Origin: Gemmatirosa kalamazoonensis
GTDB taxonomy: Bacteria > Gemmatimonadota > Gemmatimonadetes > Gemmatimonadales > Gemmatimonadaceae
Assembly: GCF_000522985.1 (NCBI RefSeq)
Contig: NZ_CP007130.1
Span: 186,001 to 250,000 of the forward strand
Length of the DNA: 64,000 nt
Direction: 5' to 3'
Of the stretch, positions 1-64,000 are shown one piece after another. The notes beneath the pieces are model-generated. The model was not told the origin of the DNA. It worked only from the letters and a program-made list of their open reading frames with translations, and made no database searches. Every line of letters starts with the position of its first letter. The stretch's first letter is position 1. The position numbers and the translations under genes are program-made.

Positions 1-63
1 ATCCCGCGGCAGCACGCGGCGTGAGGCGCCCGGGACGTATCGCGGACATCACCCACATGCCAG

Positions 64-2130
64 CTACCGCAGCGCCGCCGCGATGTTGCCGCCGTCCACC
101 GTGGTCACGCCGCCCGTCGTCTTCATCGCCAGCGCCTGGTGCAGGAACGCCTCGGCGACGTCCTCGGCGCTGACTTCCTCTCGCAACAGGTTCCCTCGCA
201 TGTACGCGGCCTCGTCCACGCCGCGCGCCGACGCCCGCGCGGCGATCATCGCGTCGGTCAGCAGCCCGCTTCGGATGCGGTCCGCGTTCACAACGTTGAC
301 GCGAATGCCGTCGGCGCCGTGCTCCAGCGCGTACTGCCGCGCGAGCAGGAACGTGGCCGCCTTCGGTGCGCCATAGGCGCCGAGGCCCGGGCCGGGATTG
401 ACCGCCTGCTTGGACACATTGAAGAGCAGCGCGCCGCCGGTCCCCTGCGCCTTCATCACCCGCACGGCATTCTGCGCGACGCTCTGGTGCGCGAAGAAGT
501 TGAGTTCGAAGCTGCGCCGCAGCACGTCCTCCGGGAGCGTGGCGATGGCGCCCTCCCACGCGGCCCCGGCGTTGGACACGACGATGTCGACGCCCCCGAA
601 CCGTCGGCACGCCGCGTCGAACGCCGCGCGCACGGCCTGCGGATCGGTGACGTCACACGCGAGCCCGAGCGCGTGACGGCCGCACGACTGCGCGACGCGC
701 TGCGCCCCCTCGCCGTCGAGGTCGAGCACGACCACTTCCGCGCCCTGGCGCGCGAACAGGCGCGCGGTCGCCGCACCGATCGCTCCCGCGCCACCGGTGA
801 CGAGCGCCGCCTGCCGGGCCAAGGGCCGCTCCGCGGTCTTCCCCAGCTTCGCCTGCTCGAGGGACCAGTACTCCATCTCGAAGAGCTCGGCCTCGGGCAG
901 CGGCTCGAAGCGCCCCACCGCCTCGGCCGCGCCTAACGTGGCGATGGTGGTCTCGGCGACGTCGGCCACGATGTCGGCCTCGGACTTGGACGTGCCTAAC
1001 GCGACGACCCCCACCCCGGGCACCAAGAGGACGCGCGGCAGCGGATCGAGCATCGTGCGCCTTCTGCCTTCCCCATCGCCGGAACGTGCGTCGTGGCGCT
1101 CGAAATACGCGCGGTAGTCGTCGCCGTACTGCGCCACGCGCCGGCGGACGTCCTCACGATACGCGTCGAGGCTCCCGGCCTCGGGCGCGCGCAGCACCAG
1201 CGGGCGGTGCTTGATGCGGATGGTGTGGTCCGGCGTGACGACGCCGCGCCACGCGGCCTCCGACAGGTCGGCACGGTTGCAGAAGGCGAGTGCCTGCGGA
1301 CCGTCGCGCAGGCTCGCCACGAAGCGACGGTAGCGACCGTCCCCCAGCGGCTCGGCACACGCACCGCGCAGCACGGGCAGCACGTCCGCCGCCGGGGCCG
1401 GCGAGGCGGGCAACGACGCCGCCGCCGGCACCACCACGCGGCCGCGCGCGATACGCGCCTCGGCCAGCGTGACCATGCGGATCATCCGCTCGTACGCCTG
1501 CTCGGCGCTGTCGCCGAACGTGAAGATGCCGTGCTTGTGCAGCACGAGGCCTTCCACGGCCGACTGCTGCTCGAACGCGAGCGTCGCCGCTTTCGCCAGT
1601 CGGAACCCGGGCATCACGTACTCGACGACGGTCATCGCGTCGCCGAACACCTCGCGGCAGATCTCGAGACCGTTAGGCTGGTCGGACAGCGCGAGCACCG
1701 CGTTGGCGTGCGTGTGGTCGACGTACGCGTGCGGCAGGAACGCGTGCAGCAGCGTCTCCACCGATGGCGTGGGCGCCATGGCGTCGAGCAGGTTGCAGCG
1801 GAGCGCGTTGACCATGTCCTCGTCGCTGAGGCGATCCAGCGCCTGCAGCCGGCGCAGCGGCGCGAGCCGCACGGCGGGCAGCCCCGCGGGCTCGATGGCG
1901 GCCAGGTCCCAGCCGGAGCCCTTCACGCACAACACCTCGACCTCGTCGCCCGCGATGTCGCGCACGCGCGTCTTCACCGACGTGTTGCCGCCGCCGTGCA
2001 GCACGAGCGATGGCTCGGCGCCGAGCAGGCGCGAGGTGTACACCCGCAGCGCGAGGTCCGCACCGTGGCTCTGCCGGCCGTAGTCGTCGACGAAGCGGCG
2101 TGCCTCGGCCGCGGACCAGCGGTTCTGCAT
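64..2130 (-). CDS. Bifunctional class II aldolase / short-chain dehydrogenase
   Basis: A 688-residue fusion. Residues 1-400 form a class II (zinc) aldolase of the RhaD/FucA type, with a glycine-rich phosphate loop near 45-50 (HGGGNTS), candidate metal ligands His139, His141 and His200, and Glu125. Residues about 440-688 are a Rossmann short-chain dehydrogenase with TGGAGAIG at 445-452 and a YGAPK active site. The family includes rhamnulose-1-phosphate aldolase/lactaldehyde dehydrogenases, which yield DHAP and an aldehyde that the second domain oxidises or reduces. Here it is the third gene after mtnK and mtnA (16-bp gap). The inferred substrate is therefore 5-methylthioribulose-1-phosphate or 5-deoxyribulose-1-phosphate rather than rhamnulose-1-phosphate. 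No rhamnose isomerase or kinase is seen nearby. Family assignment is firm; substrate is inference. Confidence 0.9.
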   Translation of the reverse strand: MQNRWSAAEARRFVDDYGRQSHGADLALRVYTSRLLGAEPSLVLHGGGNTSVKTRVRDIAGDEVEVLCVKGSGWDLAAIEPAGLPAVRLAPLRRLQALDRLSDEDMVNALRCNLLDAMAPTPSVETLLHAFLPHAYVDHTHANAVLALSDQPNGLEICREVFGDAMTVVEYVMPGFRLAKAATLAFEQQSAVEGLVLHKHGIFTFGDSAEQAYERMIRMVTLAEARIARGRVVVPAAASLPASPAPAADVLPVLRGACAEPLGDGRYRRFVASLRDGPQALAFCNRADLSEAAWRGVVTPDHTIRIKHRPLVLRAPEAGSLDAYREDVRRRVAQYGDDYRAYFERHDARSGDGEGRRRTMLDPLPRVLLVPGVGVVALGTSKSEADIVADVAETTIATLGAAEAVGRFEPLPEAELFEMEYWSLEQAKLGKTAERPLARQAALVTGGAGAIGAATARLFARQGAEVVVLDLDGEGAQRVAQSCGRHALGLACDVTDPQAVRAAFDAACRRFGGVDIVVSNAGAAWEGAIATLPEDVLRRSFELNFFAHQSVAQNAVRVMKAQGTGGALLFNVSKQAVNPGPGLGAYGAPKAATFLLARQYALEHGADGIRVNVVNADRIRSGLLTDAMIAARASARGVDEAAYMRGNLLREEVSAEDVAEAFLHQALAMKTTGGVTTVDGGNIAAALR

Positions 2131-2146
2131 GAGACGGGGGTGGGAG

Positions 2147-3226
2147 TCAGCTGAAGAGGGAGGCGAGATTGTGCTCGAACGGCGGGCCGACCAGCCCGCG
2201 CTCGGTGATGAAGCCGGCGACCAGCGCGTGCGGCGTGATGTCGAACGCGGGGTTCCTCACCGCCACGCCCTCCGGCGCCGTGCGGCGCGCGCCGAAGCTC
2301 GTCACCTCGTCGCTCGCGCGCTCCTCGATCACGATGCCCTCGCCCGCGCGCGTCGCGAGATCGAGTGTGGAGGACGGGCACGCGACGTACAGCGGGATGC
2401 CGAAGTGCTTCGCGAGGATGGCCACGCCGAGCGTGCCGATCTTGTTGGCGAAGTCGCCGTTGGCGGCCACGCGGTCGGTGCCGACGATCACCAGGTCGAC
2501 GAGACCGCGCTGCATCGTGGCGGCGGCCATGTTGTCGGTGAGCAGCGTGACGTCGATGCCCGCACGCTGCAGCTCGAACGCCGTGAGGCGCGCACCCTGC
2601 AGGAGCGGCCGCGTCTCGTCGGCGTACACGCGGAAGCGTGTGCCGCACCGGTGCGCGAGGTACATCGGCGCGGTGGCCGTCCCGATGCCGGTGGTGGCGA
2701 GCGCGCCGGCGTTGCAGTGCGTGAGGACCCCGCAGCCCGGGCGGATGAGCGCCACGCCGTGCCGCCCGATCCCCTCGCACAGCGCCTGGTCCTCGGCGTG
2801 GATGCGCGTGGCCTCGTCGACCAGCGCGTCGTACAGTGCGGCCGCGTCGGCGGCGTCCTCCTGGCGCGCGAGGCGGGCGTGCAGACGTTCGAGCGCCCAC
2901 TGCAGGTTGACCGCGGTGGGCCGGGCCGAAGCGAGGTAGGCGGCCCGCTCGGCGAGGCGTGCGCGGAAGGATTCGACGCTCTCGGTGCGGCTGTCCTGCA
3001 TCGCCACGCACAGCCCGTAGGCGCCCGCCACGCCGATGGCCGGGGCGCCGCGCACCTTCAGCTCGCGGATCGATTTCCACACCTGCTCGACGCACGCCTG
3101 CCGCTCCACGACGATCTCCAGCGGCAGCCGCGTCTGGTCCAGTAGGTAGAGCGTGTCGTCCCGCCACTCGAGCGTTGCCGGGATCGCGTTAGGCACCGAC
3201 GTGGCGGCGTTAGGCATGCCGCTCAT
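2147..3226 (-). CDS. mtnA: S-methyl-5-thioribose-1-phosphate isomerase (MtnA)
   Basis: The 359-residue product matches the family length of about 340-360. It isomerises 5-methylthioribose-1-phosphate (or 5-deoxyribose-1-phosphate) to the ribulose form. Visible family motifs are KVRGAPAIGVAGAYG near the N terminus, the THCNAGALATTG segment in the middle, and GTDRVAANGDFANKIGT, which carries the catalytic Asp, near the C terminus. The chosen ATG at 3226 overlaps the stop of mtnK (ATGA), implying translational coupling. A second ATG three codons downstream is also possible. It is cytosolic and operonic with mtnK upstream and the aldolase/dehydrogenase fusion downstream. Confidence 0.95.
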   Translation of the reverse strand: MSGMPNAATSVPNAIPATLEWRDDTLYLLDQTRLPLEIVVERQACVEQVWKSIRELKVRGAPAIGVAGAYGLCVAMQDSRTESVESFRARLAERAAYLASARPTAVNLQWALERLHARLARQEDAADAAALYDALVDEATRIHAEDQALCEGIGRHGVALIRPGCGVLTHCNAGALATTGIGTATAPMYLAHRCGTRFRVYADETRPLLQGARLTAFELQRAGIDVTLLTDNMAAATMQRGLVDLVIVGTDRVAANGDFANKIGTLGVAILAKHFGIPLYVACPSSTLDLATRAGEGIVIEERASDEVTSFGARRTAPEGVAVRNPAFDITPHALVAGFITERGLVGPPFEHNLASLFS

Positions 3227-4485
3227 GCGTCCAGCGGCGTGGCGCCCAGGCGTTCCACGGCGGCGACCACCGCGCCGATCGAGCCGAACGCGTGGCGGCT
3301 CAGGATCAGGTGCTCCGCGATGCGCAGCGCGCGCACCTCGGCCAGCGTGCGCGCCGCCACGTCGGTGATGCCCGCGATGTCGGCCACCTTGGCCAGGCCC
3401 ACGATGCGTCGCATCATCTTGCAGGCGGCGAAGCCGAGCGTGTCGGCGAACACGTGGCGCATGAAGGCGGCGCGGAACACCTCGGCGCTCTCGCCGTCGA
3501 GGTCGCGTCCGATGAAGCCCGTGCCATCGGCCTCGTGCTCGCGCCACAGCGCGAGGAACTTGCGCTCGAAGCCCTCCCAGGTCTCGACGGCCGACTGCAG
3601 CAGCCACTCGCGATACGGCGCCGGGTCGCGACCAGCGTCACGCTGGCGGTGCTCTTGCGCGACGTAGGCGAGGAACAGGTTGGCGATGAAGGCGCCGACA
3701 TCGAACCCCATCGGCCCGTAGAAGGAGAACTCCGGGTCGATGACGAAGGTCTCCTCCGCGTTCGCCATCACCGAGCCGGTGTGCAGGTCGCCGTGCAGGC
3801 GGGCTTCGGTGGCCGTCATGAATGCGTATTTCATCTCGCCCACCGCGGCGCGCAGCGGCGGGTTTCGCTGCAGGCGCTCGATGGCCCGCGGCGGCAGTCC
3901 CGGCGGATAGGCGTTGGTGGGGCTGTCGTCGTAGGGATGCGTGAAGACCAGGTCCTCGGTGATCCGGCACAGTTCCGGGTTGCTCGCGCCGGCCACGGCG
4001 GCCTTCTTCGCGTCGGGCGCCAGGTAGAGGTCCGAGGTGAAGAACAGCGTACGGGCGAGGTACGTGGAGATGTGGTCCGACATGCGCGGGTACACGAGGC
4101 CATCGATCAGCCCGAGGCGCAGAATGCGGTGATTGCACAGCCGCTGCATCACCACGAGCGACATCTCGCTGTCGGCGGCATACACCGCCGGCACGTGCTG
4201 CGGGCACAGGGCGCCGAACTCGCGCAGCGCGCGCACCTCCACGTCCATGCGATGGCGTGTGAGCGGCCAGCTCTCGCCCACGCAGCGCAGATAGGGCACG
4301 GCCTGCTTGACGCACACGGTTCGCTCCGGCGCGCCGCGCTGCGTCACCAGGAAGACGAAGTTGACGTTGCCGTCACCCACCTCGGCGACGTCGAGCGCCT
4401 CGAAGTCGGTGAAGCGCTCCTGCATCGGCGGCAGGGTGGCGAGATACGCGGGTAGGGCGGCGGCGGTCAGGACCTGGAAGGGCAT
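3223..4485 (-). CDS. mtnK: S-methyl-5-thioribose kinase (MtnK)
   Basis: A 420-residue sugar kinase of the aminoglycoside-phosphotransferase/MtnK fold. It phosphorylates methylthioribose at O1, the entry step of salvage after nucleosidase cleavage of MTA. Diagnostic features are the catalytic loop HGDLHTGSVM and the following DPEFSFYGPMGFDVG segment, which contains the metal-binding Asp. An N-terminal nucleotide-binding GDGNVNFVF loop is also seen. Start ATG 4485 was chosen because it gives the family N terminus (MPFQVLTAAALPAYL); the upstream in-frame extension is not family-like. It is the first gene of the mtnK-mtnA-aldolase operon. Confidence 0.93.
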   Translation of the reverse strand: MPFQVLTAAALPAYLATLPPMQERFTDFEALDVAEVGDGNVNFVFLVTQRGAPERTVCVKQAVPYLRCVGESWPLTRHRMDVEVRALREFGALCPQHVPAVYAADSEMSLVVMQRLCNHRILRLGLIDGLVYPRMSDHISTYLARTLFFTSDLYLAPDAKKAAVAGASNPELCRITEDLVFTHPYDDSPTNAYPPGLPPRAIERLQRNPPLRAAVGEMKYAFMTATEARLHGDLHTGSVMANAEETFVIDPEFSFYGPMGFDVGAFIANLFLAYVAQEHRQRDAGRDPAPYREWLLQSAVETWEGFERKFLALWREHEADGTGFIGRDLDGESAEVFRAAFMRHVFADTLGFAACKMMRRIVGLAKVADIAGITDVAARTLAEVRALRIAEHLILSRHAFGSIGAVVAAVERLGATPLDA

Positions 4486-4912
4486 GGCGCTGGACGGCCT
4501 CGATGTCTTGGTGCAGACCTTGGCCCCAATCTGGACCGGACTTGCACGGGCTCGCCAGTGAGCGCAGGTCCATCGTGACGTTACGGAAGTGCGGGAGCCT
4601 CCATGCTGCAGAGGCGTCCCGTGAGCGTACAGGCCGGTGCTCAGGGCATTCACGTCGACCGGCGCGAAGCATCCGACGCAGCGCCTGATCATTGCCGTTC
4701 ACGAGCGCGTTGCCCGACGAATCTTGTTGACACGCGGTCTGGCATGCCGGAGGTTGGAGGCGGGTCGCGTGTCGCCGGACGTCGCGATGCTCCTGGCAGA
4801 CCAACGCGTTCACGTCGGCACCGAGGTGAGCTCGGCGCGACGCGGGTGCGCTGTGGCGAGCGCCGGTCCTCGGGACCGGAGGCACATTCACCGTGTCGCT
4901 CGTGAGGGCCCC
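4486..4912. other. Divergent intergenic region, mtnK / zincin
   Basis: This 427-nt spacer should hold the promoters of the mtnK operon (minus) and of the small zincin gene (plus). I see no confident promoter boxes. A short perfect inverted pair, TGGACC (4532-4537) and GGTCCA (4567-4572), lies in the presumed mtnK leader. It does not match a SAM, SAH or other riboswitch consensus that I recognise. Confidence 0.3.
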
Positions 4913-5494
4913 ATGCACGCATCAGCGCGTCTCGTGTTGGCGCTGCACGGCCTCGACGCCCTGCACGAACGAATCGGCGACGAGTTCGTCTCTCTCTGCC
5001 GACATGAGCTCGATCCGCTGGTGCAGGCGGCCGGTCGGAGTCTCGGCATCACGCTGCGACACACGGCACACGGCGATCTCGAGCTCCACTTCGACGTGCG
5101 CCCCGAGATGGGGCCGGAGCGCCCATGTGGTTTCGCGATGCTCGGGGAGGGCGGCGACGTCGTGGTGGTCGAGGCGCACCGCTCGCTCGGCGTGTGCACG
5201 ACGGATCCCGTGACCGGCAAAATCCATCGCCGAGGCATCCTGACGTACGACGTACTCCTGGCGCGCGCACTGTTCAACACAGGCATGCATGAGCTCGGGC
5301 ATTTCGTCGCGGCGCTGCCCCATGTACACGACCCCAACAACTACATGGTGACGGGTAACCCGCCCGTGGACATGCGCACGCGGCGTGGGCGACGCGCGTT
5401 CTTTGCGGGCTCGAAGCGCTTCACCTCGGAACAGCGTGGTCGGCTGGTCGAGCAGCTCCGGTCGGGGACATGGCTCGAAGGTTCAGAGGAGTAG
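4913..5494 (+). CDS. Small predicted zinc metalloprotease (HExxH)
   Basis: A 193-residue protein with the gluzincin/metzincin core HELGH at residues 126-130, followed by His137 and His139, Asp140 and a possible Met-turn Met145. His126 and His130 would bind zinc and Glu127 would be catalytic. The third ligand is one or more residues off the standard metzincin spacing, so the exact clan is unclear. No signal peptide or membrane segment is seen, so it is probably cytosolic. The start was set at ATG 4913; upstream in-frame sequence looks non-coding. The 3' end overlaps the convergent membrane-protein gene by 12 nt. Substrate is unknown. Confidence 0.65.
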   Translation: MHASARLVLALHGLDALHERIGDEFVSLCRHELDPLVQAAGRSLGITLRHTAHGDLELHFDVRPEMGPERPCGFAMLGEGGDVVVVEAHRSLGVCTTDPVTGKIHRRGILTYDVLLARALFNTGMHELGHFVAALPHVHDPNNYMVTGNPPVDMRTRRGRRAFFAGSKRFTSEQRGRLVEQLRSGTWLEGSEE

Positions 5495-6295
5495 CGACCG
5501 TCGGATCGTGTCGGCGGCCGGCGGCTCGGCGCGATCGTGCACGTCGACCGCGGTTCGCGTGAGCCCTCCGGACGGGTCAGCGCGCGCGCTGGCGCCGGTG
5601 TTCCGGAGTAGAGGCCTCCGCTCCCTCGCTGCCAAGGCCGCGGCGAGCGTCATGGCGACCACCAAAGCGTTCCACACGCCGAACGCAGCGAGGCCGACGC
5701 CGCCGAGTACCCACCCCGGCCGTAGCGCTGTCAAGACCGCGGTCGCGACGCTGAGCGGACCGTTCCAGACGAGCAGCACCGCCGCCGTGTGCGACCATCG
5801 TCCCGGCGCCGCGCTGCGCAGCACCGGCGCCGCGAGCCACGTGGCGGCGCCGAGCACGGCGTAGCCCCACATCTCGAGTGCCCAGCCGAGGGACCGCGGG
5901 TTCGCCATCGTGAGCGTGCCTAACACGGCGCGCGCGCCCGGCGACGCGTCGCGGACGAGCGCCGGGACGAGCGTCGTCTGCACCGCGTAGTTCGCGAACA
6001 CCATGGCCGCGAACGCGGCGGAGAGCGCGAGCGCCACCGCGGCGCGCGGCCGGAGCGCCTCGGGCGCGGCCGCGTGTAGACAGCCGATGAGCGCGACCAT
6101 CCCGCCGACGAGCGCGAAGCCGCAGAAGAACGGGACGCTCTGCACCGGGTGGAACGCGCGCGCGAACGTGTCCGCGTCACGCCACGCCGGCTGCGGGTGC
6201 GTGGCGGCCACCAGCCAGAGCCCGAGCGGCCCGGACGCCAGCGTCCCGGCCAGCGCGACCCACGCGGACGCGGAGAGCGCGCGGCGCGGTGTCAC
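5483..6295 (-). CDS. Multi-pass membrane protein of unknown function
   Basis: The product is 270 residues with about seven hydrophobic segments rich in Ala, Leu and Val (for example residues 9-30, 50-70, 78-98 and further on) and a charged C-terminal tail. The start is a GTG at 6295 that overlaps the stop of the upstream gene (GTGA), so the two are probably translationally coupled. I recognise no catalytic motif. The neighbouring gene has an N-terminal membrane region and a DUF6544-type domain, so both may belong to one membrane module. Confidence 0.6.
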   Translation of the reverse strand: MTPRRALSASAWVALAGTLASGPLGLWLVAATHPQPAWRDADTFARAFHPVQSVPFFCGFALVGGMVALIGCLHAAAPEALRPRAAVALALSAAFAAMVFANYAVQTTLVPALVRDASPGARAVLGTLTMANPRSLGWALEMWGYAVLGAATWLAAPVLRSAAPGRWSHTAAVLLVWNGPLSVATAVLTALRPGWVLGGVGLAAFGVWNALVVAMTLAAALAARERRPLLRNTGASARADPSGGLTRTAVDVHDRAEPPAADTIRRSLLL

Positions 6296-7410
6296 GGGGT
6301 CGCCCCGGACGGCGCGACGTTGTACGCGACGCGCTCGAGCACGAGCCGGCCGTAGGTCCACGTGCGGCCGCCCTCCGTCCACCGCGCCTCGCCGCGCGAA
6401 GCGAGCCGCGCACCGCCGAACTCGCGGTAGTCGCGCAACGGTGTGGTCCACGTCGCGGTGCGCATCGTGACGCCGTCGGCGCGCAGCCGGTCGTCGGAGC
6501 GGAAGTCGACCAGGTCGCCGCTCGCGTCGAACGCGAGCACCGCGCTCACCGTCTCGCCGGCGTTCGTGAACGTGGCGCGCACGCGATCGTCCTCCACCGG
6601 GGTCCACGTCACCGGCGCGTCGACGAGCGCGGCGGGCGCGAAGACGCACAGGTCGTTGAGCAGCGTGACCGTCTCGCTGCGCGTCATCGCGCGGCCGCCG
6701 AGCTGCGTCACGGGGACGATCCCCGCGACGCGGGCCTCCATCGTCGCGCGGTCGCCCACGTAGCGGTGCAGCACGTCGACCGGCACGCCGCGCCGCGAGG
6801 CGCGCATGAAGAAGAGCCGCGCGTTAGGCGCGAACAGCTCCACCTGGTCGGCGCGCGCGTGCATCCACGGCTCGTCGGGCCCACCGCGAATGTCCATGGC
6901 GAACTCGGCGTGCACGCTGCGCACGCGCGGGCGGCCGACGACGCCCGCGCGCCGGAGGTAGCGCTGCACCAGCGGCGGCAGCGGCGCGAGGTCGCGCTCG
7001 GTGACGACCGGCGCCGCGCGCGGGCCGGACGCGAGCGCGGCGCGGACGTCACGCCGGTACGTCGAGCGCAAGCTGCCGGCGCGGAAGTCGAGCAGCACGA
7101 CGAGGAGCGGCACGAGCGCGACGAGGTTCGCGACGGTGCCCCACTTGGCATCGGCCCACGTCGCGACGACGAGCGCCTGCGAGAGCACCACGCCCGCGAG
7201 CGCCGGCGCCCACCACGCGCGCGCGCCGAGCGCGACGAGCGCCGCGCCGGCGAGGAGGAGCAAGCCTGCGGCGAGCCACAGCGCGCCGGCGCGTGGGCCG
7301 ATCGGCTGCCGGAGCTGCGCGACGTCGGCCAGACCGAGCCCCTTCGCCGCGCCTAACAGGTGGATCGCGCCGTGGAGCGCGAGCAGGAACGCTAGTGCGA
7401 GGCGCATCAT
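6292..7410 (-). CDS. Membrane protein with C-terminal DUF6544-like domain
   Basis: A 372-residue protein. The first about 110 residues hold three or four hydrophobic helices. The remainder is a soluble domain with features of the DUF6544 family: LPPLVQRYLR, then a core with QLGGRAMTRSETVTLLNDLCVF and a C-terminal YREFGGARL/GEARW region. The start ATG at 7410 overlaps the stop of the small upstream gene, and its stop overlaps the next gene's GTG, so three genes appear coupled. The biochemical role of this family is not established; family assignment is from memory of motifs. Confidence 0.65.
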   Translation of the reverse strand: MMRLALAFLLALHGAIHLLGAAKGLGLADVAQLRQPIGPRAGALWLAAGLLLLAGAALVALGARAWWAPALAGVVLSQALVVATWADAKWGTVANLVALVPLLVVLLDFRAGSLRSTYRRDVRAALASGPRAAPVVTERDLAPLPPLVQRYLRRAGVVGRPRVRSVHAEFAMDIRGGPDEPWMHARADQVELFAPNARLFFMRASRRGVPVDVLHRYVGDRATMEARVAGIVPVTQLGGRAMTRSETVTLLNDLCVFAPAALVDAPVTWTPVEDDRVRATFTNAGETVSAVLAFDASGDLVDFRSDDRLRADGVTMRTATWTTPLRDYREFGGARLASRGEARWTEGGRTWTYGRLVLERVAYNVAPSGATP

Positions 7411-7649
7411 ATGCCCAGCGCCTCGGTGTGCTCGCCGACGCGCCGCGCGTACTGCACGGCGTAGATGCGGATGAACGGCGACACCGGCGAGAGCTCGACC
7501 GCGTTGTGCTCGGCCGGCGAGTCGTTAGGCGCCGCCATGTTCGTCGCGGTGGGTGGTTGCGGTCGCGCGTCGGCGGCGCCGAGTGTGGCCGCGAGGAGCG
7601 GCGCGGCGCACGACGCCGCGAGGCGCGACACGTCAGGGTGACCGGACAT
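7407..7649 (-). CDS. Small secreted or membrane-anchored hypothetical protein
   Basis: An 80-residue product with a weakly hydrophobic N-terminal stretch (residues about 8-26) and a hydrophilic C-terminal half ending near YAVQYARRVGEHTEALGI. The start is set at ATG 7649, which has GGGAG six bases upstream; an in-frame GTG at 7655 is the alternative. The stop overlaps the ATG of the next gene, which is the main argument that it is real. I do not recognise the family. Confidence 0.4.
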   Translation of the reverse strand: MSGHPDVSRLAASCAAPLLAATLGAADARPQPPTATNMAAPNDSPAEHNAVELSPVSPFIRIYAVQYARRVGEHTEALGI

Positions 7650-7715
7650 GGACACTCCCTGTTGACGGCCTGGCGCCGCGCGCCGGTCGACGGCGCGCGG
7701 CGTGGGCCCGAACGG

Positions 7716-8306
7716 TCAGAAGCTGAAGGCGACCCCGACGCCCGTCGTCACGTACGAGAGCGTCGACGACCGCGTGCGCCCGCCGACGGTGATGTCGCGC
7801 GAGAGCTCGCGGTACCGCACGCCCGGCGTGAGCGCGAACCGGGTGCCTAACGGCAGCGTGAAGCCGGCGCCGCCCTCCCAGCCGAGCCCGTGGCCGCTGT
7901 CGTGGATCGTCTTGCCGTCCGCATTTTCGACCTCGATGTGGTCGTACAGCCCGCCGGCACGCAGCCAGCCTTTCGTCGTGCCGACGATCGGGTGCTCGAA
8001 GCGCAGGCCGAACGTGTAGCCGTTGTCGTTCAGGTCGAGCGTCTCACCCGGCAGCAGCTGCTTCGTCTGCTGCATGTGCCACTCCCACCCCGCGTACGCC
8101 GCGAGGTGCGGCTGCAGGCGGACGCGCACGTTCGCGCCGAAGCCGCCGCCCGTCTGCAGGTCCGCGCCGGCGAGCGTGCGGGTGGGGAACGCCGCGTCGC
8201 CGGAGACTTCGGCGGACCACCGCGGCAGCGTGCCGGGCTGCGCGAGTGCGACCGTGGAGATGAGCATCATCGGCACGGCGGCCGCAATCCGATTGAGGCG
8301 CCGCAT
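7716..8306 (-). CDS. Outer-membrane beta-barrel protein
   Basis: The product is 196 residues. It begins with a clear signal peptide (MRRLNRIAAAVPMMLI, cleavage after ALA). Alternating hydrophobic strands rich in Gly, Tyr, Trp and Arg follow, ending in the C-terminal phenylalanine (VGVAFSF) typical of outer-membrane barrels. The size suits an eight-stranded OmpX/OmpW-type barrel. A GGAGGGAT ribosome-binding site lies upstream of ATG 8306. It may be the first gene of the minus-strand run ending at 5483, with a 60-bp gap to the next gene. Function is unknown. Confidence 0.7.
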   Translation of the reverse strand: MRRLNRIAAAVPMMLISTVALAQPGTLPRWSAEVSGDAAFPTRTLAGADLQTGGGFGANVRVRLQPHLAAYAGWEWHMQQTKQLLPGETLDLNDNGYTFGLRFEHPIVGTTKGWLRAGGLYDHIEVENADGKTIHDSGHGLGWEGGAGFTLPLGTRFALTPGVRYRELSRDITVGGRTRSSTLSYVTTGVGVAFSF

Positions 8307-8677
8307 GGGTGTATCCCTCCAGCCACTGGTGGGAACCCGTCGGTCGAGCGCGCGCGAGGCGATGCGCGAGCGAACCGGGGTCCACCACGCGCGACACGTC
8401 CGGATACCCGCGGTGTGCGGGTGGTCACGCGTGGCGACTCCATGATGGCCACGCGGTCGACCGGGCGCCGTCAGGCGCTACCAGACACGGTGGCGGAACC
8501 CATGCGCCGCGCCACGCTCGGCGGCGCCGAGCCCGCCGGGAGGGTCCACGCGTAGACGCGCCGCCTAACGAATCACCCCGATGTGCCGGCGAGAAGCCGA
8601 GCGTGCGCGTACTCGACGTCGCCCGCGGCGCTGGCGTCCTGACGGCTCGCCGCCGCCTCGCCGACGGTGTGCCGCCA
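8307..8677. other. Intergenic spacer between barrel gene and ArsR gene
   Basis: About 370 nt between divergent genes. It contains one copy of the GCCTAACG motif near 8561. The reading frames here look like composition-driven shadows; no gene is supported. Confidence 0.3.
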
Positions 8678-8722
8678 TTGACGGCAGCCGGGCCGCATAC
8701 AATAGTAAACCATATGGTTTAC
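8678..8722 (+). promoter_or_regulatory. ArsR promoter and palindromic autoregulatory operator
   Basis: A perfect 18-bp palindrome, GTAAACCATATGGTTTAC at 8705-8722, includes the start codon of the ArsR gene (8714). It extends to 24 bp with one mismatched pair per arm. Upstream are TTGACG (8678-8683) and TACAAT (8698-8703), promoter-like but only 14 nt apart. Alternatively, AATAGT at 17 nt spacing would suit a leaderless message. The site is AT-rich in a GC-rich background. ArsR regulators paired with SRPBCC genes often repress themselves through such sites. Confidence 0.65.
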
Positions 8723-9181
8723 CATTCGCCGACGCTCGACGCCACGTTCGCCGCGCTCGCCGACCCGACACGGCGCGACATCCTCGAGCGGCTCGCGGCG
8801 GGCGACCGCACGATCAGCGAGCTCGCGTCGCGGTTCGACATGACGCTGCCCGCCGTGTCGAAGCACGTGCGCGTGCTGCAGCGCGCCGGCCTCGCGCGCG
8901 TCGAGCGGCAGGGGCGGGTGCGCCGGGCCACGCTCGACGCGGCGCCGATGCGCGCGGCGCTCGCATGGATGGCGCGCTACCGGAAGTTCTGGGAATCGGA
9001 GCTCGACCTGCTCGCATCGTACCTCGAAACCCCCTCATCCTCGGAGCCCACATGGCCAAAACCACCGCCGCCGTCCCCGCCCTCGAAGTCCGCCGCATCA
9101 TCCGCGCGCCGCGGCAGCGCGTCTTCGACGCGTGGACGCAGCCGGCGCAGCTCAAAGCGTGGCACGCGCCGGGACCGCTGA
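8714..9181 (+). CDS. ArsR-family winged-helix repressor
   Basis: Residues 1-105 are a canonical ArsR/SdpR-like winged helix: FAALADPTRRDILERLAAGD, then the recognition helix TLPAVSKHVRVLQRAGL, then the wing with RQGRVRR. No metal-binding cysteines are present, so it is not a classical metal sensor. The frame stays open to 9181, overlapping the next gene by 130 nt. The last 40 or so residues are Pro/Ser/Arg-rich and look like an out-of-frame reading of the SRPBCC gene, so the usual stop near 9050 seems to be missing. The start lies inside an 18-bp palindrome, implying autoregulation. Partner: the downstream SRPBCC protein. Confidence 0.85.
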   Translation: MVYHSPTLDATFAALADPTRRDILERLAAGDRTISELASRFDMTLPAVSKHVRVLQRAGLARVERQGRVRRATLDAAPMRAALAWMARYRKFWESELDLLASYLETPSSSEPTWPKPPPPSPPSKSAASSARRGSASSTRGRSRRSSKRGTRRDR

Positions 9182-9519
9182 CGGTCTCGCTGGCCGAGAT
9201 CGACCTGCGCCCCGGCGGCGCGTATCGCATCCACATGCGCGCACCCGACGGGACCGAGCACCGCGTGACGGGCGTGTACCGCGAGGTCGACCCGCCCAGC
9301 CGAGTCGTCTACACGTGGGGCTGGGAGGGCGACCACGTCGTGAAGGACAGCGTCGTGACGGTCGAGTTCCACGACCGCGGCGACACGACGGGCGACGCCA
9401 CCGAGGTCGTACTCACGCACGCGGGCATCTTCGACGACACGGAGCGCGCGAACCACGCGAAGGGGTGGACGGCGATCCTCGACAAGTTCGAGGCCCTGTA
9501 CCCGGGCGGTGCCGCATGA
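9052..9519 (+). CDS. SRPBCC / AHSA1-domain protein
   Basis: A 155-residue START-like domain protein of the AHSA1 type. Visible features are the opening VRRIIRAPRQRVFDAWTQP, W-H-A-PGP, the DLRPGGAYRI strand, the GVYREVDPPSRVVYTWGWE segment and the C-terminal NHAKGWTAILDKFEALY helix. Such proteins have a hydrophobic pocket and are commonly encoded directly after an ArsR regulator, as here, often in detoxification or stress contexts. The ATG at 9052 lies within the ArsR reading frame. Ligand unknown. Confidence 0.85.
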   Translation: MAKTTAAVPALEVRRIIRAPRQRVFDAWTQPAQLKAWHAPGPLTVSLAEIDLRPGGAYRIHMRAPDGTEHRVTGVYREVDPPSRVVYTWGWEGDHVVKDSVVTVEFHDRGDTTGDATEVVLTHAGIFDDTERANHAKGWTAILDKFEALYPGGAA

Positions 9520-9597
9520 CGCCGAAGGAGCCGTTCGCCCAGGTCTTCGCAACGGAGCGATCTGAACGACCCTCTCGCTGATCCGGATCGGCGTCGG

Positions 9598-12500
9598 TCA
9601 ACCCGCGTCGAGGACCTCGCGCACCCGACGCGCGAGCTCGTCAGGCGTGAACGGCTTGGCGAGGAAGCTCACCCGCTCCTCGTTGATGCCGTGTCGTGCC
9701 ATCGTGTCGTCGGCATAGCCGGACATGTAGAGAACGCGGAGCCCGGACTGCGAGGCCTCGAGCCGCTGGGCGAGCTCTGGGCCTGGCATCCCCGGCATGA
9801 CGACGTCCGTGATCACGAGGTCGATCGCGCCGTCGCGGCCGGCGGCGAGCCGCAGGGCGTCGCCGCCGTTCGGCGCCGTGAGGACCCTGTAGCCCGCACG
9901 CTCGAGCGTCGCCTCCGCCAGGCGACGGACCATGGCGTCGTCCTCCACGAGAAGTACCGTCTCCGAGCCGCGTGCGCCGGGCTTCGTCGCCGCCGGCATC
10001 GGGGCGGTGGCCGGCTCGCCGGCCTGGGGGAAGAAGATCCCGAACGTCGTCCCCTTCGCCGGCGCCGAGTCGACCCGCAGCCGCCCGTGCGACTGGGTCA
10101 CGATCCCGTAGACGGTCGACAGCCCGAGCCCCGTGCCTTTCCCCGGCTCCTTCGTCGTGAAGAACGGCTCGAACGCGTGCCGCAGCACCTCCGGCGACAT
10201 CCCCGTCCCCGTGTCGCTCACCGTTAGGCGCACGTAGCGACCCGGCGAGAGCGGCGTGGGCTGTGCCGGCGCCTCGCGCTCCAGGACGGCGCTCTCCGTG
10301 GCGATCGTGAGGCGTCCGCCTAACGGCATCGCGTCGCGCGCATTGACCGCGAGATTCAGCAGCACCTGCTGCAGCTGGCCGGCGTCCGCGCGGACGGCGC
10401 CCGCGTCGGGCGCGAGCTGCAGGTCGAGCGCGACATCCTCGCTGAGGAGCCGGCCGAGCATTCGGCTCGCCTCGCCGACGACAAGGTTGATCTCCATCAC
10501 TTCCGGCCGGAGGACCTGTTTGCGGCTGAACGCGAGGAGCTGCTGCGTGAGGACCGCCGCGCGGTCGGCAGCCTGGCGGATCTCCTCGGCGTCGGCGCGG
10601 TGCGCATCGTTAGGCGCGCCGGCGGTCCGGATGAAATCGCTGTAGCCGCGGATGACGGTGAGCAGATTGTTGAAGTCATGCGCGATCCCGCCGGCGAGCT
10701 GGCCGATCGCCTCCATCTTCTGCGCCTGACGCAGCTGCTCCTCGAGCAGCAGTTCGTCCGTCACGTCGCGGCCGTTCCCGATCACGCCGCCGACCGCGGG
10801 GTCGTGCCGGCGGTCGGTGAACGTGAGGAGCACGTTCCGCACGCGGCCGTCCTTGGTGACGACCCGCAGTGGTCGTGGCAGACTGGCGACCGATCGCCGC
10901 GGGACCTCGGCGAACTGCTCGCGCACCCACGCGAGATCCTCCGGGTGCACCAGCGACGAGAGGCTGGGCATGACGTACAGCTCCTCGGCCGTGTATCCCA
11001 GAACCCGGGTGTGCGACGGGCTCACGTAGAGCGCGCGGGCGCGCTCGTCGATGATCGAGATGAGGGCGTCGTTGCGCTCGACGAGGGCGCGGAACCGCGC
11101 CTCGCGCGCCTCGATCTGCTCATGAGCCCTGACCCGGTCGCTCACGTCGCGGATGATGGTCAGAACGTGCGGCGCGTTTCGGTACTGGACCCGCGAGCTC
11201 CACGCCTCCATCCAAAGCCACGCGCCGTCCGAGCGATGGTAGCGGAAGGTGAAGCTCGTCCGCTCGCCGGCGAGGAGCCGCTGCCAGGCCAGGTGCGCCG
11301 CATCGAGATCGTCCGGGTGCACACCGTCGAACGGGTTCTCTCGGAGCTCACCGAGGATCTGCCGCGCCGAGGGACTCGCGTAGACGCGATGCCCGGCGGC
11401 ATCGTACAGCCCGATGATGGTGCTCGGGTCGTCCGCGATGACGCGGAACACCTCGTCGCTCTCGCGCAACGCCGCTTCCGCGCTTTCGCGCTCCCGCATC
11501 TCTCGCCGGAGCTCCTCGTTCGCCGCCGCGAGCTGCTGGGTGCGTTCGGCGACGCGTCGCTCCAGCTCCTCGTTCTGGCGCTGCACCGCAGCCCGAGCCT
11601 GCGCGAGCTCGAGGACCTCGATCGCCTCCCAGCGCCCCCCGCGCCGCACTACCGCGGACTGGTGTGCACGCGCCACGTCGAACATCTGCGCGGCCGTGGC
11701 CGTGTCGAGCGGATAGGTGCAGAGGACGATCATGCGCTGGCCAGCGATCGCCGCACTCAACGCATCTTCGTACGCCATGAAGGCGGCGCGCGTTTGCTCC
11801 GTCAGCCACGCCTCGATCCCGCTCACACGCAGGCCGGCGTGGCCGCGCTCCAGCGCGTCAGCGAGCCTGGCATTCCACGCGTCGATGACGCGGCTGGTGT
11901 CGAACGTGCCACCGTCCAGATAGCAGTGCACGTGAGACACGACTTCCAGGTTGCCGGCGGCCAGATGGTGATCGGCGTCCACGATGCCGCGCCGGAGTGC
12001 GTCCTTCGCGGCATCGACCGTCAGTGGATCGCAAACGGCCCATACGCACTGCTCGTCGCGCTCCAGACCCGCGCGGAAATAGGGGAGCGCGATGTCGAGG
12101 ACGTCCTGGACGGTCTCATAGAACTGGCAGATGTGCGTGCCCCACGGCAGATCCGCGACGCCCGCCACACCCGTCTCGAGTACGTCGGGGGTGACCGCGG
12201 CGCAGCGCGGGCACGCGGCGTTAGTCACGTCGGCGAGCGTGATGAGCAGACCGTCCGACGACGGATGCAGTCGCACATCGAAGCACCGCTCATCCGCCGC
12301 GTCGTAGGCCTGCAGCCGGCGGCCTTGCCCGGTCGCCATGGTCTGCGCGGCCGGCTCCCGGATCGCGGCCGCTATAGGGCCGGGTACCTCGTCCCACAGG
12401 CTGCGGCCGAGAAGCTGGTCAGGGGAACCGCCGAAGACGCCCCCTGCCGCCAGGTTGGCGTAGATGACGCGCAGGCCGCAGTCGAGCACGACGCAGCCAT

Positions 12501-12630
12501 CCGAGAGTCGCGCGAGGACCTCATCGAACACTTTCATCTGCTGCGTCGCGTCTCCGTCGCGTTTCCGTCGCCAATCACTTCCAGCGGGCTTCACGGTTTC
12601 GTCATCGTGCCACCCCGGGGTCGGGGTCAA
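9598..12630 (-). CDS. Hybrid histidine kinase with MEDS and PAS domains
   Basis: A 1010-residue soluble sensor. Domains in order: PAS (about 35-135); MEDS/DcmR-type sensory domain (about 160-340, starting WGTHICQFYE); coiled coil (about 345-390); two PAS domains (about 395-510 and 515-635); histidine kinase core with phospho-acceptor IAHDFNNLL; ATPase domain with NLAVNARDAMP, DTGTGM and GKGTGLGLS; and a receiver domain (about 885-1005) with acceptor Asp in VITDVVMPG and Lys in FLAKPF. MEDS domains are known from DcmR-like methylotroph and methanogen regulators. No transmembrane segment is present. The long frame begins with TTG at 12630; ATG 12537 is a plausible later start. Output partner unknown. 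Confidence 0.88.
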   Translation of the reverse strand: MTPTPGWHDDETVKPAGSDWRRKRDGDATQQMKVFDEVLARLSDGCVVLDCGLRVIYANLAAGGVFGGSPDQLLGRSLWDEVPGPIAAAIREPAAQTMATGQGRRLQAYDAADERCFDVRLHPSSDGLLITLADVTNAACPRCAAVTPDVLETGVAGVADLPWGTHICQFYETVQDVLDIALPYFRAGLERDEQCVWAVCDPLTVDAAKDALRRGIVDADHHLAAGNLEVVSHVHCYLDGGTFDTSRVIDAWNARLADALERGHAGLRVSGIEAWLTEQTRAAFMAYEDALSAAIAGQRMIVLCTYPLDTATAAQMFDVARAHQSAVVRRGGRWEAIEVLELAQARAAVQRQNEELERRVAERTQQLAAANEELRREMRERESAEAALRESDEVFRVIADDPSTIIGLYDAAGHRVYASPSARQILGELRENPFDGVHPDDLDAAHLAWQRLLAGERTSFTFRYHRSDGAWLWMEAWSSRVQYRNAPHVLTIIRDVSDRVRAHEQIEAREARFRALVERNDALISIIDERARALYVSPSHTRVLGYTAEELYVMPSLSSLVHPEDLAWVREQFAEVPRRSVASLPRPLRVVTKDGRVRNVLLTFTDRRHDPAVGGVIGNGRDVTDELLLEEQLRQAQKMEAIGQLAGGIAHDFNNLLTVIRGYSDFIRTAGAPNDAHRADAEEIRQAADRAAVLTQQLLAFSRKQVLRPEVMEINLVVGEASRMLGRLLSEDVALDLQLAPDAGAVRADAGQLQQVLLNLAVNARDAMPLGGRLTIATESAVLEREAPAQPTPLSPGRYVRLTVSDTGTGMSPEVLRHAFEPFFTTKEPGKGTGLGLSTVYGIVTQSHGRLRVDSAPAKGTTFGIFFPQAGEPATAPMPAATKPGARGSETVLLVEDDAMVRRLAEATLERAGYRVLTAPNGGDALRLAAGRDGAIDLVITDVVMPGMPGPELAQRLEASQSGLRVLYMSGYADDTMARHGINEERVSFLAKPFTPDELARRVREVLDAG

Positions 12631-12691
12631 GTCTCACGGCGAGCGCCGCGTGTGCGGCATACCTCAGGCCACTCGAGCTATGACTGCGTCG

Positions 12692-12949
12692 TCAGGTCGC
12701 GCGTTGCTCCTCCAGCGTGTCCAGCGTCGTCGCGTCGACGATCACCACGTCGTCGCGCACGGCACCCAGCCGCTCGAGCGTGTCGGCGACCGCGATTCTG
12801 CTGCCCACGAGGATCAGCAGGTCGGACGCGCCGTAGGGTGTCGCCGTCCTCGCGTCCTCCTGTATCTGGCCAACGGTGTGTCCGGCGCGCTTCGAGAGCT
12901 GTGTGAGCGGAGCGGCGAGCGCTCCGTCACCGAGGATGGAGACATGCAT
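12692..12949 (-). CDS. Short dinucleotide-binding (Rossmann) protein
   Basis: An 85-residue product opening with MHVSILGDGALAAPLTQL, a beta-alpha-beta nucleotide-binding start like the NADP-binding half of F420-dependent or pyrroline-carboxylate-type reductases. A second strand near LLILVGS and a third near DDVVIVDATT follow. It is less than half the length of those enzymes, so it is either a truncated paralogue or a genuinely short Rossmann protein. The middle GASDLLILVG region matches the part of the family that tests whether a cofactor-bound state is changed. No partner is evident. Confidence 0.5.
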   Translation of the reverse strand: MHVSILGDGALAAPLTQLSKRAGHTVGQIQEDARTATPYGASDLLILVGSRIAVADTLERLGAVRDDVVIVDATTLDTLEEQRAT

Positions 12950-13009
12950 CGCAGTGGATGTCGCGTGTGGAGGACCCTCCGCGCGGGCGGAGCGCCCAGG
13001 AGCCGCAGA

Positions 13010-14032
13010 TCAATTCCATGGAAGCGCGCCGCGCTCGCGCCAGTACTCCTCCGGTTCCATCGTGAGCGAGCGGAGGCGCGCGTCGGTCTCCGCACTCCAC
13101 GACACGTCGACCGCGCGAAGGTTCGAGCGGAGCTGCTCCGGCGTCGCGGCGCCGCTCAGGACGACATCCGCCCACGGCAGCGCGAGGGCCGCGGCGAAGG
13201 CGAGTGCGTCGACGGTAGCGCCGAGCCGCGCCGCTTCCGCGCCTAACGCCGTGAGGCGCGCCGCGAGCGCGGGATCGGTCTGCGGTCCGGCGAGCCGCCC
13301 GTTCGCGAGCGCCTCCTTCACGATCACGCGCATGCCGGCTCGGTGGGCGTCCTCCAGCGCAGCGCCCGCGCTGCGCTCGAGGAGATTCCATGTCGCCTGC
13401 ACGCTGTCGAACACGCGCACGCCGTCGCGTGTGATCTCGAGTGCGCGGCGGAGTACCTCGGCCTGTGATGCGCCGGACAGCGTCAGGCCCACGCGGAGCC
13501 CCGTCGCCTTGAGGCGCGCCAGCCCGTCGATCACGGCCGCGTCGTCGAGCACACCGCTCTCGAACGTCGCCGAATGGATCTGATAGAGCGCGAGGTGCGA
13601 GCCGAGCCGCGACTTCGTCTCGGCGAGCTGCCGCCACAGCGCGGCAGCCGAGTGGTCCTTCACCTCATGCCGCTCGGCGTCGACGCGCCAACCGGCGGTG
13701 TACGTGTAGCCCCACTTCGAGGCCACGAACACCGCGCCCGGCGTGATACGCCGCGCCGCCAGCCACGACGCGAGGAAGTCTTCCGCCCGGCCGTAGGAGC
13801 GCGCTGCGTCGACGTAGCGCACGCCCGCGGCGTAGGCGGCGTCGAGCACGGCGTGCGTCCGTCGCTCCATCGCGCTCGGCTCGTAGTCGCGTGTGAGATC
13901 ATGGGCGTGCGCGATCGTGATGTACCCGGGCCGGCCGAGGGCCGCGAGCCCGAGCCCGACGCGGCGAATGCCGGGCGGGACCACGTTCATGTCCGCTCTC
14001 GTGACGCCGTCATGCCCCGGCGATCGGCTCAC
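13010..14032 (-). CDS. Aldo/keto reductase
   Basis: A 340-residue NADP-dependent TIM-barrel oxidoreductase. The AKR catalytic tetrad is visible: Asp in RYVDAARSYG, Tyr in the same motif, Lys in VFVASKWGYTY and His in LALYQIHSA. A C-terminal cofactor-binding region near LSGAATPEQLRSNL follows. The GTG start at 14032 overlaps the stop of the ferritin-like gene, suggesting coupling; ATG 13990 is an alternative that removes 14 residues. It reduces a carbonyl substrate that cannot be told from sequence. Confidence 0.85.
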   Translation of the reverse strand: MSRSPGHDGVTRADMNVVPPGIRRVGLGLAALGRPGYITIAHAHDLTRDYEPSAMERRTHAVLDAAYAAGVRYVDAARSYGRAEDFLASWLAARRITPGAVFVASKWGYTYTAGWRVDAERHEVKDHSAAALWRQLAETKSRLGSHLALYQIHSATFESGVLDDAAVIDGLARLKATGLRVGLTLSGASQAEVLRRALEITRDGVRVFDSVQATWNLLERSAGAALEDAHRAGMRVIVKEALANGRLAGPQTDPALAARLTALGAEAARLGATVDALAFAAALALPWADVVLSGAATPEQLRSNLRAVDVSWSAETDARLRSLTMEPEEYWRERGALPWN

Positions 14033-14685
14033 GCCGGGACGGAATGGCTCACCGGTGTCCCGACGCCGCGCGCGACGGGGTCGCCCGCATACTCGTAGAA
14101 CCGGCCGGCGCCGCTGCCTTGCCTGCCGTATCCGATGCCGAGCCGCTCGAGCGCGTCGCGGGCGGCGGCCACCGTGGGCCCGCCGAAGTGCTCGAAGCCG
14201 ACGTCGTTAGGCACGCCGACGTTCTTGCCGAGCTGCCCCTGGGCGAAGCGCACGAGCGCCCGGTGCACCGCTTCGGTGCCCATCGCCTCGGCGCACAGCC
14301 GCGCGCCGAACTCCTCGCCCGCCCGCGCGTACGCGCTCACGCCGATGAGATAGAGGCTGATCTCCACACTCTCGACGATCTCCGCGGTCGAGAAGACCCC
14401 GACGCCGCCGTTGTCGAAGGCCGCGTCGGGGATCCAGTACTTCGTGGTCAGTGGCTGCGCACCGACCTTCTCGAGCGCCTGGACATGGTGGAACTCGGTC
14501 GTCACCGCGTTGCGCAGCACGGGCAGGAACGCGGCCGACGGCGTGCCGCCGGCGCGCTCGATGGCGGCGCCGACGAACGTCACGCTCAGCTGCTCCTGCG
14601 TGACGAGGAAGTCCAGGATGTCCTGCAGGCCCTGGTCGGTTCCGGCGTACGCCGCGTTCGCGGCGTCGGTGATGATGGACGACAT
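14029..14685 (-). CDS. Ferritin-like domain protein
   Basis: A 218-residue four-helix protein of the bacterial ferritin-like (PF13668-type) group. The helix LDFLVTQEQLSVTFVGAAIE and the TTEFHHVQAL motif supply the expected Glu/His metal ligands; a later segment, EIVESVEISLYLIGVSAYA, completes the bundle. The start ATG 14685 has GAGGAG six to eight bases upstream. Members are often stress proteins, but no enzyme activity can be assigned. A degraded paralogous fragment lies at 17123-17280. Its stop overlaps the aldo/keto reductase start. Confidence 0.75.
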   Translation of the reverse strand: MSSIITDAANAAYAGTDQGLQDILDFLVTQEQLSVTFVGAAIERAGGTPSAAFLPVLRNAVTTEFHHVQALEKVGAQPLTTKYWIPDAAFDNGGVGVFSTAEIVESVEISLYLIGVSAYARAGEEFGARLCAEAMGTEAVHRALVRFAQGQLGKNVGVPNDVGFEHFGGPTVAAARDALERLGIGYGRQGSGAGRFYEYAGDPVARGVGTPVSHSVPA

Positions 14686-14774
14686 GGTGTCTCCTCGCTG
14701 CGAGCGGACGGAATGGACACCCACGTTAGGCCCGCTCGGAGCCTGACCGGGTGATGGGACGAGGCGTTCGGCCT

Positions 14775-15692
14775 TCACGGACGAACGCGGATGATCGTCT
14801 TCCCGGAGCGCCGTGCGGTCGGGTTCAACGCGGCGACGGCATCGTCGAGCGGCGCGACGGTGCCGATGTTCGTCCGCAGCCGTCCGTCCCGCACCCGCTC
14901 GACGATCTCACCCAGTTGGGCGCGGTCGGACTCGACGACGAAGTCGATCGCCAGGCCGTCGGCAGGCCGCGCCTCGACCGGCCCGACGACCGACACCAGC
15001 GTTCCACCGGCTCGTATCAGACCCGCGGATCGCTTGCCGATGTCGCCGCCGATGACATCGAACACCAGGTCGACGCGGCCGACGTCTTCCAGCGTGTCGT
15101 CGTCCAGGTCGACGAACTCGTGGGCGCCGAAATCGAGCGCCTTCTGGCGGTCGCCCGCGCGTCCGGTGCCGATCACGTACGCGCCCGCCGATCGCGCGAG
15201 CTGCGTCACCATCGTCCCGACGGCGCCGGCCGCGCCGTGCGCGAGGACGCTCTGCCCTGCCCGGAGACGACCGTGGTCGAACAGTCCCTGCCACGCCGTG
15301 AGGCCGGAGATCGGCAGGCTCGCACCCACGGTGAAGTCGACGTCGCCCGGGAGCGGCGCGAGGTTGCGTGCCTCGATCGCCAGATACTCGGCCAGGGTGC
15401 CGTCGCGATACCAGTCCGCGAGGCCGAACACCCGCTGTCCCACCGACAGACCGGTCGTGCCATAGCCGAGCGCCGTGACCACGCCGGCCAGCTCGTGTCC
15501 GGGGATCGCCGGTGTTCGCGCGCGGCCGACGCGATCGGTCCACGTCGACGGCCACGTCAGCTCGGTCGGGACGAACCCCGACGCATGGACCCGAACGACG
15601 ACGTCGTTGATCGATGCCTGCGGCTCTGGCCGCTCGACGAGCTTCATCGCGGCCGCTCCCGCCGCCTGGTCCGTGACCACGATTGCCTTCAT
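14775..15692 (-). CDS. NADP-dependent zinc-free alcohol dehydrogenase / quinone oxidoreductase
   Basis: A 305-residue medium-chain dehydrogenase of the quinone oxidoreductase type. It has a GroES-like N-terminal part with IPGHELAGVV and a Rossmann part with the NADP loop AHGAAGAVGTMVTQLA. It lacks the structural-zinc cysteine cluster of classical alcohol dehydrogenases. ATG 15692 is preceded by GAGGAGAAAA, and a putative 48-residue ORF ends two bases upstream. It probably reduces quinones or alpha,beta-unsaturated carbonyls. Confidence 0.85.
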   Translation of the reverse strand: MKAIVVTDQAAGAAAMKLVERPEPQASINDVVVRVHASGFVPTELTWPSTWTDRVGRARTPAIPGHELAGVVTALGYGTTGLSVGQRVFGLADWYRDGTLAEYLAIEARNLAPLPGDVDFTVGASLPISGLTAWQGLFDHGRLRAGQSVLAHGAAGAVGTMVTQLARSAGAYVIGTGRAGDRQKALDFGAHEFVDLDDDTLEDVGRVDLVFDVIGGDIGKRSAGLIRAGGTLVSVVGPVEARPADGLAIDFVVESDRAQLGEIVERVRDGRLRTNIGTVAPLDDAVAALNPTARRSGKTIIRVRP

Positions 15693-15693
15693 C

Positions 15694-15840
15694 TCATTTT
15701 CTCCTCGGTGAATCGACGCTGAGGGAGGCGACTCCGTTCGCCAGCATCAGCGTCACGGCGCTTCCCACGAGAGCGGCGGCGACGGCGATGCCTAACGTCC
15801 TCGAGATGTTCGTGCGCGGGCTCCTTCGGTGTTCGCCCAC
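15694..15840 (-). CDS. Possible small single-pass membrane peptide
   Basis: A 48-residue frame starting at GTG 15840 and ending two bases before the dehydrogenase ATG. It has a basic N terminus followed by one hydrophobic segment (LGIAVAAALVGSAVTLMLA). Third codon positions are strongly GC, as in neighbouring genes, and it contains one GTTAGGC motif. The close spacing to the next gene supports a real leader ORF, but no family is recognised and the start is uncertain. The rest of 15841-16112 shows nothing. Confidence 0.35.
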   Translation of the reverse strand: MGEHRRSPRTNISRTLGIAVAAALVGSAVTLMLANGVASLSVDSPRRK

Positions 15841-16112
15841 CGGATCGGGGCGACGGTCTCAGCGCGCTTGGCAGCTGGCGTGTGTGACCGTGCGCGATAG
15901 CGGACTGGAATGCTCTCGAAGAGTAGGCTGAACCGTCGGACCCGGAGACCTGAAAACGTGTCCAGAAGTCCTTCACCACACAGGCGCATAGCCGAGCACG
16001 ATCACCTGAAGCCGCACTGCACGGACCCTGCGTCCGCCCCGAGGGGGCCATGCAGAGCGGTGGCAGCGCACGAACGAAGTCCGTCGGCAGCGTCGCCGAC
16101 TCGCCGGTGTGG

Positions 16113-17075
16113 CTACTCGCTCCGAGCGTGCGACCTGCGGTACGAGGCCGGATCGCAGCCATGCGCCTTGCGGAACGCGCGCACGAAGCTGCTTCGACTC
16201 GCATAGCCCGCATGGCGTCCGACTTCGTCGATCGTCATCGTGGTCGAACGGAGGTGATCGGCTGCCTGCCGCATCCGAAGATCCCGCAGGATCATCATCG
16301 GCGACCGGCCGACGACGCTGCAGAATCGCGCCACGAACGCCGACCGACTGAGGAACGCGCTGCGTGCCAGGCTGTTGACCGAATGCCGTGCGCCCGGATG
16401 CGCGACCATCTCGGCAAATGCGCGCGCGATCTGCGGATCGCTCAACAATGAAAAGCGCTCCACCCACAGATCCATCGAACGAAGCGAGCGACGCAGCAGT
16501 GCCACGATGACCTGCTTCAGCAATGCGGCACTCATGGCGCCGAAGCCGACTTCCTGCGCCACGAGCTCCGCGAGCGCGGTCCTGAGCGTTCCATCGACCT
16601 GATCGCCCTCTTCGAACTGTTCGACGATCGGTCCTTTCAGAGTTCCGAACAGATCGGTCGAGGCTCCATACGATGCGTGGAAGTATCCACAGATGAGCAC
16701 GATGACGGGCTCCCCATCGTTCGCGACGTAGCGACGCACCGCGCCCGGCTCGCTCGGCATCGATCGCCCGTTCACGGTCCTCCACGTGCCGCGCGGGCCG
16801 CGCCGTGACGGCACCTCGATCCGGAAGAGCGTGTTCGCAGGAAGGACGACCAGCGTGTGCGGCTGCAGCGGGATCGGCTCGCGGTTGCCGACGATCAGCC
16901 GGCCGTTGCCGGAGAGGTTGTAGTGGAGCCCGGGCGCGTCGATGCCGCCCAGCTCGAGGCGATAGCCCTCGCCGACGAGGCATTCCGACAGCCGGACGAA
17001 CTCCACCATCAGGGCGTCGAGGAGCCGGTCGAGCTCCGCCGCGGCGATGGGTACGACTGGACGGTTGTCGCTCAT
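16113..17075 (-). CDS. AraC-family transcriptional regulator with cupin sensor
   Basis: A 320-residue regulator. Residues about 1-190 form a cupin-like sensory domain (HYNLSGNGRLIVG, QPHTLVVLPANTLFRIEVP). The C-terminal 100 residues are the two-helix AraC DNA-binding domain, with SVNSLARSAFLSRSAFVARFCSV and ADHLRSTTMTIDEVGRHAGYASRSSFVRAFRKAHG. It is related to regulators that control nearby oxidoreductases, so the dehydrogenase gene at 14775-15692 on the same strand is a candidate target (inference). Confidence 0.88.
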   Translation of the reverse strand: MSDNRPVVPIAAAELDRLLDALMVEFVRLSECLVGEGYRLELGGIDAPGLHYNLSGNGRLIVGNREPIPLQPHTLVVLPANTLFRIEVPSRRGPRGTWRTVNGRSMPSEPGAVRRYVANDGEPVIVLICGYFHASYGASTDLFGTLKGPIVEQFEEGDQVDGTLRTALAELVAQEVGFGAMSAALLKQVIVALLRRSLRSMDLWVERFSLLSDPQIARAFAEMVAHPGARHSVNSLARSAFLSRSAFVARFCSVVGRSPMMILRDLRMRQAADHLRSTTMTIDEVGRHAGYASRSSFVRAFRKAHGCDPASYRRSHARSE

Positions 17076-17122
17076 GAGCGCGGTGTCCTCATCGCTGGAA
17101 TCGTACGGCGCGTGTCGATGCA

Positions 17123-17280
17123 GCCCGCTGCACCGACAGGCACAACGCGGTGACCATGGAGCTTCACCATGCCGAGGCGCGCAGGAGGGTCGGCGAGCAG
17201 CCGCTCACCGATAGATTCTGGCTGCCCGATGCCGCGTTCGACAGCGGCGGGGTCGGACTCTTCTCGCCGATAGATCGTGG
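17123..17280 (+). pseudogene. Degraded fragment of a ferritin-like gene
   Basis: Read on the plus strand from 17144, this stretch translates to NAVTMELHHAEARRRVGEQ, followed by PLTDRFWLPDAAFDSGGVGL. The intact ferritin-like gene at 14029-14685 has NAVTTEFHHVQALEKVGAQ, then PLTTKYWIPDAAFDNGGVGV at the matching place. About 45 residues align without gaps; similarity fades on both sides. No start or stop of a full gene is present, so this is a remnant of a second copy, in inverted orientation to the intact gene. Confidence 0.7.
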
Positions 17281-17449
17281 CCATCCCGGATGGCGTTAGG
17301 CGGCCCCGAGGTGCGGGCACGTCCGACGGTTCCGTGCCGCGCGCCCAGCGCACCCGAGGGCGCGGGCGGGCAGGAGACCGTCCGCGGCGCGGTGGCACGT
17401 GCCATCTACACCCGTTATTCTATTTTCATACACACCACCGGGAGCTCAC

Positions 17450-17743
17450 GTGCCGAAGACCACCTCGAAGTCACGCCGGCGACGCACGCCGACGACATCG
17501 AAGCCCGGGAAGCCCGGGAAGCCCGGCCGCCCCGCGCGGGCCGCCGGCCGGGAGCGTCGCCAGATCGTCGTCGACGCTGCGCTGCTCGACGCGGCCATGC
17601 GGCTCACCGGCCGGGGCCAGTCGGACACGGTGAACGTGGCGCTCGCCCAGCTCACGGAGAACGCCGCCATCCTCGAGGGCCTCTTCGCCCTCCACGGCGC
17701 GTTCCCGACGCACCCGGACCACGAGGCGGCGGAGGACCGCTGA
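17450..17743 (+). CDS. vapB: VapB-type antitoxin
   Basis: A 97-residue basic protein from GTG 17450, preceded by GGGAGC. The N-terminal 40 residues are Lys/Arg/Pro-rich and disordered. The core RRQIVVDAALLDAAMRLTGRGQSDTVNVALAQL is a ribbon-helix-helix DNA-binding and toxin-binding unit of the VapB type. The acidic tail would bind the toxin. An AT-rich stretch at about 17415-17433 is the probable promoter, expected to be autoregulated by the VapBC complex. It is adjacent to the PIN toxin with no gap. Confidence 0.75.
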   Translation: MPKTTSKSRRRRTPTTSKPGKPGKPGRPARAAGRERRQIVVDAALLDAAMRLTGRGQSDTVNVALAQLTENAAILEGLFALHGAFPTHPDHEAAEDR

Positions 17744-18229
17744 GTGGCGGCCGGTGGCCGGGGTGCGCGCGACGCGCGCGACGCGCGCGAGACGCGCTAC
17801 ATCCTCGACACCCAGTTCTACGTCGACGTCCTGCGTGGTGCCCCGGGCGCATCGGACACGCTCCGGCTCCTGGCCGCGCGCGTCGCGGCCGTGGATTTCC
17901 ACGCGCTCGTCGGGGCCGAGCTGCTGATCGGGGCGGTCGACGCGGCCGCGGCGGCGGCCATCCGGCGGAGCCTGGTGGACCGCTTCAAGCCCGCGCGGGT
18001 CCTCGTGCCCGACTGCGACGACGTGCTGGCGGCGGGCGACGCGCTGCGCGCGCTTCGGGAGAAGGACGGCGCGCACCCGGAGCACGAGCGGCGGAGCTTC
18101 TGGAACGACGTACTGATCGCCGTCTCCTGCCGCCGGCGCGGGCGCGTGCTCGTCTCGCGCGACCGGGACCACGACCGCATCGCGCTCGTGGTGAAGCACC
18201 GCGTCGTCGCGAGTCTGCCGGAGCTCTGA
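17744..18229 (+). CDS. vapC: VapC-type PIN-domain ribonuclease toxin
   Basis: A 161-residue PIN-domain protein starting with GTG directly after the antitoxin stop. Conserved acidic residues of the nuclease site are visible: Asp22 in YILDTQFYVDVL, Glu in LVGAELLIGAV, Asp in FWNDVLIAVS and Asp in LVSRDRDHD. It is expected to be a magnesium-dependent endoribonuclease held inactive by the VapB partner. The first 18 residues come from a tandem GCGCGACGCG repeat (GARDARDARE) and may be an addition to the usual N terminus. Confidence 0.8.
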   Translation: MAAGGRGARDARDARETRYILDTQFYVDVLRGAPGASDTLRLLAARVAAVDFHALVGAELLIGAVDAAAAAAIRRSLVDRFKPARVLVPDCDDVLAAGDALRALREKDGAHPEHERRSFWNDVLIAVSCRRRGRVLVSRDRDHDRIALVVKHRVVASLPEL

Positions 18230-18779
18230 CGTTAGGCGCCGAGGCCTGACGTCCGGCAACCGGCCGCGTGTAGTCGACGGAGAGGTCGTTCACGGAGGCG
18301 TCGCGACCGGCCAGGCTGGGGTTGTCTGGGATCCACTCGACCGGCAGCCCGCCAGAGGCCCCTCTGAGCACCCACTCTCGTCCACCGCTCGAGCCGCCCG
18401 CATCCGCCCGCATCGCCTCGCGCGCCGGCGCCCCCGGCCCCAGCGCCGATGCTGCTGGCTAGCGCGGCTGAACGGCAAGCGCCGTCGATCCTCGGGCGTT
18501 GGATGTCGCTACGGGCGAGTGCATGAGGTGCCTAACGGTACACGGCCGAATCACGCGCGAGAGTCCGCACGTTCGCTCCACGCCTAACCATCCGTGCCGT
18601 GCCGGGGTGCCGACAGCGTGCGGCGGGAGACGATGAACCCGGAGCGTTCGGCGAGCGTCTGGTACGCCGAGCCGACGCGGCGGCCCCGGGGGGCAAGGCG
18701 TCCGACGTGGACTGGCGCCTGCGGCCAAGGAATGCCATCCATAGGCGAACGCGTGCCCGAACCTCTACCTGGTCGCGCC
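18230..18779. other. Intergenic region with possible gene debris
   Basis: About 550 nt with three copies of the GCCTAAC motif (near 18232, 18530 and 18582). A minus-strand frame near 18260-18400 reads GLPVEWIPDNPSLAGRD and looks protein-like, but no full gene is supported. Confidence 0.25.
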
Positions 18780-19652
18780 ATGACGAACACTGGGCCCATG
18801 GATCACCTCGACGATTGGGAAGAGTCGCTCGCGGCCCGCTACCCGGCCGGCGACTCGCGCCCGGCACCCGAGCGCAACAGTGCGGGCGCCGCGTTCCGCG
18901 ACTACTCGCCGAACGTTCGTCCAGGGATTCGCGAGTTCTACCGGTTGAACCATCGCCATCAGACCGTCGCCTTCGTCGAAGCCAAGAAGCGGCAATACCT
19001 GCCGCTGCGGACGAGGCGCATGGGCGTCTGGGAGGCGATGGAGTTCCTGAACACGCTGGTGGACGACAGCGACCCGGACGCGGACTTCAGCCAGATCGAG
19101 CATCTGCTCCAGACGGCGGAAGCGATCCGCCACGACGGCCATCCCCGGTGGTTCGTGCTCACCGGACTGGTGCACGACCTCGGCAAGATTCTATGCCTCT
19201 TCGGCGAGCCCCAGTGGGCCGTCGTCGGTGACACGTTCCCGGTGGGGTGCGCGTTCAGCGACACGGTGGTGTTCCCCGAGTTCTTCGCCGAGAACCCGGA
19301 CAGCCGGACGGCCGAGTACCGGACGGCCTGCGGCATCTACACGGAGGGCTGCGGGCTCGACGCCGTGCACCTCTCGTGGGGACACGACGAGTACATGTAC
19401 CACGTCGCGAAGCCCTATCTGCCGGCCGAGGCGCTCGCGATGATCCGCTATCACTCCTGCTACGCGATTCACCGCGAAGGCGGGTACGCCCATCTGCTGA
19501 ACGAACGGGATCGCGAGCTGCTGCGCTGGGTACGGGCGTTCAACCCCTACGATCTCTACTCCAAGGGCGACGAACGGCCCGACGTGCGCAAGTTGCGCCC
19601 GTACTATGAGGAGCTGGTGGCCGAGTACTTCCCGTCGGTGCTCGATTGGTAG
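18780..19652 (+). CDS. myo-Inositol oxygenase
   Basis: A 290-residue di-iron enzyme that converts myo-inositol plus oxygen to D-glucuronate. All six iron ligands known from the mammalian enzyme can be placed: His121 (in [10 protein letters not shown]), His132 and Asp133 (VHDLGK), His202 (SWGHDEY), His225 (RYHSCY) and Asp258 (FNPYDLY). The C terminus ([16 protein letters not shown]) also matches the family. ATG 18780 was chosen because the family N terminus starts soon after; upstream in-frame sequence is not conserved-looking. The family is best known in eukaryotes and is patchy in bacteria. No inositol dehydrogenase or uronate genes are adjacent. Confidence 0.92.
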
Positions 19653-20117
19653 GTCCGCACTGCCGGGCGCGCGCCGGATGACGTGCGGGTAGCGCTGGTA
19701 CCCGGGCGGGACGTCGCCGGGCGTCTCGAAGTTGGGCAGTGGATGCCTAACGAACAGCAGGCCCTGGCGCCGCAACATGTCAGCGGCCTAACGCTACGAT
19801 AACCACCTCGGGGCGCGCGTGCGCCCGTGAGCGCCGGACGGACGGCGCCACGGCCGCCGGAGGACGAGCGGCTCGCCGGTGCGCGACTCGCCCGGGCGCG
19901 ACTCGCCGGGTCGCGGTACGCTTGCGTTAGGCCACGCGCCATCGCGCCGGACTCGGCTGGGAATAGCCGTCGACTTCGCGGCGACGGTTCGGACACTCGA
20001 GGTGGGCTCTCGCGTCGCGCCAGTTCCGGTCCGAGTCGTCGCGGACGCGTTCCGGACGCGCGGAGCTGCGCCACCGTAGAGGGCCGCACCGCTGAACCCG
20101 AGTTTCCGGAGGTCCCG
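19653..20117. other. Intergenic region upstream of sugar dehydrogenase
   Basis: About 465 nt containing three GCCTAAC motifs (near 19745, 19786 and 19925). A minus-strand stretch around 19670-19778 (FVRHPLPNFETPGDVPPGYQ) could be a gene remnant, but it has no defined ends. No promoter was assigned. Confidence 0.25.
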
Positions 20118-21542
20118 ATGCGAAGTCTCGAACGTGCCATGGTCCTCGCGCTCGTCGTGAGCGCCGCCGTCGCGTGCAACGACGCCCGGCCACCGCTGCA
20201 ACCGCGTGCCGTCGCAGCGGAACGTGGCGAGCGCGGCGAGCGCGGGGCGACGGCGACCGGCCCGAGCCCGATGCTCGGTGAGGGACCTGCGATCGGCCTG
20301 ACGCTGGTTGCGAGCGGCCTCGTGCACCCGGTGGCCCTCGTGCAGGCGGCGGACGAGAGCGGTCGGCGGTTCATCGTCGACCAGGCCGGCGTGATCCGCG
20401 TGCTGCTGCGGGACGGGACGCTCCTCGCGCAGCCGTTTCTCGACGTACGCTCGAAGATGACGCCGCTCATGCCGCAGTACGACGAGCGCGGGCTCCTCGG
20501 GCTGGCGTTCCACCCGGACTTCCGCACGAACGGCAAGTTCTACGTCTACTACACGGTGCCGCCGCGCCTCGCGGGCTACGACCACACGAACGTCGTCGCG
20601 GAGTTCCACGCCGCGTCGCGCGCGAACGTCGCCGACGCCGCGTCGGAGCGCGTGCTGCTGCGCGTGGACCATCCGCAGTTCAACCACACCGCCGGCCAGC
20701 TCGCCTTCGGGCCGGACCACTTCCTGTACATCTCGATCGGCGATGGTGGCGGCGCGAACGACGTCGGGTTCGGGCACGTGCCCGACTGGTACACGTTCAA
20801 CGAGGGCAGGAACGGGCAGGACGTCACGCACAACCTGCTCGGCAACATCCTGCGCATCGACGTGAACGGCGGCACGCCGTACGCCATTCCGTCCGACAAC
20901 CCGTTCGTCGGCAAGCCGGGGCTCGACGAGATCTGGGCGTACGGGTTCCGGAACCCGTATCGGTTCTCGTTCGACCGCGGCGGCACCCACCAGCTCTACG
21001 TCGGCGACGCGGGGCAGAACATGTGGGAGGAGGCCGACGTCGTCACGCGCGGCGGCAACTATGGCTGGAACGTGAAGGAGGGCACGCACTGCTTCGACGC
21101 CGCGCATCCGCTCACGATCCCGCCGAGCTGTCCGAGCGTGGACGCCGAGACGGGCGATCCATTGATCGACCCGATCGTGGAGCTGCCTAACGAGGAGAAC
21201 CCGGTCGCGCAGCCCGGGATCGTCGTGATCATCGGCGGCTTCGTGTACCGCGGCACGACGCTGCCACAGCTCGCGGGGCAATACGTCTTCGGCGCCTTCA
21301 GCAAGGACGAGGACGCACCCGAGGGCGCGATCTACCGTGCGCTCTCGCGCCCGGGCGGGCTGTCGGCGGTGCAGGAGCTCCCGATCGCCGGACACCCCGA
21401 CGGCGAGCTGGGTCACTACGTGCTCGGCTTCGGCGAGGATCTGCACGGTGAGCTGTACGTGCTGACGACGGACAACGCGGGGCCGTCCGGCACGACGGGA
21501 AAGGTGTTCCAGCTCGTGCCGACGGGCGGCAGGAGCAAGTAG
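20118..21542 (+). CDS. PQQ-dependent sugar dehydrogenase lipoprotein
   Basis: A 474-residue exported six-bladed beta-propeller of the soluble glucose/sorbosone dehydrogenase type. The N terminus has a lipoprotein signal ending in AVAC (Cys about 20). Family motifs include DERGLLGLAFHPDF, FGPDHFLYISIGDGGG, the calcium-binding region NEGRNGQD, the IWAYGFRNPYRFSFD segment and the YVGDAGQNMWEE/GGNYGWN motifs. ATG 20118 has CCGGAGG eight bases upstream. It probably oxidises sugars or polyols in the periplasm using PQQ. Its position after myo-inositol oxygenase hints at polyol metabolism, but co-transcription is doubtful given the 465-nt gap. Confidence 0.85.
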   Translation: MRSLERAMVLALVVSAAVACNDARPPLQPRAVAAERGERGERGATATGPSPMLGEGPAIGLTLVASGLVHPVALVQAADESGRRFIVDQAGVIRVLLRDGTLLAQPFLDVRSKMTPLMPQYDERGLLGLAFHPDFRTNGKFYVYYTVPPRLAGYDHTNVVAEFHAASRANVADAASERVLLRVDHPQFNHTAGQLAFGPDHFLYISIGDGGGANDVGFGHVPDWYTFNEGRNGQDVTHNLLGNILRIDVNGGTPYAIPSDNPFVGKPGLDEIWAYGFRNPYRFSFDRGGTHQLYVGDAGQNMWEEADVVTRGGNYGWNVKEGTHCFDAAHPLTIPPSCPSVDAETGDPLIDPIVELPNEENPVAQPGIVVIIGGFVYRGTTLPQLAGQYVFGAFSKDEDAPEGAIYRALSRPGGLSAVQELPIAGHPDGELGHYVLGFGEDLHGELYVLTTDNAGPSGTTGKVFQLVPTGGRSK

Positions 21543-21915
21543 CCGCCGCGCCAGAGGTGAGGCACGCCTGACGCTGCGCGGGCGGGCGGACCACCGACGT
21601 GGCATCCGCCCACCCGCGGAGCGTCGGCATCACGGCGCCACGGCGTGCTGCGATGTGCCGAACCGGGTCACGGCATTGCGGCTCACGATAGCACGCCTTG
21701 ACGGCACCGCGACGTACTGCTTGCCGCGCACGCTGTGCGTGACGGGGCTACCGTGAATCCCGCGCCGCGTCGCGCGATACGACACTGGCATCGCGCCTAA
21801 CGGCAACGCATGCTGTGAGGCTGCGCGGCGGTGGCGGACGATTAGGCGACCATCGATGGAATTGTGGGCTCCGATCGGTGTCGAACCAAACGCGGGCGCG
21901 ACGTCGGACGTCAGC
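21543..21915. other. Intergenic region, convergent genes
   Basis: About 370 nt between converging genes, with one GCCTAACG motif at 21796. I see no ORF, repeat or clear terminator with a T tract. Confidence 0.3.
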
Positions 21916-22464
21916 TCATGGCCGCGCCCTCTGCGGCAGGTCGGCCCGCACGAGCGCGTCGATCTCCGTCTTGTGCGCCGTCACGAACGCGACCTGCGCG
22001 GGCGTCACGGGGAAGAGCCGGTCCATCTGCGCCTTCGCGTTCGGGGCCAGTGGCCTCCCTCGCGCCTGAAAGTTGGCGATCGCCTGCGCGCCTCCATACG
22101 CTCGGCTGCCGATCGCGAACTCGTGCGCGGTCAGCCGACCAGCGCGCAGCGCCGCCGCGGCCTTCGGCAGGTGTTCCAGCAGCTCGCCTTGCGCGGTGAT
22201 GCTCTCGTTCGACATCCCCTTGACCGATGCGTCGAACGCGGGGTCGGTCGCCTGCAGCCGCAGGAGCGTGCCGGCCGTGGCGATGATCCGCTTCACGTTG
22301 TCCATCGACAGCGGGTAGGCGCCGATCTCCCCGCGCTCGGTCGGCGACAGGGCGCGTTGCTGTTGCGCACCGAGCCGGTGACTGGCCCCGGCGAGGGCGG
22401 CGAGCGTGAGGAGCAGTACGCCGAGCGTGCGCCGGGAGCGGCGCGCGGAAAGCATGCGGGTCAT
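21916..22464 (-). CDS. Secreted hypothetical protein
   Basis: A 182-residue product with a strong signal peptide (residues about 1-33, ending LGAQ) and a helical mature part. ATG 22464 has GGAGGTCC just upstream. The mature domain contains PLSMDNVKRIIATAGTLLRL and TAHEFAIGSRAYGGAQAIANF. This arrangement is seen in small exported proteins of this phylum, but no function is known to me. Confidence 0.65.
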   Translation of the reverse strand: MTRMLSARRSRRTLGVLLLTLAALAGASHRLGAQQQRALSPTERGEIGAYPLSMDNVKRIIATAGTLLRLQATDPAFDASVKGMSNESITAQGELLEHLPKAAAALRAGRLTAHEFAIGSRAYGGAQAIANFQARGRPLAPNAKAQMDRLFPVTPAQVAFVTAHKTEIDALVRADLPQRARP

Positions 22465-22674
22465 CGAGGACCTCCGGGGTCCGGCCGGCAGGCACACCGG
22501 CGGTGCGCTCGCGGCCACGGAGGCCGGCAGCCCGGCGCACAGTCGTGAGAGACCTGCACGATGCGGCCGGCCGCACGCGCGCGCCATGGCCGCGGGGTCG
22601 CGATCTACCGAGCGCTGGCGCTCGGGCTCGACGGTCCGGAGCGGGTGCGTACGCGTAGAACGCGCTGATTCGCG

Positions 22675-23150
22675 GCGAAAAAAGACGTCGGAGTCTCGGT
22701 CGAACGCCGGTTCGTGGCGATGGGAGCGCAGGAGCTCCGCTACTCCATGTCGCCGACCGCCGAGCGTCTCCACTTCGACGACGCGTTAGGCCTGCGGCTT
22801 CAGGACGTCAAACCTCCGGGCAGCTCCGCCACAACTGGCAGTACACCGCCGGGCTGAGCATCGGCCTCGGCCGCCGGCTCTCGCCGCCGCGCGTCGCCAC
22901 GCGCACGCGTACCGACATCGTCTACCTCGACCCGACCGGCGCGCGCGTCGTCGTGGGCGCCGACTCGCTGCGCGCCGACACGGTTCGCCGGCGTGACAGC
23001 CGCACGGTCCTCATCACCGCGCGCAGCGACACCCTGCGCGGCGCGGCGGCCGACAGTGCGTTAGGCAGGTACGCGTCGGGCGTCGGTCCGCCGGTGCGGG
23101 CCGCCTCTTACGTCAACCGGCTCCTGTTAGGCATCACCGCGCGCCGCTAA
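22675..23150 (+). pseudogene. Remnant of an outer-membrane protein gene
   Basis: Two plus-strand frames read like parts of one protein. The first, about 22680-22800, gives DVGVSVERRFVAMGAQELRY, then SPTAERLHFDDALGLRLQD. The second, from about 22815 to a TAA stop at 23148-23150, gives QLRHNWQYTAGLSIGLGRRL and a long Arg/Ala-rich tail. The frame changes between them and there is no convincing start codon or signal peptide. A damaged barrel-type gene with an internal deletion or frameshift is the simplest reading. Three GTTAGGC motifs lie inside. Confidence 0.4.
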
Positions 23151-23350
23151 TGACGCCGCGTCCGACCATCGCGACTCGTGTCGAGCGGGCGGATCAGCGC
23201 GATTTCTTATGCGCGCTGCCTCACTTAGTGCCCGCCCGGAGGTAGATTGAAGATCCTGCGGTACTCCACCAGCGCAGGGCGACGCTCCTCCCGGCGGCGT
23301 CGCGACCGACCGTCTGGCGCTCCTGGCGACGCCCCTTCGAGGAGCGACGC

Positions 23351-24787
23351 ATGCCCGGACCACCGAACGACCGGCCACCGCTTTCGGCGTTCGCGCTCGC
23401 GGCGCTGCGCCTGACGCATCCATCTGCCGACGAGTCTGGGGCGGGGATCTCGGGGGCGAGCGTGCGTCTGCGCGCGCTCGCCGCCCTCAGCGGCTCGCTC
23501 ACCGACGCCCTCGGCCCGCAGGACGCCGCCGACCTCGTGGAGCAGCAGGCGCTGTTCGCCCTTGGCGCGACGAGCGCCGTCGTCGTCACGTTGGGGACGT
23601 TTCCCCCTCGCACGACCGTGGTCGCCGAGCGCGGAGTGCCGGTGGAGACGGCACTGCACGTCGTTCACGCGATCGGGCTGCCCCTCGAGGTCCGCGCGGC
23701 CCTGGACGAGCTGCCGCTCGACGCGCCGGTGCCGTTCGCCGAGGTCGCGCGCACCGGAGCCCCGCTGTTCCTGCCGAACGACGACGCGCTCCGGCTCTAC
23801 CCGGACTGGGGCGCCGCGATGATCCACGCCGGCGCGCGCGCGGCGGCCATCGTGCCGGTGTGGGCGAACGGCGAGCTGCGCGGCGTCCTGGGACTCTCGT
23901 GGGCCGCGGCGCGGACGTTCGACGAGGACGAGCGCGCGTTCGTGCTCACGTTGGGCACCATGTGCGCGCAGGCGATCATGCGCGCGCACCTCCGCGACGC
24001 CGAGCGACTGGCCCGCGAGGCGGAGCGGCAGGCACGCGAGGCGGCGGAGCACGCGAACCGATCGAAGGCGCACTTCGTCGCGACGATCAGCCACGAGCTG
24101 CGCACGCCGATGAACGCCATCCTCGGCTACACGACGCTGATGGGCGAGGGGATCTACGGCCCGGTCAGCGCGGACCAGCAGGACCATCTCGGGCGCGTGC
24201 GATCCTCGGGCGAACATCTCCTCGGCCTGATCGAGGAGCTGCTCTCCTACGCACGCGTCGAGGCCGGCGAGGCCGTCGTCCGGCCCGAGCCCGTCGCGCT
24301 GCTCGACGTCGTGGAGCAGAGCCTCGTGCTCGTGCGGCCGATCGCGGAGCAGAAGGGGCTGCGCGTCCGCGTCGAGGGCCCCGCGGAACCGGTGGAGCTG
24401 TTCACGGATCCGCACAAGCTGCGGCAGATCCTCGTCAACCTGCTCGCCAACGCGGTGAAGTTCACCGCCCGGGGCGAGGTCGTGGTGCTCCTCCGGGTCG
24501 AGGGCCGTGACGCCGCCGTCCGCGTCGTCATCGAGGTGACCGACACGGGCCGCGGCATCGCCCCCGAGTCACACGAGCACATCTTCGACCCGTTCTGGCA
24601 GGCGGACCCGACATCGACGCACAGTGGCGGCAGTAGTGGGCTCGGGCTCTCGGTCGCCCGGCAGCTCGCCCGACTGCTCGGCGGCGACCTGACCGTGTCG
24701 CGCAGCGCACCGGACGAAGGGAGCACGTTCGTCGTCTCGCTGCCGGCGCACTACCCCGGACGGCCGGAGCGCCGCGCGGTCCACTGA
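23351..24787 (+). CDS. Sensor histidine kinase with GAF domain
   Basis: A 478-residue soluble kinase. Residues about 45-215 form a GAF-type sensory domain. A short coiled coil (AERLAREAERQAREAAEHA) follows. The kinase core has phospho-acceptor His in FVATISHELRTPMNAIL, an N box LLANAVKF, DTGRGI, and the G2 box GSSGLGLSVARQ. ATG 23351 is preceded by GAGGAGC. No response regulator is adjacent, so it is an orphan kinase. Ligand unknown. Confidence 0.88.
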   Translation: MPGPPNDRPPLSAFALAALRLTHPSADESGAGISGASVRLRALAALSGSLTDALGPQDAADLVEQQALFALGATSAVVVTLGTFPPRTTVVAERGVPVETALHVVHAIGLPLEVRAALDELPLDAPVPFAEVARTGAPLFLPNDDALRLYPDWGAAMIHAGARAAAIVPVWANGELRGVLGLSWAAARTFDEDERAFVLTLGTMCAQAIMRAHLRDAERLAREAERQAREAAEHANRSKAHFVATISHELRTPMNAILGYTTLMGEGIYGPVSADQQDHLGRVRSSGEHLLGLIEELLSYARVEAGEAVVRPEPVALLDVVEQSLVLVRPIAEQKGLRVRVEGPAEPVELFTDPHKLRQILVNLLANAVKFTARGEVVVLLRVEGRDAAVRVVIEVTDTGRGIAPESHEHIFDPFWQADPTSTHSGGSSGLGLSVARQLARLLGGDLTVSRSAPDEGSTFVVSLPAHYPGRPERRAVH

Positions 24788-24848
24788 GGCGGCGGGCACC
24801 AAGCCGTGGGGCGGCGTCGTGGACCGTCGGCGGCGTACCTCGACCACG

Positions 24849-27559
24849 ATGGATCTCGCGACGGTGTGGTCTTCCCTCACACGCGGTCTCATGTCATGCC
24901 CAGCGGCGTCCGCTCGGTACCTTCGGTCGGCGCTCGCGGCGTCGCTCGTACCCGCCGTCGCCGCGGCCCAGCGGACGGGTTCCGCTGCCGCGCTCCTGGC
25001 GGTCGAGCCGTACGTGTTCGTGAGTCACGCGGGCGACACCGTGCGCGCCGAGCTCGGTCACCTGGGTGTTCCGGAAGACCGGCGCGTGCGCGGCGGGCGG
25101 ACGATCACCCTCGCGTTCGTCCGCTTTCCCGCCACGTCCGGCACCCACTCGACCGGCCGCTTACGCGCGCCGCCGAGACGGCGCGGCTCCGCGCGGCCGC
25201 CCGCGCGTGCGCCGCGTACTGGGGGACGCAGGGCGTCGACCTCACGGCCTACACCACGGAGGCGAGTGCGGACGACCTCGAGACGCTCCGCCGTGCGCTC
25301 GGCGCCAAGCGGGTCGTGCTCTGGGGCGCGAGCTACGGCACCCACCTCGCCCTCGCGGCCATGCGGCGGCACCCGGCCCTCGCCTCACGCGCGATCCTCG
25401 CCGGCGTCGAAGGGCCCGACGACACGGTGAAGCTGCCGAGCAGCTCGGACCGTCAGCTCGACACCCTCGCCTCCCTCGCCCGCGCCGACCTCGCATTGCG
25501 GGCCGCGATCCCCGACCTCCGTGGCGCGCTCGGCGCGGTGCTCGCCCGGCTCGACCGCGCGCCCGTGACCGTGCGGCTGGCCGACCCGGCCGCGACCACC
25601 GGAGACGGCACGACCGCGCCCGACAGCGTGACTCTGGTCATCGGGCGGTACGATTTCCTGGGCTTCGTGAACGGCGCGCTGGGAAACGGCGAGGGGATGG
25701 CGTTCGTGCCGGCGCTCATCGCCGCGGCCGCACGTGGCGACTTCACGGTGCCCGCCCGCTACATCCTGGCGGACCGGCGCCTCACGTCCATCGGCTCCGC
25801 GATGGGCTACGCCATGGACTGCGCGTCGGGCGCGTCCCCGGCGCGGCGCGGACGCATCGCGCACGAGGCCCGCACGTCGCTGTTCGGCGCGGTCGCGGTC
25901 GACCCCATGTCCGGCGCGTGCGACGCGTGGGGCGTCCACGACCTGGGGAACGCGTACCGTCGTCCGGTGCGCTCGGCCGTGCCAGTGCTGTTCATCAGCG
26001 GCACGCTCGACCTGAACACACCCGTCGCGAACGCGCGCGCGGTCGCACGCGGCTTTCCGAACGCGCGCGCGCTCCTGATCGACGGCGCGAGCCACGGCGA
26101 CGCGCTCTTCCTCGCCTCGCCGGCCATCCCGCGCGCCATGCTCGACTTCCTCGCGGGCCGCCCGACGCCCGCGCGCGTCGGCGCGCCGTTCCGGCTCGCA
26201 CCGGATCTCTCGCCCTTGTCAGGCGCACGACACGCGGCCGGCGATACGGGGTCTGTCGCGTTCGCGCACGTCACGGTGATCGACGGGACGGGCGGGCCGC
26301 CGCGCGCGGGAATGACCGTCGTCGTCAGCGAGCGCCGAATCGCGGCCGTCGCCTCCGACGACGCGGTGCACCTGCCCGCCGGTGCGCGCGTGGTGGACGC
26401 CCGCGGCAAGTACCTCATCCCCGGCCTCTGGGACATGCACGTGCACCTCGCCAAGGCCGGCGCGACCTCGCTCGCGCTCTTCGTCGCCAATGGCGTGACG
26501 AGCGTGCGCGACATGGGCGGCGACTTCGCGATGATCCGCGCGCTGCGCGACAGCGTGCGCGCGGGCCAGCGGGTCGGGCCGCGGATCGAGACGCCCGGCC
26601 CGATCCTCGAGGACGCCGCCAACGTCGCGCGCATGCTCCGCGAGGGCACGGTGGAGCCGGTCGCGCGGTTCCGCGTCCCGTTAGGCACCCCGGCGGATGC
26701 GGAGCGCGTGGTCGACTCCGTCGCACGCCTGGGCGTCGACTTCGTGAAAGTGCGGACCGTCGCCTCGCGCGAGGTCTACCTGGCCATCGGCCGAGCGGTG
26801 CGCCGGCACGGACTGACGCTCGTCGGCCACATGGTCTCGACCCCGGACGACATCCTGACGGCCCACCAGCGGAGCGTGGAGCACACCATCCTGCCGCAAC
26901 TCGCCGCGCTGCCGCCGGTGGAGCGCCGGCGTGCGCTCGACGCGTTCCTGGCCGCCGGTATCGTCATGGTGCCGACGCTCGTCGTAGGCGAGAAGTCGTT
27001 GTTCGTGCCCGACAGCCTCGCCGCCGCGCTCGTGAACGATTCGGCGGGCCGGCTCGATCCGCGACGGCGCTACATGTCCGGGTACCTCGTCGCCGACTGG
27101 CGGGAGCAGATCGCCGAGCGCGCGCAGGGCCCGCCCGTCCCGTGGGCGACGGTCGTGCCCGGCCTCCTCGCGCTCCAGCGGGAGATCCATGCGGCCGGCG
27201 TGCGGATGCTGCCGGGAACCGACGTCGCGACCGCGCTGCTCTATCCGGGGTTCAGCCTGCATGAAGAACTCGAGCAGATGGTGCGACACCTCGGCATGAC
27301 GCCCGCGGACGTGCTCGTGAGCGCGACGCGCTACCCCGCGGAGTTCTTCGGCATGCAGGACTCGTTAGGCACCATCGCCCCGGGGAAGCTCGCCGACCTG
27401 GTGCTGCTGGACGCCGATCCGCTCGCCGACATCCGCAACACGACGACGCTCCGCGCGGTGGTCACGAACGGGCGCTACCTCGACCGGGCGGCGCTCGACG
27501 CGCTGCTGGCCGCGGCGGCGATCGCCGCCGCCAACCAGGGCCCGAGGCGAACGCCGTAA
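24849..27559 (+). pseudogene. Disrupted alpha/beta hydrolase-amidohydrolase fusion
   Basis: An exported two-domain gene broken near 25140. The 5' part (24849 to about 25140) encodes a signal peptide and the start of an alpha/beta hydrolase (PYVFVSHAGDTVRAELG). The rest lies in another frame from about 25143: PLTRAAETAR, nucleophile motif WGASYGTH, acid Asp in GTLDLNTP and His in GASHGD. An amidohydrolase follows with GLWDMHVHL, GHMVS, VEHT and LPGTD. The oxyanion/GGPGG region between is absent, so about 70-90 residues seem deleted and the frame shifted. The amidohydrolase half is intact and could still be made. An assembly error cannot be excluded. Confidence 0.65.
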
Positions 27560-27711
27560 CCACCAGTTGGCACGGCGGCCGTCGCGTTTCACCGACGCGT
27601 CGTGGGTCCGTCCGCCCAGTGCCGCGGGCGAGACCAGAGCGCATACCGGCCGCCGCTGAGCCGACCACGTCGGTGCCTCAGCGGCGGCCGAGTTGCGCTC
27701 CGCGGAGTCGA

Positions 27712-28500
27712 CTACGGCGTCCGCGTCCCTTCGAGGAAGCCGAGGTTCACGGGGCGCAGGAGCGCGTCCCGGTACACCACCCTCTTGTGGCGCAGTCGCA
27801 GCGCGTCCTGGCGGAGCTCGCCCGGCGAGTTGCCCGGCGCGACGACTGGCCCGGGTCGGCCGGTCAGCGGGACGTCGAGCCCCACGGGCTCGAGCGCCAC
27901 GTCGTCGAGCCAGACCTGTCCCTGGCCCTCCAGCAGAGCGCCGAGCGATATACCTACCGCGTTAGGCGGCACGTCCAGGACGACCTCGTACCGCGCCCAG
28001 GCCGTGTTCTGCATGATCGGGCGATCCTGCATGTAGTCGGTGCTCTCCAACCCGGACGGCCCGTCGACGCGCATCCACAGCGAGGCCATGCCAAACGTCC
28101 CGGCCTGCGCCCCCGTCTTCAGGAACCCGGAGAGGCGGACACGTTGCCCGCGGTAGAGGTCGGCCCGAATGCTCTGCTGCAAGGTCGCCACGTGGCGGGG
28201 TGTCGCGACGAGCGAGCGGATCGTCCCGCCGCCCTCGCCTTGTCCGCCGTCGCGGCGACTGAGGTCGGTGCCGACGAGGTAGTCGCCGGTCCCCGCCCCG
28301 ACCGCGTACCAGCCCGTGGGCATGCGCCCGACCTGTGCGTTCGCGGCGCTGGTCGCCACCGCGAACGTGGCGACGAGGGCCGCCCCGACAGCGGTGGCTG
28401 CCCTGACATAGCGTTGACGCCACCTGTGCGGCGCGGCCGTTGGAGCCTGCACGCCCGTGAACGACGCCACGCCATCGATGTACCGCATGAATCCTTGCAT
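27712..28500 (-). CDS. Exported carbohydrate-binding-like domain protein
   Basis: A 262-residue protein with an atypical N-terminal extension, then a signal-like hydrophobic segment (about 33-56), then a beta-sandwich domain. Motifs include YRGQRVRLSGFLKT, LWMRVDGP, DRPIMQ and VVLDVPPNAVGISLGALLEG, with a GQVWLDDVALEPVG ending. This domain is usually found fused to the C terminus of AraC regulators or peptidases; here it stands alone. ATG 28500 has AAGGAGC seven bases upstream. Ligand unknown. Confidence 0.6.
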   Translation of the reverse strand: MQGFMRYIDGVASFTGVQAPTAAPHRWRQRYVRAATAVGAALVATFAVATSAANAQVGRMPTGWYAVGAGTGDYLVGTDLSRRDGGQGEGGGTIRSLVATPRHVATLQQSIRADLYRGQRVRLSGFLKTGAQAGTFGMASLWMRVDGPSGLESTDYMQDRPIMQNTAWARYEVVLDVPPNAVGISLGALLEGQGQVWLDDVALEPVGLDVPLTGRPGPVVAPGNSPGELRQDALRLRHKRVVYRDALLRPVNLGFLEGTRTP

Positions 28501-29055
28501 GGTGCTCCTTGTTCCACTTCTCTCCCCAGAGACCTCGGGGGTCGTAGGGTCACCGCACGCGGCCAGTGTGCCGCCCCGCGGTGGCGCGACCATCGACTCG
28601 TGTTAGGCTCGTACGAGCCCGTGAGCGGGTGGGTCGCCCTGGTGCTCTGACCGGTCGTGTCGGCGCGACCGCGTTCGCGGTGCACGACGAGAAAACCGGC
28701 CGAGCAGACGAGCGTCCTGGGAGAGGACCCTCGTGCTCAGCCGGTTTCGCGATTAGCTCCGCCCGACGCTAGGGCGATCCAGAAAACGGCGCGTCGGGCA
28801 TCATGGCTTCTGAGAGTCGAAAGATACCTGCGCGGCCCAGCAATAGCGAGGATTCGCGGCCACCAAGCGCGGTGCCGCAGACGCGCCACCGGGCAAGCTC
28901 CATCGACCACTGTCGCGTTAGGCACCGGCACAGCGCGCTGCGCCAGGATCCCGTGGAGCGGCTCGATCTGTTCGTGCTACAGCGCGCCGAGCCCCGCCGC
29001 GCCTAGCGCAGTGCGTCGAGTGTGTCGTGCAGCGCGCGGATCTCAGTCGTTCGGA
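28501..29055. other. Intergenic region with long imperfect hairpin
   Basis: About 555 nt without a supported gene. Two GTTAGGC motifs (28601 and 28917). The hairpin is listed separately. Confidence 0.3.
28693..28747. repeat. Imperfect inverted repeat (55 nt)
   Basis: Outer arms AAACCGGC (28693-28700) and GCCGGTTT (28740-28747) enclose GAGCA/TGCTC, CGAG/CTCG and GTCCT/AGGAC helices with small bulges. It could be a bidirectional terminator or part of an RNA. It lies about 310 nt downstream of the minus-strand gene ending at 29056. Confidence 0.45.
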
Positions 29056-29601
29056 TCATTTCGCACGGGGCGCCTCCGGTCGCTCGTCCGAGACGGCGTC
29101 ATCACGGGTGAGGAGCTGACACAGCTCCTCGTCGCCGCGGGCGCGCCAGTCCGGCGGATAGTCGGAGATCTGGCGGTGCACCGCGCCGGAGTGAAACCCG
29201 AGCCATCGGGGGCTCGCGCCGCCGAACAGATCATTCGGGCCGGCTTCGGAGATGGTCCAGCTACGGCCGCTGGCGTCGCGGACCTCGCGTGCGGTCGCGG
29301 ACGTCGGCAGGTCGGCTGCCCGGCGGGTGGCCCGCGCGGTCCGGCGCAGCGCGGCAGCTTCGGCGCGCGCGGCGGCCGCGGCCTCGCGGGCGCGCTCCGC
29401 CCGCCAGCGCAGATAGATGAACGTCTCTCGCCCGATCTCGACGCGGAGCCGCGCGAGACCCGCGCGCAGCGCGCGATCCAATGCGTCGCCGTCCCCGGGC
29501 GACGGCCTGCCGGGTGGGACCACCGCCTCGTGTGCCAGGAGTTCCGGCTCCAGCTGCGACAGAAGCTCGAGCGCCCTGACGACGTCTACGTTCGGACTCA
29601 T
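29056..29601 (-). CDS. Hypothetical protein
   Basis: A 181-residue soluble protein. Residues 1-50 are variable. About 65-120 form a long Ala/Arg-rich helix (AERAREAAAAARAEAAALRR), probably a coiled coil. The C-terminal part (WTISEAGPNDLF, LGFHSGAVHRQISDYPPDW, DEELCQLL) resembles a small domain seen in other gemmatimonad proteins, without known function. ATG 29601 is preceded by GGAGGG. The downstream hairpin at 28693-28747 may end its transcript. Confidence 0.55.
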   Translation of the reverse strand: MSPNVDVVRALELLSQLEPELLAHEAVVPPGRPSPGDGDALDRALRAGLARLRVEIGRETFIYLRWRAERAREAAAAARAEAAALRRTARATRRAADLPTSATAREVRDASGRSWTISEAGPNDLFGGASPRWLGFHSGAVHRQISDYPPDWRARGDEELCQLLTRDDAVSDERPEAPRAK

Positions 29602-29896
29602 GGGCCGAACCCTCCGTGCGGGGTGCCCGCCCGCGTCGCCATCGGTGTCGACGGACGGTGTGCATGCTCGGGCCGTGCTCCGCGGCGGACGCCGAAAACG
29701 GAGGACGGGCGGAAACGAAACGACGCCCCCAGTCGTGGAAGGCGTCGCCAGTAGCGCCCATCGGTCCATCGAAGTTTCGCCGCGCGCTGGTGGCGTTCCG
29801 CGGAGTCCTGCGCTCCGCTGCAGGCGAGTGAAGTGTGCGATACCCGACATAGCGTTCGCAAGGGCGGCAGGCGGCCACCACGTCGGTCGCTGCGGC

Positions 29897-30394
29897 TCAG
29901 AGGCGGACGAGCGACGCGATCACCGGCCCCCACGTCTCCCACCGCCTCCGGTCGGACACGTCCGCGAGCGTGAGCACGGCGGCCGTGCCCTCCGCGTCGC
30001 CGCTCTGCACGAGCGTGATGCTGACGCGCATGTGCCGCTCCGACCCGCCGGTGCCGGCAATCGTTATCGGCGCGTCGCCCAGGCCGTCGCCGGTGAGCAG
30101 CGCTCGCGCCACGGGCCACTCCAGCACCGGCGGGAGCTGCGCCACGTCGGGCCACGCCGACGGCACGCTGCGCGCCTGCAGGTGCCCGGCCGCCTCGTTC
30201 GCGTACGTCACGCGGCCCGATCGGTCCACCAGCAGCACGGCCGTCGGCAGCTGCGCGAGCAGGGCGCGCACCACCACCGGCTCGAAGATGGCTTCGAACG
30301 CCGGCCGCGCGCCATCGCGCTGTTCGGCGCGGGGCACGGCACGATCGATCGAGAAGGGTTGGCGCGTGGGTCGATCGGTCGTCGCTGCGAACAT
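29897..30394 (-). CDS. Stand-alone PAS domain protein
   Basis: A 165-residue protein consisting mainly of one PAS domain (about 38-150): LLAQLPTAVLLVDRSGRVTYANEAA at the start, and RVSITLVQS followed by AVLTLADVSDRR at the end. No kinase, cyclase or DNA-binding output is attached, so it would act through another protein. The flanking spacers (29602-29896 and 30395-30531) show nothing distinct. Confidence 0.7.
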   Translation of the reverse strand: MFAATTDRPTRQPFSIDRAVPRAEQRDGARPAFEAIFEPVVVRALLAQLPTAVLLVDRSGRVTYANEAAGHLQARSVPSAWPDVAQLPPVLEWPVARALLTGDGLGDAPITIAGTGGSERHMRVSITLVQSGDAEGTAAVLTLADVSDRRRWETWGPVIASLVRL

Positions 30395-30531
30395 GGGACA
30401 CCTGTCGAAGAATTGCCCGGACCGGGACTGAATTCCGCCTCACGCGGTTCCACGAAGGATACCGGCCTCACGTCGCGGGGAGGGTCGCCGTGTCCAACTG
30501 CCCGCCACGGAGAACGCCTGACGGCGCGCGG

Positions 30532-32726
30532 TCAGAACGCGATGACGCCCTCGGCGAGGAAGCCCTTGAACCGGCCGCCATTGCGGATGTCGCTCGTCGG
30601 GAAGTCGTGATACTTCTGGTTCACCCACTCCACCTTCGTGAGGAGCAGCGGTGTGATGAACCAGCCGCCGCCGACCTGTGTGCGCTTCACGTTGATGTCG
30701 TTCGTCATCCCGGCGAGCCGCCCCGACACGGTGTTGTACCGCCCGCTCGCGTACAGGTGGTCGCCGAAGAAGCGGTACGTCAGCTCGTTCGACTGCTGGG
30801 TGACCGTGCGGTACGACGTCTCCGCCGCGCCGCGTCCGCGCGCGCGCGCTCGAACGTGCCGAAGTACTCGAGCCCATGGTACTTCACGAACGGGTTGACG
30901 ACGACGGAGTGCTGGCCCGTGCTCTGGCCGTTGAACGGCTGGATCGCGCCCGACCATGCCTGCGCGCTCTCGGTCGACGCGGTGTTCTCGAGCACGTCGT
31001 AGTAGCGCGAGCCGCCCCGGTCGCCGTTGTAGAGCGTCTGCGCGTTCGCGCGCGACTGGCTGAACAGCGAGCCCGTGAGGCGGACACGGAGCGCCTCGCT
31101 CACCTGCCGGTCGACTCCGAGCTTGCCGTAGAACGCCGGCGCGCGCTTGCCCGGGTTGAGGATCGTGCCGCGCACCTCGCCGTTGGTCACCGCGCCCATG
31201 ACGAACGCGCCGTCGAGCAGACCGCGCCCGTGGACGTACGCCTCGCCGCCGACCTCGGTGGTGAACGCGTCCATGATGTAGTTGCCGACGAGCGGATTGA
31301 ACATCGCGTTCCCGTTGTCGGTGCGGCGGAAGTGCGCGTCGCCGTAGTTGATCTCGAAGTGGCCGGCCTTCAGCGTGACGTACCGCATGAGGCGATTGAG
31401 CGGCTCGAAGTCGACCGGCGACGCGTCGATGAGCGCGTAGCCGTCCTTGATCCACACCTCGTTGTGGTGGCGCGACGAGAGGTAGCTCGTGAGCGCCACG
31501 CGCACGCCCTTCGCGAGCTGCACGTTCACGTAGGCATTCGCCGACGCGTTGTTGAAGCCGTGACCGATCGTGATGAGCTGGTTCGCGTTCACGCCGTTGA
31601 CGACGTTGGCGGCGGCGGTGTTGGAGTGGCCGAGCCCCTGGAACTGCTGCGTGAACGCGGCGCCGAACGCGAGCCTGAAGCCGGTGAACGGCATCGTGTC
31701 GTTCTTCGGCGCCTCGAACACGTTGATGCCGCGCTGGTCGGCGGGGCGCAGCCGCTGGATGGTGATCGGCGGGACGTTGCTCGGCGCCGCGGTCGTGGCC
31801 GCGGGAACGTCGGCGGGCACGGGTTCCCCCGCCGACGAGTCACGGACGATCGCGACCACAGTCGTCGTATCGCTCACCGTGGGCACGAGCGCTGGCGTGG
31901 CGACCTGCGGAATCAGGACGACCGGGTCGGCGCGATCGCGAACGCCAGGTGACACCGTGGTCGCCGCGGGCGCCGTCGCGCGGACGGCCGGTTTCACCGG
32001 CGAGGCCGGCCCGCGAGCGGGCGACACGGCGCTCGCGGCCGGCGCGGCCGGCACGGTCACCGGGGCCGGTGGCGCCGCGCGCGGCGCGGGCGACGCGATG
32101 GGGACCGGACGGGCGGCCACGACCATCGCGCCCTTCAGCACGAGGTCGAAGCGCACCGTGATGAGCTCACCGACCTTCATCGCGCCGAGCATGAGCGTGG
32201 GCGGCTTGAGGGCGAACTCCTTCATGTGCAGCGCGTAGCTGCCGGTCACCCGGAGCGCGCCGTCACCGGCGGCCACCGCCTGCGTGGCGATCGCTATGGT
32301 GTGCTGCGCGCCGCCGACCGAGAGCGTGCCGTTCAGGGTGCCCGCCGCGCCCGCGCCGCTCGTCGCGACGTCGTAGCCCGTGAGGCGGAACTCGATCGTC
32401 GGCGCCTCGTTCGCCTTGAGCGCCTTCAGCATGTGCTCGTTCATCGTGCCGTTGCCGCAGTCCATCTTCGCGGCGCTCACGCGCACCACCGCGGTGTGGA
32501 CGGCTTTCGTGCCGGCGAGCACCGCGGCCGACGCGCCTGGCGCGGCGTCGACGTCGACCGTGAACGCGGGCGCCGTGCACGAGAACTTCTTCACGGTCGA
32601 GGTGCCGTCGATCCAGAGTCGGCTCTGTGGCGCGAGCCGCAGCGGCTCGGCGGCGGAACGCCACGCGATCACGGCCGGCGTGAGGCACAGGAGCGCGAAC
32701 AGCTTGGTGTGCGGGGTCGTGCGCAT
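30532..32726 (-). CDS. YceI-porin fusion, frameshifted in a CG repeat
   Basis: From ATG 32726: signal peptide, then a YceI-like lipid-binding domain (about 25-190; RLWIDGTSTVKKFSC, EFRLTGYDV), then a Pro/Ala-rich linker, then an outer-membrane barrel (from about 290) with porin-like strands (LKAGHFEINYGDAHFRRTDN, NPLVGNYIMDAFTTEVGGEAY). The first frame runs out after YFGTFERARA at about 30840. The barrel continues in the next frame (AAETSYRTVTQQSNEL) to a proper C-terminal GVIAF at 30532. The break sits in an 11-nt CG repeat; removing one CG pair restores a protein of about 730 residues. This may be phase variation, mutation or a base-call error. Confidence 0.7.
30837..30847. repeat. CG dinucleotide tract at frameshift
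   Basis: CGCGCGCGCGC within the YceI-porin gene. One fewer CG unit would rejoin the two reading frames exactly (FERARGRGAAETSYR). Dinucleotide tracts are prone to slippage. Confidence 0.6.
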
Positions 32727-32853
32727 AAGGTCCTGGGTTCGAGTCCCGCGTGTGTGCGGGTCCCGATGAGTCGTGCAGGGCGGCCACGTTCGGACTGCGG
32801 GAGGGACGCCCTCGTCGTGCGTGCGTCGTGCAGCGTGCGTCGTGCGTTCTTCC

Positions 32854-33684
32854 TCAGGGCACGGCGGCAATGTGGTCCGCGGCCGGGTGGTTCTGCGAGG
32901 CGAGCGTCATCCGCGTGCGGCCGACGACCGGCATGTCGCTCTCGATCTGCACGGGGATTCGCCAGTCGTCGTCGGTGAGGTCGAGACGGATCACCCCTTC
33001 CCCGTGGTAGCGCCGCTCGTCCTGCACGCGCATCTCGACGGTCACGGTGCGGAACGTCCCGGCCTCCGTGGTAAGGGTGCGTCGGCCGACGACGCGCAGG
33101 AGCGTCGGGTTGCGCGCCGCGTCGAAGTGGCGGTCGTAGCGCACCGCAGCCGCGGTGCTGCCGCCTAACGGCAGTGTGCGGAGCACGTACATGAACGAGA
33201 GCTCGTCGAGCGGCGCGTCGGACGCGATCACGCCGCTCGTCCCGCCGTCGCCGGTCCACCGGTGCGCCGCGCCGTCGATCTCGACGTGCTCGTCGTGCTT
33301 CGAGAGCGGGTCCCGCTCGTGCTTGTGGAACCGCAGGGCCGTCAGGCGGACCGGGTCGAGCCACGACTCGGTCCGGTCGACCGCCTTGAACGGGCCGACG
33401 CGCGCCTGGAAGTCGAAGCGGAGCACCCACGTCGCCGTACCGCGGACGACCTCGGTCGTGTCGACGAGCATCGAGAGGCGGCCGGAGGCGCCGAAGTGCG
33501 CGGCATGGACCCGGTACGTGAGCCGCTCGCCGACGAAGAAGGGCAACCGAGCCGCGGCCGTCGTCGCCGCGCCGGCGACGTCCTGGGCCGCGACGACACG
33601 GGCGGCGGTCAGGCCGAGCATGGCGCAGCACACCACGGCGGCGAGCCGCGTTCGTCGTAGGACGTCGCGTATCGGCCAGCCCAT
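32854..33684 (-). CDS. Exported DUF3108-like protein
   Basis: A 276-residue product with a signal peptide (about 1-33) and a beta-rich mature domain of the DUF3108 type. Typical features are FFVGERLTYRVHAAHFGASG, the FDFQARVGPFKAVDRTESWLD strands, DELSFMYVLRTLPL and YHGEGVIRLDLTDDDWRIPVQIES near the end. ATG 33684 is preceded by GGGAGA. The family is periplasmic with unknown role. It lies just upstream, on the same strand, of the YceI-porin gene, so a shared envelope role is possible. A short GTGCGTCGTGC-type direct repeat lies between them (about 32812-32845). Confidence 0.7.
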   Translation of the reverse strand: MGWPIRDVLRRTRLAAVVCCAMLGLTAARVVAAQDVAGAATTAAARLPFFVGERLTYRVHAAHFGASGRLSMLVDTTEVVRGTATWVLRFDFQARVGPFKAVDRTESWLDPVRLTALRFHKHERDPLSKHDEHVEIDGAAHRWTGDGGTSGVIASDAPLDELSFMYVLRTLPLGGSTAAAVRYDRHFDAARNPTLLRVVGRRTLTTEAGTFRTVTVEMRVQDERRYHGEGVIRLDLTDDDWRIPVQIESDMPVVGRTRMTLASQNHPAADHIAAVP

Positions 33685-34224
33685 GATGTCTCCCGCAACC
33701 TGGTGTCGTCGACCCGGGCGGCGTGAGGCGGAGAGTCCGCGACGCTCGCGCGGGGACGCGTGCTGTGCCGCGGCGGGCTCGCGGTGTGCTGATCGGCGCC
33801 TAACAGAGGATCGGCGGCGTGGCGTCGCCCGCGGACTGCCACGGCTCGTGCGCGATCGGTCGCGGCGCGTCGCCGCAAGGCCTCCTTCGAGGGGAACACG
33901 TCGACGCACATCGACGTGTCGGCCGCTGGAGCATCGATCACGATGTGGTCGCGGCTGATGACACGAGGGGCACGAACCGAGCCGTCCCGGTGTCTGACAG
34001 CCCTCATTGTAGCTGCACCGCCGAATTGACCCGGGAATGGCCCGCGTGGGGGCCACGCCGGTGTCGCGACTGGCCTGCCAGCGACTTGGATGGACCACCA
34101 GCGGCCGAGTTAGCTCGATGGTCGCGCTGCCGGGGCCGGCATCGTGTATTCGGCGCGCTCCCAAGCAGCAGGGCCTCGTCGGGAGTCCGACGTCGTTGGC
34201 CTGTCACGTGCGCCACGGCGCGAC
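33685..34224. other. Intergenic region, divergent genes
   Basis: About 540 nt with one GCCTAAC motif at 33800. Several overlapping frames are open, but none has a recognisable product or ribosome-binding site. Promoters for both flanking genes must lie here; none was assigned. Confidence 0.3.
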
Positions 34225-34509
34225 ATGACCCATTCTGACGCCTTCCACGCGCTCGCGGAGAGCCTCGGGGCGGCTCGGCTGCACTTCCTGCGGGTCGAGC
34301 TCCAAGTCGGCCGGACGATGCTCGATGCAGCAGATCACTCACGCGGTGACGTCGACCGCGAACGCCGGCGCGCACGCGCGCAGGAGGCGCACGACGAAGT
34401 CGGCCGGCATCTCGCGAAGGGCGCCGAGCTCGGCCTCACGGCCGCGCAGTGGACGGAACTGACGACGGGACTCGCAGTGCTCGCGCGGCGACTCAGCGAC
34501 CGGAGCTGA
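34225..34509 (+). CDS. Small helical hypothetical protein
   Basis: A 94-residue soluble protein predicted to be almost entirely helical (FHALAESLGAARLHFLRVEL, AQEAHDEVGRHLAKGAELGL, WTELTTGLAVLARRL). It has regular charge spacing and no known motif. The start ATG 34225 is the first that gives this helix. It is followed by an inverted pair of the GCCTAACG motif that may act as its terminator. Confidence 0.45.
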   Translation: MTHSDAFHALAESLGAARLHFLRVELQVGRTMLDAADHSRGDVDRERRRARAQEAHDEVGRHLAKGAELGLTAAQWTELTTGLAVLARRLSDRS

Positions 34510-34546
34510 ACGGCGGTTCCGTGCACCCGCGCAGGCGGCGCGCGAG

Positions 34547-34572
34547 CGTGCCTAACGCATCCGTTAGGCACG
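34547..34572. terminator. Hairpin from inverted GCCTAACG motifs
   Basis: CGTGCCTAACG (34547-34557) and CGTTAGGCACG (34562-34572) form a perfect 11-bp stem with a CATC loop, about 40 nt after the stop at 34509. There is no T tract. Paired uptake-type motifs serve as terminators in Neisseria and Haemophilus; the same is inferred here. Confidence 0.5.
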
Positions 34573-34721
34573 ACGCGCGAAGCCGGCCGACCGCAGGCGC
34601 GTCGAGCGGCGGGCGAGAAGCCGAACCCGCGCCTGTCGACCGACGCGTAGTGACGTGACGACGTCCTGGGGCGCTTCCCCGACGCTTGCGCCGGAGTCCG
34701 TTGGCAGCACGTTCCTCGGCG

Positions 34722-35093
34722 TCAGCGCCGACGCAGCAGACCGGGCCCGAGCCACGGGAGATGCGCGAGCGCCGCGACGAAGCCCACGACGACGAGCGGG
34801 GTCCGCCGCAGTGAGAGCGCGGCCGGCTCCACCGCCGCACGCGGCCGCGGCCCGACGGCCGTGTCACAGGCGCCCGACGTGCTCGGGATCTGGTGGACCC
34901 GGCCGCCGAGGAGCGCGGTCGTTCCCGCGTGGCCGAACCCTTCGTGCGCGAGCGTCGCGACGAAGCAGCACACGACGGCGATCGCGCCGAGCCGACTCGA
35001 GACGAACGAGGCGATGCGCACGCCGGCAGAGGCAGCGCGGCGTGGGGCTGGCCCGCGCGCGCCCGCGCACCGTCCCGCGTGATTGCCTCCCAA
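34722..35093 (-). CDS. Possible truncated membrane zincin-like protein
   Basis: A frame of 123 residues with a hydrophobic helix carrying AHEGFGHAG, an HExxxH arrangement like that in membrane-embedded HExxH families such as M50, followed by TTALLGGRVH. A second hydrophobic segment lies near the C terminus (VVVGFVAALAHLPWL). It is much shorter than such families usually are and the ends are not family-like, so it may be a remnant. GCCTAAC motifs lie at 35136 and 35190 upstream; 35094-35370 shows no gene. Confidence 0.3.
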   Translation of the reverse strand: MGGNHAGRCAGARGPAPRRAASAGVRIASFVSSRLGAIAVVCCFVATLAHEGFGHAGTTALLGGRVHQIPSTSGACDTAVGPRPRAAVEPAALSLRRTPLVVVGFVAALAHLPWLGPGLLRRR

Positions 35094-35370
35094 ATTCTCG
35101 ACGTGCAGCGCGCGAAATCCGATGGGGCGAGGGCGCCTAACGACGCGACGCTTCGAACACGCGAGAAGCGGCCTTCCCGCATCCAGCGCGTTAGGCGTCG
35201 GTGACCGTCAGCGGCGAACGGTCAGGCGCCCGTCGACACTCTGCAACGGAGCATCGCGCTCCGGCCGTCAGTACGGCGCGGCGACGATCGCTGTGGCTCG
35301 CGCTTGTCGCCGAGGTGCGCGAGCGTGACGCGGATGTCGGCGTCCTCGATCGACAGCGTCGACGCCCGCG

Positions 35371-36345
35371 CTACGCGGCGATCCTGACGACGACACTGCC
35401 GCGCTTACGGCCGGTCTCCACACGCCGGTGCGCGTCGACGATCCGCTCGAGCGGAAACGTCTCGTCGATGACGGGTGTGAAGTGCCCTTCCGCCGCGATC
35501 GCGGCGAGCCGCTGCAGGTCCGCGACGCGCGAGGGGGCGGTCCCGGCGATCACGCGATGTCCGCTGCCGCGGCCCGCGAGCGGGGCGAGCAGCAAATCCG
35601 AGAACCCGCTGAGCACTCCGAGGAGGCGTCCGCCGCGCGCGAGCGAGCGTCTGACCCTCGCGTAAGGAGCGTTGCCGATGGTGTCGACGATGACGTCGTA
35701 CTGCGCCCCGGTCGCCGCGAAATCGACGCTCGCGTAGTCGATCACGTGCTGCGCGCCGAGGCCGCGCACCAACTCGACGTTCGCGGCGCTGCAGACGCCG
35801 GTCACGTCCGCCCCGAAGTAGCGCGCGAGCTGTACCGCCGCAGAGCCGACGCTGCCGGACGCGCCGTTCACGAGGACGCGCTCCCCGCGCGCGAGCGCGG
35901 CTCGCCGGAAGAACTTCAGCGCCGTCATCCCGCCGAAGGACAGCGCCGCGGCCTGTTCGAACGACAGCCCGGCCGGCTTTCGCGCGATCAGGCCGCTCGC
36001 CCGAATGCTGTGGAACTCGGCGTGACATCCCATCCTCGCGTCGGCAAAGGCGAAGACCTCGTCGCCGACGCGGAACCCGGTGGCGTTCTCGCCGACCGCT
36101 TCGACGACTCCCGAGAGCTCGGTGCCGAGGATCGGCTGACGTGGGCGGGTAACGCCGAACACCAGCCGGCCGAACGGACCGAAGCCCGGCGGCATGGCGA
36201 GGCTGCGCGCGCGCCAGTCCCCACTCGAAACGGTGCTCGCGCGCACGCGTACGAGCACCTCTCCGGGTCCGGCGGAAGGCGTCGGGACTTCGCGGACGTT
36301 CACAACCTCCGGGGGACCGTACCGCTCGTAGATCGCCGCTCTCAT
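35371..36345 (-). CDS. NADPH:quinone oxidoreductase-type alcohol dehydrogenase
   Basis: A 324-residue zinc-free medium-chain dehydrogenase. It has the N-terminal GroES-like motif ILGTELSGVVEAVGE, the hinge FADARMGCHAEF, and the Rossmann nucleotide loop VLVNGASGSVGSAAVQLARYFGA. ATG 36345 has AGGAGGAGAC upstream. It probably reduces quinones or enals with NADPH. It is only distantly similar to the dehydrogenase at 14775-15692. Confidence 0.87.
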   Translation of the reverse strand: MRAAIYERYGPPEVVNVREVPTPSAGPGEVLVRVRASTVSSGDWRARSLAMPPGFGPFGRLVFGVTRPRQPILGTELSGVVEAVGENATGFRVGDEVFAFADARMGCHAEFHSIRASGLIARKPAGLSFEQAAALSFGGMTALKFFRRAALARGERVLVNGASGSVGSAAVQLARYFGADVTGVCSAANVELVRGLGAQHVIDYASVDFAATGAQYDVIVDTIGNAPYARVRRSLARGGRLLGVLSGFSDLLLAPLAGRGSGHRVIAGTAPSRVADLQRLAAIAAEGHFTPVIDETFPLERIVDAHRRVETGRKRGSVVVRIAA

Positions 36346-36403
36346 AGTCTCCTCCTTGTCGTGTCCGGAGGATGCGACGCCTGGCCACGCGCGGCTTGAA
36401 CGC

Positions 36404-36498
36404 AGGGGCTGACTCTCGCGGGCGCCGCGACGGTGCGCCGCGCCGAGGACGTGCACCGATCTGCCCATCACCGCGAAGCGGAACGCGAGTCAGCCCCT
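36404..36498. repeat. Spaced inverted repeat upstream of oxidoreductase
   Basis: AGGGGCTGACTCTCGCG (36404-36420) pairs with CGCGAGTCAGCCCCT (36484-36498): 15 bp with a 2-nt bulge across a 63-nt spacer. It may be a regulator site, an RNA stem or a mobile-element scar. Confidence 0.4.
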
Positions 36499-36766
36499 TA
36501 CCGGCTTCCCACGTGTACGACCATCGCACAAGGAACCGCGCGCGACCGCGCTACGCCGGCGCGCTCTTGCGAGCCGCCGGATGACGGCATGGATCGGTCA
36601 CGGCCGTTAGGCGCGCGATACCGCGGGACTTACGTCTACGCGACCGGGTGTACCGGACGGCGCTGTTCGCGCTGACGCGCGGCGGCTACCCGGCGCGGCC
36701 CCCGCCACCCCGCGCACGTGAACGCGAGCAACCCGCGCTGCCTAACGTTTGTGGACAACTTCGCTC

Positions 36767-36794
36767 TTGCGGGACCGTCGCGGAACTGTATTAT
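36767..36794 (+). promoter_or_regulatory. Promoter of structured RNA, copy 1
   Basis: TTGCGG (36767-36772), a 16-nt spacer and TATTAT (36789-36794). The same boxes and spacing occur in copy 2 while the spacer bases differ, which supports a sigma-70-type promoter. A GCCTAACG motif lies about 27 nt upstream. Confidence 0.65.
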
Positions 36795-36800
36795 GGCACT

Positions 36801-37101
36801 GCGCGCGCGGGACGGGTTCCCGCGAGCGGAAGTCCTCCCGCGGGACGCCGATCGGAGGACATGTCCGTCGGAAGTTTGGCTCTGACGGATGGGTTGTGAG
36901 GTCGCTGGACACAACTGCCTGCTCCCGCAGAACGCGGGACATCCTGACTCGGGCCCGTCCTGACGAGGGAAAGATCGCCCGCCTGACCACGCTCTCGAAG
37001 GCCTAACCGTCGTCGAGAGGTGGCGCCAAAACGAAGGGCAGCGATCGCCAGCCGAAGCGAATCCCCGCGTGTGGTAGCGATACCACCGCGGGGATTCGTC
37101 G
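36801..37101 (+). ncRNA. Unassigned structured small RNA, copy 1
   Basis: About 300 nt, closely similar to 60579-60879. Helices: CGCGGGA/TCCCGCG; GTCCTCC/GGAGGAC; GTTGTG/CACAAC with loop AGGTCGCTGGA; TCCCGC/GCGGGA; CTCTCGA/TCGAGAG with a GCCTAAC motif in the loop; and a strong 3' hairpin. Between copies, base-paired positions change together (C-G to T-A in the TCCCGC helix; T-A to C-G and T-A to G-C in the last hairpin), while several loops are identical. A protein reading from the TATTATG start is interrupted here by TGA after about 30 codons, which argues for RNA. It does not resemble RNase P, tmRNA, SRP or 6S RNA as far as I can tell. Confidence 0.65.
37058..37098 (+). terminator. Terminator hairpin of RNA copy 1
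   Basis: A 12-bp stem (37058-37069 with 37087-37098), one bulged T, then a 6-bp stem closed by a GCGA tetraloop (37077-37080), followed by TCGTTTCC. It shows compensatory changes relative to copy 2. Confidence 0.65.
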
Positions 37102-37302
37102 TTTCCATCACAGCCACCGGCGCTCGCCCGCCGATGCGCGCGTCGCAGCGGCCCCGCTCGAGAAGCCGCCGTCGGGCGGCAGCGCGGCGGTACGCCGGCG
37201 CGCTCGCCGCTCGCCAGTGAACTCGAGCAATCTGCAGCACCGGAGCTCCCGGCTTGGCATCTCGCCAGGCATCGCCCGCCGCCCATTTCCCGCGCGACTA
37301 CC

Positions 37303-37524
37303 ATGCAGCCACCGACTTGCCCGAAGTGCGGCGCCGTAATGGAGTCAGGATTCGTCATCGACAAGACCGGGAAGGAATTCGCCTCCGCGCCGGAGTGGGC
37401 AGAGGGGGCGCCGGAGCGGTCGTTTTGGATGGGGCTGAAGCTGGCCGGCCGTGAGCGCCACGCGATCGTCACGTATCGCTGCTCGGCCTGCGGCTACCTC
37501 GAATCGTACGCACCGTCGATGTAG
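37303..37524 (+). CDS. Small zinc-ribbon protein
   Basis: A 73-residue protein with two CxxC pairs (CPKCGAV near residue 6 and CSACGYLES near residue 60) that would bind one zinc ion. The middle segment (APERSFWMGLKLAGRERHAI) is typical of small PF20097-like zinc ribbons. No other domain is present. It lies about 200 nt downstream of RNA copy 1 on the same strand; whether they are linked is unknown. Confidence 0.7.
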   Translation: MQPPTCPKCGAVMESGFVIDKTGKEFASAPEWAEGAPERSFWMGLKLAGRERHAIVTYRCSACGYLESYAPSM

Positions 37525-37785
37525 CATCAGCCGGCGCTCGTCCGAACGCGTTGTCGCGCTGCGTCCGAATCTGCTTCGACGCCCTACGGCGGTTGTGAAC
37601 CGCCTAGCAACGCATGAGAAGTCGAACGCGCGCGCGCGGAATGCCTGACGAGACGCGGCCGACCTACGCACGAGAATCCGAACGGTCACCGAGACGTCTG
37701 CTGTTAGGCGCCGTCTCGACATCCGTTAGGCAGACGCCGCCGTCCGCCGGCACCGGGCCGGCGGCGCATTCGCGGCGGCGCGCGC

Positions 37786-38580
37786 TCAGACGCGCGTGGT
37801 GTCGCGCGCGAACAGCGACGCCGCCGCGGCCCCGAAGGCCAGCGTCCAGCCGGCGACGCTCACGATCGCACCGGCCGTGAGACCGCCGACGAGCGGCGCG
37901 CGCGCCAGCTGGCCGACCCCGTACACCGGCGTGAACGCGGCGACCGTGCGCAGGGCCGGCGGGAGCAGCGGCAGCGGCACGAACAGGCCGCCGAACATCG
38001 CGAGCAGGGCGAGCATCGGCCCGACGAACTGCATCACGTTCTCGGACGGCAGCAGAAAGCCCATGAACAGGCCGAACGCGGCGAACACGAGCGACGCGAG
38101 CCACGCGGCAAGCCCCGAGAGGATCCAGACGCGCGGCTCCATGCGCACCCCGGTCGCCGCGCCCACCGCGTACGCCACGGTCACCGCCACGAGCCCGAGC
38201 ACCATCGCGGTAGCCACCTTCATGGCGATGTACGCCGCGGGCCGCAGCGGCGTGAGCCGGAGCTGCCGGCTCCAGCCGAGGCTCCGCTCGACCGCGACCG
38301 ACGCCCCGCTCGCCGTCATCGCCGACATCGCGCCGTAGACGGCCATGCTGATCAGCAGGTACGCCCGCGCCATGGGCGTCGCCCTCGGTCCGGTGCCGCC
38401 GGTGCCGAAGATCAGGAAGAACAGACCCGGGAACACCAGCACGAACATCAGGGTGCGCCGGCTGCGCAGCATCCGCCGCACCTCGAGGCGGAGCGCGGTG
38501 AGGTTGAACCCGCCGAGCGGTGGCGCGCGCCGCGCCCCGTGCGCCGTCGTACCGCGCGTCTCGGTCGTCCGCTCGGTCAT
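37786..38580 (-). CDS. ABC-2 type transporter permease
   Basis: A 264-residue membrane protein with six predicted helices. It begins in the pattern of ABC-2 exporters (RLEVRRMLRSRRTLMFVLVFPGLFF), followed by ERSLGWSRQLRLTPLRPAAY, the conserved coupling region, and further hydrophobic helices. The ATG at 38580 overlaps the stop of the ATPase gene, so the two form one transporter. The substrate (drug, lipid or polysaccharide) cannot be told. Confidence 0.9.
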   Translation of the reverse strand: MTERTTETRGTTAHGARRAPPLGGFNLTALRLEVRRMLRSRRTLMFVLVFPGLFFLIFGTGGTGPRATPMARAYLLISMAVYGAMSAMTASGASVAVERSLGWSRQLRLTPLRPAAYIAMKVATAMVLGLVAVTVAYAVGAATGVRMEPRVWILSGLAAWLASLVFAAFGLFMGFLLPSENVMQFVGPMLALLAMFGGLFVPLPLLPPALRTVAAFTPVYGVGQLARAPLVGGLTAGAIVSVAGWTLAFGAAAASLFARDTTRV

Positions 38581-39500
38581 CGCGTCGCCTCCGCGTCCGC
38601 GGCGTCGGCGGCGCCGGCGGCGGCGCCGCCGGACGTGAGGGCGACGAACGCCGCCTCGAGATTGTGGGACGAGATCTCCACGTCGCGCGCCTCGGTGTGC
38701 AGGAAGAGGTAGCGGGCCACGGCGTCGGAGTCCGTGCACTGCACGAGCACCGTGTCGCCGCGCGCTTCCACCGACGCGACGCCGGGCAGCGCGCGCAGCA
38801 GCGCGAGGTCCGCCCCAGGGACCGTGGCCCGCACGAGCCGACCCGACGCGAGGTTCTTGATCTCCGCCGTCGTGCCGTCGGCGACGACGCGCCCCTCGCG
38901 GACGAGGACGATGCGGTCGGCGTACGCGTCCGCTTCGTCGAGGTAGTGCGTCGCGAACACCACCGTGCGGCCGCGCGCCGCGTCCTCGCGGATGGCGCCC
39001 CAGAAGTCGCGCCGGCCGGCGACGTCCATCCCCGTCGTGGGCTCGTCGAGAATGAGGAGCCGCGGGTCGCCGAGCAGCGCGAGGGCGAAACGGAGCCGCT
39101 GCTGCTCGCCCCCGGAGCACTTCCCGACGAGCCGTGCGCCGATGCCCGCGATCCCCGCGCGCTCGAGCACCTCGGCCACCGGCCGCGCGCCGCCGAAGAG
39201 CGACGCCGTGTACGCGACCGTCTCGGCGATCGTGAAGTCCTTCAGCAGCCCGCCGTTCTGCATGACGGCGGACACCTCGCCCACGGCGACCGCCTCCGCC
39301 GGCGAGCGGCCGTAGACCCGCACCGTCCCCGCGTCCGGCCGCGCGAGGCCGAGGATCATGTCGATCGTGGTCGTCTTCCCCGCCCCGTTCGGGCCGAGAA
39401 AGGCGACGATCTCTCCCGGCTGTACGCGGAGCGAAAGGTCGTCCACGGCGGTGACGTGGCCGTAGCGCTTGGTGACGTGCTGGAGGTCGACGGCGAGCAT
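38577..39500 (-). CDS. ABC transporter ATP-binding protein
   Basis: A 307-residue ATPase with Walker A GPNGAGKTT, Q loop, signature CSGGEQQRLRFAL, Walker B LLILDEPTTGMD and H-loop ATHYLDEAD. The C-terminal 80 residues form the extension common in drug/daunorubicin-type exporters. It pairs with the ABC-2 permease that follows. ATG 39500 lies 9 bp after the stop of the upstream galactanase gene on the same strand. Confidence 0.93.
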   Translation of the reverse strand: MLAVDLQHVTKRYGHVTAVDDLSLRVQPGEIVAFLGPNGAGKTTTIDMILGLARPDAGTVRVYGRSPAEAVAVGEVSAVMQNGGLLKDFTIAETVAYTASLFGGARPVAEVLERAGIAGIGARLVGKCSGGEQQRLRFALALLGDPRLLILDEPTTGMDVAGRRDFWGAIREDAARGRTVVFATHYLDEADAYADRIVLVREGRVVADGTTAEIKNLASGRLVRATVPGADLALLRALPGVASVEARGDTVLVQCTDSDAVARYLFLHTEARDVEISSHNLEAAFVALTSGGAAAGAADAADAEATR

Positions 39501-39509
39501 GGGCGGAGA

Positions 39510-40829
39510 TTAGTGCGGACGCGACGCTCCGGCAGGAGGGATTCGGCTCGCCGGCGATGCCCTCAGCTCATCGAGATGGTCGAGGACATAGATCGCAGGC
39601 GCTGCGCTCCCGTCGGGACTCCACATGCCGTCGCCCCACGTCCCTTCGGGTCCCCAGTAGAACACGCCGAGTCCGTGATTACGACGTACCGTGTTGATGA
39701 CGTCGGCCATGTACTGCAGCTGGCCCTGCGGCGTGCCGGGCCACTGCATGAATCCCCTCGCCTTCGGACCCTTCGCCGACAGCACCGGCCGCGCGATCGC
39801 TTCCGGTGACGACATCGCGCCCGTGTCGTTCTGCACGTAGCCCGTCTCGACGACCATGAACGGCTTGTGATAGCGCCGCCGGCTCTCGATCATGTTGCGC
39901 TGCAGCATCGCGAGGGTGCCGTGATACTTGGGATAGAAGCTCAGTCCCATGATGTCGTAGTCGACCTTCGCCGCCGCGACGTGATCGAACCACCACCTGG
40001 TCACCTGCCAATCGCCGCCGGTGTCGGTGTGCAGGATGATCTTCGGCGGCGCGCCGCCCGAGGCGGCCTTCACGCCGCGAATGCCGGCCTTCAGAAACCG
40101 CGTGACGTTCCCCCACACCCTGGCTTCGTCGTACGGCTCGATGAATCCGCCGCGCATCGGCTCGTTGCCTTCCTGCTTCACCTCGGAGCTCGGGACGTGC
40201 AGGTGGCCGAGCGGCCAGAGCAGGCCGCCGGTGATCTCGTTGCCGATCTGCACCATGTCGGGCATCGCGCCGGCGGCCTTGAACTGCGAGATCACGTCCC
40301 TGGTGTACTCCTCGACCTTCTGCTCCATGGCGGCGGCATCGAGCTCGCGCCACGCCGCGGGCGTGTCCTGATGGCCGGGATCCGCCCACGTGTCGGAGTA
40401 GTGGATGTCGAGCAGGAACATCGCGCCCGCGTCCTTGATCGCCCTCGCGAGGGGCAGCGTGTTCTCGAGGCTGTTGTCGGGCGCGTTCCGCACCGGCGAC
40501 ACGAAGACGCGCAGCCGGAACGCGTTCCAGCCGTGCTTGCGCATGATCGCGTACTCGGTGGTCTCCACTCCGTTCTCGCGATAGACGAACGACGCCCGGC
40601 GCGCGCGCGCGCTGGGCACGGAGGGCGTGGCCGACGTCGCCGCGGAGTCGGGCGGCCGCAGGGGGGGACGGCTTCCCGCGAGGGCCGAGATGTCGGCGCC
40701 GAGGTAGAAGACGCCCGACGGGCGCGCCTGCGCGAGCGAGGTCGCCGGCATCGCGGCGACGCCGAGGATCGCGACGAGTACCGCGCCCTTGCGGCGCCAA
40801 TGGATTCGGTTGCTCATGGTAATGGTCAT
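39510..40829 (-). CDS. GH53 endo-beta-1,4-galactanase
   Basis: A 439-residue exported glycoside hydrolase of family 53 that cleaves beta-1,4-galactan side chains of pectin. A signal peptide covers about residues 1-35. The TIM barrel has FYLGADIS, DIHYSDTWADPGHQ, the acid/base Glu in VQIGNEITGGLLWPLG, and the nucleophile Glu in MVVETGY. ATG 40829 and ATG 40817 are both possible starts. It lies just upstream of the ABC exporter genes on the same strand, with a 9-bp gap, but a functional link is unclear. Confidence 0.88.
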   Translation of the reverse strand: MTITMSNRIHWRRKGAVLVAILGVAAMPATSLAQARPSGVFYLGADISALAGSRPPLRPPDSAATSATPSVPSARARRASFVYRENGVETTEYAIMRKHGWNAFRLRVFVSPVRNAPDNSLENTLPLARAIKDAGAMFLLDIHYSDTWADPGHQDTPAAWRELDAAAMEQKVEEYTRDVISQFKAAGAMPDMVQIGNEITGGLLWPLGHLHVPSSEVKQEGNEPMRGGFIEPYDEARVWGNVTRFLKAGIRGVKAASGGAPPKIILHTDTGGDWQVTRWWFDHVAAAKVDYDIMGLSFYPKYHGTLAMLQRNMIESRRRYHKPFMVVETGYVQNDTGAMSSPEAIARPVLSAKGPKARGFMQWPGTPQGQLQYMADVINTVRRNHGLGVFYWGPEGTWGDGMWSPDGSAAPAIYVLDHLDELRASPASRIPPAGASRPH

Positions 40830-40987
40830 TGTGCGCTCGCCCGTGGTCGACGCGAGCATGCCGGACGTCGCATGTCGCGTGCGCGGTCCGTCGCTCGTCA
40901 CATCCCCGCTCGTATGTCAGGCACCGCACCCGGAATGCGGTGTGTCGAATCCCGTATGGCTTCGCCGGACCGACCCGTGGAGGTACC

Positions 40988-42358
40988 GTGAATCAGCCCA
41001 CCCGCCGCTCGTTCCTCGTCGTCTGCCTCGCCGCGACGGCGGCCGCAGCGGCCGGCGCATCCTGCGCCGCGCCGCGCACCGCGCCGACGCCGTCGCGGTC
41101 CGCGACGGCGTCGCTCAGCGACCGTGAGTTCTGGGAGCTGTTCACCCGCGCCTCGGAGCCCGGCGGCAGCTTCCTGAGCGAGAACTTCGTCTCGAACGAG
41201 CTGGCGTTCCAGAACCCCATCCGCCCGCTGCAGCGCGTGGTGCGCACCGGCGACGCGTACCTCGGCGTCGGGCCCGAGCAGAACTTCACGTACATCGCCA
41301 ACCTCGACCCGGGGATCGCGATCATCTTCGACATCCGGCGCCAGAACGCGATGGCGCAGCTGATGTACAAGGCACTGTTCGAGCTGTCGCCGACGCGCGC
41401 CGCGTTCCTCGCCCGGCTCCTCTCGCGCGCGCCCGCCGGGACGCCGGCGCGGGACGCGGGCGCCGCCGAGCTGTTCGACGGCGTCATGGCGGCGCCGCGC
41501 AGCGACTCGCTGTATCGCGTCAACCTCGCGGCCGTCGTGCACCGCCTGACTCGGACGCACGGCTTCGCGCTCGACTCATCGGACATCGCGTCGATCGAGC
41601 ACGTGTACCGGACGTTCTACGACGCCGGCGCGGACATCGACTACGCCTACTCGCCCGGCCGGCCGGCGATCGGCGTCTACCCGACGCTCGCCGACCTGCA
41701 GCGCTCGACGAACGCCGAGGGCGAGCACCTGGCGTTCCTCGCCGACGAGCGCCGCTACCAGGCCGTGCGCGCGCTCGAGCTGCGGAACCTCGTCGTCCCG
41801 ATCGTCGGCGACTTCGCCGGCCCGACGGCGATCCGCGCCGTGGGCGCGTGGCTGGCGTCGCGGCGCGTGAACGTGGGCGCGTTCTACGTCTCGAACGTCG
41901 AGCAGTACCTCTTCCAGCGCGCCGACGGCGGCCGCGCGTTCTACGCGAACGTCGCCACGCTGCCGACCGACTCCACGACCACGTTCATCCGCTCCGTGCC
42001 GCGCTTCCCGGCCGCGTCGTTCGTCACCGGCGGTGCGGCCGTCGCCCCGCAGTACGACGTGCAGGTGCGCGACAGCGGCAACGCGAGCATCATCGAGATC
42101 ACGCGCTACAGCGACGGCCGTCGCGTGACGACCCGCTCCGTGGACACGAGCGCGACGCGGCCCCGGTCCGCGCTGCAGGTCTTTCGCGCGCTGCAGCCCC
42201 CCACGCAGCCCGGCGTCCCGTCCGGCCCGCGGGTCCTCCGGAGCGCGCTCTTCTCCGGCACCGCGCCGCTGCGCGAGACCGTGCAGCGCGTCCTCTCGGG
42301 AGCGATCGCGACCTACGCCGATCTCATCGCGTCGACGAGGACCGACGGCGCGCCGTGA
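40988..42358 (+). CDS. Tat-exported lipoprotein of unknown function
   Basis: A 456-residue protein beginning at GTG 40988 (TGGAGG upstream), with a twin-arginine signal (TRRSFLVVCLAATAA) and a lipobox ending GASC. The mature part starts LSDREFWELFTRASEPGGSF, then YLGVGPEQNFTYIANLDP, then IFDIRRQNAMAQLMYKALFE. These are hallmarks of a conserved but uncharacterised bacterial family. Nothing in it identifies a catalytic residue with certainty. The C terminus is less conserved-looking. Confidence 0.7.
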   Translation: MNQPTRRSFLVVCLAATAAAAAGASCAAPRTAPTPSRSATASLSDREFWELFTRASEPGGSFLSENFVSNELAFQNPIRPLQRVVRTGDAYLGVGPEQNFTYIANLDPGIAIIFDIRRQNAMAQLMYKALFELSPTRAAFLARLLSRAPAGTPARDAGAAELFDGVMAAPRSDSLYRVNLAAVVHRLTRTHGFALDSSDIASIEHVYRTFYDAGADIDYAYSPGRPAIGVYPTLADLQRSTNAEGEHLAFLADERRYQAVRALELRNLVVPIVGDFAGPTAIRAVGAWLASRRVNVGAFYVSNVEQYLFQRADGGRAFYANVATLPTDSTTTFIRSVPRFPAASFVTGGAAVAPQYDVQVRDSGNASIIEITRYSDGRRVTTRSVDTSATRPRSALQVFRALQPPTQPGVPSGPRVLRSALFSGTAPLRETVQRVLSGAIATYADLIASTRTDGAP

Positions 42359-42389
42359 GGTGACGAAGGCAGGTCACCGCGGCCTCGCC

Positions 42390-43751
42390 TCAGAATGCCC
42401 GGGCGATGGAGATCATCGCGCCGAGCGAACGGTCGACGTCTTCGTCCGTGGTGGCCCATGACGAAACGCTGATGCGCATCACGGCGCGGCTCTTCCACAC
42501 GCTGCCGCCGCACCATGACGTACCGTCGCGCTGCACGGCCTCGATGACGCGCCTCGTCATCTCGTCGCTGCCGAACGAGACCAGCACCTGGTTGATGGGC
42601 ACGTCGTTGAGCACCTCGTACCCGGCCGCTCGCAGCCCAGCCGCGAAGCGCCGGGCCTGCGCGCAGCTTCGCTCGATCATCTCGGCGACCCCATCCCGCC
42701 CCAGCGAGCGCAGCGCCGCCCACACCTCGACGGCGCGCGCGCGGCGAGAGGCCTCGGGTGTCCAGTGCGCGGGCTCGCGCTGCGCGTCCGGTGCGAGATA
42801 CGCCGCAGGTTGGAGCTGCATCGCGTGCTGATGCGCCGCCGCGTCCCGCACGAACACCAGGCCGCAGTCGTACGGCACGTTGAGCCATTTGTGCGCATCG
42901 GTCGCCCAGGAGTCGGCTCTCGACGCGCCGCGAACGAGCGGGGCGAGCGATGGTACCGCCGCGGCCCACAGGCCGAACGCGCCATCCACGTGCACCCAGG
43001 CACGAGCGCGGGCGGCCCGGTCGCAGATCTCCTCGAATGGGTCGAACGATCCGCTGTTCACGTTGCCGGCCTGCGTGCAGACGATCGTGAGCTCGTCGAG
43101 CGGTGGCAGCGCATCGGCGCGCATACGTCCCTGCGCGTCCGACGGAACGCGAACGACGCGCTCCCGCCCGAGCCCGAGCAGTCCCACGGCCTTCATCACC
43201 GAGACGTGGACTTCCTCACCGACGACGACGTTCAGCCGCGGAGCATCGAAGAGCCCCATGCCTTCCACGTCCCAGCCGGCGCGCGACAGCACGGCGTGCC
43301 GCGCGGCGGCGAGGCCGGTGAAGCTCGCCATCGTCGCGCCGCTAACGAACGCGAAGCTCGCGGTCGCCGGTAGGCCGAGAAGGTCGAGCAGCCAGCCGCC
43401 GGCGATGTCCTCGAGGACGGCCGCCGTCGGAGACATCGAGCGGAGCGCCGCGTTCTGATCCCAGGCGAGCGACAGCACGCTTGCCGCACGCGCGGCCGGC
43501 AGCGATCCGCCGTTCACGTAGCCGAAGTAGCGCCCGCCAGAATTCGCGATCGTTCCGCGCGATCCCACCTCGTCGAGCAGCGCGAGCACGGCCGGCCCAT
43601 CGAGTCCTTTCGCGCCGAGCGGTCCGCCGAGCTTCGACAGACGTTCGATCGCTCGCTCGTCCGGCGCGACCGAACGGTCTCGGATGCCGGAGAGATACCG
43701 TGCGCCGCGGTTGGCGGCGTCGAGAAACAGCTCCCGCTCGGAGGCGCTCAT
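42390..43751 (-). CDS. PLP-dependent group II decarboxylase
   Basis: A 453-residue pyridoxal-phosphate enzyme of the aromatic-amino-acid/glutamate decarboxylase group. Visible features are FAFVSGATMASFTGLAAAR (cofactor-phosphate loop), HVDGAFGLWAA (Asp that binds the pyridine nitrogen), and the Lys in DSWATDAHKWLNVPYDCG that forms the Schiff base. Substrate specificity cannot be assigned; such homologues act on aromatic or acidic amino acids. The stop of the LytTR regulator on the same strand is 4 bp before its start. Confidence 0.88.
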   Translation of the reverse strand: MSASERELFLDAANRGARYLSGIRDRSVAPDERAIERLSKLGGPLGAKGLDGPAVLALLDEVGSRGTIANSGGRYFGYVNGGSLPAARAASVLSLAWDQNAALRSMSPTAAVLEDIAGGWLLDLLGLPATASFAFVSGATMASFTGLAAARHAVLSRAGWDVEGMGLFDAPRLNVVVGEEVHVSVMKAVGLLGLGRERVVRVPSDAQGRMRADALPPLDELTIVCTQAGNVNSGSFDPFEEICDRAARARAWVHVDGAFGLWAAAVPSLAPLVRGASRADSWATDAHKWLNVPYDCGLVFVRDAAAHQHAMQLQPAAYLAPDAQREPAHWTPEASRRARAVEVWAALRSLGRDGVAEMIERSCAQARRFAAGLRAAGYEVLNDVPINQVLVSFGSDEMTRRVIEAVQRDGTSWCGGSVWKSRAVMRISVSSWATTDEDVDRSLGAMISIARAF

Positions 43752-43755
43752 CGTT

Positions 43756-44514
43756 TCATCCCAGCGCGGCGATCGCGTCGCGCACGTCGCACTTGTACCG
43801 TCGACTCGACATGAGCGACGTCCCGCAGTCGAGCACCACCTCGTGGCGACCGCCCGGCCGCCGATGAATCGCGCGGATGCGCGACATGTTCACGAGGTCC
43901 GACCGGCTGATGCGGACGAATCCCCCGTCGCGCAATTCGTGGCTGAGCTGCGCCATGGTGCGGCGGACCAGGTGCTCGGAATCGCAGGTGAACACCCGCA
44001 GGTAGTTGCCCTCCACCGACACGCGGCGGATGTCGACGGCGTCGACGAACACGCTGCCGTCCGCTGTATTGAGCAGCAGCCGGTCGGCGCGCGCCAGCGT
44101 GGACGCGGCGATTGCGCCTTGCAGATGCCGCACGACGCGCTGGATCGTGCGGCCGAGCCGCGCGTCGCTGAACGGCTTGTGCAGGTAGTCGACCGCGTCG
44201 ACCTCGTACGCCTCCAGCGCGCGATCGGCATGCGCCGTCACGAAGACGTACGCCGGATGCCGGCTCATCGCTGCGAGCTCGCGCATCACGCCGAAGCCGT
44301 CGCGCCCCGGCATCTGGATGTCGAGGAACACGACGTCGGGCCGCAGCTCCTGGATCGCCTTCACGGCCTCCTCGCCGTCGCGCGCCTCGCCCACCACGCG
44401 CAGCTGCGTGTAGCGCGACAGCATCGCGCGCAGCCCGGCGCGGGCGATGCGCTCGTCGTCCACGATGAGGGCGCGGTAGTGCGCCGACGCGGTGACGGCC
44501 GCGGCGCTGCTCAC
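43756..44514 (-). CDS. LytTR-family response regulator
   Basis: A 252-residue regulator. The receiver domain (about 14-130) has the phospho-acceptor Asp in VVFLDIQMPG, the conserved Thr in VFVTAHADRAL and Lys in YLHKPF. The C-terminal LytTR DNA-binding domain has VEGNYLRVFT and GGFVRISRSDLVNM. The GTG start at 44514 overlaps the stop of the LytS-type kinase (GTGA), so the pair is translationally coupled. Confidence 0.92.
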   Translation of the reverse strand: MSSAAAVTASAHYRALIVDDERIARAGLRAMLSRYTQLRVVGEARDGEEAVKAIQELRPDVVFLDIQMPGRDGFGVMRELAAMSRHPAYVFVTAHADRALEAYEVDAVDYLHKPFSDARLGRTIQRVVRHLQGAIAASTLARADRLLLNTADGSVFVDAVDIRRVSVEGNYLRVFTCDSEHLVRRTMAQLSHELRDGGFVRISRSDLVNMSRIRAIHRRPGGRHEVVLDCGTSLMSSRRYKCDVRDAIAALG

Positions 44515-45653
44515 GTGAGCGTCGGCGGTGGGGCGGAACGGATCGGGAGCCGGAGGCGCACCAGGAGCCCGCCCCCCGACGATCCGTTGCCGTCGAACTC
44601 GATCGGCGTCGCCCGGCGATTCGCGGCGCTCAGACGCTGTTCGACGTTCGTTAGGCCGATGCCGAACGCCGGCCGGGTGCCATGCCCCGCGAGTCCACCG
44701 CCGTCGTCCTGCACCTCGAGGATCAGCTGCTGCCCGACGACTCGCGACCGGACCGTGAGATGCAGCGCGCCGCGCTTGCGGGCGAGACCATGACGGATCG
44801 AGTTCTCGACGAGCGGCTGCAGGATCAGGCTCGGCACCAGCAGGTCGGCAGTCCGCTCGGCGACGTCGAAGCTGACGACGAGCCGGTCCTCGAACCGGAT
44901 GCGCTCGATGCCGAGATAGCGGTCGAGAAAATCGAGCTCGACGCGAAGCGGAACGTCGATGATCGACGACGTCTGGAGCGTGAGCCGGAACAGCTCTGCG
45001 AGCTGGAGCAGCAGCGTCTGCGCCCGCTCGGGATCCGTCCGCGCCAGCATCGCCGCGGAGTTGAGCGCGTTGAACAGGAAGTGCGGATGCAGCTGCGCCT
45101 TCAGCGCGCCTAACTGCGACTCGGCGAGCTGCCGCTCGAGCTCCGCGGCACGGACCCGCGACTCGTGGGTCGTGCGGTACGAGCGGGCGGCCGTGATGAC
45201 GGCGATGATGACGACGTACTTCCAGAGCGCCGTGATGACCTGCGCGGGAAACGACCGTCTGAGCGAGGCGGCCACGAGCAGCGTCTCCCTCGCGTGCGGC
45301 CCAAACCGGGCGCTCGCCGCGGCGTTGATCAGCAGGTCCGCCAGCGTCGGTTGCAGGAGCCCGAACGTCACCCCGGCCAGCGCGTGAAAGACGAGGACGC
45401 GACTGCGATCGACCCGGCTCGCGCCGGCCTCGATCGGAAACCGCGACGCCATGAGCGCGAACAGCGGCGACGCGAGGAGGAATGGCACCCAGTAGAGCGC
45501 TTCCTCCTGCACGGAGCCGAACCAGCGGATGGGGCGATCGGCGGAGATGTCGGTCGCGATGTTCGTCGACACGAACACGAGCAGCACGACCGTCCAGATC
45601 CCCGCCCAACGCAGGGCACGGCGGACCGCCTGCCGGGTCGACGGTGGCGTCAT
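44511..45653 (-). CDS. LytS-type sensor histidine kinase
   Basis: A 380-residue membrane sensor with four hydrophobic helices in the first 165 residues, a short coiled coil, and a His_kinase domain with the acceptor His in QLHPHFLFNALNSA. The ATPase domain shows LVENSIRHGLA and the DDGGG loop. Partner of the overlapping LytTR regulator. Signal unknown. Confidence 0.9.
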   Translation of the reverse strand: MTPPSTRQAVRRALRWAGIWTVVLLVFVSTNIATDISADRPIRWFGSVQEEALYWVPFLLASPLFALMASRFPIEAGASRVDRSRVLVFHALAGVTFGLLQPTLADLLINAAASARFGPHARETLLVAASLRRSFPAQVITALWKYVVIIAVITAARSYRTTHESRVRAAELERQLAESQLGALKAQLHPHFLFNALNSAAMLARTDPERAQTLLLQLAELFRLTLQTSSIIDVPLRVELDFLDRYLGIERIRFEDRLVVSFDVAERTADLLVPSLILQPLVENSIRHGLARKRGALHLTVRSRVVGQQLILEVQDDGGGLAGHGTRPAFGIGLTNVEQRLSAANRRATPIEFDGNGSSGGGLLVRLRLPIRSAPPPTLT

Positions 45654-45725
45654 CGCTGGATCCGTTCGTGTCTCACTGGGACGTCTTCGACCGCGGAGGA
45701 CGCATCAACGTTGTTGCGTGGTGGT

Positions 45726-45794
45726 CGAACCGCAGAGGACGCGGGAGGACGCGGAGGAGTGTCTTGTGCAGTCCTCTGCGTCCTCTGCGGTTCG
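45726..45794. repeat. Inverted repeat of the CCGCAGAGGACGC type
   Basis: Perfect 17-bp arms CGAACCGCAGAGGACGC (45726-45742) and its complement (45778-45794) enclose further GAGGACGC-like direct units that also pair. It lies between the permease and kinase genes (both minus). It resembles dispersed repeats seen in several environmental phyla; a terminator or REP-like role is possible. Confidence 0.6.
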
Positions 45795-45818
45795 AGCTCT
45801 TACACCGGGTGGTGAGGC

Positions 45819-48293
45819 CTACGCCTCGCCACGCAACGCGCGGATCGGCGCGACCTTCGTGGCCCGCCGCCCGGGTACCACGCAGGCAACGCCGGCGACG
45901 AGCAGCAGGACGGCCGGTACCGCGACGAACGTCGCCGGATCCGTGGCGCTGACCCCGAAGAGCATCGCCGTCAGCAGTCGCGTCGCGACGAGCGCCGCCA
46001 CGAGCCCTACTGCCGCCCCGATCGCCGCCACCGCGAGGCCCGGCTTCACCGCGACCGCGAGAATGTCACGCGGCGTCGCACCGAGACTGCCCCGGACGGC
46101 GAACTCCTGCTTCCGCTGACTGACCGAGTAGGCCACCACCCCGTAGATGCCTAACGCCGCGAGCAGGAGCGCCGAGGCGGCGAAGGCGGTCATCAGGAAC
46201 AGGGAGAACCGCCGCCGCGCGATCGACGCCGACATCATGTCGTCGACCGTGCGGACGTTGAACACCGGCAGCTCCGCGTCCACGTCTCGCACCGCGCGCT
46301 CGAGCTGCGTCCGCGCCGCCTGGACGTCGAGCCTCGTGCGCAGCAGCACCGCCAGGCTCGTCGTCGGACGCTGCAGCATCGAGAAGTACACGTACGGCTC
46401 GGTCGGCAGGTCGAGTCGGTCGTTCTGCACGTCCGCCGACACGCCGACGATCTGCACGTCGCGCGTCCGCGGGGCTCGGCCGAGTCGGATCACGCGGCCG
46501 ATCGGATCCTTGTCGGCCGAGAAGCGGCGCACGAACGCCTCGTTCACGATGACGACCTGCGCGTGCGTGGAGTCGTCGTGCTGCGTGAACGCCCGCCCCT
46601 TCCTGATCGGCGTCCGGAGCGTCGTGAAGTAGTCCGCGCTCACCGCTCCGAACTGCGCCGCGCGGTTCTGCTCCTGGGTGGTCGGCTCGTCCGGGAGCGC
46701 GAACGGCGCGGCGTTGCCGGAGGCGTTGCGTGACGGCAACGCGCCGAGCGTCCCGAGCGCGACGTGCTGCACGCCGGGCATGACGGCCATTCGCGCGAGG
46801 AGGTTCGTGACGAGTCCCGCGCGCGACGGGAAGTCGCGATACGGGTTCAGCTCCGGATGGTTAGGCACCGGCACCCAGATCTGCGCCGCGATCAGATCCT
46901 TCGGGTCGAGACCCGGGTCGCCGCCCACCGCGCGCGCGAAGCTGCGGATCAACAGCCCCGCCGCCGCGAGCAGCAGCACCGACAGCGCCACCTCGGCCGC
47001 GACGAGGATCCCGCGGAAGCGCTGGTGCCGGCGGCTCTGACCCGCCCCGCTGCCGCCGCCGTCCTTGAGACCGATGGTGAGATCGAGCTTCGACGCCTGC
47101 AGCGCCGGGACGACGCCGAAGAGCAGACCGGTGAGGGTGGAGAGCGCGAGCGCCGCGAGGGCGACGGTCCAGTCGGCGTGGATCTCGGCCACGCGTGGAA
47201 TGTCGGGTGGAATCATCGACACCAGGGCCGCGCTCGCGAGACCCAGCACGACGAGCGCGAGGGCGCCGCCGGCGAAGGCGAGCACCAGCCCCTCGGTGAG
47301 CAGCTGCTTCGTCAGGCGCGGCCCCGACGCGCCGATCGCCTGCCGGATCGCGAACTCCCGCGAGCGCGCCGACGCCCGCGCGAGGAACAGGCTGGCGACG
47401 TTGACGCACACGATGAGGAGCACGAATCCCACGGCGACGAGCAGGATGACGAGCGTCGATCGGACGTTGCCCGTGAGCGCCGTCTGCAGCGACTCGACGC
47501 GGAGCGTCCAGCCGAGATCCTTCGGATACTCGGGATAGGTCTGCGCCAGCGTCGTCGCCAGCAGCCCGAGCCTCGCCCGCGCCGCGTCGATCGACACGCC
47601 GGGCGCGAGTCGCCCGATGGCGCCGGGAAGCATGCGCTGGCCGCGCACGGGGGGCGACGCGAACGGATCGGCGACGAAGCCGGCGGCCGCCCAGATGTCG
47701 ACGTCGCCGCTCGTCGTCGGACCCGGATGCCGGAAATCCGGCGGCATGACGCCGATGATCGTGTACGGGTCCATGTCGGCGCGGATGCGGCGGCCGAGCA
47801 CGTGCGGATCGGCGCCGAACTGCCGTCGCCAGAGGGCGTCGCTGATGACGACGCCCTCGAAGAAGCCCGGCACCCAATCCTTCTGGGCGTACGCTCGTCC
47901 CAGCGCGGGCTTCACGCCGAGCAGCTCGAAGTAGTTCGGGCTGGTCGCGAGGAGCTCGATGCGCTCGACGTGGTCCGCGCCGCCTAACGCCGCGTCGACC
48001 GGCCAGATCGCGCTCACCCGGGAGAAGACGCCGGACTTCTCGAGGTCCTGCATCTCGGGCACGGACATACCCGCATCGCGCGCGCCGGCGCCGGTGAGGT
48101 CGTCGAAGATGCGCACGACGCGATCGGGCTCCTGGATCGGCAGCGGCCGCAGCAGCACCGCGCCGACGACGGTGAAGATCGCGAGGTTCGCCCCGATGCC
48201 CAGCATGAGGGTGAGGAGGGTGACGGCGACGAAGCCGGGCGTCCGGGCGAGCGTCCGGAGTGCGTAGCGGAGGTCCTGCGCGAGAGGTGCCAT
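45819..48293 (-). CDS. FtsX/MacB-type orphan ABC permease
   Basis: An 824-residue permease with the duplicated orphan-permease layout: one N-terminal helix (GFVAVTLLTLMLGIGANLAIF), a large periplasmic MacB_PCD domain, three helices of a first FtsX domain (about 270-400), a second periplasmic domain, and a second FtsX domain at the C terminus (SVSQRKQEFAVRGSLGATPRD). No ATPase gene is adjacent, which is normal for these proteins in acidobacterial and gemmatimonad genomes. Substrate unknown. Confidence 0.9.
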   Translation of the reverse strand: MAPLAQDLRYALRTLARTPGFVAVTLLTLMLGIGANLAIFTVVGAVLLRPLPIQEPDRVVRIFDDLTGAGARDAGMSVPEMQDLEKSGVFSRVSAIWPVDAALGGADHVERIELLATSPNYFELLGVKPALGRAYAQKDWVPGFFEGVVISDALWRRQFGADPHVLGRRIRADMDPYTIIGVMPPDFRHPGPTTSGDVDIWAAAGFVADPFASPPVRGQRMLPGAIGRLAPGVSIDAARARLGLLATTLAQTYPEYPKDLGWTLRVESLQTALTGNVRSTLVILLVAVGFVLLIVCVNVASLFLARASARSREFAIRQAIGASGPRLTKQLLTEGLVLAFAGGALALVVLGLASAALVSMIPPDIPRVAEIHADWTVALAALALSTLTGLLFGVVPALQASKLDLTIGLKDGGGSGAGQSRRHQRFRGILVAAEVALSVLLLAAAGLLIRSFARAVGGDPGLDPKDLIAAQIWVPVPNHPELNPYRDFPSRAGLVTNLLARMAVMPGVQHVALGTLGALPSRNASGNAAPFALPDEPTTQEQNRAAQFGAVSADYFTTLRTPIRKGRAFTQHDDSTHAQVVIVNEAFVRRFSADKDPIGRVIRLGRAPRTRDVQIVGVSADVQNDRLDLPTEPYVYFSMLQRPTTSLAVLLRTRLDVQAARTQLERAVRDVDAELPVFNVRTVDDMMSASIARRRFSLFLMTAFAASALLLAALGIYGVVAYSVSQRKQEFAVRGSLGATPRDILAVAVKPGLAVAAIGAAVGLVAALVATRLLTAMLFGVSATDPATFVAVPAVLLLVAGVACVVPGRRATKVAPIRALRGEA

Positions 48294-48505
48294 GTGGGCC
48301 TCGACGGGTGTCGTTCGACGACCTCAGCGACATGCGGATCGTCTTACCGCCGCGCGGGGGCCGCCGCAACGAGACGCGCCGCACGTCCCGTCACATTGAC
48401 CGCTCATCCCGCGGGCGTCGCCGGGATGAACGGCGCACGAGCGGGGGCTGTCGGCAGCTCGTTAGGCGGCTTCGACCCGGCCGCCCGTTCCCCGCCGACG
48501 TCGAT

Positions 48506-50755
48506 CTAGTAGCCCAGCGCCCGCAGCATCGCCGCGCCAGCGGGATCGGACTTGAACGGCGCCCACGCGGGCGACTTCGAGAACTGCCAGCCCGTGTCGT
48601 GCTCGGCGATCCCGCGCGCGACGAGCGCTCGCGCCTCGGCGAGCTCGCCCGCCGCCGCGAAGACGCAGCCGAGCACCGACGACTCGACGTACGCGCCGGC
48701 CGCGCGAGTGCGCAGCTCGTCGAGGATCGCCCGGACCGCGCCCGCGTCCTCGTGTCGCGCGTGGATGGCCGCCATCTCCGCGAGCACGCGCGGATTCCGC
48801 CCCGACATGGGGAGCGTCTCCTCGGCGACGGCCAGCGCCTCGTCGTCCCGGCCCAGGCTCGAGAGCGCCCAGACGAGGGCCCACCGCCCGGTGAAGGCGT
48901 GCGCGTCGAGCGAGACGGCCTGCCGCGCCGACCGCAGCGCGTCCTCGTGGAGGCCGACGCACGAGAGGGAGAACGACTCCAGCGCCGCCGCCCACGCGTT
49001 GAGCGGATCGGCGCGCCGCGCGGCGCGCAGGTCCTGCAGCGCCCGCGCGAGCCGTTGCGGCGACGAGTCGCTGCGCAGCGCGACCACGAGCGCGCGCTCG
49101 CACAGCGCCTGCACGTTCAGCGGCTCGCGGGCGAGCACGCGGTCGGCGAGCGCCACGCTCGCTTCGATGTCCACGTCGTGGACGGACTTGATGTTCGCGA
49201 GCGTCGTCAGCGCCTGCGGATGCTCCGGATCGAGCGCGAGCGCACGGTCGATCGCGCCTAACGCGTGCGGGATCGTCTCGCTCGCGGGCGCCATGCCGTA
49301 CACGCACACCAGGCGGTGGGCGTCGCCGAGCAGGGCGTGCGCGTCGACGAGCTCCGGGTCGAGCGCGACGGCCCGCGCGAAGCACGGCAGCGCGTCGAGG
49401 ATCGCGCGTCCGCGCTGCCAGAGCAGGACCCGCCCCCGGAGCAGCAGCTCGTACGCCTCGACGCTGCGCGGCCCCGCGCGCTCGGCCGACCTGCCACGCC
49501 CGTCGAGCAGCGACAGCCGCAGCTTCGCGGCGATGGCGCCCGCGATCTCGTCCTGCACCGCGAACACGTCGACGAGCTCGCGGTCGTAGCTTTCCGACCA
49601 CCGGTGGTAGCCGTCCGCGACGTCGATGAGCTGCGCGGTGATCCGCAGCCGGGGGCCGGCCTTGCGCACGCTCCCCTCGAGCACGTGCGCCACCCCGAGC
49701 TTCGCGCCGACGGCGCGGAGGTCCTCGTCCTTCCCCTTGAACGCGAAGCACGACGTGCGCGCCGCGACGCGCAGCCCGTCGACGTGCGCGAGGACGTTGA
49801 TGATCTCCTCGGTGATCCCGTCGGCGAAATAGGCGTCGTCGGCCGCGGCGCTCATGTTCGCGAACGGCAGCACGGCCACCGACGGCCCGGCCCGAGGCGC
49901 CGCGTCGGGGACGCCGCGCGCGTCGGGCGATTGCAGCGCCGCGACGACGTGCGCTCCGGTCGACGTGCGCGAGGCCGGGTCCCTCTCGAGCAGGCGTTCG
50001 ATCACGTGGCAGACTCCCGGCGGAACGGCGGGCCGCGACGCACTGACGGGCGGCGGGGTGTGCTGGAAGCGCCTGGCGATCACGGCCTGCACCGTCGGCC
50101 CGGTGAACGGGGGCTCGCCGGTGAGCATCTCGTACAGCACGCATCCGAGCGCGAAGAGATCGCTCCTGCCGTCGACGTCGTCGCCGGCCGCCTGCTCGGG
50201 ACTCATGTACGTCGGCGTGCCGACCGTCACGCCGACCTGGGTCAGCGTCGGCGCACCCGACGCCGACGCGGCGACCACCGCCTTGCCGATCCCGAAGTCG
50301 GCGACGAGCGCGTGCCCTTCGTGCAGCAGGATGTTCTCGGGCTTGATGTCGCGATGGACGACATCGTGGCGATGCGCGTAGTCGAGGGCGTCGGCGACCT
50401 CGCTCGCGATGCGCACGGCGGCGTCCACCGGCAGCGGACCGTCCCGCCGCAGCCGGTCGCGGAGCGTCAGCCCCTCCATGAGCGGCATGACGAAGAACAG
50501 GTCCCCCGCCGCCTCTCCCGAGTCGTGAAGGGCGAGGATGTGCGGGTGGTTGAGGCGCGCCGCGAGTCGGATCTCGCGGAGAAAACGCTCGCGGCCGAGC
50601 GACTCGGCGAGCTCCGGGCGCAGGACCTTGATCGCGACGTCGCGGTCGTGCCGGAGGTCGTGGGCGAGGTACACCGTGGCCATGCCGCCCACGCCGAGCT
50701 CGCGCTCGACGGTGTAGCGTCCGGCGAGCGCCGTCGCGAGGGAGCCGGCAGGCAC
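48506..50755 (-). CDS. Serine/threonine protein kinase with C-terminal repeats
   Basis: A 749-residue protein. The N-terminal kinase (about 10-280) has the glycine loop LGVGGMATVY, Lys in VAIKVL, HRDIKPEN, DFG and the APE-equivalent SPEQ. A FlgO/TolB-like segment follows (SVAVLPFANMSAAADDAYFADG, about 295-430), and the remainder is TPR-like helical repeats. No transmembrane helix stands out. It starts with GTG 50755 without a clear ribosome-binding site. It is probably a cytosolic signalling protein; substrates unknown. Confidence 0.9.
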   Translation of the reverse strand: MPAGSLATALAGRYTVERELGVGGMATVYLAHDLRHDRDVAIKVLRPELAESLGRERFLREIRLAARLNHPHILALHDSGEAAGDLFFVMPLMEGLTLRDRLRRDGPLPVDAAVRIASEVADALDYAHRHDVVHRDIKPENILLHEGHALVADFGIGKAVVAASASGAPTLTQVGVTVGTPTYMSPEQAAGDDVDGRSDLFALGCVLYEMLTGEPPFTGPTVQAVIARRFQHTPPPVSASRPAVPPGVCHVIERLLERDPASRTSTGAHVVAALQSPDARGVPDAAPRAGPSVAVLPFANMSAAADDAYFADGITEEIINVLAHVDGLRVAARTSCFAFKGKDEDLRAVGAKLGVAHVLEGSVRKAGPRLRITAQLIDVADGYHRWSESYDRELVDVFAVQDEIAGAIAAKLRLSLLDGRGRSAERAGPRSVEAYELLLRGRVLLWQRGRAILDALPCFARAVALDPELVDAHALLGDAHRLVCVYGMAPASETIPHALGAIDRALALDPEHPQALTTLANIKSVHDVDIEASVALADRVLAREPLNVQALCERALVVALRSDSSPQRLARALQDLRAARRADPLNAWAAALESFSLSCVGLHEDALRSARQAVSLDAHAFTGRWALVWALSSLGRDDEALAVAEETLPMSGRNPRVLAEMAAIHARHEDAGAVRAILDELRTRAAGAYVESSVLGCVFAAAGELAEARALVARGIAEHDTGWQFSKSPAWAPFKSDPAGAAMLRALGY

Positions 50756-50829
50756 GGTGAGGTGGATCGTGAGAGGGCGGGGACGGGCTGCCAGCGGGGC
50801 GCGAACATACGGCGCGGCGCGTTAACGCG

Positions 50830-51849
50830 TCAGTCCAAGTCCACGTGGATGCGCGTGACCGCGCCCGGGTCGGCGTCCCAGGCGCGGAGCGCGTCGGCGG
50901 CCGCGGCGAGCGGCACCACGCGCGTGACCGCGTCCGCGACCGGGAAGCTCCCCTCGCGCAGCAGCGCGACGACCGCGCGGAAGTCGTCCGCCGTCGCGTT
51001 GCGCGCGCCTAACACGTCGAGCTCCTTGCGCACGAACTGCGTCGTGTCGAAGCTGACCGGCCCCTTCGCGTACCCGATGTAGATCACGCGGCCGGCGACC
51101 GCCACCTCGGCGACGGCCGCGAGGAACGTGTCCGGGTGGCCGACCGCCTCGATGATCACGTCGGGGCCGTCGCCGCGCGTGAGCTCGCGCAGCGCGTCGT
51201 GCAGCGGCGTCGCGCGCGAGTTCACCGCGTGGGCGGCGCCGGCGCGCCGCGCCACGGCCAGCTTGCGCTCGTCCACATCCACCGCGATGACCGTCCCGCC
51301 CGCGCGCGCCGCGGCTGCCACCGCGCCGAGCCCCACCGCGCCGGTGCCTAACACCGCGACGACGTCCCCCGGCGCGACGCGGCCGCGCGCCGCCGCGTGC
51401 GCCCCCACGGCGAGCGGCTCGACGAGCGCCAGCTCGCGGCGCGACAGCCCGTCGGCGGGAAGCACCTTCTGCCACGGGACCGCGATGAGCTCCGTCATCG
51501 CGCCGTCGCGCTGCACGCCGAGCGTGCGGTTGTCGCGGCACGTGTTGACGCGCCCGCGGCGGCAGGCGGGGCACGCGCCGCACGCCGTGTACGGCACGAC
51601 CGTGACGAGGGTGCCTGGATGTAGACCCGCGGGCACCTCGCTGCCCAACGCCGCTACGACGCCGGCGATCTCGTGCCCCGGCACGCGGGGGTACGCCACG
51701 AGGGGGTTGAGCCCGCGAAACGTGCTCAGGTCGGAGCCGCAAAAGCCGACCGTCCGCACGCGCACGAGCACGTCGTCCGGCGCGAGGGTCGGCTCCGCGC
51801 GCGCCCCGAGCCCGACGTGGCCTGGGCGCTCGATCACGACTGCGCGCAT
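50830..51849 (-). CDS. Zinc-dependent alcohol/polyol dehydrogenase
   Basis: A 339-residue medium-chain dehydrogenase with catalytic zinc ligands Cys37 (GFCGSD) and His in VPGHEIAGVV, and a structural zinc cluster CGACPACRRGRVNTC. The Rossmann loop is VLGTGAVGLGAVAAAARAGG. It resembles sorbitol, threonine and L-galactonate/L-fuconate dehydrogenases. Its start at 51849 is 7 bp after the stop of the fucosidase gene on the same strand, so a role in fucose or related sugar oxidation is the inferred job. Confidence 0.88.
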   Translation of the reverse strand: MRAVVIERPGHVGLGARAEPTLAPDDVLVRVRTVGFCGSDLSTFRGLNPLVAYPRVPGHEIAGVVAALGSEVPAGLHPGTLVTVVPYTACGACPACRRGRVNTCRDNRTLGVQRDGAMTELIAVPWQKVLPADGLSRRELALVEPLAVGAHAAARGRVAPGDVVAVLGTGAVGLGAVAAAARAGGTVIAVDVDERKLAVARRAGAAHAVNSRATPLHDALRELTRGDGPDVIIEAVGHPDTFLAAVAEVAVAGRVIYIGYAKGPVSFDTTQFVRKELDVLGARNATADDFRAVVALLREGSFPVADAVTRVVPLAAAADALRAWDADPGAVTRIHVDLD

Positions 51850-51856
51850 GTGCGCC

Positions 51857-53509
51857 TCAGGTATGCGAGAGCCCCTGCCCCGAGATCTCGAGCGTGTACA
51901 CGTACTGGCCGACGCGTCGCTCGGGCAGCGTCACGGTCAGGCCGGCCGGCGTCCGCGCGAACGCCAGCGGCGTCGGGGCGCCTAACAGCTCCACCCGCTC
52001 GACGGCGCCCGCCGCGTGCGGCGCGCCGGCGCCGAGGGCCGTGATCGTCAGCTTCCCGTCCGCGGGCCACGCCAGCGCGAACGCGTAGACCTTCCCGTCC
52101 TTCTGCACGAAGCGGAGGTCCTCCGCGGTGTAGGGACGGTTCTGCCCTTCGTTGAACCCCTGCGCCCGCAGCGGCGCCTGCGCCGCGGTCGACGGACCCT
52201 CGCCGTAGACTGCCCACGGCCGGCTGCCGTAGATCGCGCGGCCGTTCGCGCGCATCCAGCGCCCGAAGTCGGTCACGAACGAGACCTCGTCGTCGTCCGG
52301 CTCCCCCGAGCCGGGGAGCGGCACGTTGAGCATCAGGTTCCCGTTCTTGCTCACGATGTCGACGAGCATCTGCGCGACCGCGAGCGGCGTCTTGTAGCCG
52401 TGCCGCATGTAGAGCGGGCGCGAGTAGTGCCACTCGCCGATGCAGGTGTCGGTCTGCCACGGGAGCGGGAGCACGTCGGTCGCCACACCGCGCTCGATGT
52501 CCCACACCATGCACCGGCGCTGCTCCTCGGTCAGCACCTTGCCCGTGAGCACCGCCTCGAGCCGGCCGCCGCGCCGCGCCATGTTGCGGTTGTAGAAGTG
52601 CGCCGCGATGCGCAGGCCCACGTCGCTCACGGGCCACAGCGGCAGCGCGGTGTCGTCGAAGTAGACGAGGTCCGGGTCGTACTTGTCGATCAGCTCGATC
52701 GTGCGGGCGCCGAACTTCTCGCAGTAGGCCGTGCTCGGCACGCTACTCCCCTTCGCCGCGTCCCACTCCCACTGGAGGCCGCGCCCCGGTGCATGCGCCT
52801 GCGCGTAGAGGTCCTGTGGGTCGAGCCCCTCCCACCACGTCCCCTTCCCCTGCGCGAGCGTGAGCGTGCCGTCGTAGGGCACACCCTTGAACGGGCCGCT
52901 CGTGTCGGCGCCCTGCGACGGCTCGTACCAGCTCCACGCGTGCGCCGCGTGCACCGACACGCCGAACTTGAGCCCCGCCCGTCGCGTCGCGCGCGCCCAG
53001 CCGCCGACCAGGTCCTTTCTCGGCCCGAGCCTCACGGAGTTCCACGGCTGATGCGCGGAGTCCCAGAGGTCGAAGTTGTCGTGGTGGTTCGCGAGCGCCA
53101 TGAAGTACTGCGCGCCGGCCTGGGCGTAGAGCGCCAAGAGCTCGTCCGGGCGCCACGACTCGGCGCGCCACTGCCGGATGACGTCCTTGAAGCCGACGCG
53201 CGACGGGTGGCCGTAGCGCGCGACGTGCGAGACGTAGGCGCGCTGGCCCTCGATGTACATGTTGCGCGCGTACCAGTCCCCCTGCTCGGGGACGCACTGC
53301 GGGCCCCAGTGCGCCCACATGCCGAACTTCGCGTCGCGGAACCAGTCGGGCACGCGGTACTGCGCGAGCGACGCCCACGTGGGCTGGAAGGCGCCCGGCT
53401 GCGCGGCACCGGACGGTGAGGCCCCTGACACCGAACCGCCACCCGGCAGCCAAAGCCCGGCGGTCGCGGCGGCGCTGGTGCGCAGGAAATCCCGGCGCGA
53501 GATCGACAT
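51857..53509 (-). CDS. Tat-exported alpha-L-fucosidase (GH29)
   Basis: A 550-residue exported enzyme with a twin-arginine signal (SRRDFLRTSAAATAG). The GH29 catalytic domain shows WFRDAKFGMWAHWGPQ, ANHHDNFDLWDS, and the nucleophile Asp in DLVYFDDTALPLW. A C-terminal beta-sandwich follows from about 460. ATG 53509 was chosen as it directly precedes the Tat motif; an in-frame ATG six codons upstream exists. It would release L-fucose from glycans outside the cytoplasm. The next gene, a zinc dehydrogenase, may oxidise the product. Confidence 0.9.
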   Translation of the reverse strand: MSISRRDFLRTSAAATAGLWLPGGGSVSGASPSGAAQPGAFQPTWASLAQYRVPDWFRDAKFGMWAHWGPQCVPEQGDWYARNMYIEGQRAYVSHVARYGHPSRVGFKDVIRQWRAESWRPDELLALYAQAGAQYFMALANHHDNFDLWDSAHQPWNSVRLGPRKDLVGGWARATRRAGLKFGVSVHAAHAWSWYEPSQGADTSGPFKGVPYDGTLTLAQGKGTWWEGLDPQDLYAQAHAPGRGLQWEWDAAKGSSVPSTAYCEKFGARTIELIDKYDPDLVYFDDTALPLWPVSDVGLRIAAHFYNRNMARRGGRLEAVLTGKVLTEEQRRCMVWDIERGVATDVLPLPWQTDTCIGEWHYSRPLYMRHGYKTPLAVAQMLVDIVSKNGNLMLNVPLPGSGEPDDDEVSFVTDFGRWMRANGRAIYGSRPWAVYGEGPSTAAQAPLRAQGFNEGQNRPYTAEDLRFVQKDGKVYAFALAWPADGKLTITALGAGAPHAAGAVERVELLGAPTPLAFARTPAGLTVTLPERRVGQYVYTLEISGQGLSHT

Positions 53510-53608
53510 GCGGTGGGGAGGGAGCATTCGCGGACCGACGGCGTCGATTCGAGTGTGACGCTCGCGTAGCCTATCGTCGGTCCACGCCGTGGTCCACCGG
53601 TCCGGTGA

Positions 53609-54778
53609 TCACCCGGCGCGACCAGGCGAGAACGTTTCGCACGGAAGGACTGAGGCCGCCGCGTCGCCGGTCCCTGCCGGCAGCGACACGGTGACGCGCG
53701 CGCCACCCCCGGGTGGGTTCTCGAGGCGCAGCTCGGCCCCATCGCCGAAGAGCGCGGCGAGCCGCTCGCGCGTGCCGCGCAACCCGAACCCCGCGCCGGC
53801 CGCACCGGTCGTTGGGCGCGCCCCGCGGAGTGTCGCGAAGCCCGCGCCGTCGTCCGTGACGCTCAGCTCCAGACGCCCCCCGTCCACCCGCGCGAGCACG
53901 GCGACCCGGCAGACGCCGTCGGCACTCATGCCGTGCGTGATCGCGTTCTCCACCAGGGGCTGGAGCAGCATCCAGGGCACGCGCGCCTCCTCCGCCCTCG
54001 CCTCCACGGTGACGCTCGCGCGCAGCGCGTCGCGGAACCGCGCCTCCTGCAGCGCGAGGTAGTCGCGCAGGAACGACACCTCGTCCGACAGCGGCACCAG
54101 CGCGCGCGTCTCGGCGCCGAGCGCGCGCCGCAGCAGCCCTCCGAGGCGTGTGACGAGACGACGCGCGAGGACGGGCTCGCGCGTGATGAGCGACGCGATC
54201 GTCGTGAGCGCGTTGAACAGGAAGTGCGGCTCGAGCTGCCGCTGCAGCGACTCCACGCGCAGGAGGGCCACGCGCTCGCGGAGTCGCATCTGCTCCATGG
54301 CGACCTCCCGCAGGAGCTGCTCGCGGCGCACCACGTGGAGGATCGACGCGATGCTCGCGTACAGCACCACCGTGAACATCGGGTCGACGCGGAACAGCGC
54401 GCGCCCGAGATGGAATGGCGGCAGGGACGGTCGGCCGACGACCGCGATGAGGGCGCGCGTGCCGACCGACAGCATGGCGTGGAACACCGGCAGCGCGGCC
54501 GCGTGCAGCCCGAGGCGCGCGAAGTCGCGGCGGGACCGGACCGGCCACCGTTCGCAGAAGAGCACGATCGGCGGCACGATCGCGATCAACACCGCCCACT
54601 GCGCCGCCTGATCGACGACCAGTCGCACGATGCTCGCCGTGCCCGGCGGGGCGAAGAACGATTCGTACAACCAGCTGCGGAGCACGCCGACCGCGCAGAG
54701 CAGCGCGCCCGCGGCCGCCCCGATCAGCGCATACCGTCCGCGCCGCCCCCCACCCGACGTCCGCACCCCCCCCGTCAC
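53609..54778 (-). CDS. LytS-type sensor histidine kinase
   Basis: A 389-residue membrane sensor with four hydrophobic helices (about 15-170), a coiled coil, the acceptor His in RQLEPHFLFNALTTI, and an ATPase domain with LVENAITHGM, DDGAGF and GFGLRGTRERL. The GTG start at 54778 overlaps the stop of the regulator (GTGA), which here precedes the kinase, opposite to the order at 43.8-45.7 kb. Confidence 0.9.
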   Translation of the reverse strand: MTGGVRTSGGGRRGRYALIGAAAGALLCAVGVLRSWLYESFFAPPGTASIVRLVVDQAAQWAVLIAIVPPIVLFCERWPVRSRRDFARLGLHAAALPVFHAMLSVGTRALIAVVGRPSLPPFHLGRALFRVDPMFTVVLYASIASILHVVRREQLLREVAMEQMRLRERVALLRVESLQRQLEPHFLFNALTTIASLITREPVLARRLVTRLGGLLRRALGAETRALVPLSDEVSFLRDYLALQEARFRDALRASVTVEARAEEARVPWMLLQPLVENAITHGMSADGVCRVAVLARVDGGRLELSVTDDGAGFATLRGARPTTGAAGAGFGLRGTRERLAALFGDGAELRLENPPGGGARVTVSLPAGTGDAAASVLPCETFSPGRAG

Positions 54779-55563
54779 GCGCCGTCGAGCAGGCGCTGCA
54801 CCGCCGCGCGGTAGCCGCGGGTGGTCACCACCTGGTGGCCGGTCCGCATCACGAGCACGTAGTCGCCGTGCGACCACCGCTCGATGTGCTTGACGTGGTC
54901 GACGTTGACGATCGACGAGCGGTTCACGCGCAGGAACCGGCGGGGGTCGAGGCGCGCCTCGAGGCCGTGCGTCGTGTGTCGGACGACGTGCACGACGTTG
55001 TCCACGTACAGGCGCACGTACTTCCCGTCGGCGCCGAACCAGCTGATGTCTTCGACGCGCAGGAGCGCGATGCGGTGACCGACGCGCACCGCGAAGTGCC
55101 GCGTGTACCGGTCCAGCTGTGACAGGACCTGTCGCAGCGCGTCGGCCGGCCCCGCGACGGAGGTCGCCTCGGCCCCCTCGGCGGCCGACCGCGCCTGCGC
55201 GACCCGTGTTCTCGCGCGGGCCACCGCGCGCGCGAGCCGTTCCTCGTCGACAGGCTTCAGCAGGTAGTCGGTCGCGCTCGCGTCGAACGCCGCGACGGCG
55301 TGCTGGTCGAACGCCGTGACGAAGACGACCGCCGGCGGCACGCGGTCGCCGAGGGCGTCGAGCAGGTCGAAGCCGGAGAGCCGCGGCATCCGCACGTCGA
55401 GGAACAGCAGGTCGGGCGGCTCGGCGGTGATCGCCTCGACCGCCTCGGCCGGATCCGCGTAGACCCCGACGACCGCGACCTCGGGGTGCTGCTCGACGAG
55501 CAGCTGCTCGAGAAACTCGCCGACCGCCGGCTCGTCGTCGACGATCACTGTACGGACAGGCAT
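54775..55563 (-). CDS. LytTR-family response regulator
   Basis: A 262-residue regulator with an acceptor Asp in LLFLDVRMPRLSG, Thr in VFVTAFDQHAV and Lys in YLLKPV, followed by a linker and a LytTR DNA-binding domain (WFGADGKYVRLYV, FLRVNRSSIVNVDHVKHIE). It is coupled to the downstream kinase. ATG 55563 gives the family N terminus (MPVRTVIVDDEPA). Target genes unknown; the adjacent fucosidase cluster is one candidate. Confidence 0.92.
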   Translation of the reverse strand: MPVRTVIVDDEPAVGEFLEQLLVEQHPEVAVVGVYADPAEAVEAITAEPPDLLFLDVRMPRLSGFDLLDALGDRVPPAVVFVTAFDQHAVAAFDASATDYLLKPVDEERLARAVARARTRVAQARSAAEGAEATSVAGPADALRQVLSQLDRYTRHFAVRVGHRIALLRVEDISWFGADGKYVRLYVDNVVHVVRHTTHGLEARLDPRRFLRVNRSSIVNVDHVKHIERWSHGDYVLVMRTGHQVVTTRGYRAAVQRLLDGA

Positions 55564-56120
55564 CGCGTGCGGCATGTCGGAATCGGCAGCCGAGTGCAGT
55601 GTGACGGGCAATCGAGCGGCATCGCCGCGCGCCAACATGGCGTACGGCACGGCCCCCGAGCAACTCCATCCCGCGCACGCGCGGGAGCGCGGTGGGCCGC
55701 CGGTCCGCGGTGCGACCGCGACGTCACGCCCCGCGCGTGATTCCGACGGCACGACGCGCGGCGACTCGTGGCGCGGGTGCGCGCGCTCGTGCCGCGCAGC
55801 GTGCGTCTCGTGCCGCGTTGCTTGTTCGCGCGTCGGTCGCCCCGTAGAGTCGCCACACCTGTGTGGCATACGCCGCTCATCGGCCCGGATTTCACCGCGA
55901 CGCACGCCGAGCACGGCGAGATCATCGACGCGCTGAGAGTCGGGAGCGCGCGCCGCCCCGAGGGCGGCGTTCAGGCGAACTGGGAGAGCTCCGCGAGCCG
56001 ACTCGCGCCCGTGATCGACGAGATCGACGCGAGCATGCGACCGTCGGTCGGCCCCATCGCCGTGTCGCGGGCGGGCGAGGCGAGAAGATCGTTCATCACC
56101 AGAGACGCGGGGAGAATCGG
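55564..56120. other. Intergenic region, divergent genes
   Basis: About 560 nt with no supported gene and no GCCTAAC motif. Promoters for the regulator (minus) and the lipoprotein gene (plus) should lie here; none was assigned with confidence. Confidence 0.3.
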
Positions 56121-56843
56121 ATGAAGACGGCGTCAGTCATGCCCGTGGTTGCGACCGTGCTGTGCGCCGCCGCATGTGGAGACAGTCCGACGGCCGTCGC
56201 CACGCCGGCGAAGGTGCGGTTCTTCAACGCGGTGTGGCCCACGCAGGACAAGATTGGTTTCACGACGAACACCCAGTTCGCAGCCGGCTCCGCCCTCGCA
56301 TACTTGCAATCGACGCCGACCTGCTCGACACTCGATGCCGGAACCACGACCTTCGGCATCGGTCTGGCCAACGCGAGCGGTACGGCCTTGAACAGCAACA
56401 CGTTCGTCACGTTGAACGACCAGACCATCACGGACGGCGGCGATTACATCGTCCTCGCGGGCGGCAACATCAATCATCCGTCGGTGGTCCTGCTCGACAA
56501 CAGCTTCTCCGGCACGCTGGGCGCCAACCAGGCGGCCGTTCGTTTCGTGAACCTCGCGGGGGGAAGCGAGGGCCCCGTGGATGTGTCGAAGGGCACGGCC
56601 GGAAGCGGGCCCACGACGGTGGTGCGAGCCAACATGGGATTCCGCGACGCGACGCCCTTCAGCACCGTGACGAGTGGCCCCAATCCTTATACGATCACGT
56701 ACACCGACACCAACCAGCCTCTCGTTTCAGGTAGCGATGCCACGCTCAACCTGCAGGCTGGGACCGTCAACACGATCGTGATCAGTCGCTTGAATCCGCC
56801 AACCGGCAACTTCCAGTTGATCAACGTTCCGCGATGCAACTGA
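56121..56843 (+). CDS. DUF4397-like lipoprotein
   Basis: A 240-residue lipoprotein (lipobox CAAAC near residue 19) with two repeated beta-rich units: KVRFFNAVWPTQDKIGF at about 31 and QAAVRFVNLAGGSEGPVDVS at about 138. This is the pattern of the DUF4397 surface-protein family. ATG 56121 has GGGGAGAA upstream. The coding sequence looks a little less GC-rich than its surroundings. Its last 10 nt overlap the next gene. Probably a cell-envelope protein; role unknown. Confidence 0.7.
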   Translation: MKTASVMPVVATVLCAAACGDSPTAVATPAKVRFFNAVWPTQDKIGFTTNTQFAAGSALAYLQSTPTCSTLDAGTTTFGIGLANASGTALNSNTFVTLNDQTITDGGDYIVLAGGNINHPSVVLLDNSFSGTLGANQAAVRFVNLAGGSEGPVDVSKGTAGSGPTTVVRANMGFRDATPFSTVTSGPNPYTITYTDTNQPLVSGSDATLNLQAGTVNTIVISRLNPPTGNFQLINVPRCN

Positions 56844-57820
56844 CGAGACACGCCACGGCGCTGCTGATTGCATTCGCGTCAGCCGCATGCGCTGGCTCCG
56901 GTCCAATCAGCGAAGCGATCACCCAGCCCACCGTCGGCCTCGATTCGTGCACGGTCGCACGGCCGGATCTGGGCGGCCCGGCGACGCAAGCGGAACTGAG
57001 TCTGTTCGCCTACGACGCCAAAGCGCCGCTCAACCTGCAGAGGGTCGCCGAGAGCACGGCGGGCGGCGTGGAGCTCAGTGGGATCTCGTACGACAGTCCG
57101 GCGGGCGGCCGGGTCACCGGCATACTGGTCGATCCGGTCGATCGCTCGTCTCTGCGGCCGGGCATCATCATCATGCATGGCGCGCCAGGCAGCTCGCGTG
57201 ACGCGTGGCTGATCGACTATGCGCGGAATTACGCAGCCTCCGGTGCCGTGGTGATCGCGATCGACGCGCCGTTCGCTCGACGCACGGGATCGACGTTGCT
57301 GATGACCAGGCAGGATCGCGACGAGCAGATCCAGTTGATGAAGGATCTGCAGCGCGCCGTCGACGTTCTGCGCGCACAGCCCAACGTCGACAAGGATCGC
57401 ATCGCCTTTCTCGGCGTCAGTTACGGCGGCGCGATGGGCGTGCAGTTCGCCGCCATCGAACATCGCATCAAGGCCGTGGCCCTCGTCGTGGCAAACGGCG
57501 GGTGGGTCACGCTGAAGACCCAGCCGAAAGACCTGCCCTCGCTCGCGACGCTGTCCTGTGCCACGCGTGCCGCCTGGTTTCGCGACATGAAGCCCATCGA
57601 GCCGATTCGGTTCATCGGGCTGGCGAAGGGAACGCCGTTGCTGCTGCAGAACGGACGGCTCGACGAGCTCGTGGCGGAGGCCGACGCGCAGTTGCTGCAC
57701 GACGCCGCGCCGGATCCCAAGAAGCTTCTCTGGTACGACGCGGGACACAACCTCACCGCACAGGCCAACCTCGATCGGCACGATTGGTTCGTGCAACAGA
57801 TCGGTCTGGACCCCCGATGA
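56834..57820 (+). CDS. Exported alpha/beta hydrolase
   Basis: A 328-residue lipoprotein (signal ending SAACAG) with an alpha/beta hydrolase fold of the dienelactone hydrolase/peptidase S9-like group. The oxyanion segment is IIIMHGAPGSS; the nucleophile is Ser in FLGVSYGGAMG; the acid is Asp in QNGRLDELV; the base is His in YDAGHNL. It overlaps the preceding gene by 10 nt and the next by 4, so all are likely co-transcribed. Substrate unknown. Confidence 0.8.
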   Translation: MQLTRHATALLIAFASAACAGSGPISEAITQPTVGLDSCTVARPDLGGPATQAELSLFAYDAKAPLNLQRVAESTAGGVELSGISYDSPAGGRVTGILVDPVDRSSLRPGIIIMHGAPGSSRDAWLIDYARNYAASGAVVIAIDAPFARRTGSTLLMTRQDRDEQIQLMKDLQRAVDVLRAQPNVDKDRIAFLGVSYGGAMGVQFAAIEHRIKAVALVVANGGWVTLKTQPKDLPSLATLSCATRAAWFRDMKPIEPIRFIGLAKGTPLLLQNGRLDELVAEADAQLLHDAAPDPKKLLWYDAGHNLTAQANLDRHDWFVQQIGLDPR

Positions 57821-59115
57821 AACGCGTACGAGCGTCGCTGATCGGACTGGTGGTCGCTGCGTCGTGCGGCAGAGAGCCGACGACGCCCGTCACTCAGCCG
57901 GTCACGCCTCCCGCGCAGCAGGAGATGCCGACCACCGGCACCGGCATGCCGGGAATGACGTCGTTCGATCAGCGCGTCCGCGATCTGATGCGGCAGTACG
58001 GCATTCCCGGTGGCGCGGTCGCGCTGGTGCGCGACGGGAAGCTGATCTACGCGCGCGGCTTCGGCTACGCGGACGCCGAGAACAAGACGCCCGTGCAGCC
58101 CGACGCGCTGTTCCGGATCGCGAGCGTGTCCAAGCCGATCACGAGCGCCGCGATCATGAAGCTCGTCGAGGACGGAAAGCTCGGGCTCGACGATCGCGTG
58201 GCGCCGCTCATCGCGGACCTGAAGCCCGCGCCGGGAGCGAAGGTCGATCCGCGGTGGGAGCAGATCACGATTCGCCATCTGCTGAACCACACCGGGGGCT
58301 GGGATCGCGACAAGCCGAATGGCGGATTCGACCCGATGTTTCAGTCGGCGGTCGCCGCGGCCGCCGTCGGCGCGCCCGCACCGGCGTCCGCCGAGACGAT
58401 CATCCGCTACATGAAGGGCATGCCGCTCGACTTCGATCCCGGCACGAAGTGGGCCTACTCGAACTTCGGGTACGACATTCTCGGTCGCGTGATCGAGCGG
58501 TTGAGCGGCATGCCGTACGAGGAGTTCGTGCGCACACGCGTGCTGCAGCCCGCCGGCGCCAATCGCACGCGCGTGGGCAAGACGCGCATGAAGGACGCGC
58601 TCGCGGACGAGGTGAGGTACTACTACCCCGGGGCGGCGCTGAACTGGCCGCTCGTGCCATCCGTCTTCCCGGGCGAGGGCATCGTGCCCGCGAACTACGG
58701 CGGCTACTACCTCGAGGCGACGGACTCACACGGCGGCTGGGTCTCCTCGACGGTCGATCTCCTGCGATTCCTGACCCACGTCGACGGCCGCGCCAGTCCC
58801 GCGGACATTCTCAGCCCGCAGCTCGTCGCCGAGATGACGGGCAGCGGCGCGACGACGTGTCCCGACGGCAGCTGCTATTACGCGGCCGGATGGTGGGTGC
58901 GCCCCGGCCAGGGCGACGCGACCTGGTGGCACGGCGGAGACTATCCCGGTACGAAGGGCATGCTCGTGCGCTCGGCCAACGGCTTCGCGTGGGTCGCGCT
59001 GTTCAACGCCGGTGCGCCTAACAGCCTGGTCAACGAGCTCGATGCCGCGCTCTGGAACGCGCTCGGCGTCATCACGTCGTTTCCGACGCACGACCTGTTC
59101 TCGAGCTTCCGATGA
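57817..59115 (+). CDS. Serine hydrolase, beta-lactamase/esterase family
   Basis: A 432-residue lipoprotein (Cys17) of the class C beta-lactamase-like serine hydrolases. Active-site motifs: SVSK (SxxK nucleophile), YSNFGYD (YxN), and WHGGDYPG (H/KxG equivalent). ATG 57817 overlaps the previous stop. Members act as esterases, D-aminopeptidases or peptidases; true beta-lactamase activity is not implied. A related enzyme follows immediately. Confidence 0.85.
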   Translation: MKRVRASLIGLVVAASCGREPTTPVTQPVTPPAQQEMPTTGTGMPGMTSFDQRVRDLMRQYGIPGGAVALVRDGKLIYARGFGYADAENKTPVQPDALFRIASVSKPITSAAIMKLVEDGKLGLDDRVAPLIADLKPAPGAKVDPRWEQITIRHLLNHTGGWDRDKPNGGFDPMFQSAVAAAAVGAPAPASAETIIRYMKGMPLDFDPGTKWAYSNFGYDILGRVIERLSGMPYEEFVRTRVLQPAGANRTRVGKTRMKDALADEVRYYYPGAALNWPLVPSVFPGEGIVPANYGGYYLEATDSHGGWVSSTVDLLRFLTHVDGRASPADILSPQLVAEMTGSGATTCPDGSCYYAAGWWVRPGQGDATWWHGGDYPGTKGMLVRSANGFAWVALFNAGAPNSLVNELDAALWNALGVITSFPTHDLFSSFR

Positions 59116-59116
59116 C

Positions 59117-60307
59117 ATGAGCCGCGGACGAGCCATCGCCGTCGCGACGTGGGCGGCAGCCGTCATGCTGGCGGCGTGCGGGGCCGGCGATCCTGCCGCA
59201 CCCGACGCGCATGCCGCCCAAAACGCCGACTCGGCCTTCGTGGCCGCGCTGCGCACGCGGCTCGAGACGTCCACGCAAGCCGGCCAGTTCTCCGGGGCCG
59301 TGCTCGTCGTCCGCGACGGCCGCACGCTGTTCGAGGGCGCCTACGGCCTCGCCGATCGGGAGCACGGCGTCCCGAACACGCCGACCACCCGGTTCCGCGT
59401 CGGGTCGATGTACAAGATGCTGACCGCCGTCGCGGCGCTGCAGCTCGTGCAGGCCGGGACGCTGCGCCTCGACGCATCGTTAGGCACGTACCTGCCGGAC
59501 TACCCGAACGCGGAGGTGGCATCGCAGGTGACGCTGCACCACCTGCTCACCCACACCGGCGGCACGGGCGACATCTTCGGGCCGGAGTTCATGGCGCACC
59601 GGTCCGAGCTCCGCGACCCGTCGGACTACCTCCGGCTCTACGGCACGCGCGGCCTGCGGTTCGCGCCGGGGACGCAGTGGGAGTACAGCAACTACGGCTT
59701 CATGCTCCTCGGGGCCGTCGTGGAGCGCGCGTCCGGGACGCGCTACGACGACGTCGTCGCGGCCCGCGTGCTCGGGCCCGCCGGGATGACGGCGACCGGC
59801 ACGGCCCCCGAGGATTCGCTCGTGCCGGGTCGGTCGGCGGGCTACACGCGGCAGCTGGTGCCTAACGCACTCGTGTCGAACGCGCCGACGCTGCCCTACC
59901 GGGGCACGCCCGCGGGCGGCGGGTACTCCACCGTGGGAGACTTCGCGCGCTTCGCCGCCGCGCTCCAGCAGCGCCGACTTCTCGATTCGGCGCACACGAC
60001 GCAGCTCCTCACCGGGAAGATCGCGATCGGCCAGGGAACGCAGTACGCGTACGGGTTCTTCGACCTCGGCGTCGTGGGCGGCCGGCGATTCGTCGGGCAC
60101 GACGGGGGTGCAGCGGGGATGAACGGCGACCTCGAGTTCGAGCCCGACGGCGGGTACGTGATCGTCGCGCTGTCGAACCTCGACCCGCCGGCGGCGCAGC
60201 AGGTGTCGGCCTTCATCCGCAACAGCCTGCCGGCCACGCCCGCGGGCGCCAGCCGTCAGTACGGCGCGGCCGCGATCGGAGTAGGCTGGACGCCCTCGCC
60301 TCAGTAG
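59117..60307 (+). CDS. Serine hydrolase, beta-lactamase/esterase family
   Basis: A 396-residue lipoprotein (lipobox LAAC near residue 21) with SMYK, YSNYGF and GHDGGAAGM active-site motifs. It is related to, but clearly diverged from, the gene just upstream (the two differ in length and loops). ATG 59117 starts one base after the previous stop. It contains three copies of the GCCTAAC/GTTAGGC motif region (59017 in its neighbour; 59479 and 59861 within), unlike the three genes before it in the run, which have only the one near its end. Confidence 0.85.
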   Translation: MSRGRAIAVATWAAAVMLAACGAGDPAAPDAHAAQNADSAFVAALRTRLETSTQAGQFSGAVLVVRDGRTLFEGAYGLADREHGVPNTPTTRFRVGSMYKMLTAVAALQLVQAGTLRLDASLGTYLPDYPNAEVASQVTLHHLLTHTGGTGDIFGPEFMAHRSELRDPSDYLRLYGTRGLRFAPGTQWEYSNYGFMLLGAVVERASGTRYDDVVAARVLGPAGMTATGTAPEDSLVPGRSAGYTRQLVPNALVSNAPTLPYRGTPAGGGYSTVGDFARFAAALQQRRLLDSAHTTQLLTGKIAIGQGTQYAYGFFDLGVVGGRRFVGHDGGAAGMNGDLEFEPDGGYVIVALSNLDPPAAQQVSAFIRNSLPATPAGASRQYGAAAIGVGWTPSPQ

Positions 60308-60312
60308 AGCGA

Positions 60313-60332
60313 CGCGGCGGCGAGCCGCCGCG
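60313..60332 (+). terminator. GC-rich hairpin after serine hydrolase
   Basis: CGCGGCGG, loop CGAG, CCGCCGCG begins 6 nt after the stop at 60307. There is no T tract, so it may stall or stabilise the message rather than act as a classic intrinsic terminator. Confidence 0.4.
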
Positions 60333-60544
60333 CGCTGCGGACGGCCCCGCGGCCCGTCACGGCGCCGGGCCGTGCGAGACGGCGGTCAGGCGAGGTGTTG
60401 CGCGACGGAATCGTCGCGCGACGCGCGAGACGCGCGGCGTCTGCGTGCTGCCTAACGACGTGACTCGGTCGGCGTGCGTGCGGAACGCCGCCACTCGTGA
60501 ACGCGAGCAAGCGCGCCGCCTAACGGTTGTGGAAAACTTCGCTC

Positions 60545-60572
60545 TTGCGGACGCGTCGCAGAGTTGTATTAT
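60545..60572 (+). promoter_or_regulatory. Promoter of structured RNA, copy 2
   Basis: TTGCGG (60545-60550), 16-nt spacer, TATTAT (60567-60572), as in copy 1. The spacer differs from copy 1 at several bases while the boxes are identical. A GCCTAACG motif lies at 60518. Confidence 0.65.
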
Positions 60573-60578
60573 GGCCCT

Positions 60579-60879
60579 GCGCGCGCGGGACGGGTTCCCG
60601 CGAGCGGAAGTCCTCCCGCGGGACGCCGATCGGAGGACAGGTCCGTCGATAGTTTGGCTTCGATGGATGGGTTGTGAGGTCGCTGGACACAACTGCCGGT
60701 TCCGCAGCCGCGGAACGACCTGAGTCGAGCCCGAACGACGAGGGTAAGATCGCCGAACTGACCACGCTCACGGACGCCTAACGGTTTCCGGGAGGTGGCG
60801 CCAAAACGAAGGGCGGCGGTCGCCAGCCAAAAGCGAAGCCCCGCACGCGGTAGCGATACCGCGCGCGGGGCTTCGTCGC
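60579..60879 (+). ncRNA. Unassigned structured small RNA, copy 2
   Basis: Second copy of the sequence at 36801-37101, on the same strand. Conserved helices and loops are as described for copy 1. The middle hairpin is GTTCCGC-AGCC-GCGGAAC here; the loop-GCCTAACG hairpin is CTCACGGA/TCCGGGAG. Unlike copy 1, the frame starting at the TATTATG codon stays open for about 50 codons, so a small protein cannot be fully excluded here. It sits between the exported-hydrolase run and the convergent S9 peptidase gene. Confidence 0.65.
60834..60875 (+). terminator. Terminator hairpin of RNA copy 2
   Basis: An 11-bp stem (60834-60844 with 60865-60875), one A-C mismatch, then a 7-bp stem closed by a GCGA tetraloop (60853-60856). 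It has compensatory differences from copy 1. Confidence 0.65.
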
Positions 60880-60988
60880 GCGAGCGAGTCGCGCACGGGC
60901 CGTTGTCGCACCGTCCCGCGGCCACCGCGTCACACCACGCGTGCAACCTGCGTGTGCTGCCTAACGAGACGCGTCGCGGCATCGGCGC

Positions 60989-62869
60989 TCAGCAGAGGAA
61001 CGACGCGAACGCCTCGTCCGGCTGCGGTGGCTCGATGCGACCCCCCAGCGCGGCGGCCAGAAAGGCCTCGGCCAGCGCGGCGAAGCGCTTCAGGTTCGCC
61101 GGGTGGGCCAGCCCGTGTCCCTCGTTGTCGAAGACCAGGTACTGCACGGGGACACCGCTCCCGCGCAGCGCCTCGACGAGCTGGTCGCTCTCCTGCTGCT
61201 TGACCCGCGGATCGTTCGCGCCATGCACCACGAGCAGCGGGACGCGAATCGATGGCGCGCGGAAGAGCGGCGACTGCGATTTCAGGAACTCCGGGTCGTC
61301 GCCGACGCGCTCGGTCAGCAGCTGCCGCATCGGCTCCCAGTAGGCCGGAATCGCAGCGAGAAAAGTCCGCAGGTCGGAGGGGCCCACGATGTCGACGCCG
61401 CACGCGAACGCGTCCGGCGTCCACGCGAGCGCCGTGAGCACCGCGTAGCCGCCGTAACTACCCCCGAAGATCGCGATGCGCGCCGGATCGGCGTAGCCTT
61501 CGGCGACGGCCCAGTCGCGCGCGTCGAGCAGGTCGGTGCGCATCGCGCCCGCCCACTCGCGATTCCCGGCGTTCAGGAACGCCTTGCCGTAGCCCGTCGA
61601 CCCGCGGAAGTTCACCTGCAGCACCGCGTAGCCGCGATTGGCCAGCCACTGCACGATCGGCTCGTAGCCCCACCGGTCGCGATACCACGGACCGCCGTGG
61701 ACGTAGAGCACCATGGGCAGCCGGCGCGGCGCCGCGCCGACGGGGAGGGTGAGATAGCCCCGGAGTGGGAGACCGTCGCGCGCGGGAAAGGCCACGGGCC
61801 GCATCGGCGCGAGCTCGTACGCGAGGAGCGGCGGCCGACTGCAGAACAGGAACGATGCGCGGTGCCGTGCGCGATCGTACGCGTAGAACTCCTCCGGTCG
61901 CGCATCGTGCCGATACCGCACGATCAGCGTGGCGCCGTCCGCGCTCGCGTCTTCGATCGAGAAGTCGCCGTCGTCGACCACGCGCAGCGCGTCGAGCTCC
62001 TCCGCGAAGCTCGCGGTGAGCGCGGCCCAGACCAGCCGCTCCTTGCAGACGGCCGCGGCGACGACGTCGTGCGTCGCCGGATCGACGAAGACGCGCTCGA
62101 CGTCATACTCGGGATCCTCCAGCACGACCACGCGCTCGGCGGTCGCCAGGTCGTACCGCACGAGCCGATTCGCGTTCGCATCCTTCGCGCTGATCGCGAA
62201 GAGCGCACGATCGTCGGACGAGAACGCGACGAGTCGCGGCGCGCCATCGGCGAAGGCCACCTCGTCGAGCACGCGCCAGGGCGCCGACGCGCCGTCGCGG
62301 ACGCGAATGACGTACGATCCGCCGGCCACTTGCGCGACGGCCGCGCGCACGACGAGCGCGTTGTCGACGAGCCAGGCGATGACGTCGCCCGAGTTCTCCG
62401 TGTCGAGCTCCGCGAGGCCCGCGGCCAGGTTCACCCGATGCACGTCGAGCAGCCGTGGCGTGCGTGCGTTCAGGGTCACGAGCGCCTCCTGCGGGAACCG
62501 CGCGTCGAGGGCGAGCGGCAGTGCGCGCAGGTGCTCGCCCGGCGTCAGGTCGCGCGGGGCGCCGCCCTCGAGGTCGACCTGATAGAGGTGGTAGTTCTCG
62601 TCGCCGGCGCGGTCCTGCAGATACAAGATGTGCCGCCCGTCGCCCTGCCACGTCGCCCACGGCAGCGGACGCACCGGGTCGTGCGCGACGACTCGATCGT
62701 CCCGCGCCCCGATCGTTCGCACCCACACGCTCTGCTTGCCGTCGTGCGGCGCCAGGTAGGCGAGCCGCGCCCCGTCGGGCGACACGCGCGCCGAGTCCCC
62801 CTCCGGGTTGCCGAACAGGGTCTCGCGCGGAATGAGCGGCGGCGGGCACAGCTCGAGTGAAGTCGTCAT
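60989..62869 (-). CDS. S9 prolyl oligopeptidase-family peptidase
   Basis: A 626-residue serine peptidase. The N-terminal half is a beta-propeller (about 15-370). The catalytic alpha/beta hydrolase domain has the nucleophile Ser in GGSYGGYAVL, Asp in GANDPRVK and His in NEGHGLAH. No signal peptide is seen, so it is probably cytosolic and acts on peptides. The start ATG 62869 is five bases from a 20-bp palindrome shared with the divergent TetR gene, so the regulator probably controls it. Confidence 0.9.
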   Translation of the reverse strand: MTTSLELCPPPLIPRETLFGNPEGDSARVSPDGARLAYLAPHDGKQSVWVRTIGARDDRVVAHDPVRPLPWATWQGDGRHILYLQDRAGDENYHLYQVDLEGGAPRDLTPGEHLRALPLALDARFPQEALVTLNARTPRLLDVHRVNLAAGLAELDTENSGDVIAWLVDNALVVRAAVAQVAGGSYVIRVRDGASAPWRVLDEVAFADGAPRLVAFSSDDRALFAISAKDANANRLVRYDLATAERVVVLEDPEYDVERVFVDPATHDVVAAAVCKERLVWAALTASFAEELDALRVVDDGDFSIEDASADGATLIVRYRHDARPEEFYAYDRARHRASFLFCSRPPLLAYELAPMRPVAFPARDGLPLRGYLTLPVGAAPRRLPMVLYVHGGPWYRDRWGYEPIVQWLANRGYAVLQVNFRGSTGYGKAFLNAGNREWAGAMRTDLLDARDWAVAEGYADPARIAIFGGSYGGYAVLTALAWTPDAFACGVDIVGPSDLRTFLAAIPAYWEPMRQLLTERVGDDPEFLKSQSPLFRAPSIRVPLLVVHGANDPRVKQQESDQLVEALRGSGVPVQYLVFDNEGHGLAHPANLKRFAALAEAFLAAALGGRIEPPQPDEAFASFLC

Positions 62870-62873
62870 GATG

Positions 62874-62893
62874 CGAATGTAAAATCACATTCG
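62874..62893. promoter_or_regulatory. Putative TetR operator
   Basis: CGAATGTAAAATCACATTCG: perfect 7-bp arms around AAAATC, in the AT-rich 56-bp gap between the S9 peptidase (minus) and the TetR gene (plus). It is the only such palindrome there. Confidence 0.6.
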
Positions 62894-62925
62894 TGTTACA
62901 GCAAGAGGGCCGTTAGCCTGCAACC

Positions 62926-63582
62926 ATGCACAACAGGACCCCCGATGGCGTGATCGCGCCGCAGCAGCAGCGGAGCCGCGATACGCTGGCCCGCCTCCTC
63001 AAGGCCACGACCGAGGCGCTCGAGACCCACGGGCTCGACGGCGCGACGATCCCGCGCATCGCCGCCGCCGCCGGCGTCGCGCCGGCGAGCATCTATCGCC
63101 GCTTTCGCGACCGGAACGCGCTCGTCCGCGCGGCGCTGGTGGACGCGCTGGAAACGGGCGCCACGGCGCGCCAGACGATGCTGCGCCTCGAGGCGTTCCC
63201 GGATCGCACGCTGGAGGGGGTGGTGCGTGGGCTGGTCGCGATCACGGCGCGGCAGTACCGCGCGCAGCCGGGGCTCATGCGCGCGCTGACGCGCTTCATC
63301 GAGACCGACACCGATGACGAGTTTCGATCGAGGGCCCTGGCGCTCGTCGCGGGGAACTTCCAGGGGATCACGGACCTGCTGCTCGCCTTCCGCGACGAGA
63401 TCGCGGCGCCGGATCCCCGGCGCGCGATCATGTTTGCGCTGCTGACCATGGCCACGGTCATCGAGGTCCGCGCGTTGGAGACGGTGTCGATGTGGCACGA
63501 GCTGATGCCGGTCTCCGACCAGGAGCTCGAGGCCGAAGTGACGAGGACCGTCCTCGCGTATCTCCGGCTTCCAGCCCGTTAG
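62926..63582 (+). CDS. TetR/AcrR-family transcriptional regulator
   Basis: A 218-residue repressor. The N-terminal helix-turn-helix is typical: TLARLLKATTEALETHGLDG, then ATIPRIAAAAGVAPASIYRRF. The rest is a helical ligand-binding domain without recognisable ligand motifs. It is divergent from the S9 peptidase with a shared palindrome, and convergent with a TolC-type gene whose stop is 8 bp from its own. Confidence 0.88.
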   Translation: MHNRTPDGVIAPQQQRSRDTLARLLKATTEALETHGLDGATIPRIAAAAGVAPASIYRRFRDRNALVRAALVDALETGATARQTMLRLEAFPDRTLEGVVRGLVAITARQYRAQPGLMRALTRFIETDTDDEFRSRALALVAGNFQGITDLLLAFRDEIAAPDPRRAIMFALLTMATVIEVRALETVSMWHELMPVSDQELEAEVTRTVLAYLRLPAR

Positions 63583-63590
63583 CCGCCACG

Positions 63591-64000
63591 CTACGGCACC
63601 GAGCGGCCGACCAGCCGACGCAGCTCCGCGCGGGCGACGCGGACGCCGAGCAGCGCGGCGTAGCGATCCGCATCAGCCGTCGCGCGCTCGGCGTCGGCCT
63701 CGGCCCTCGCGCTGACCATCGCCAGCCCGGTGCCGGCACGCTCGCTCGCGATCCGCGCCGCGGCGGCCCGCGCGTCGGCCGCGGCCGAGGCTGCGTCGAG
63801 CAGGCGCTCGGCACGCACGGCCGCCCGCCACGCGCGGCGGACCGCGACGGCCACTTCCTCGTCGACACGCGCCAGGTTCTCGTCAGCGGCGCGGCGGCGC
63901 GCGACGGCCGCCTCGGTCTCGCGGCCGCGACGGCCGAAGTCCCACGCGGTCCAGGCGAACCGCACCCCGCCCGTCCATAGCTGGCGCCCGATGATCGGCG
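63591..64000 (-). CDS. TolC-type outer-membrane efflux protein (partial)
   Basis: C-terminal part of a minus-strand gene that continues past the window edge. The visible part has the TolC-repeat pattern: TAWDFGRRGRETEAAVARRR, then long helices rich in Ala, Arg and Glu (VDEEVAVAVRRAWRAAVRAE), ending YAALLGVRVARAELRRLVGRSVP. TolC proteins are the outer-membrane channel of tripartite pumps; the other parts should lie beyond the window. The neighbouring TetR regulator could be its regulator. Confidence 0.8.
   Translation of the reverse strand, partial: PIIGRQLWTGGVRFAWTAWDFGRRGRETEAAVARRRAADENLARVDEEVAVAVRRAWRAAVRAERLLDAASAAADARAAAARIASERAGTGLAMVSARAEADAERATADADRYAALLGVRVARAELRRLVGRSVP

Follow-up and report, generated by a model that had tools for sequence, protein, structure and literature searches.

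The 64 kb window (the whole stretch of DNA analysed, 64,000 nucleotides of the Gemmatirosa kalamazoonensis contig NZ_CP007130.1) contains two copies of what is very probably a genuine structured RNA gene, at 36767-37097 and 60545-60874, which are 85% identical over the RNA gene. Covariation among homologues establishes its secondary structure, and two pseudoknots, PK1 and PK2, are likewise established by sequence comparison. On balance, we read the gene as free-standing and its product as a trans-acting, compactly folded RNA that serves as a component of an RNP, a functional interpretation that is inferred and held by a modest margin.

Two copies of the RNA gene in the window

Homology between the copies (86% over 387 bp, 36717-37101 against 60496-60878) does not reach beyond the RNA gene: the shared DNA begins about 50 bp ahead of the -35 box and ends with the 3' hairpin. 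When the genome was searched by blastn with a 335-nt query, copy 2 was matched at 85% identity (E = 1e-102) and no other comparable match was found. Covariance model R1, which spans 144 positions, scores copy 1 at 109 bits and copy 2 at 117.8 bits, and it located a third, diverged copy elsewhere in the genome (C2:4224282-4224431, minus strand). Inside the RNA, copies 1 and 2 differ by 1-nt and 2-nt indels, which favours a noncoding gene and argues against a protein. Folding z-scores against dinucleotide shuffles were -3.9 for copy 1 and -4.7 for copy 2, which is weak evidence alone because the sequence is high in GC. The features of the two copies, with the evidence for each in brackets, are as follows.

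36767-36772 and 36789-36794, plus strand: copy 1 promoter boxes TTGCGG-16-TATTAT (sequence; same boxes in copy 2)
36800..37104, plus strand: copy 1 RNA, predicted transcript, ends approximate (homology, model score, folding)
36802..36829, plus strand: copy 1 H1 (own versus permuted pairing of halves, 54 members)
36810-36816, plus strand: copy 1 H1 loop GGACGGG, 5' half of PK2 (PK2 permutation test)
36832..36860, plus strand: copy 1 H2 (covariation)
36863..36890, plus strand: copy 1 H3, with a loop resembling the family's T-loop GUUCGRC (covariation)
36891..36916, plus strand: copy 1 H4, with the near-invariant loop AGGTCGCTGGA (covariation)
36903-36908, plus strand: copy 1 H4 loop CGCTGG, 5' half of PK1 (PK1 comparison)
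36921..36940, plus strand: copy 1 H5 (covariation)
36943..36969, plus strand: copy 1 H6 (covariation)
36954-36960, plus strand: copy 1 H6 CCCGTCC, 3' half of PK2 (PK2 permutation test)
36973..37046, plus strand: copy 1 H7, GATCGC/GCGATC (own versus permuted pairing)
36987-36998 with 37013-37023, plus strand: copy 1 H8, variable, inside H7
37048..37052, plus strand: copy 1 CCAGC, 3' half of PK1, five of six pairs here
37059..37097, plus strand: copy 1 3' hairpin, GCGA tetraloop, weak U-run (own versus permuted pairing)
60545-60550 and 60567-60572, plus strand: copy 2 promoter boxes TTGCGG-16-TATTAT (sequence)
60578..60881, plus strand: copy 2 RNA, predicted transcript (homology, model score, folding)
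60669..60694, plus strand: copy 2 H4 (PK1 loop CGCTGG at 60681-60686)
60823..60827, plus strand: copy 2 CCAGC, 3' half of PK1
60835..60874, plus strand: copy 2 3' hairpin (own versus permuted pairing)

Much of this anatomy had been described in a first-pass annotation made from the letters alone. Its two plus-strand copies with TTGCGG-16-TATTAT boxes at these places held, as did its observation that the boxes are identical and the spacer between them varies. Also upheld, by sequence, were three paired changes: one from C-G to T-A, in the GCTCCCGC/GCGGGAC hairpin, and two in the 3' hairpin with the GCGA tetraloop, where T-A became C-G at one position and G-C at another. The element is not confined to the two copies described, given the third copy. 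The covariance-model search it had proposed returned many homologues with conserved pairing, covariation gave overwhelming support, and there is strong backing for its interpretation of the element as a new structured RNA, which is extended here by two pseudoknots that it had missed.

Secondary structure and covariation

The alignment of oriented homologues is poor in gaps and includes invariant blocks such as TGTGAGGTCGCTGGACACA and CACCTGAGTCGGACCCGTCCGACAAGGG. The cleaner of two covariation tests used 22 sequences aligned with plain MAFFT, without structure. In this alignment 28 of the 41 proposed pairs change on both sides, compared with 16.2 in shuffles, and 92.1% of cells pair, compared with 36-48% when partners are slid; no shuffle among 500 reached any covariation measure. 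The second test used 60 sequences in an alignment that was fitted to the model, where every one of the 41 core pairs changes on both sides. Its covariation score of 0.654 compares with 0.242 when shuffled. The covariance model does not include H1, H7 or the 3' hairpin; their halves pair better with their own partners than in any of 2000 permutations.

A T-loop-like GUUCGRC occurs in H3 across the whole RNA family, and a subfamily (L057, L075, L091) composed of the genome's third copy and members from genus g16 has a longer H7 region that contains a T-arm-like hairpin, GGGTTCGAACCC.

Pseudoknots PK1 and PK2

In PK1, the hexamer CGCUGG of the H4 loop is the exact complement of a conserved CCAGCG that adjoins the 3' hairpin. 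A compensated type, UGCUGG/CCAGCA, occurs in two separate lineages, and further compensated types are CACUGG/CCAGUG, CGUCGG/CCGACG, CGCCGG/CCGGCG and, in two genomes, CGUUGG/CCAACG. The exceptions are member L086, in which an internal pair is broken, and the window copies, which form five of the six pairs. This internal pairing accounts, at least partly, for the near-invariance of the H4 loop, and we regard H4 as a keystone of the structure, which need not be a functional site exposed on the RNA. This refines an earlier proposal that the GTTGTG/AGGTCGCTGGA/CACAAC hairpin, described as the most conserved part, may be the functional core.

PK2 joins the H1 loop GACGGG to the H6 loop CCCGUC, and its covarying types include GACGAG/CUCGUC, GACGGUC/GACCGUC, GACGGAC/GUCCGUC, GCGGUC/GACCGC and GCGGCA/UGCCGC, among others. 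Over 44 distinct loops, the longest runs of pairing with the own partner sum to 244, compared with 196.7 expected, a sum reached by none of 20000 permutations. In the window, PK2 comprises seven pairs in copy 1 and four in copy 2 by a strict count. Neither pseudoknot is part of the search model, and the two together are therefore an independent validation of the family.

Promoter and 3' end

The earlier description of a promoter and a terminator was not confirmed by scans in the window copies. Neither window promoter was called by a consensus promoter scan, both falling below the scanner's threshold; the boxes are identical in copies 1 and 2, and the sequence of the spacer between them differs. 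Across the family, promoter boxes are enriched: sigma70-like boxes scoring at least 8/12 lie upstream of 45% of members, where shuffles give 16% and the reverse strand 8%. By eye, several divergent members show boxes close to the consensus, among them TTGACG/TATCCT and TTGATG/TATACT.

On the plus strand, the scan called no terminator with a T-run following the 3' hairpin of either window copy, and the 3' end of these copies is uncertain because a convincing U-run is absent. U-runs follow the 3' hairpin in many relatives, and there it is a terminator hairpin.

Two side observations concern the flanks of the gene. The 3' hairpin of copy 2 (60834-60875) was called as a minus-strand terminator with 19 pairs and a CTTTTGG tail, and it is possible that this hairpin is bidirectional and serves the convergent S9 peptidase gene at 60989-62869. 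In much of the Gemmatimonadaceae set (for example L061, L058 and L063), an inverted repeat resembling TTCAGG-N-CCCTGAA lies directly upstream of the -35 box or overlaps it, and could conceivably be an operator; the window copies have other sequence at this position.

Distribution

Matches by blastn were found in 21 of 149 related genomes, several of the 21 being Gemmatimonadaceae MAGs. Of 395 sampled Gemmatimonadota genomes, 87 gave the RNA with model R1 and 112, representing 52 of 138 genera, with a broader covariance model, R2. All of the genomes of the phylum found with R2 belong to one class, in which they are spread over several families, and they carry up to four copies each. We inspected 20 of the weaker R2 matches: 13 have the full six-pair PK1 directly before the hairpin, three have five of the six PK1 pairs, one is cut by a contig end, and three (L194, L195, L196) were judged false, being without PK1 and the 3' hairpin. 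The count of 112 genomes is slightly too high because of these three, and it is likely that divergent members are still missed by R2. The distribution is patchy, with many near-complete Gemmatimonadaceae genomes lacking the RNA by R2; this patchiness within its own family indicates that the RNA is not universally essential.

A pattern scan of 84,980 genomes, combined with the model, placed the RNA only in Gemmatimonadota and in two MAGs labelled as gammaproteobacterial, one of them as Steroidobacteraceae, which score 130 and 124 bits. Sixty-odd pattern matches in other records failed the covariance model and were set aside as chance, and two in viral contigs were rejected as not confirmed by it. 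Gene order around the RNA is common to both gammaproteobacterial MAGs over about 6.9 kb, at about 66-78% identity, and contamination is unlikely because these MAGs, which share it, come from different studies. A third genome of that gammaproteobacterial family, likewise a MAG and found in a search of 217, scores 112 bits. These occurrences look like either an uncommon transfer into that lineage or a narrow presence there.

Genomic context

Across 42 loci, no gene family recurs beside the RNA apart from synteny within lineages, and the RNA gene is thus not linked to any neighbouring gene. The neighbours are unrelated to one another and include peptidases, an acyltransferase, HMG-CoA reductase and HSP20, among others. 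RtcB, named by eye from sequence, was considered as a conserved partner gene and rejected, as it adjoins two members and is not general. The RNA was absent from the plasmid and phage collections searched, and no sign was seen of a mobile carrier or of an IS end, the latter having been named in the first-pass annotation as a finding that would refute its interpretation. The lack of a conserved neighbour, together with the absence from plasmids and phages, points to action in trans, which we consider very likely though inferred, and speaks against a cis leader or a mobile origin.

Comparison with known RNA families

The statement that the element matches no known RNA family held: Rfam gave no match to either copy even with permissive filters, and divergent members had none at E <= 0.5. 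In a scan of the window against Rfam 15 at gathering score, the sole match lay elsewhere, a c-di-GMP-II-GAG riboswitch (RF03169) at 28731-28820 on the minus strand, with 45.8 bits, over the gathering score.

The closest likeness in style is to raiA/ModT (RF03072), a free-standing, trans-acting RNA with eight helices, two pseudoknots and a housekeeping promoter (PMC11706538). Like raiA/ModT, the RNA described here is free-standing, similar in size, rich in helices, equipped with two pseudoknots and wide in its clade (PMC11706538). An anatomy analogous to that of raiA is present in PK1, PK2 and the promoter boxes, the partners not being shown to be the same as those of raiA. Unlike raiA, which belongs to Bacillota and Actinomycetota, the RNA is found in Gemmatimonadota and does not match RF03072; cmscan gave no match at E <= 10 for copy 1, copy 2 or the close relative L058, and none at E <= 0.5 in 15 further loci. 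A search of 59 relatives also returned no raiA match, but the controls there gave no match either. We conclude that the RNA is akin to raiA/ModT in style and not detectably related to it.

OLE, ROOL and GOLLD are stabilised by kissing loops and conserved intermolecular contacts (PMC12286853). The RNA resembles them in being structured, in having covarying loop-loop contacts and in a function that is unknown or partly known (PMC12286853), and differs in being smaller and in having no Rfam match. With 6S RNA (RF00013) it shares the status of a free-standing regulatory RNA gene, but it is a multi-hairpin RNA with pseudoknots rather than a long rod with a central bubble, and it does not match RF00013.

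The RNA is undescribed in the open-access literature searched, although a subscription paper may list it in a supplement as a candidate without a name. We rate the class as categorically new because no known family passes the membership test; the broad category to which it belongs, free-standing structured RNAs of unknown function, is already known.

Proposed function and significance

In the model that we propose, each window copy is a free-standing noncoding RNA gene, the two being recent copies, and would be transcribed from its own sigma70-type promoter into an RNA of about 300 nt; transcription from the boxes is inferred, and there is no transcript evidence. The transcript would consist of H1 to H7 and the 3' hairpin, H7 enclosing the variable H8. 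PK1 would join the central part of the RNA to its 3' end, and PK2 would join the hairpin at the 5' end to H6, yielding one compact particle, which may act within an RNP as a scaffold or as a protein decoy. Protein binding is our preferred mode because the conserved positions serve tertiary architecture rather than a long exposed antisense stretch. It is inferred by analogy, no protein partner has been identified, and we would not put it beyond an even chance.

The RNA probably belongs to a class of RNA machines or regulators that has gone unrecognised, its function being inferred. Few free-standing multi-pseudoknot RNAs cross many genera (raiA, OLE, ROOL and GOLLD are such RNAs), and the studied members of this group proved unusual in structure or function. 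The RNA occurs in a poorly studied phylum that is common in soil, its consensus structure is firm enough for immediate probing and cryo-EM, and it would add a new family to Rfam, while about a hundred sampled genomes would have their annotation corrected. A bolder reading, to which we lean slightly against committing, is that it is a new class of RNA machine across Gemmatimonadetes, nucleating an unknown RNP or self-assembling via H1-H6 kissing; if true, the RNA could take on, for instance, global control where 6S RNA is not detected in the phylum.

Alternative explanations

The alternative that survives best, although we think it unlikely, is an RNA-only assembly in which PK2 is a kissing contact between molecules, giving homo-dimers or larger forms, as in OLE, ROOL and GOLLD. 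The loop-loop pairing of PK2 covaries strongly, covariation is blind to whether a contact is within or between molecules, and kissing loops and intermolecular contacts stabilise OLE, ROOL and GOLLD (PMC12286853). At about 300 nt, however, the present RNA is smaller than ROOL, GOLLD and OLE; moreover, one molecule can satisfy both PK1 and PK2, and the published model of raiA/ModT, an RNA of much the same size, likewise places two pseudoknots within a single molecule (PMC11706538).

It is similarly unlikely that the RNA is an antisense sRNA that base-pairs with mRNAs via an exposed loop. A free-standing gene with its own promoter and differing, lineage-specific copies is common for trans-acting sRNAs, but the near-invariant loop is paired with the conserved 3' strand, almost everything else that is conserved lies within covarying helices, and inspection of the alignment left no long conserved unpaired stretch.

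A 6S-type RNA, mimicking an open promoter and controlling RNA polymerase, is very unlikely. The slot may be vacant, since the 6S model (RF00013) gave no match over its cut-off in this genome, while five control genomes matched, nor in 121 sampled Gemmatimonadota genomes; against this stand the chain of hairpins locked by pseudoknots, without a long rod and central bubble, and the patchy presence of the RNA. We give as little credence to a ribozyme or self-processing RNA: a compact multi-pseudoknot fold with conserved internal loops is typical of catalytic RNAs, but no known ribozyme family in Rfam was matched and no conserved single-stranded cleavage site was recognised.

A cis-regulatory leader or attenuator of the next gene, like a riboswitch, is all but ruled out. 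A pseudoknot directly followed by a terminator-like hairpin is an arrangement often seen in riboswitches, but only about half of the loci have the next gene on the same strand, the genera share no neighbouring gene family (over 42 loci the RNA does not hold a fixed position upstream of a conserved one), and copy 2 is convergent to its downstream gene. The end or cargo of a mobile element, or an integron cassette, can be practically discounted as well: several copies per genome, patchy presence, the three gammaproteobacterial genomes with the RNA and the octamers GCCTAACG beside the copies, which recall attC core words, would fit, but homology ends at the RNA gene with no larger shared element, neither plasmids nor phages gave a match, the GCCTAACG words are scattered over the window, including coding sequence, without an attC arrangement, and about 6.9 kb of gene order is conserved around the RNA in two gammaproteobacterial genomes.

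An iterated octamer in the window

The idea of attC sites or an integron, raised by the GCCTAACG words, was rejected, the words being dispersed, wrongly ordered and not arranged as attC. The criterion of paired GCCTAAC...GTTAGGC core sites around the RNA element was not met, and a composite attC pattern was absent from the genome. We counted about 49 occurrences of the octamer GCCTAACG/CGTTAGGC over the 64 kb, where about one is expected under an order-2 model, in both coding and intergenic DNA of the window (forward examples at 931, 994, 8563, 36740, 60450, 60518 and 60959; reverse at 1671, 3187 and 37724). The octamer is absent from most relatives examined, and is frequent in locus L071 (8 in 10 kb) and elsewhere in the genome (L057). 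It has the appearance of an iterated genome word, perhaps an uptake, repair or segregation signal, and not of attC.
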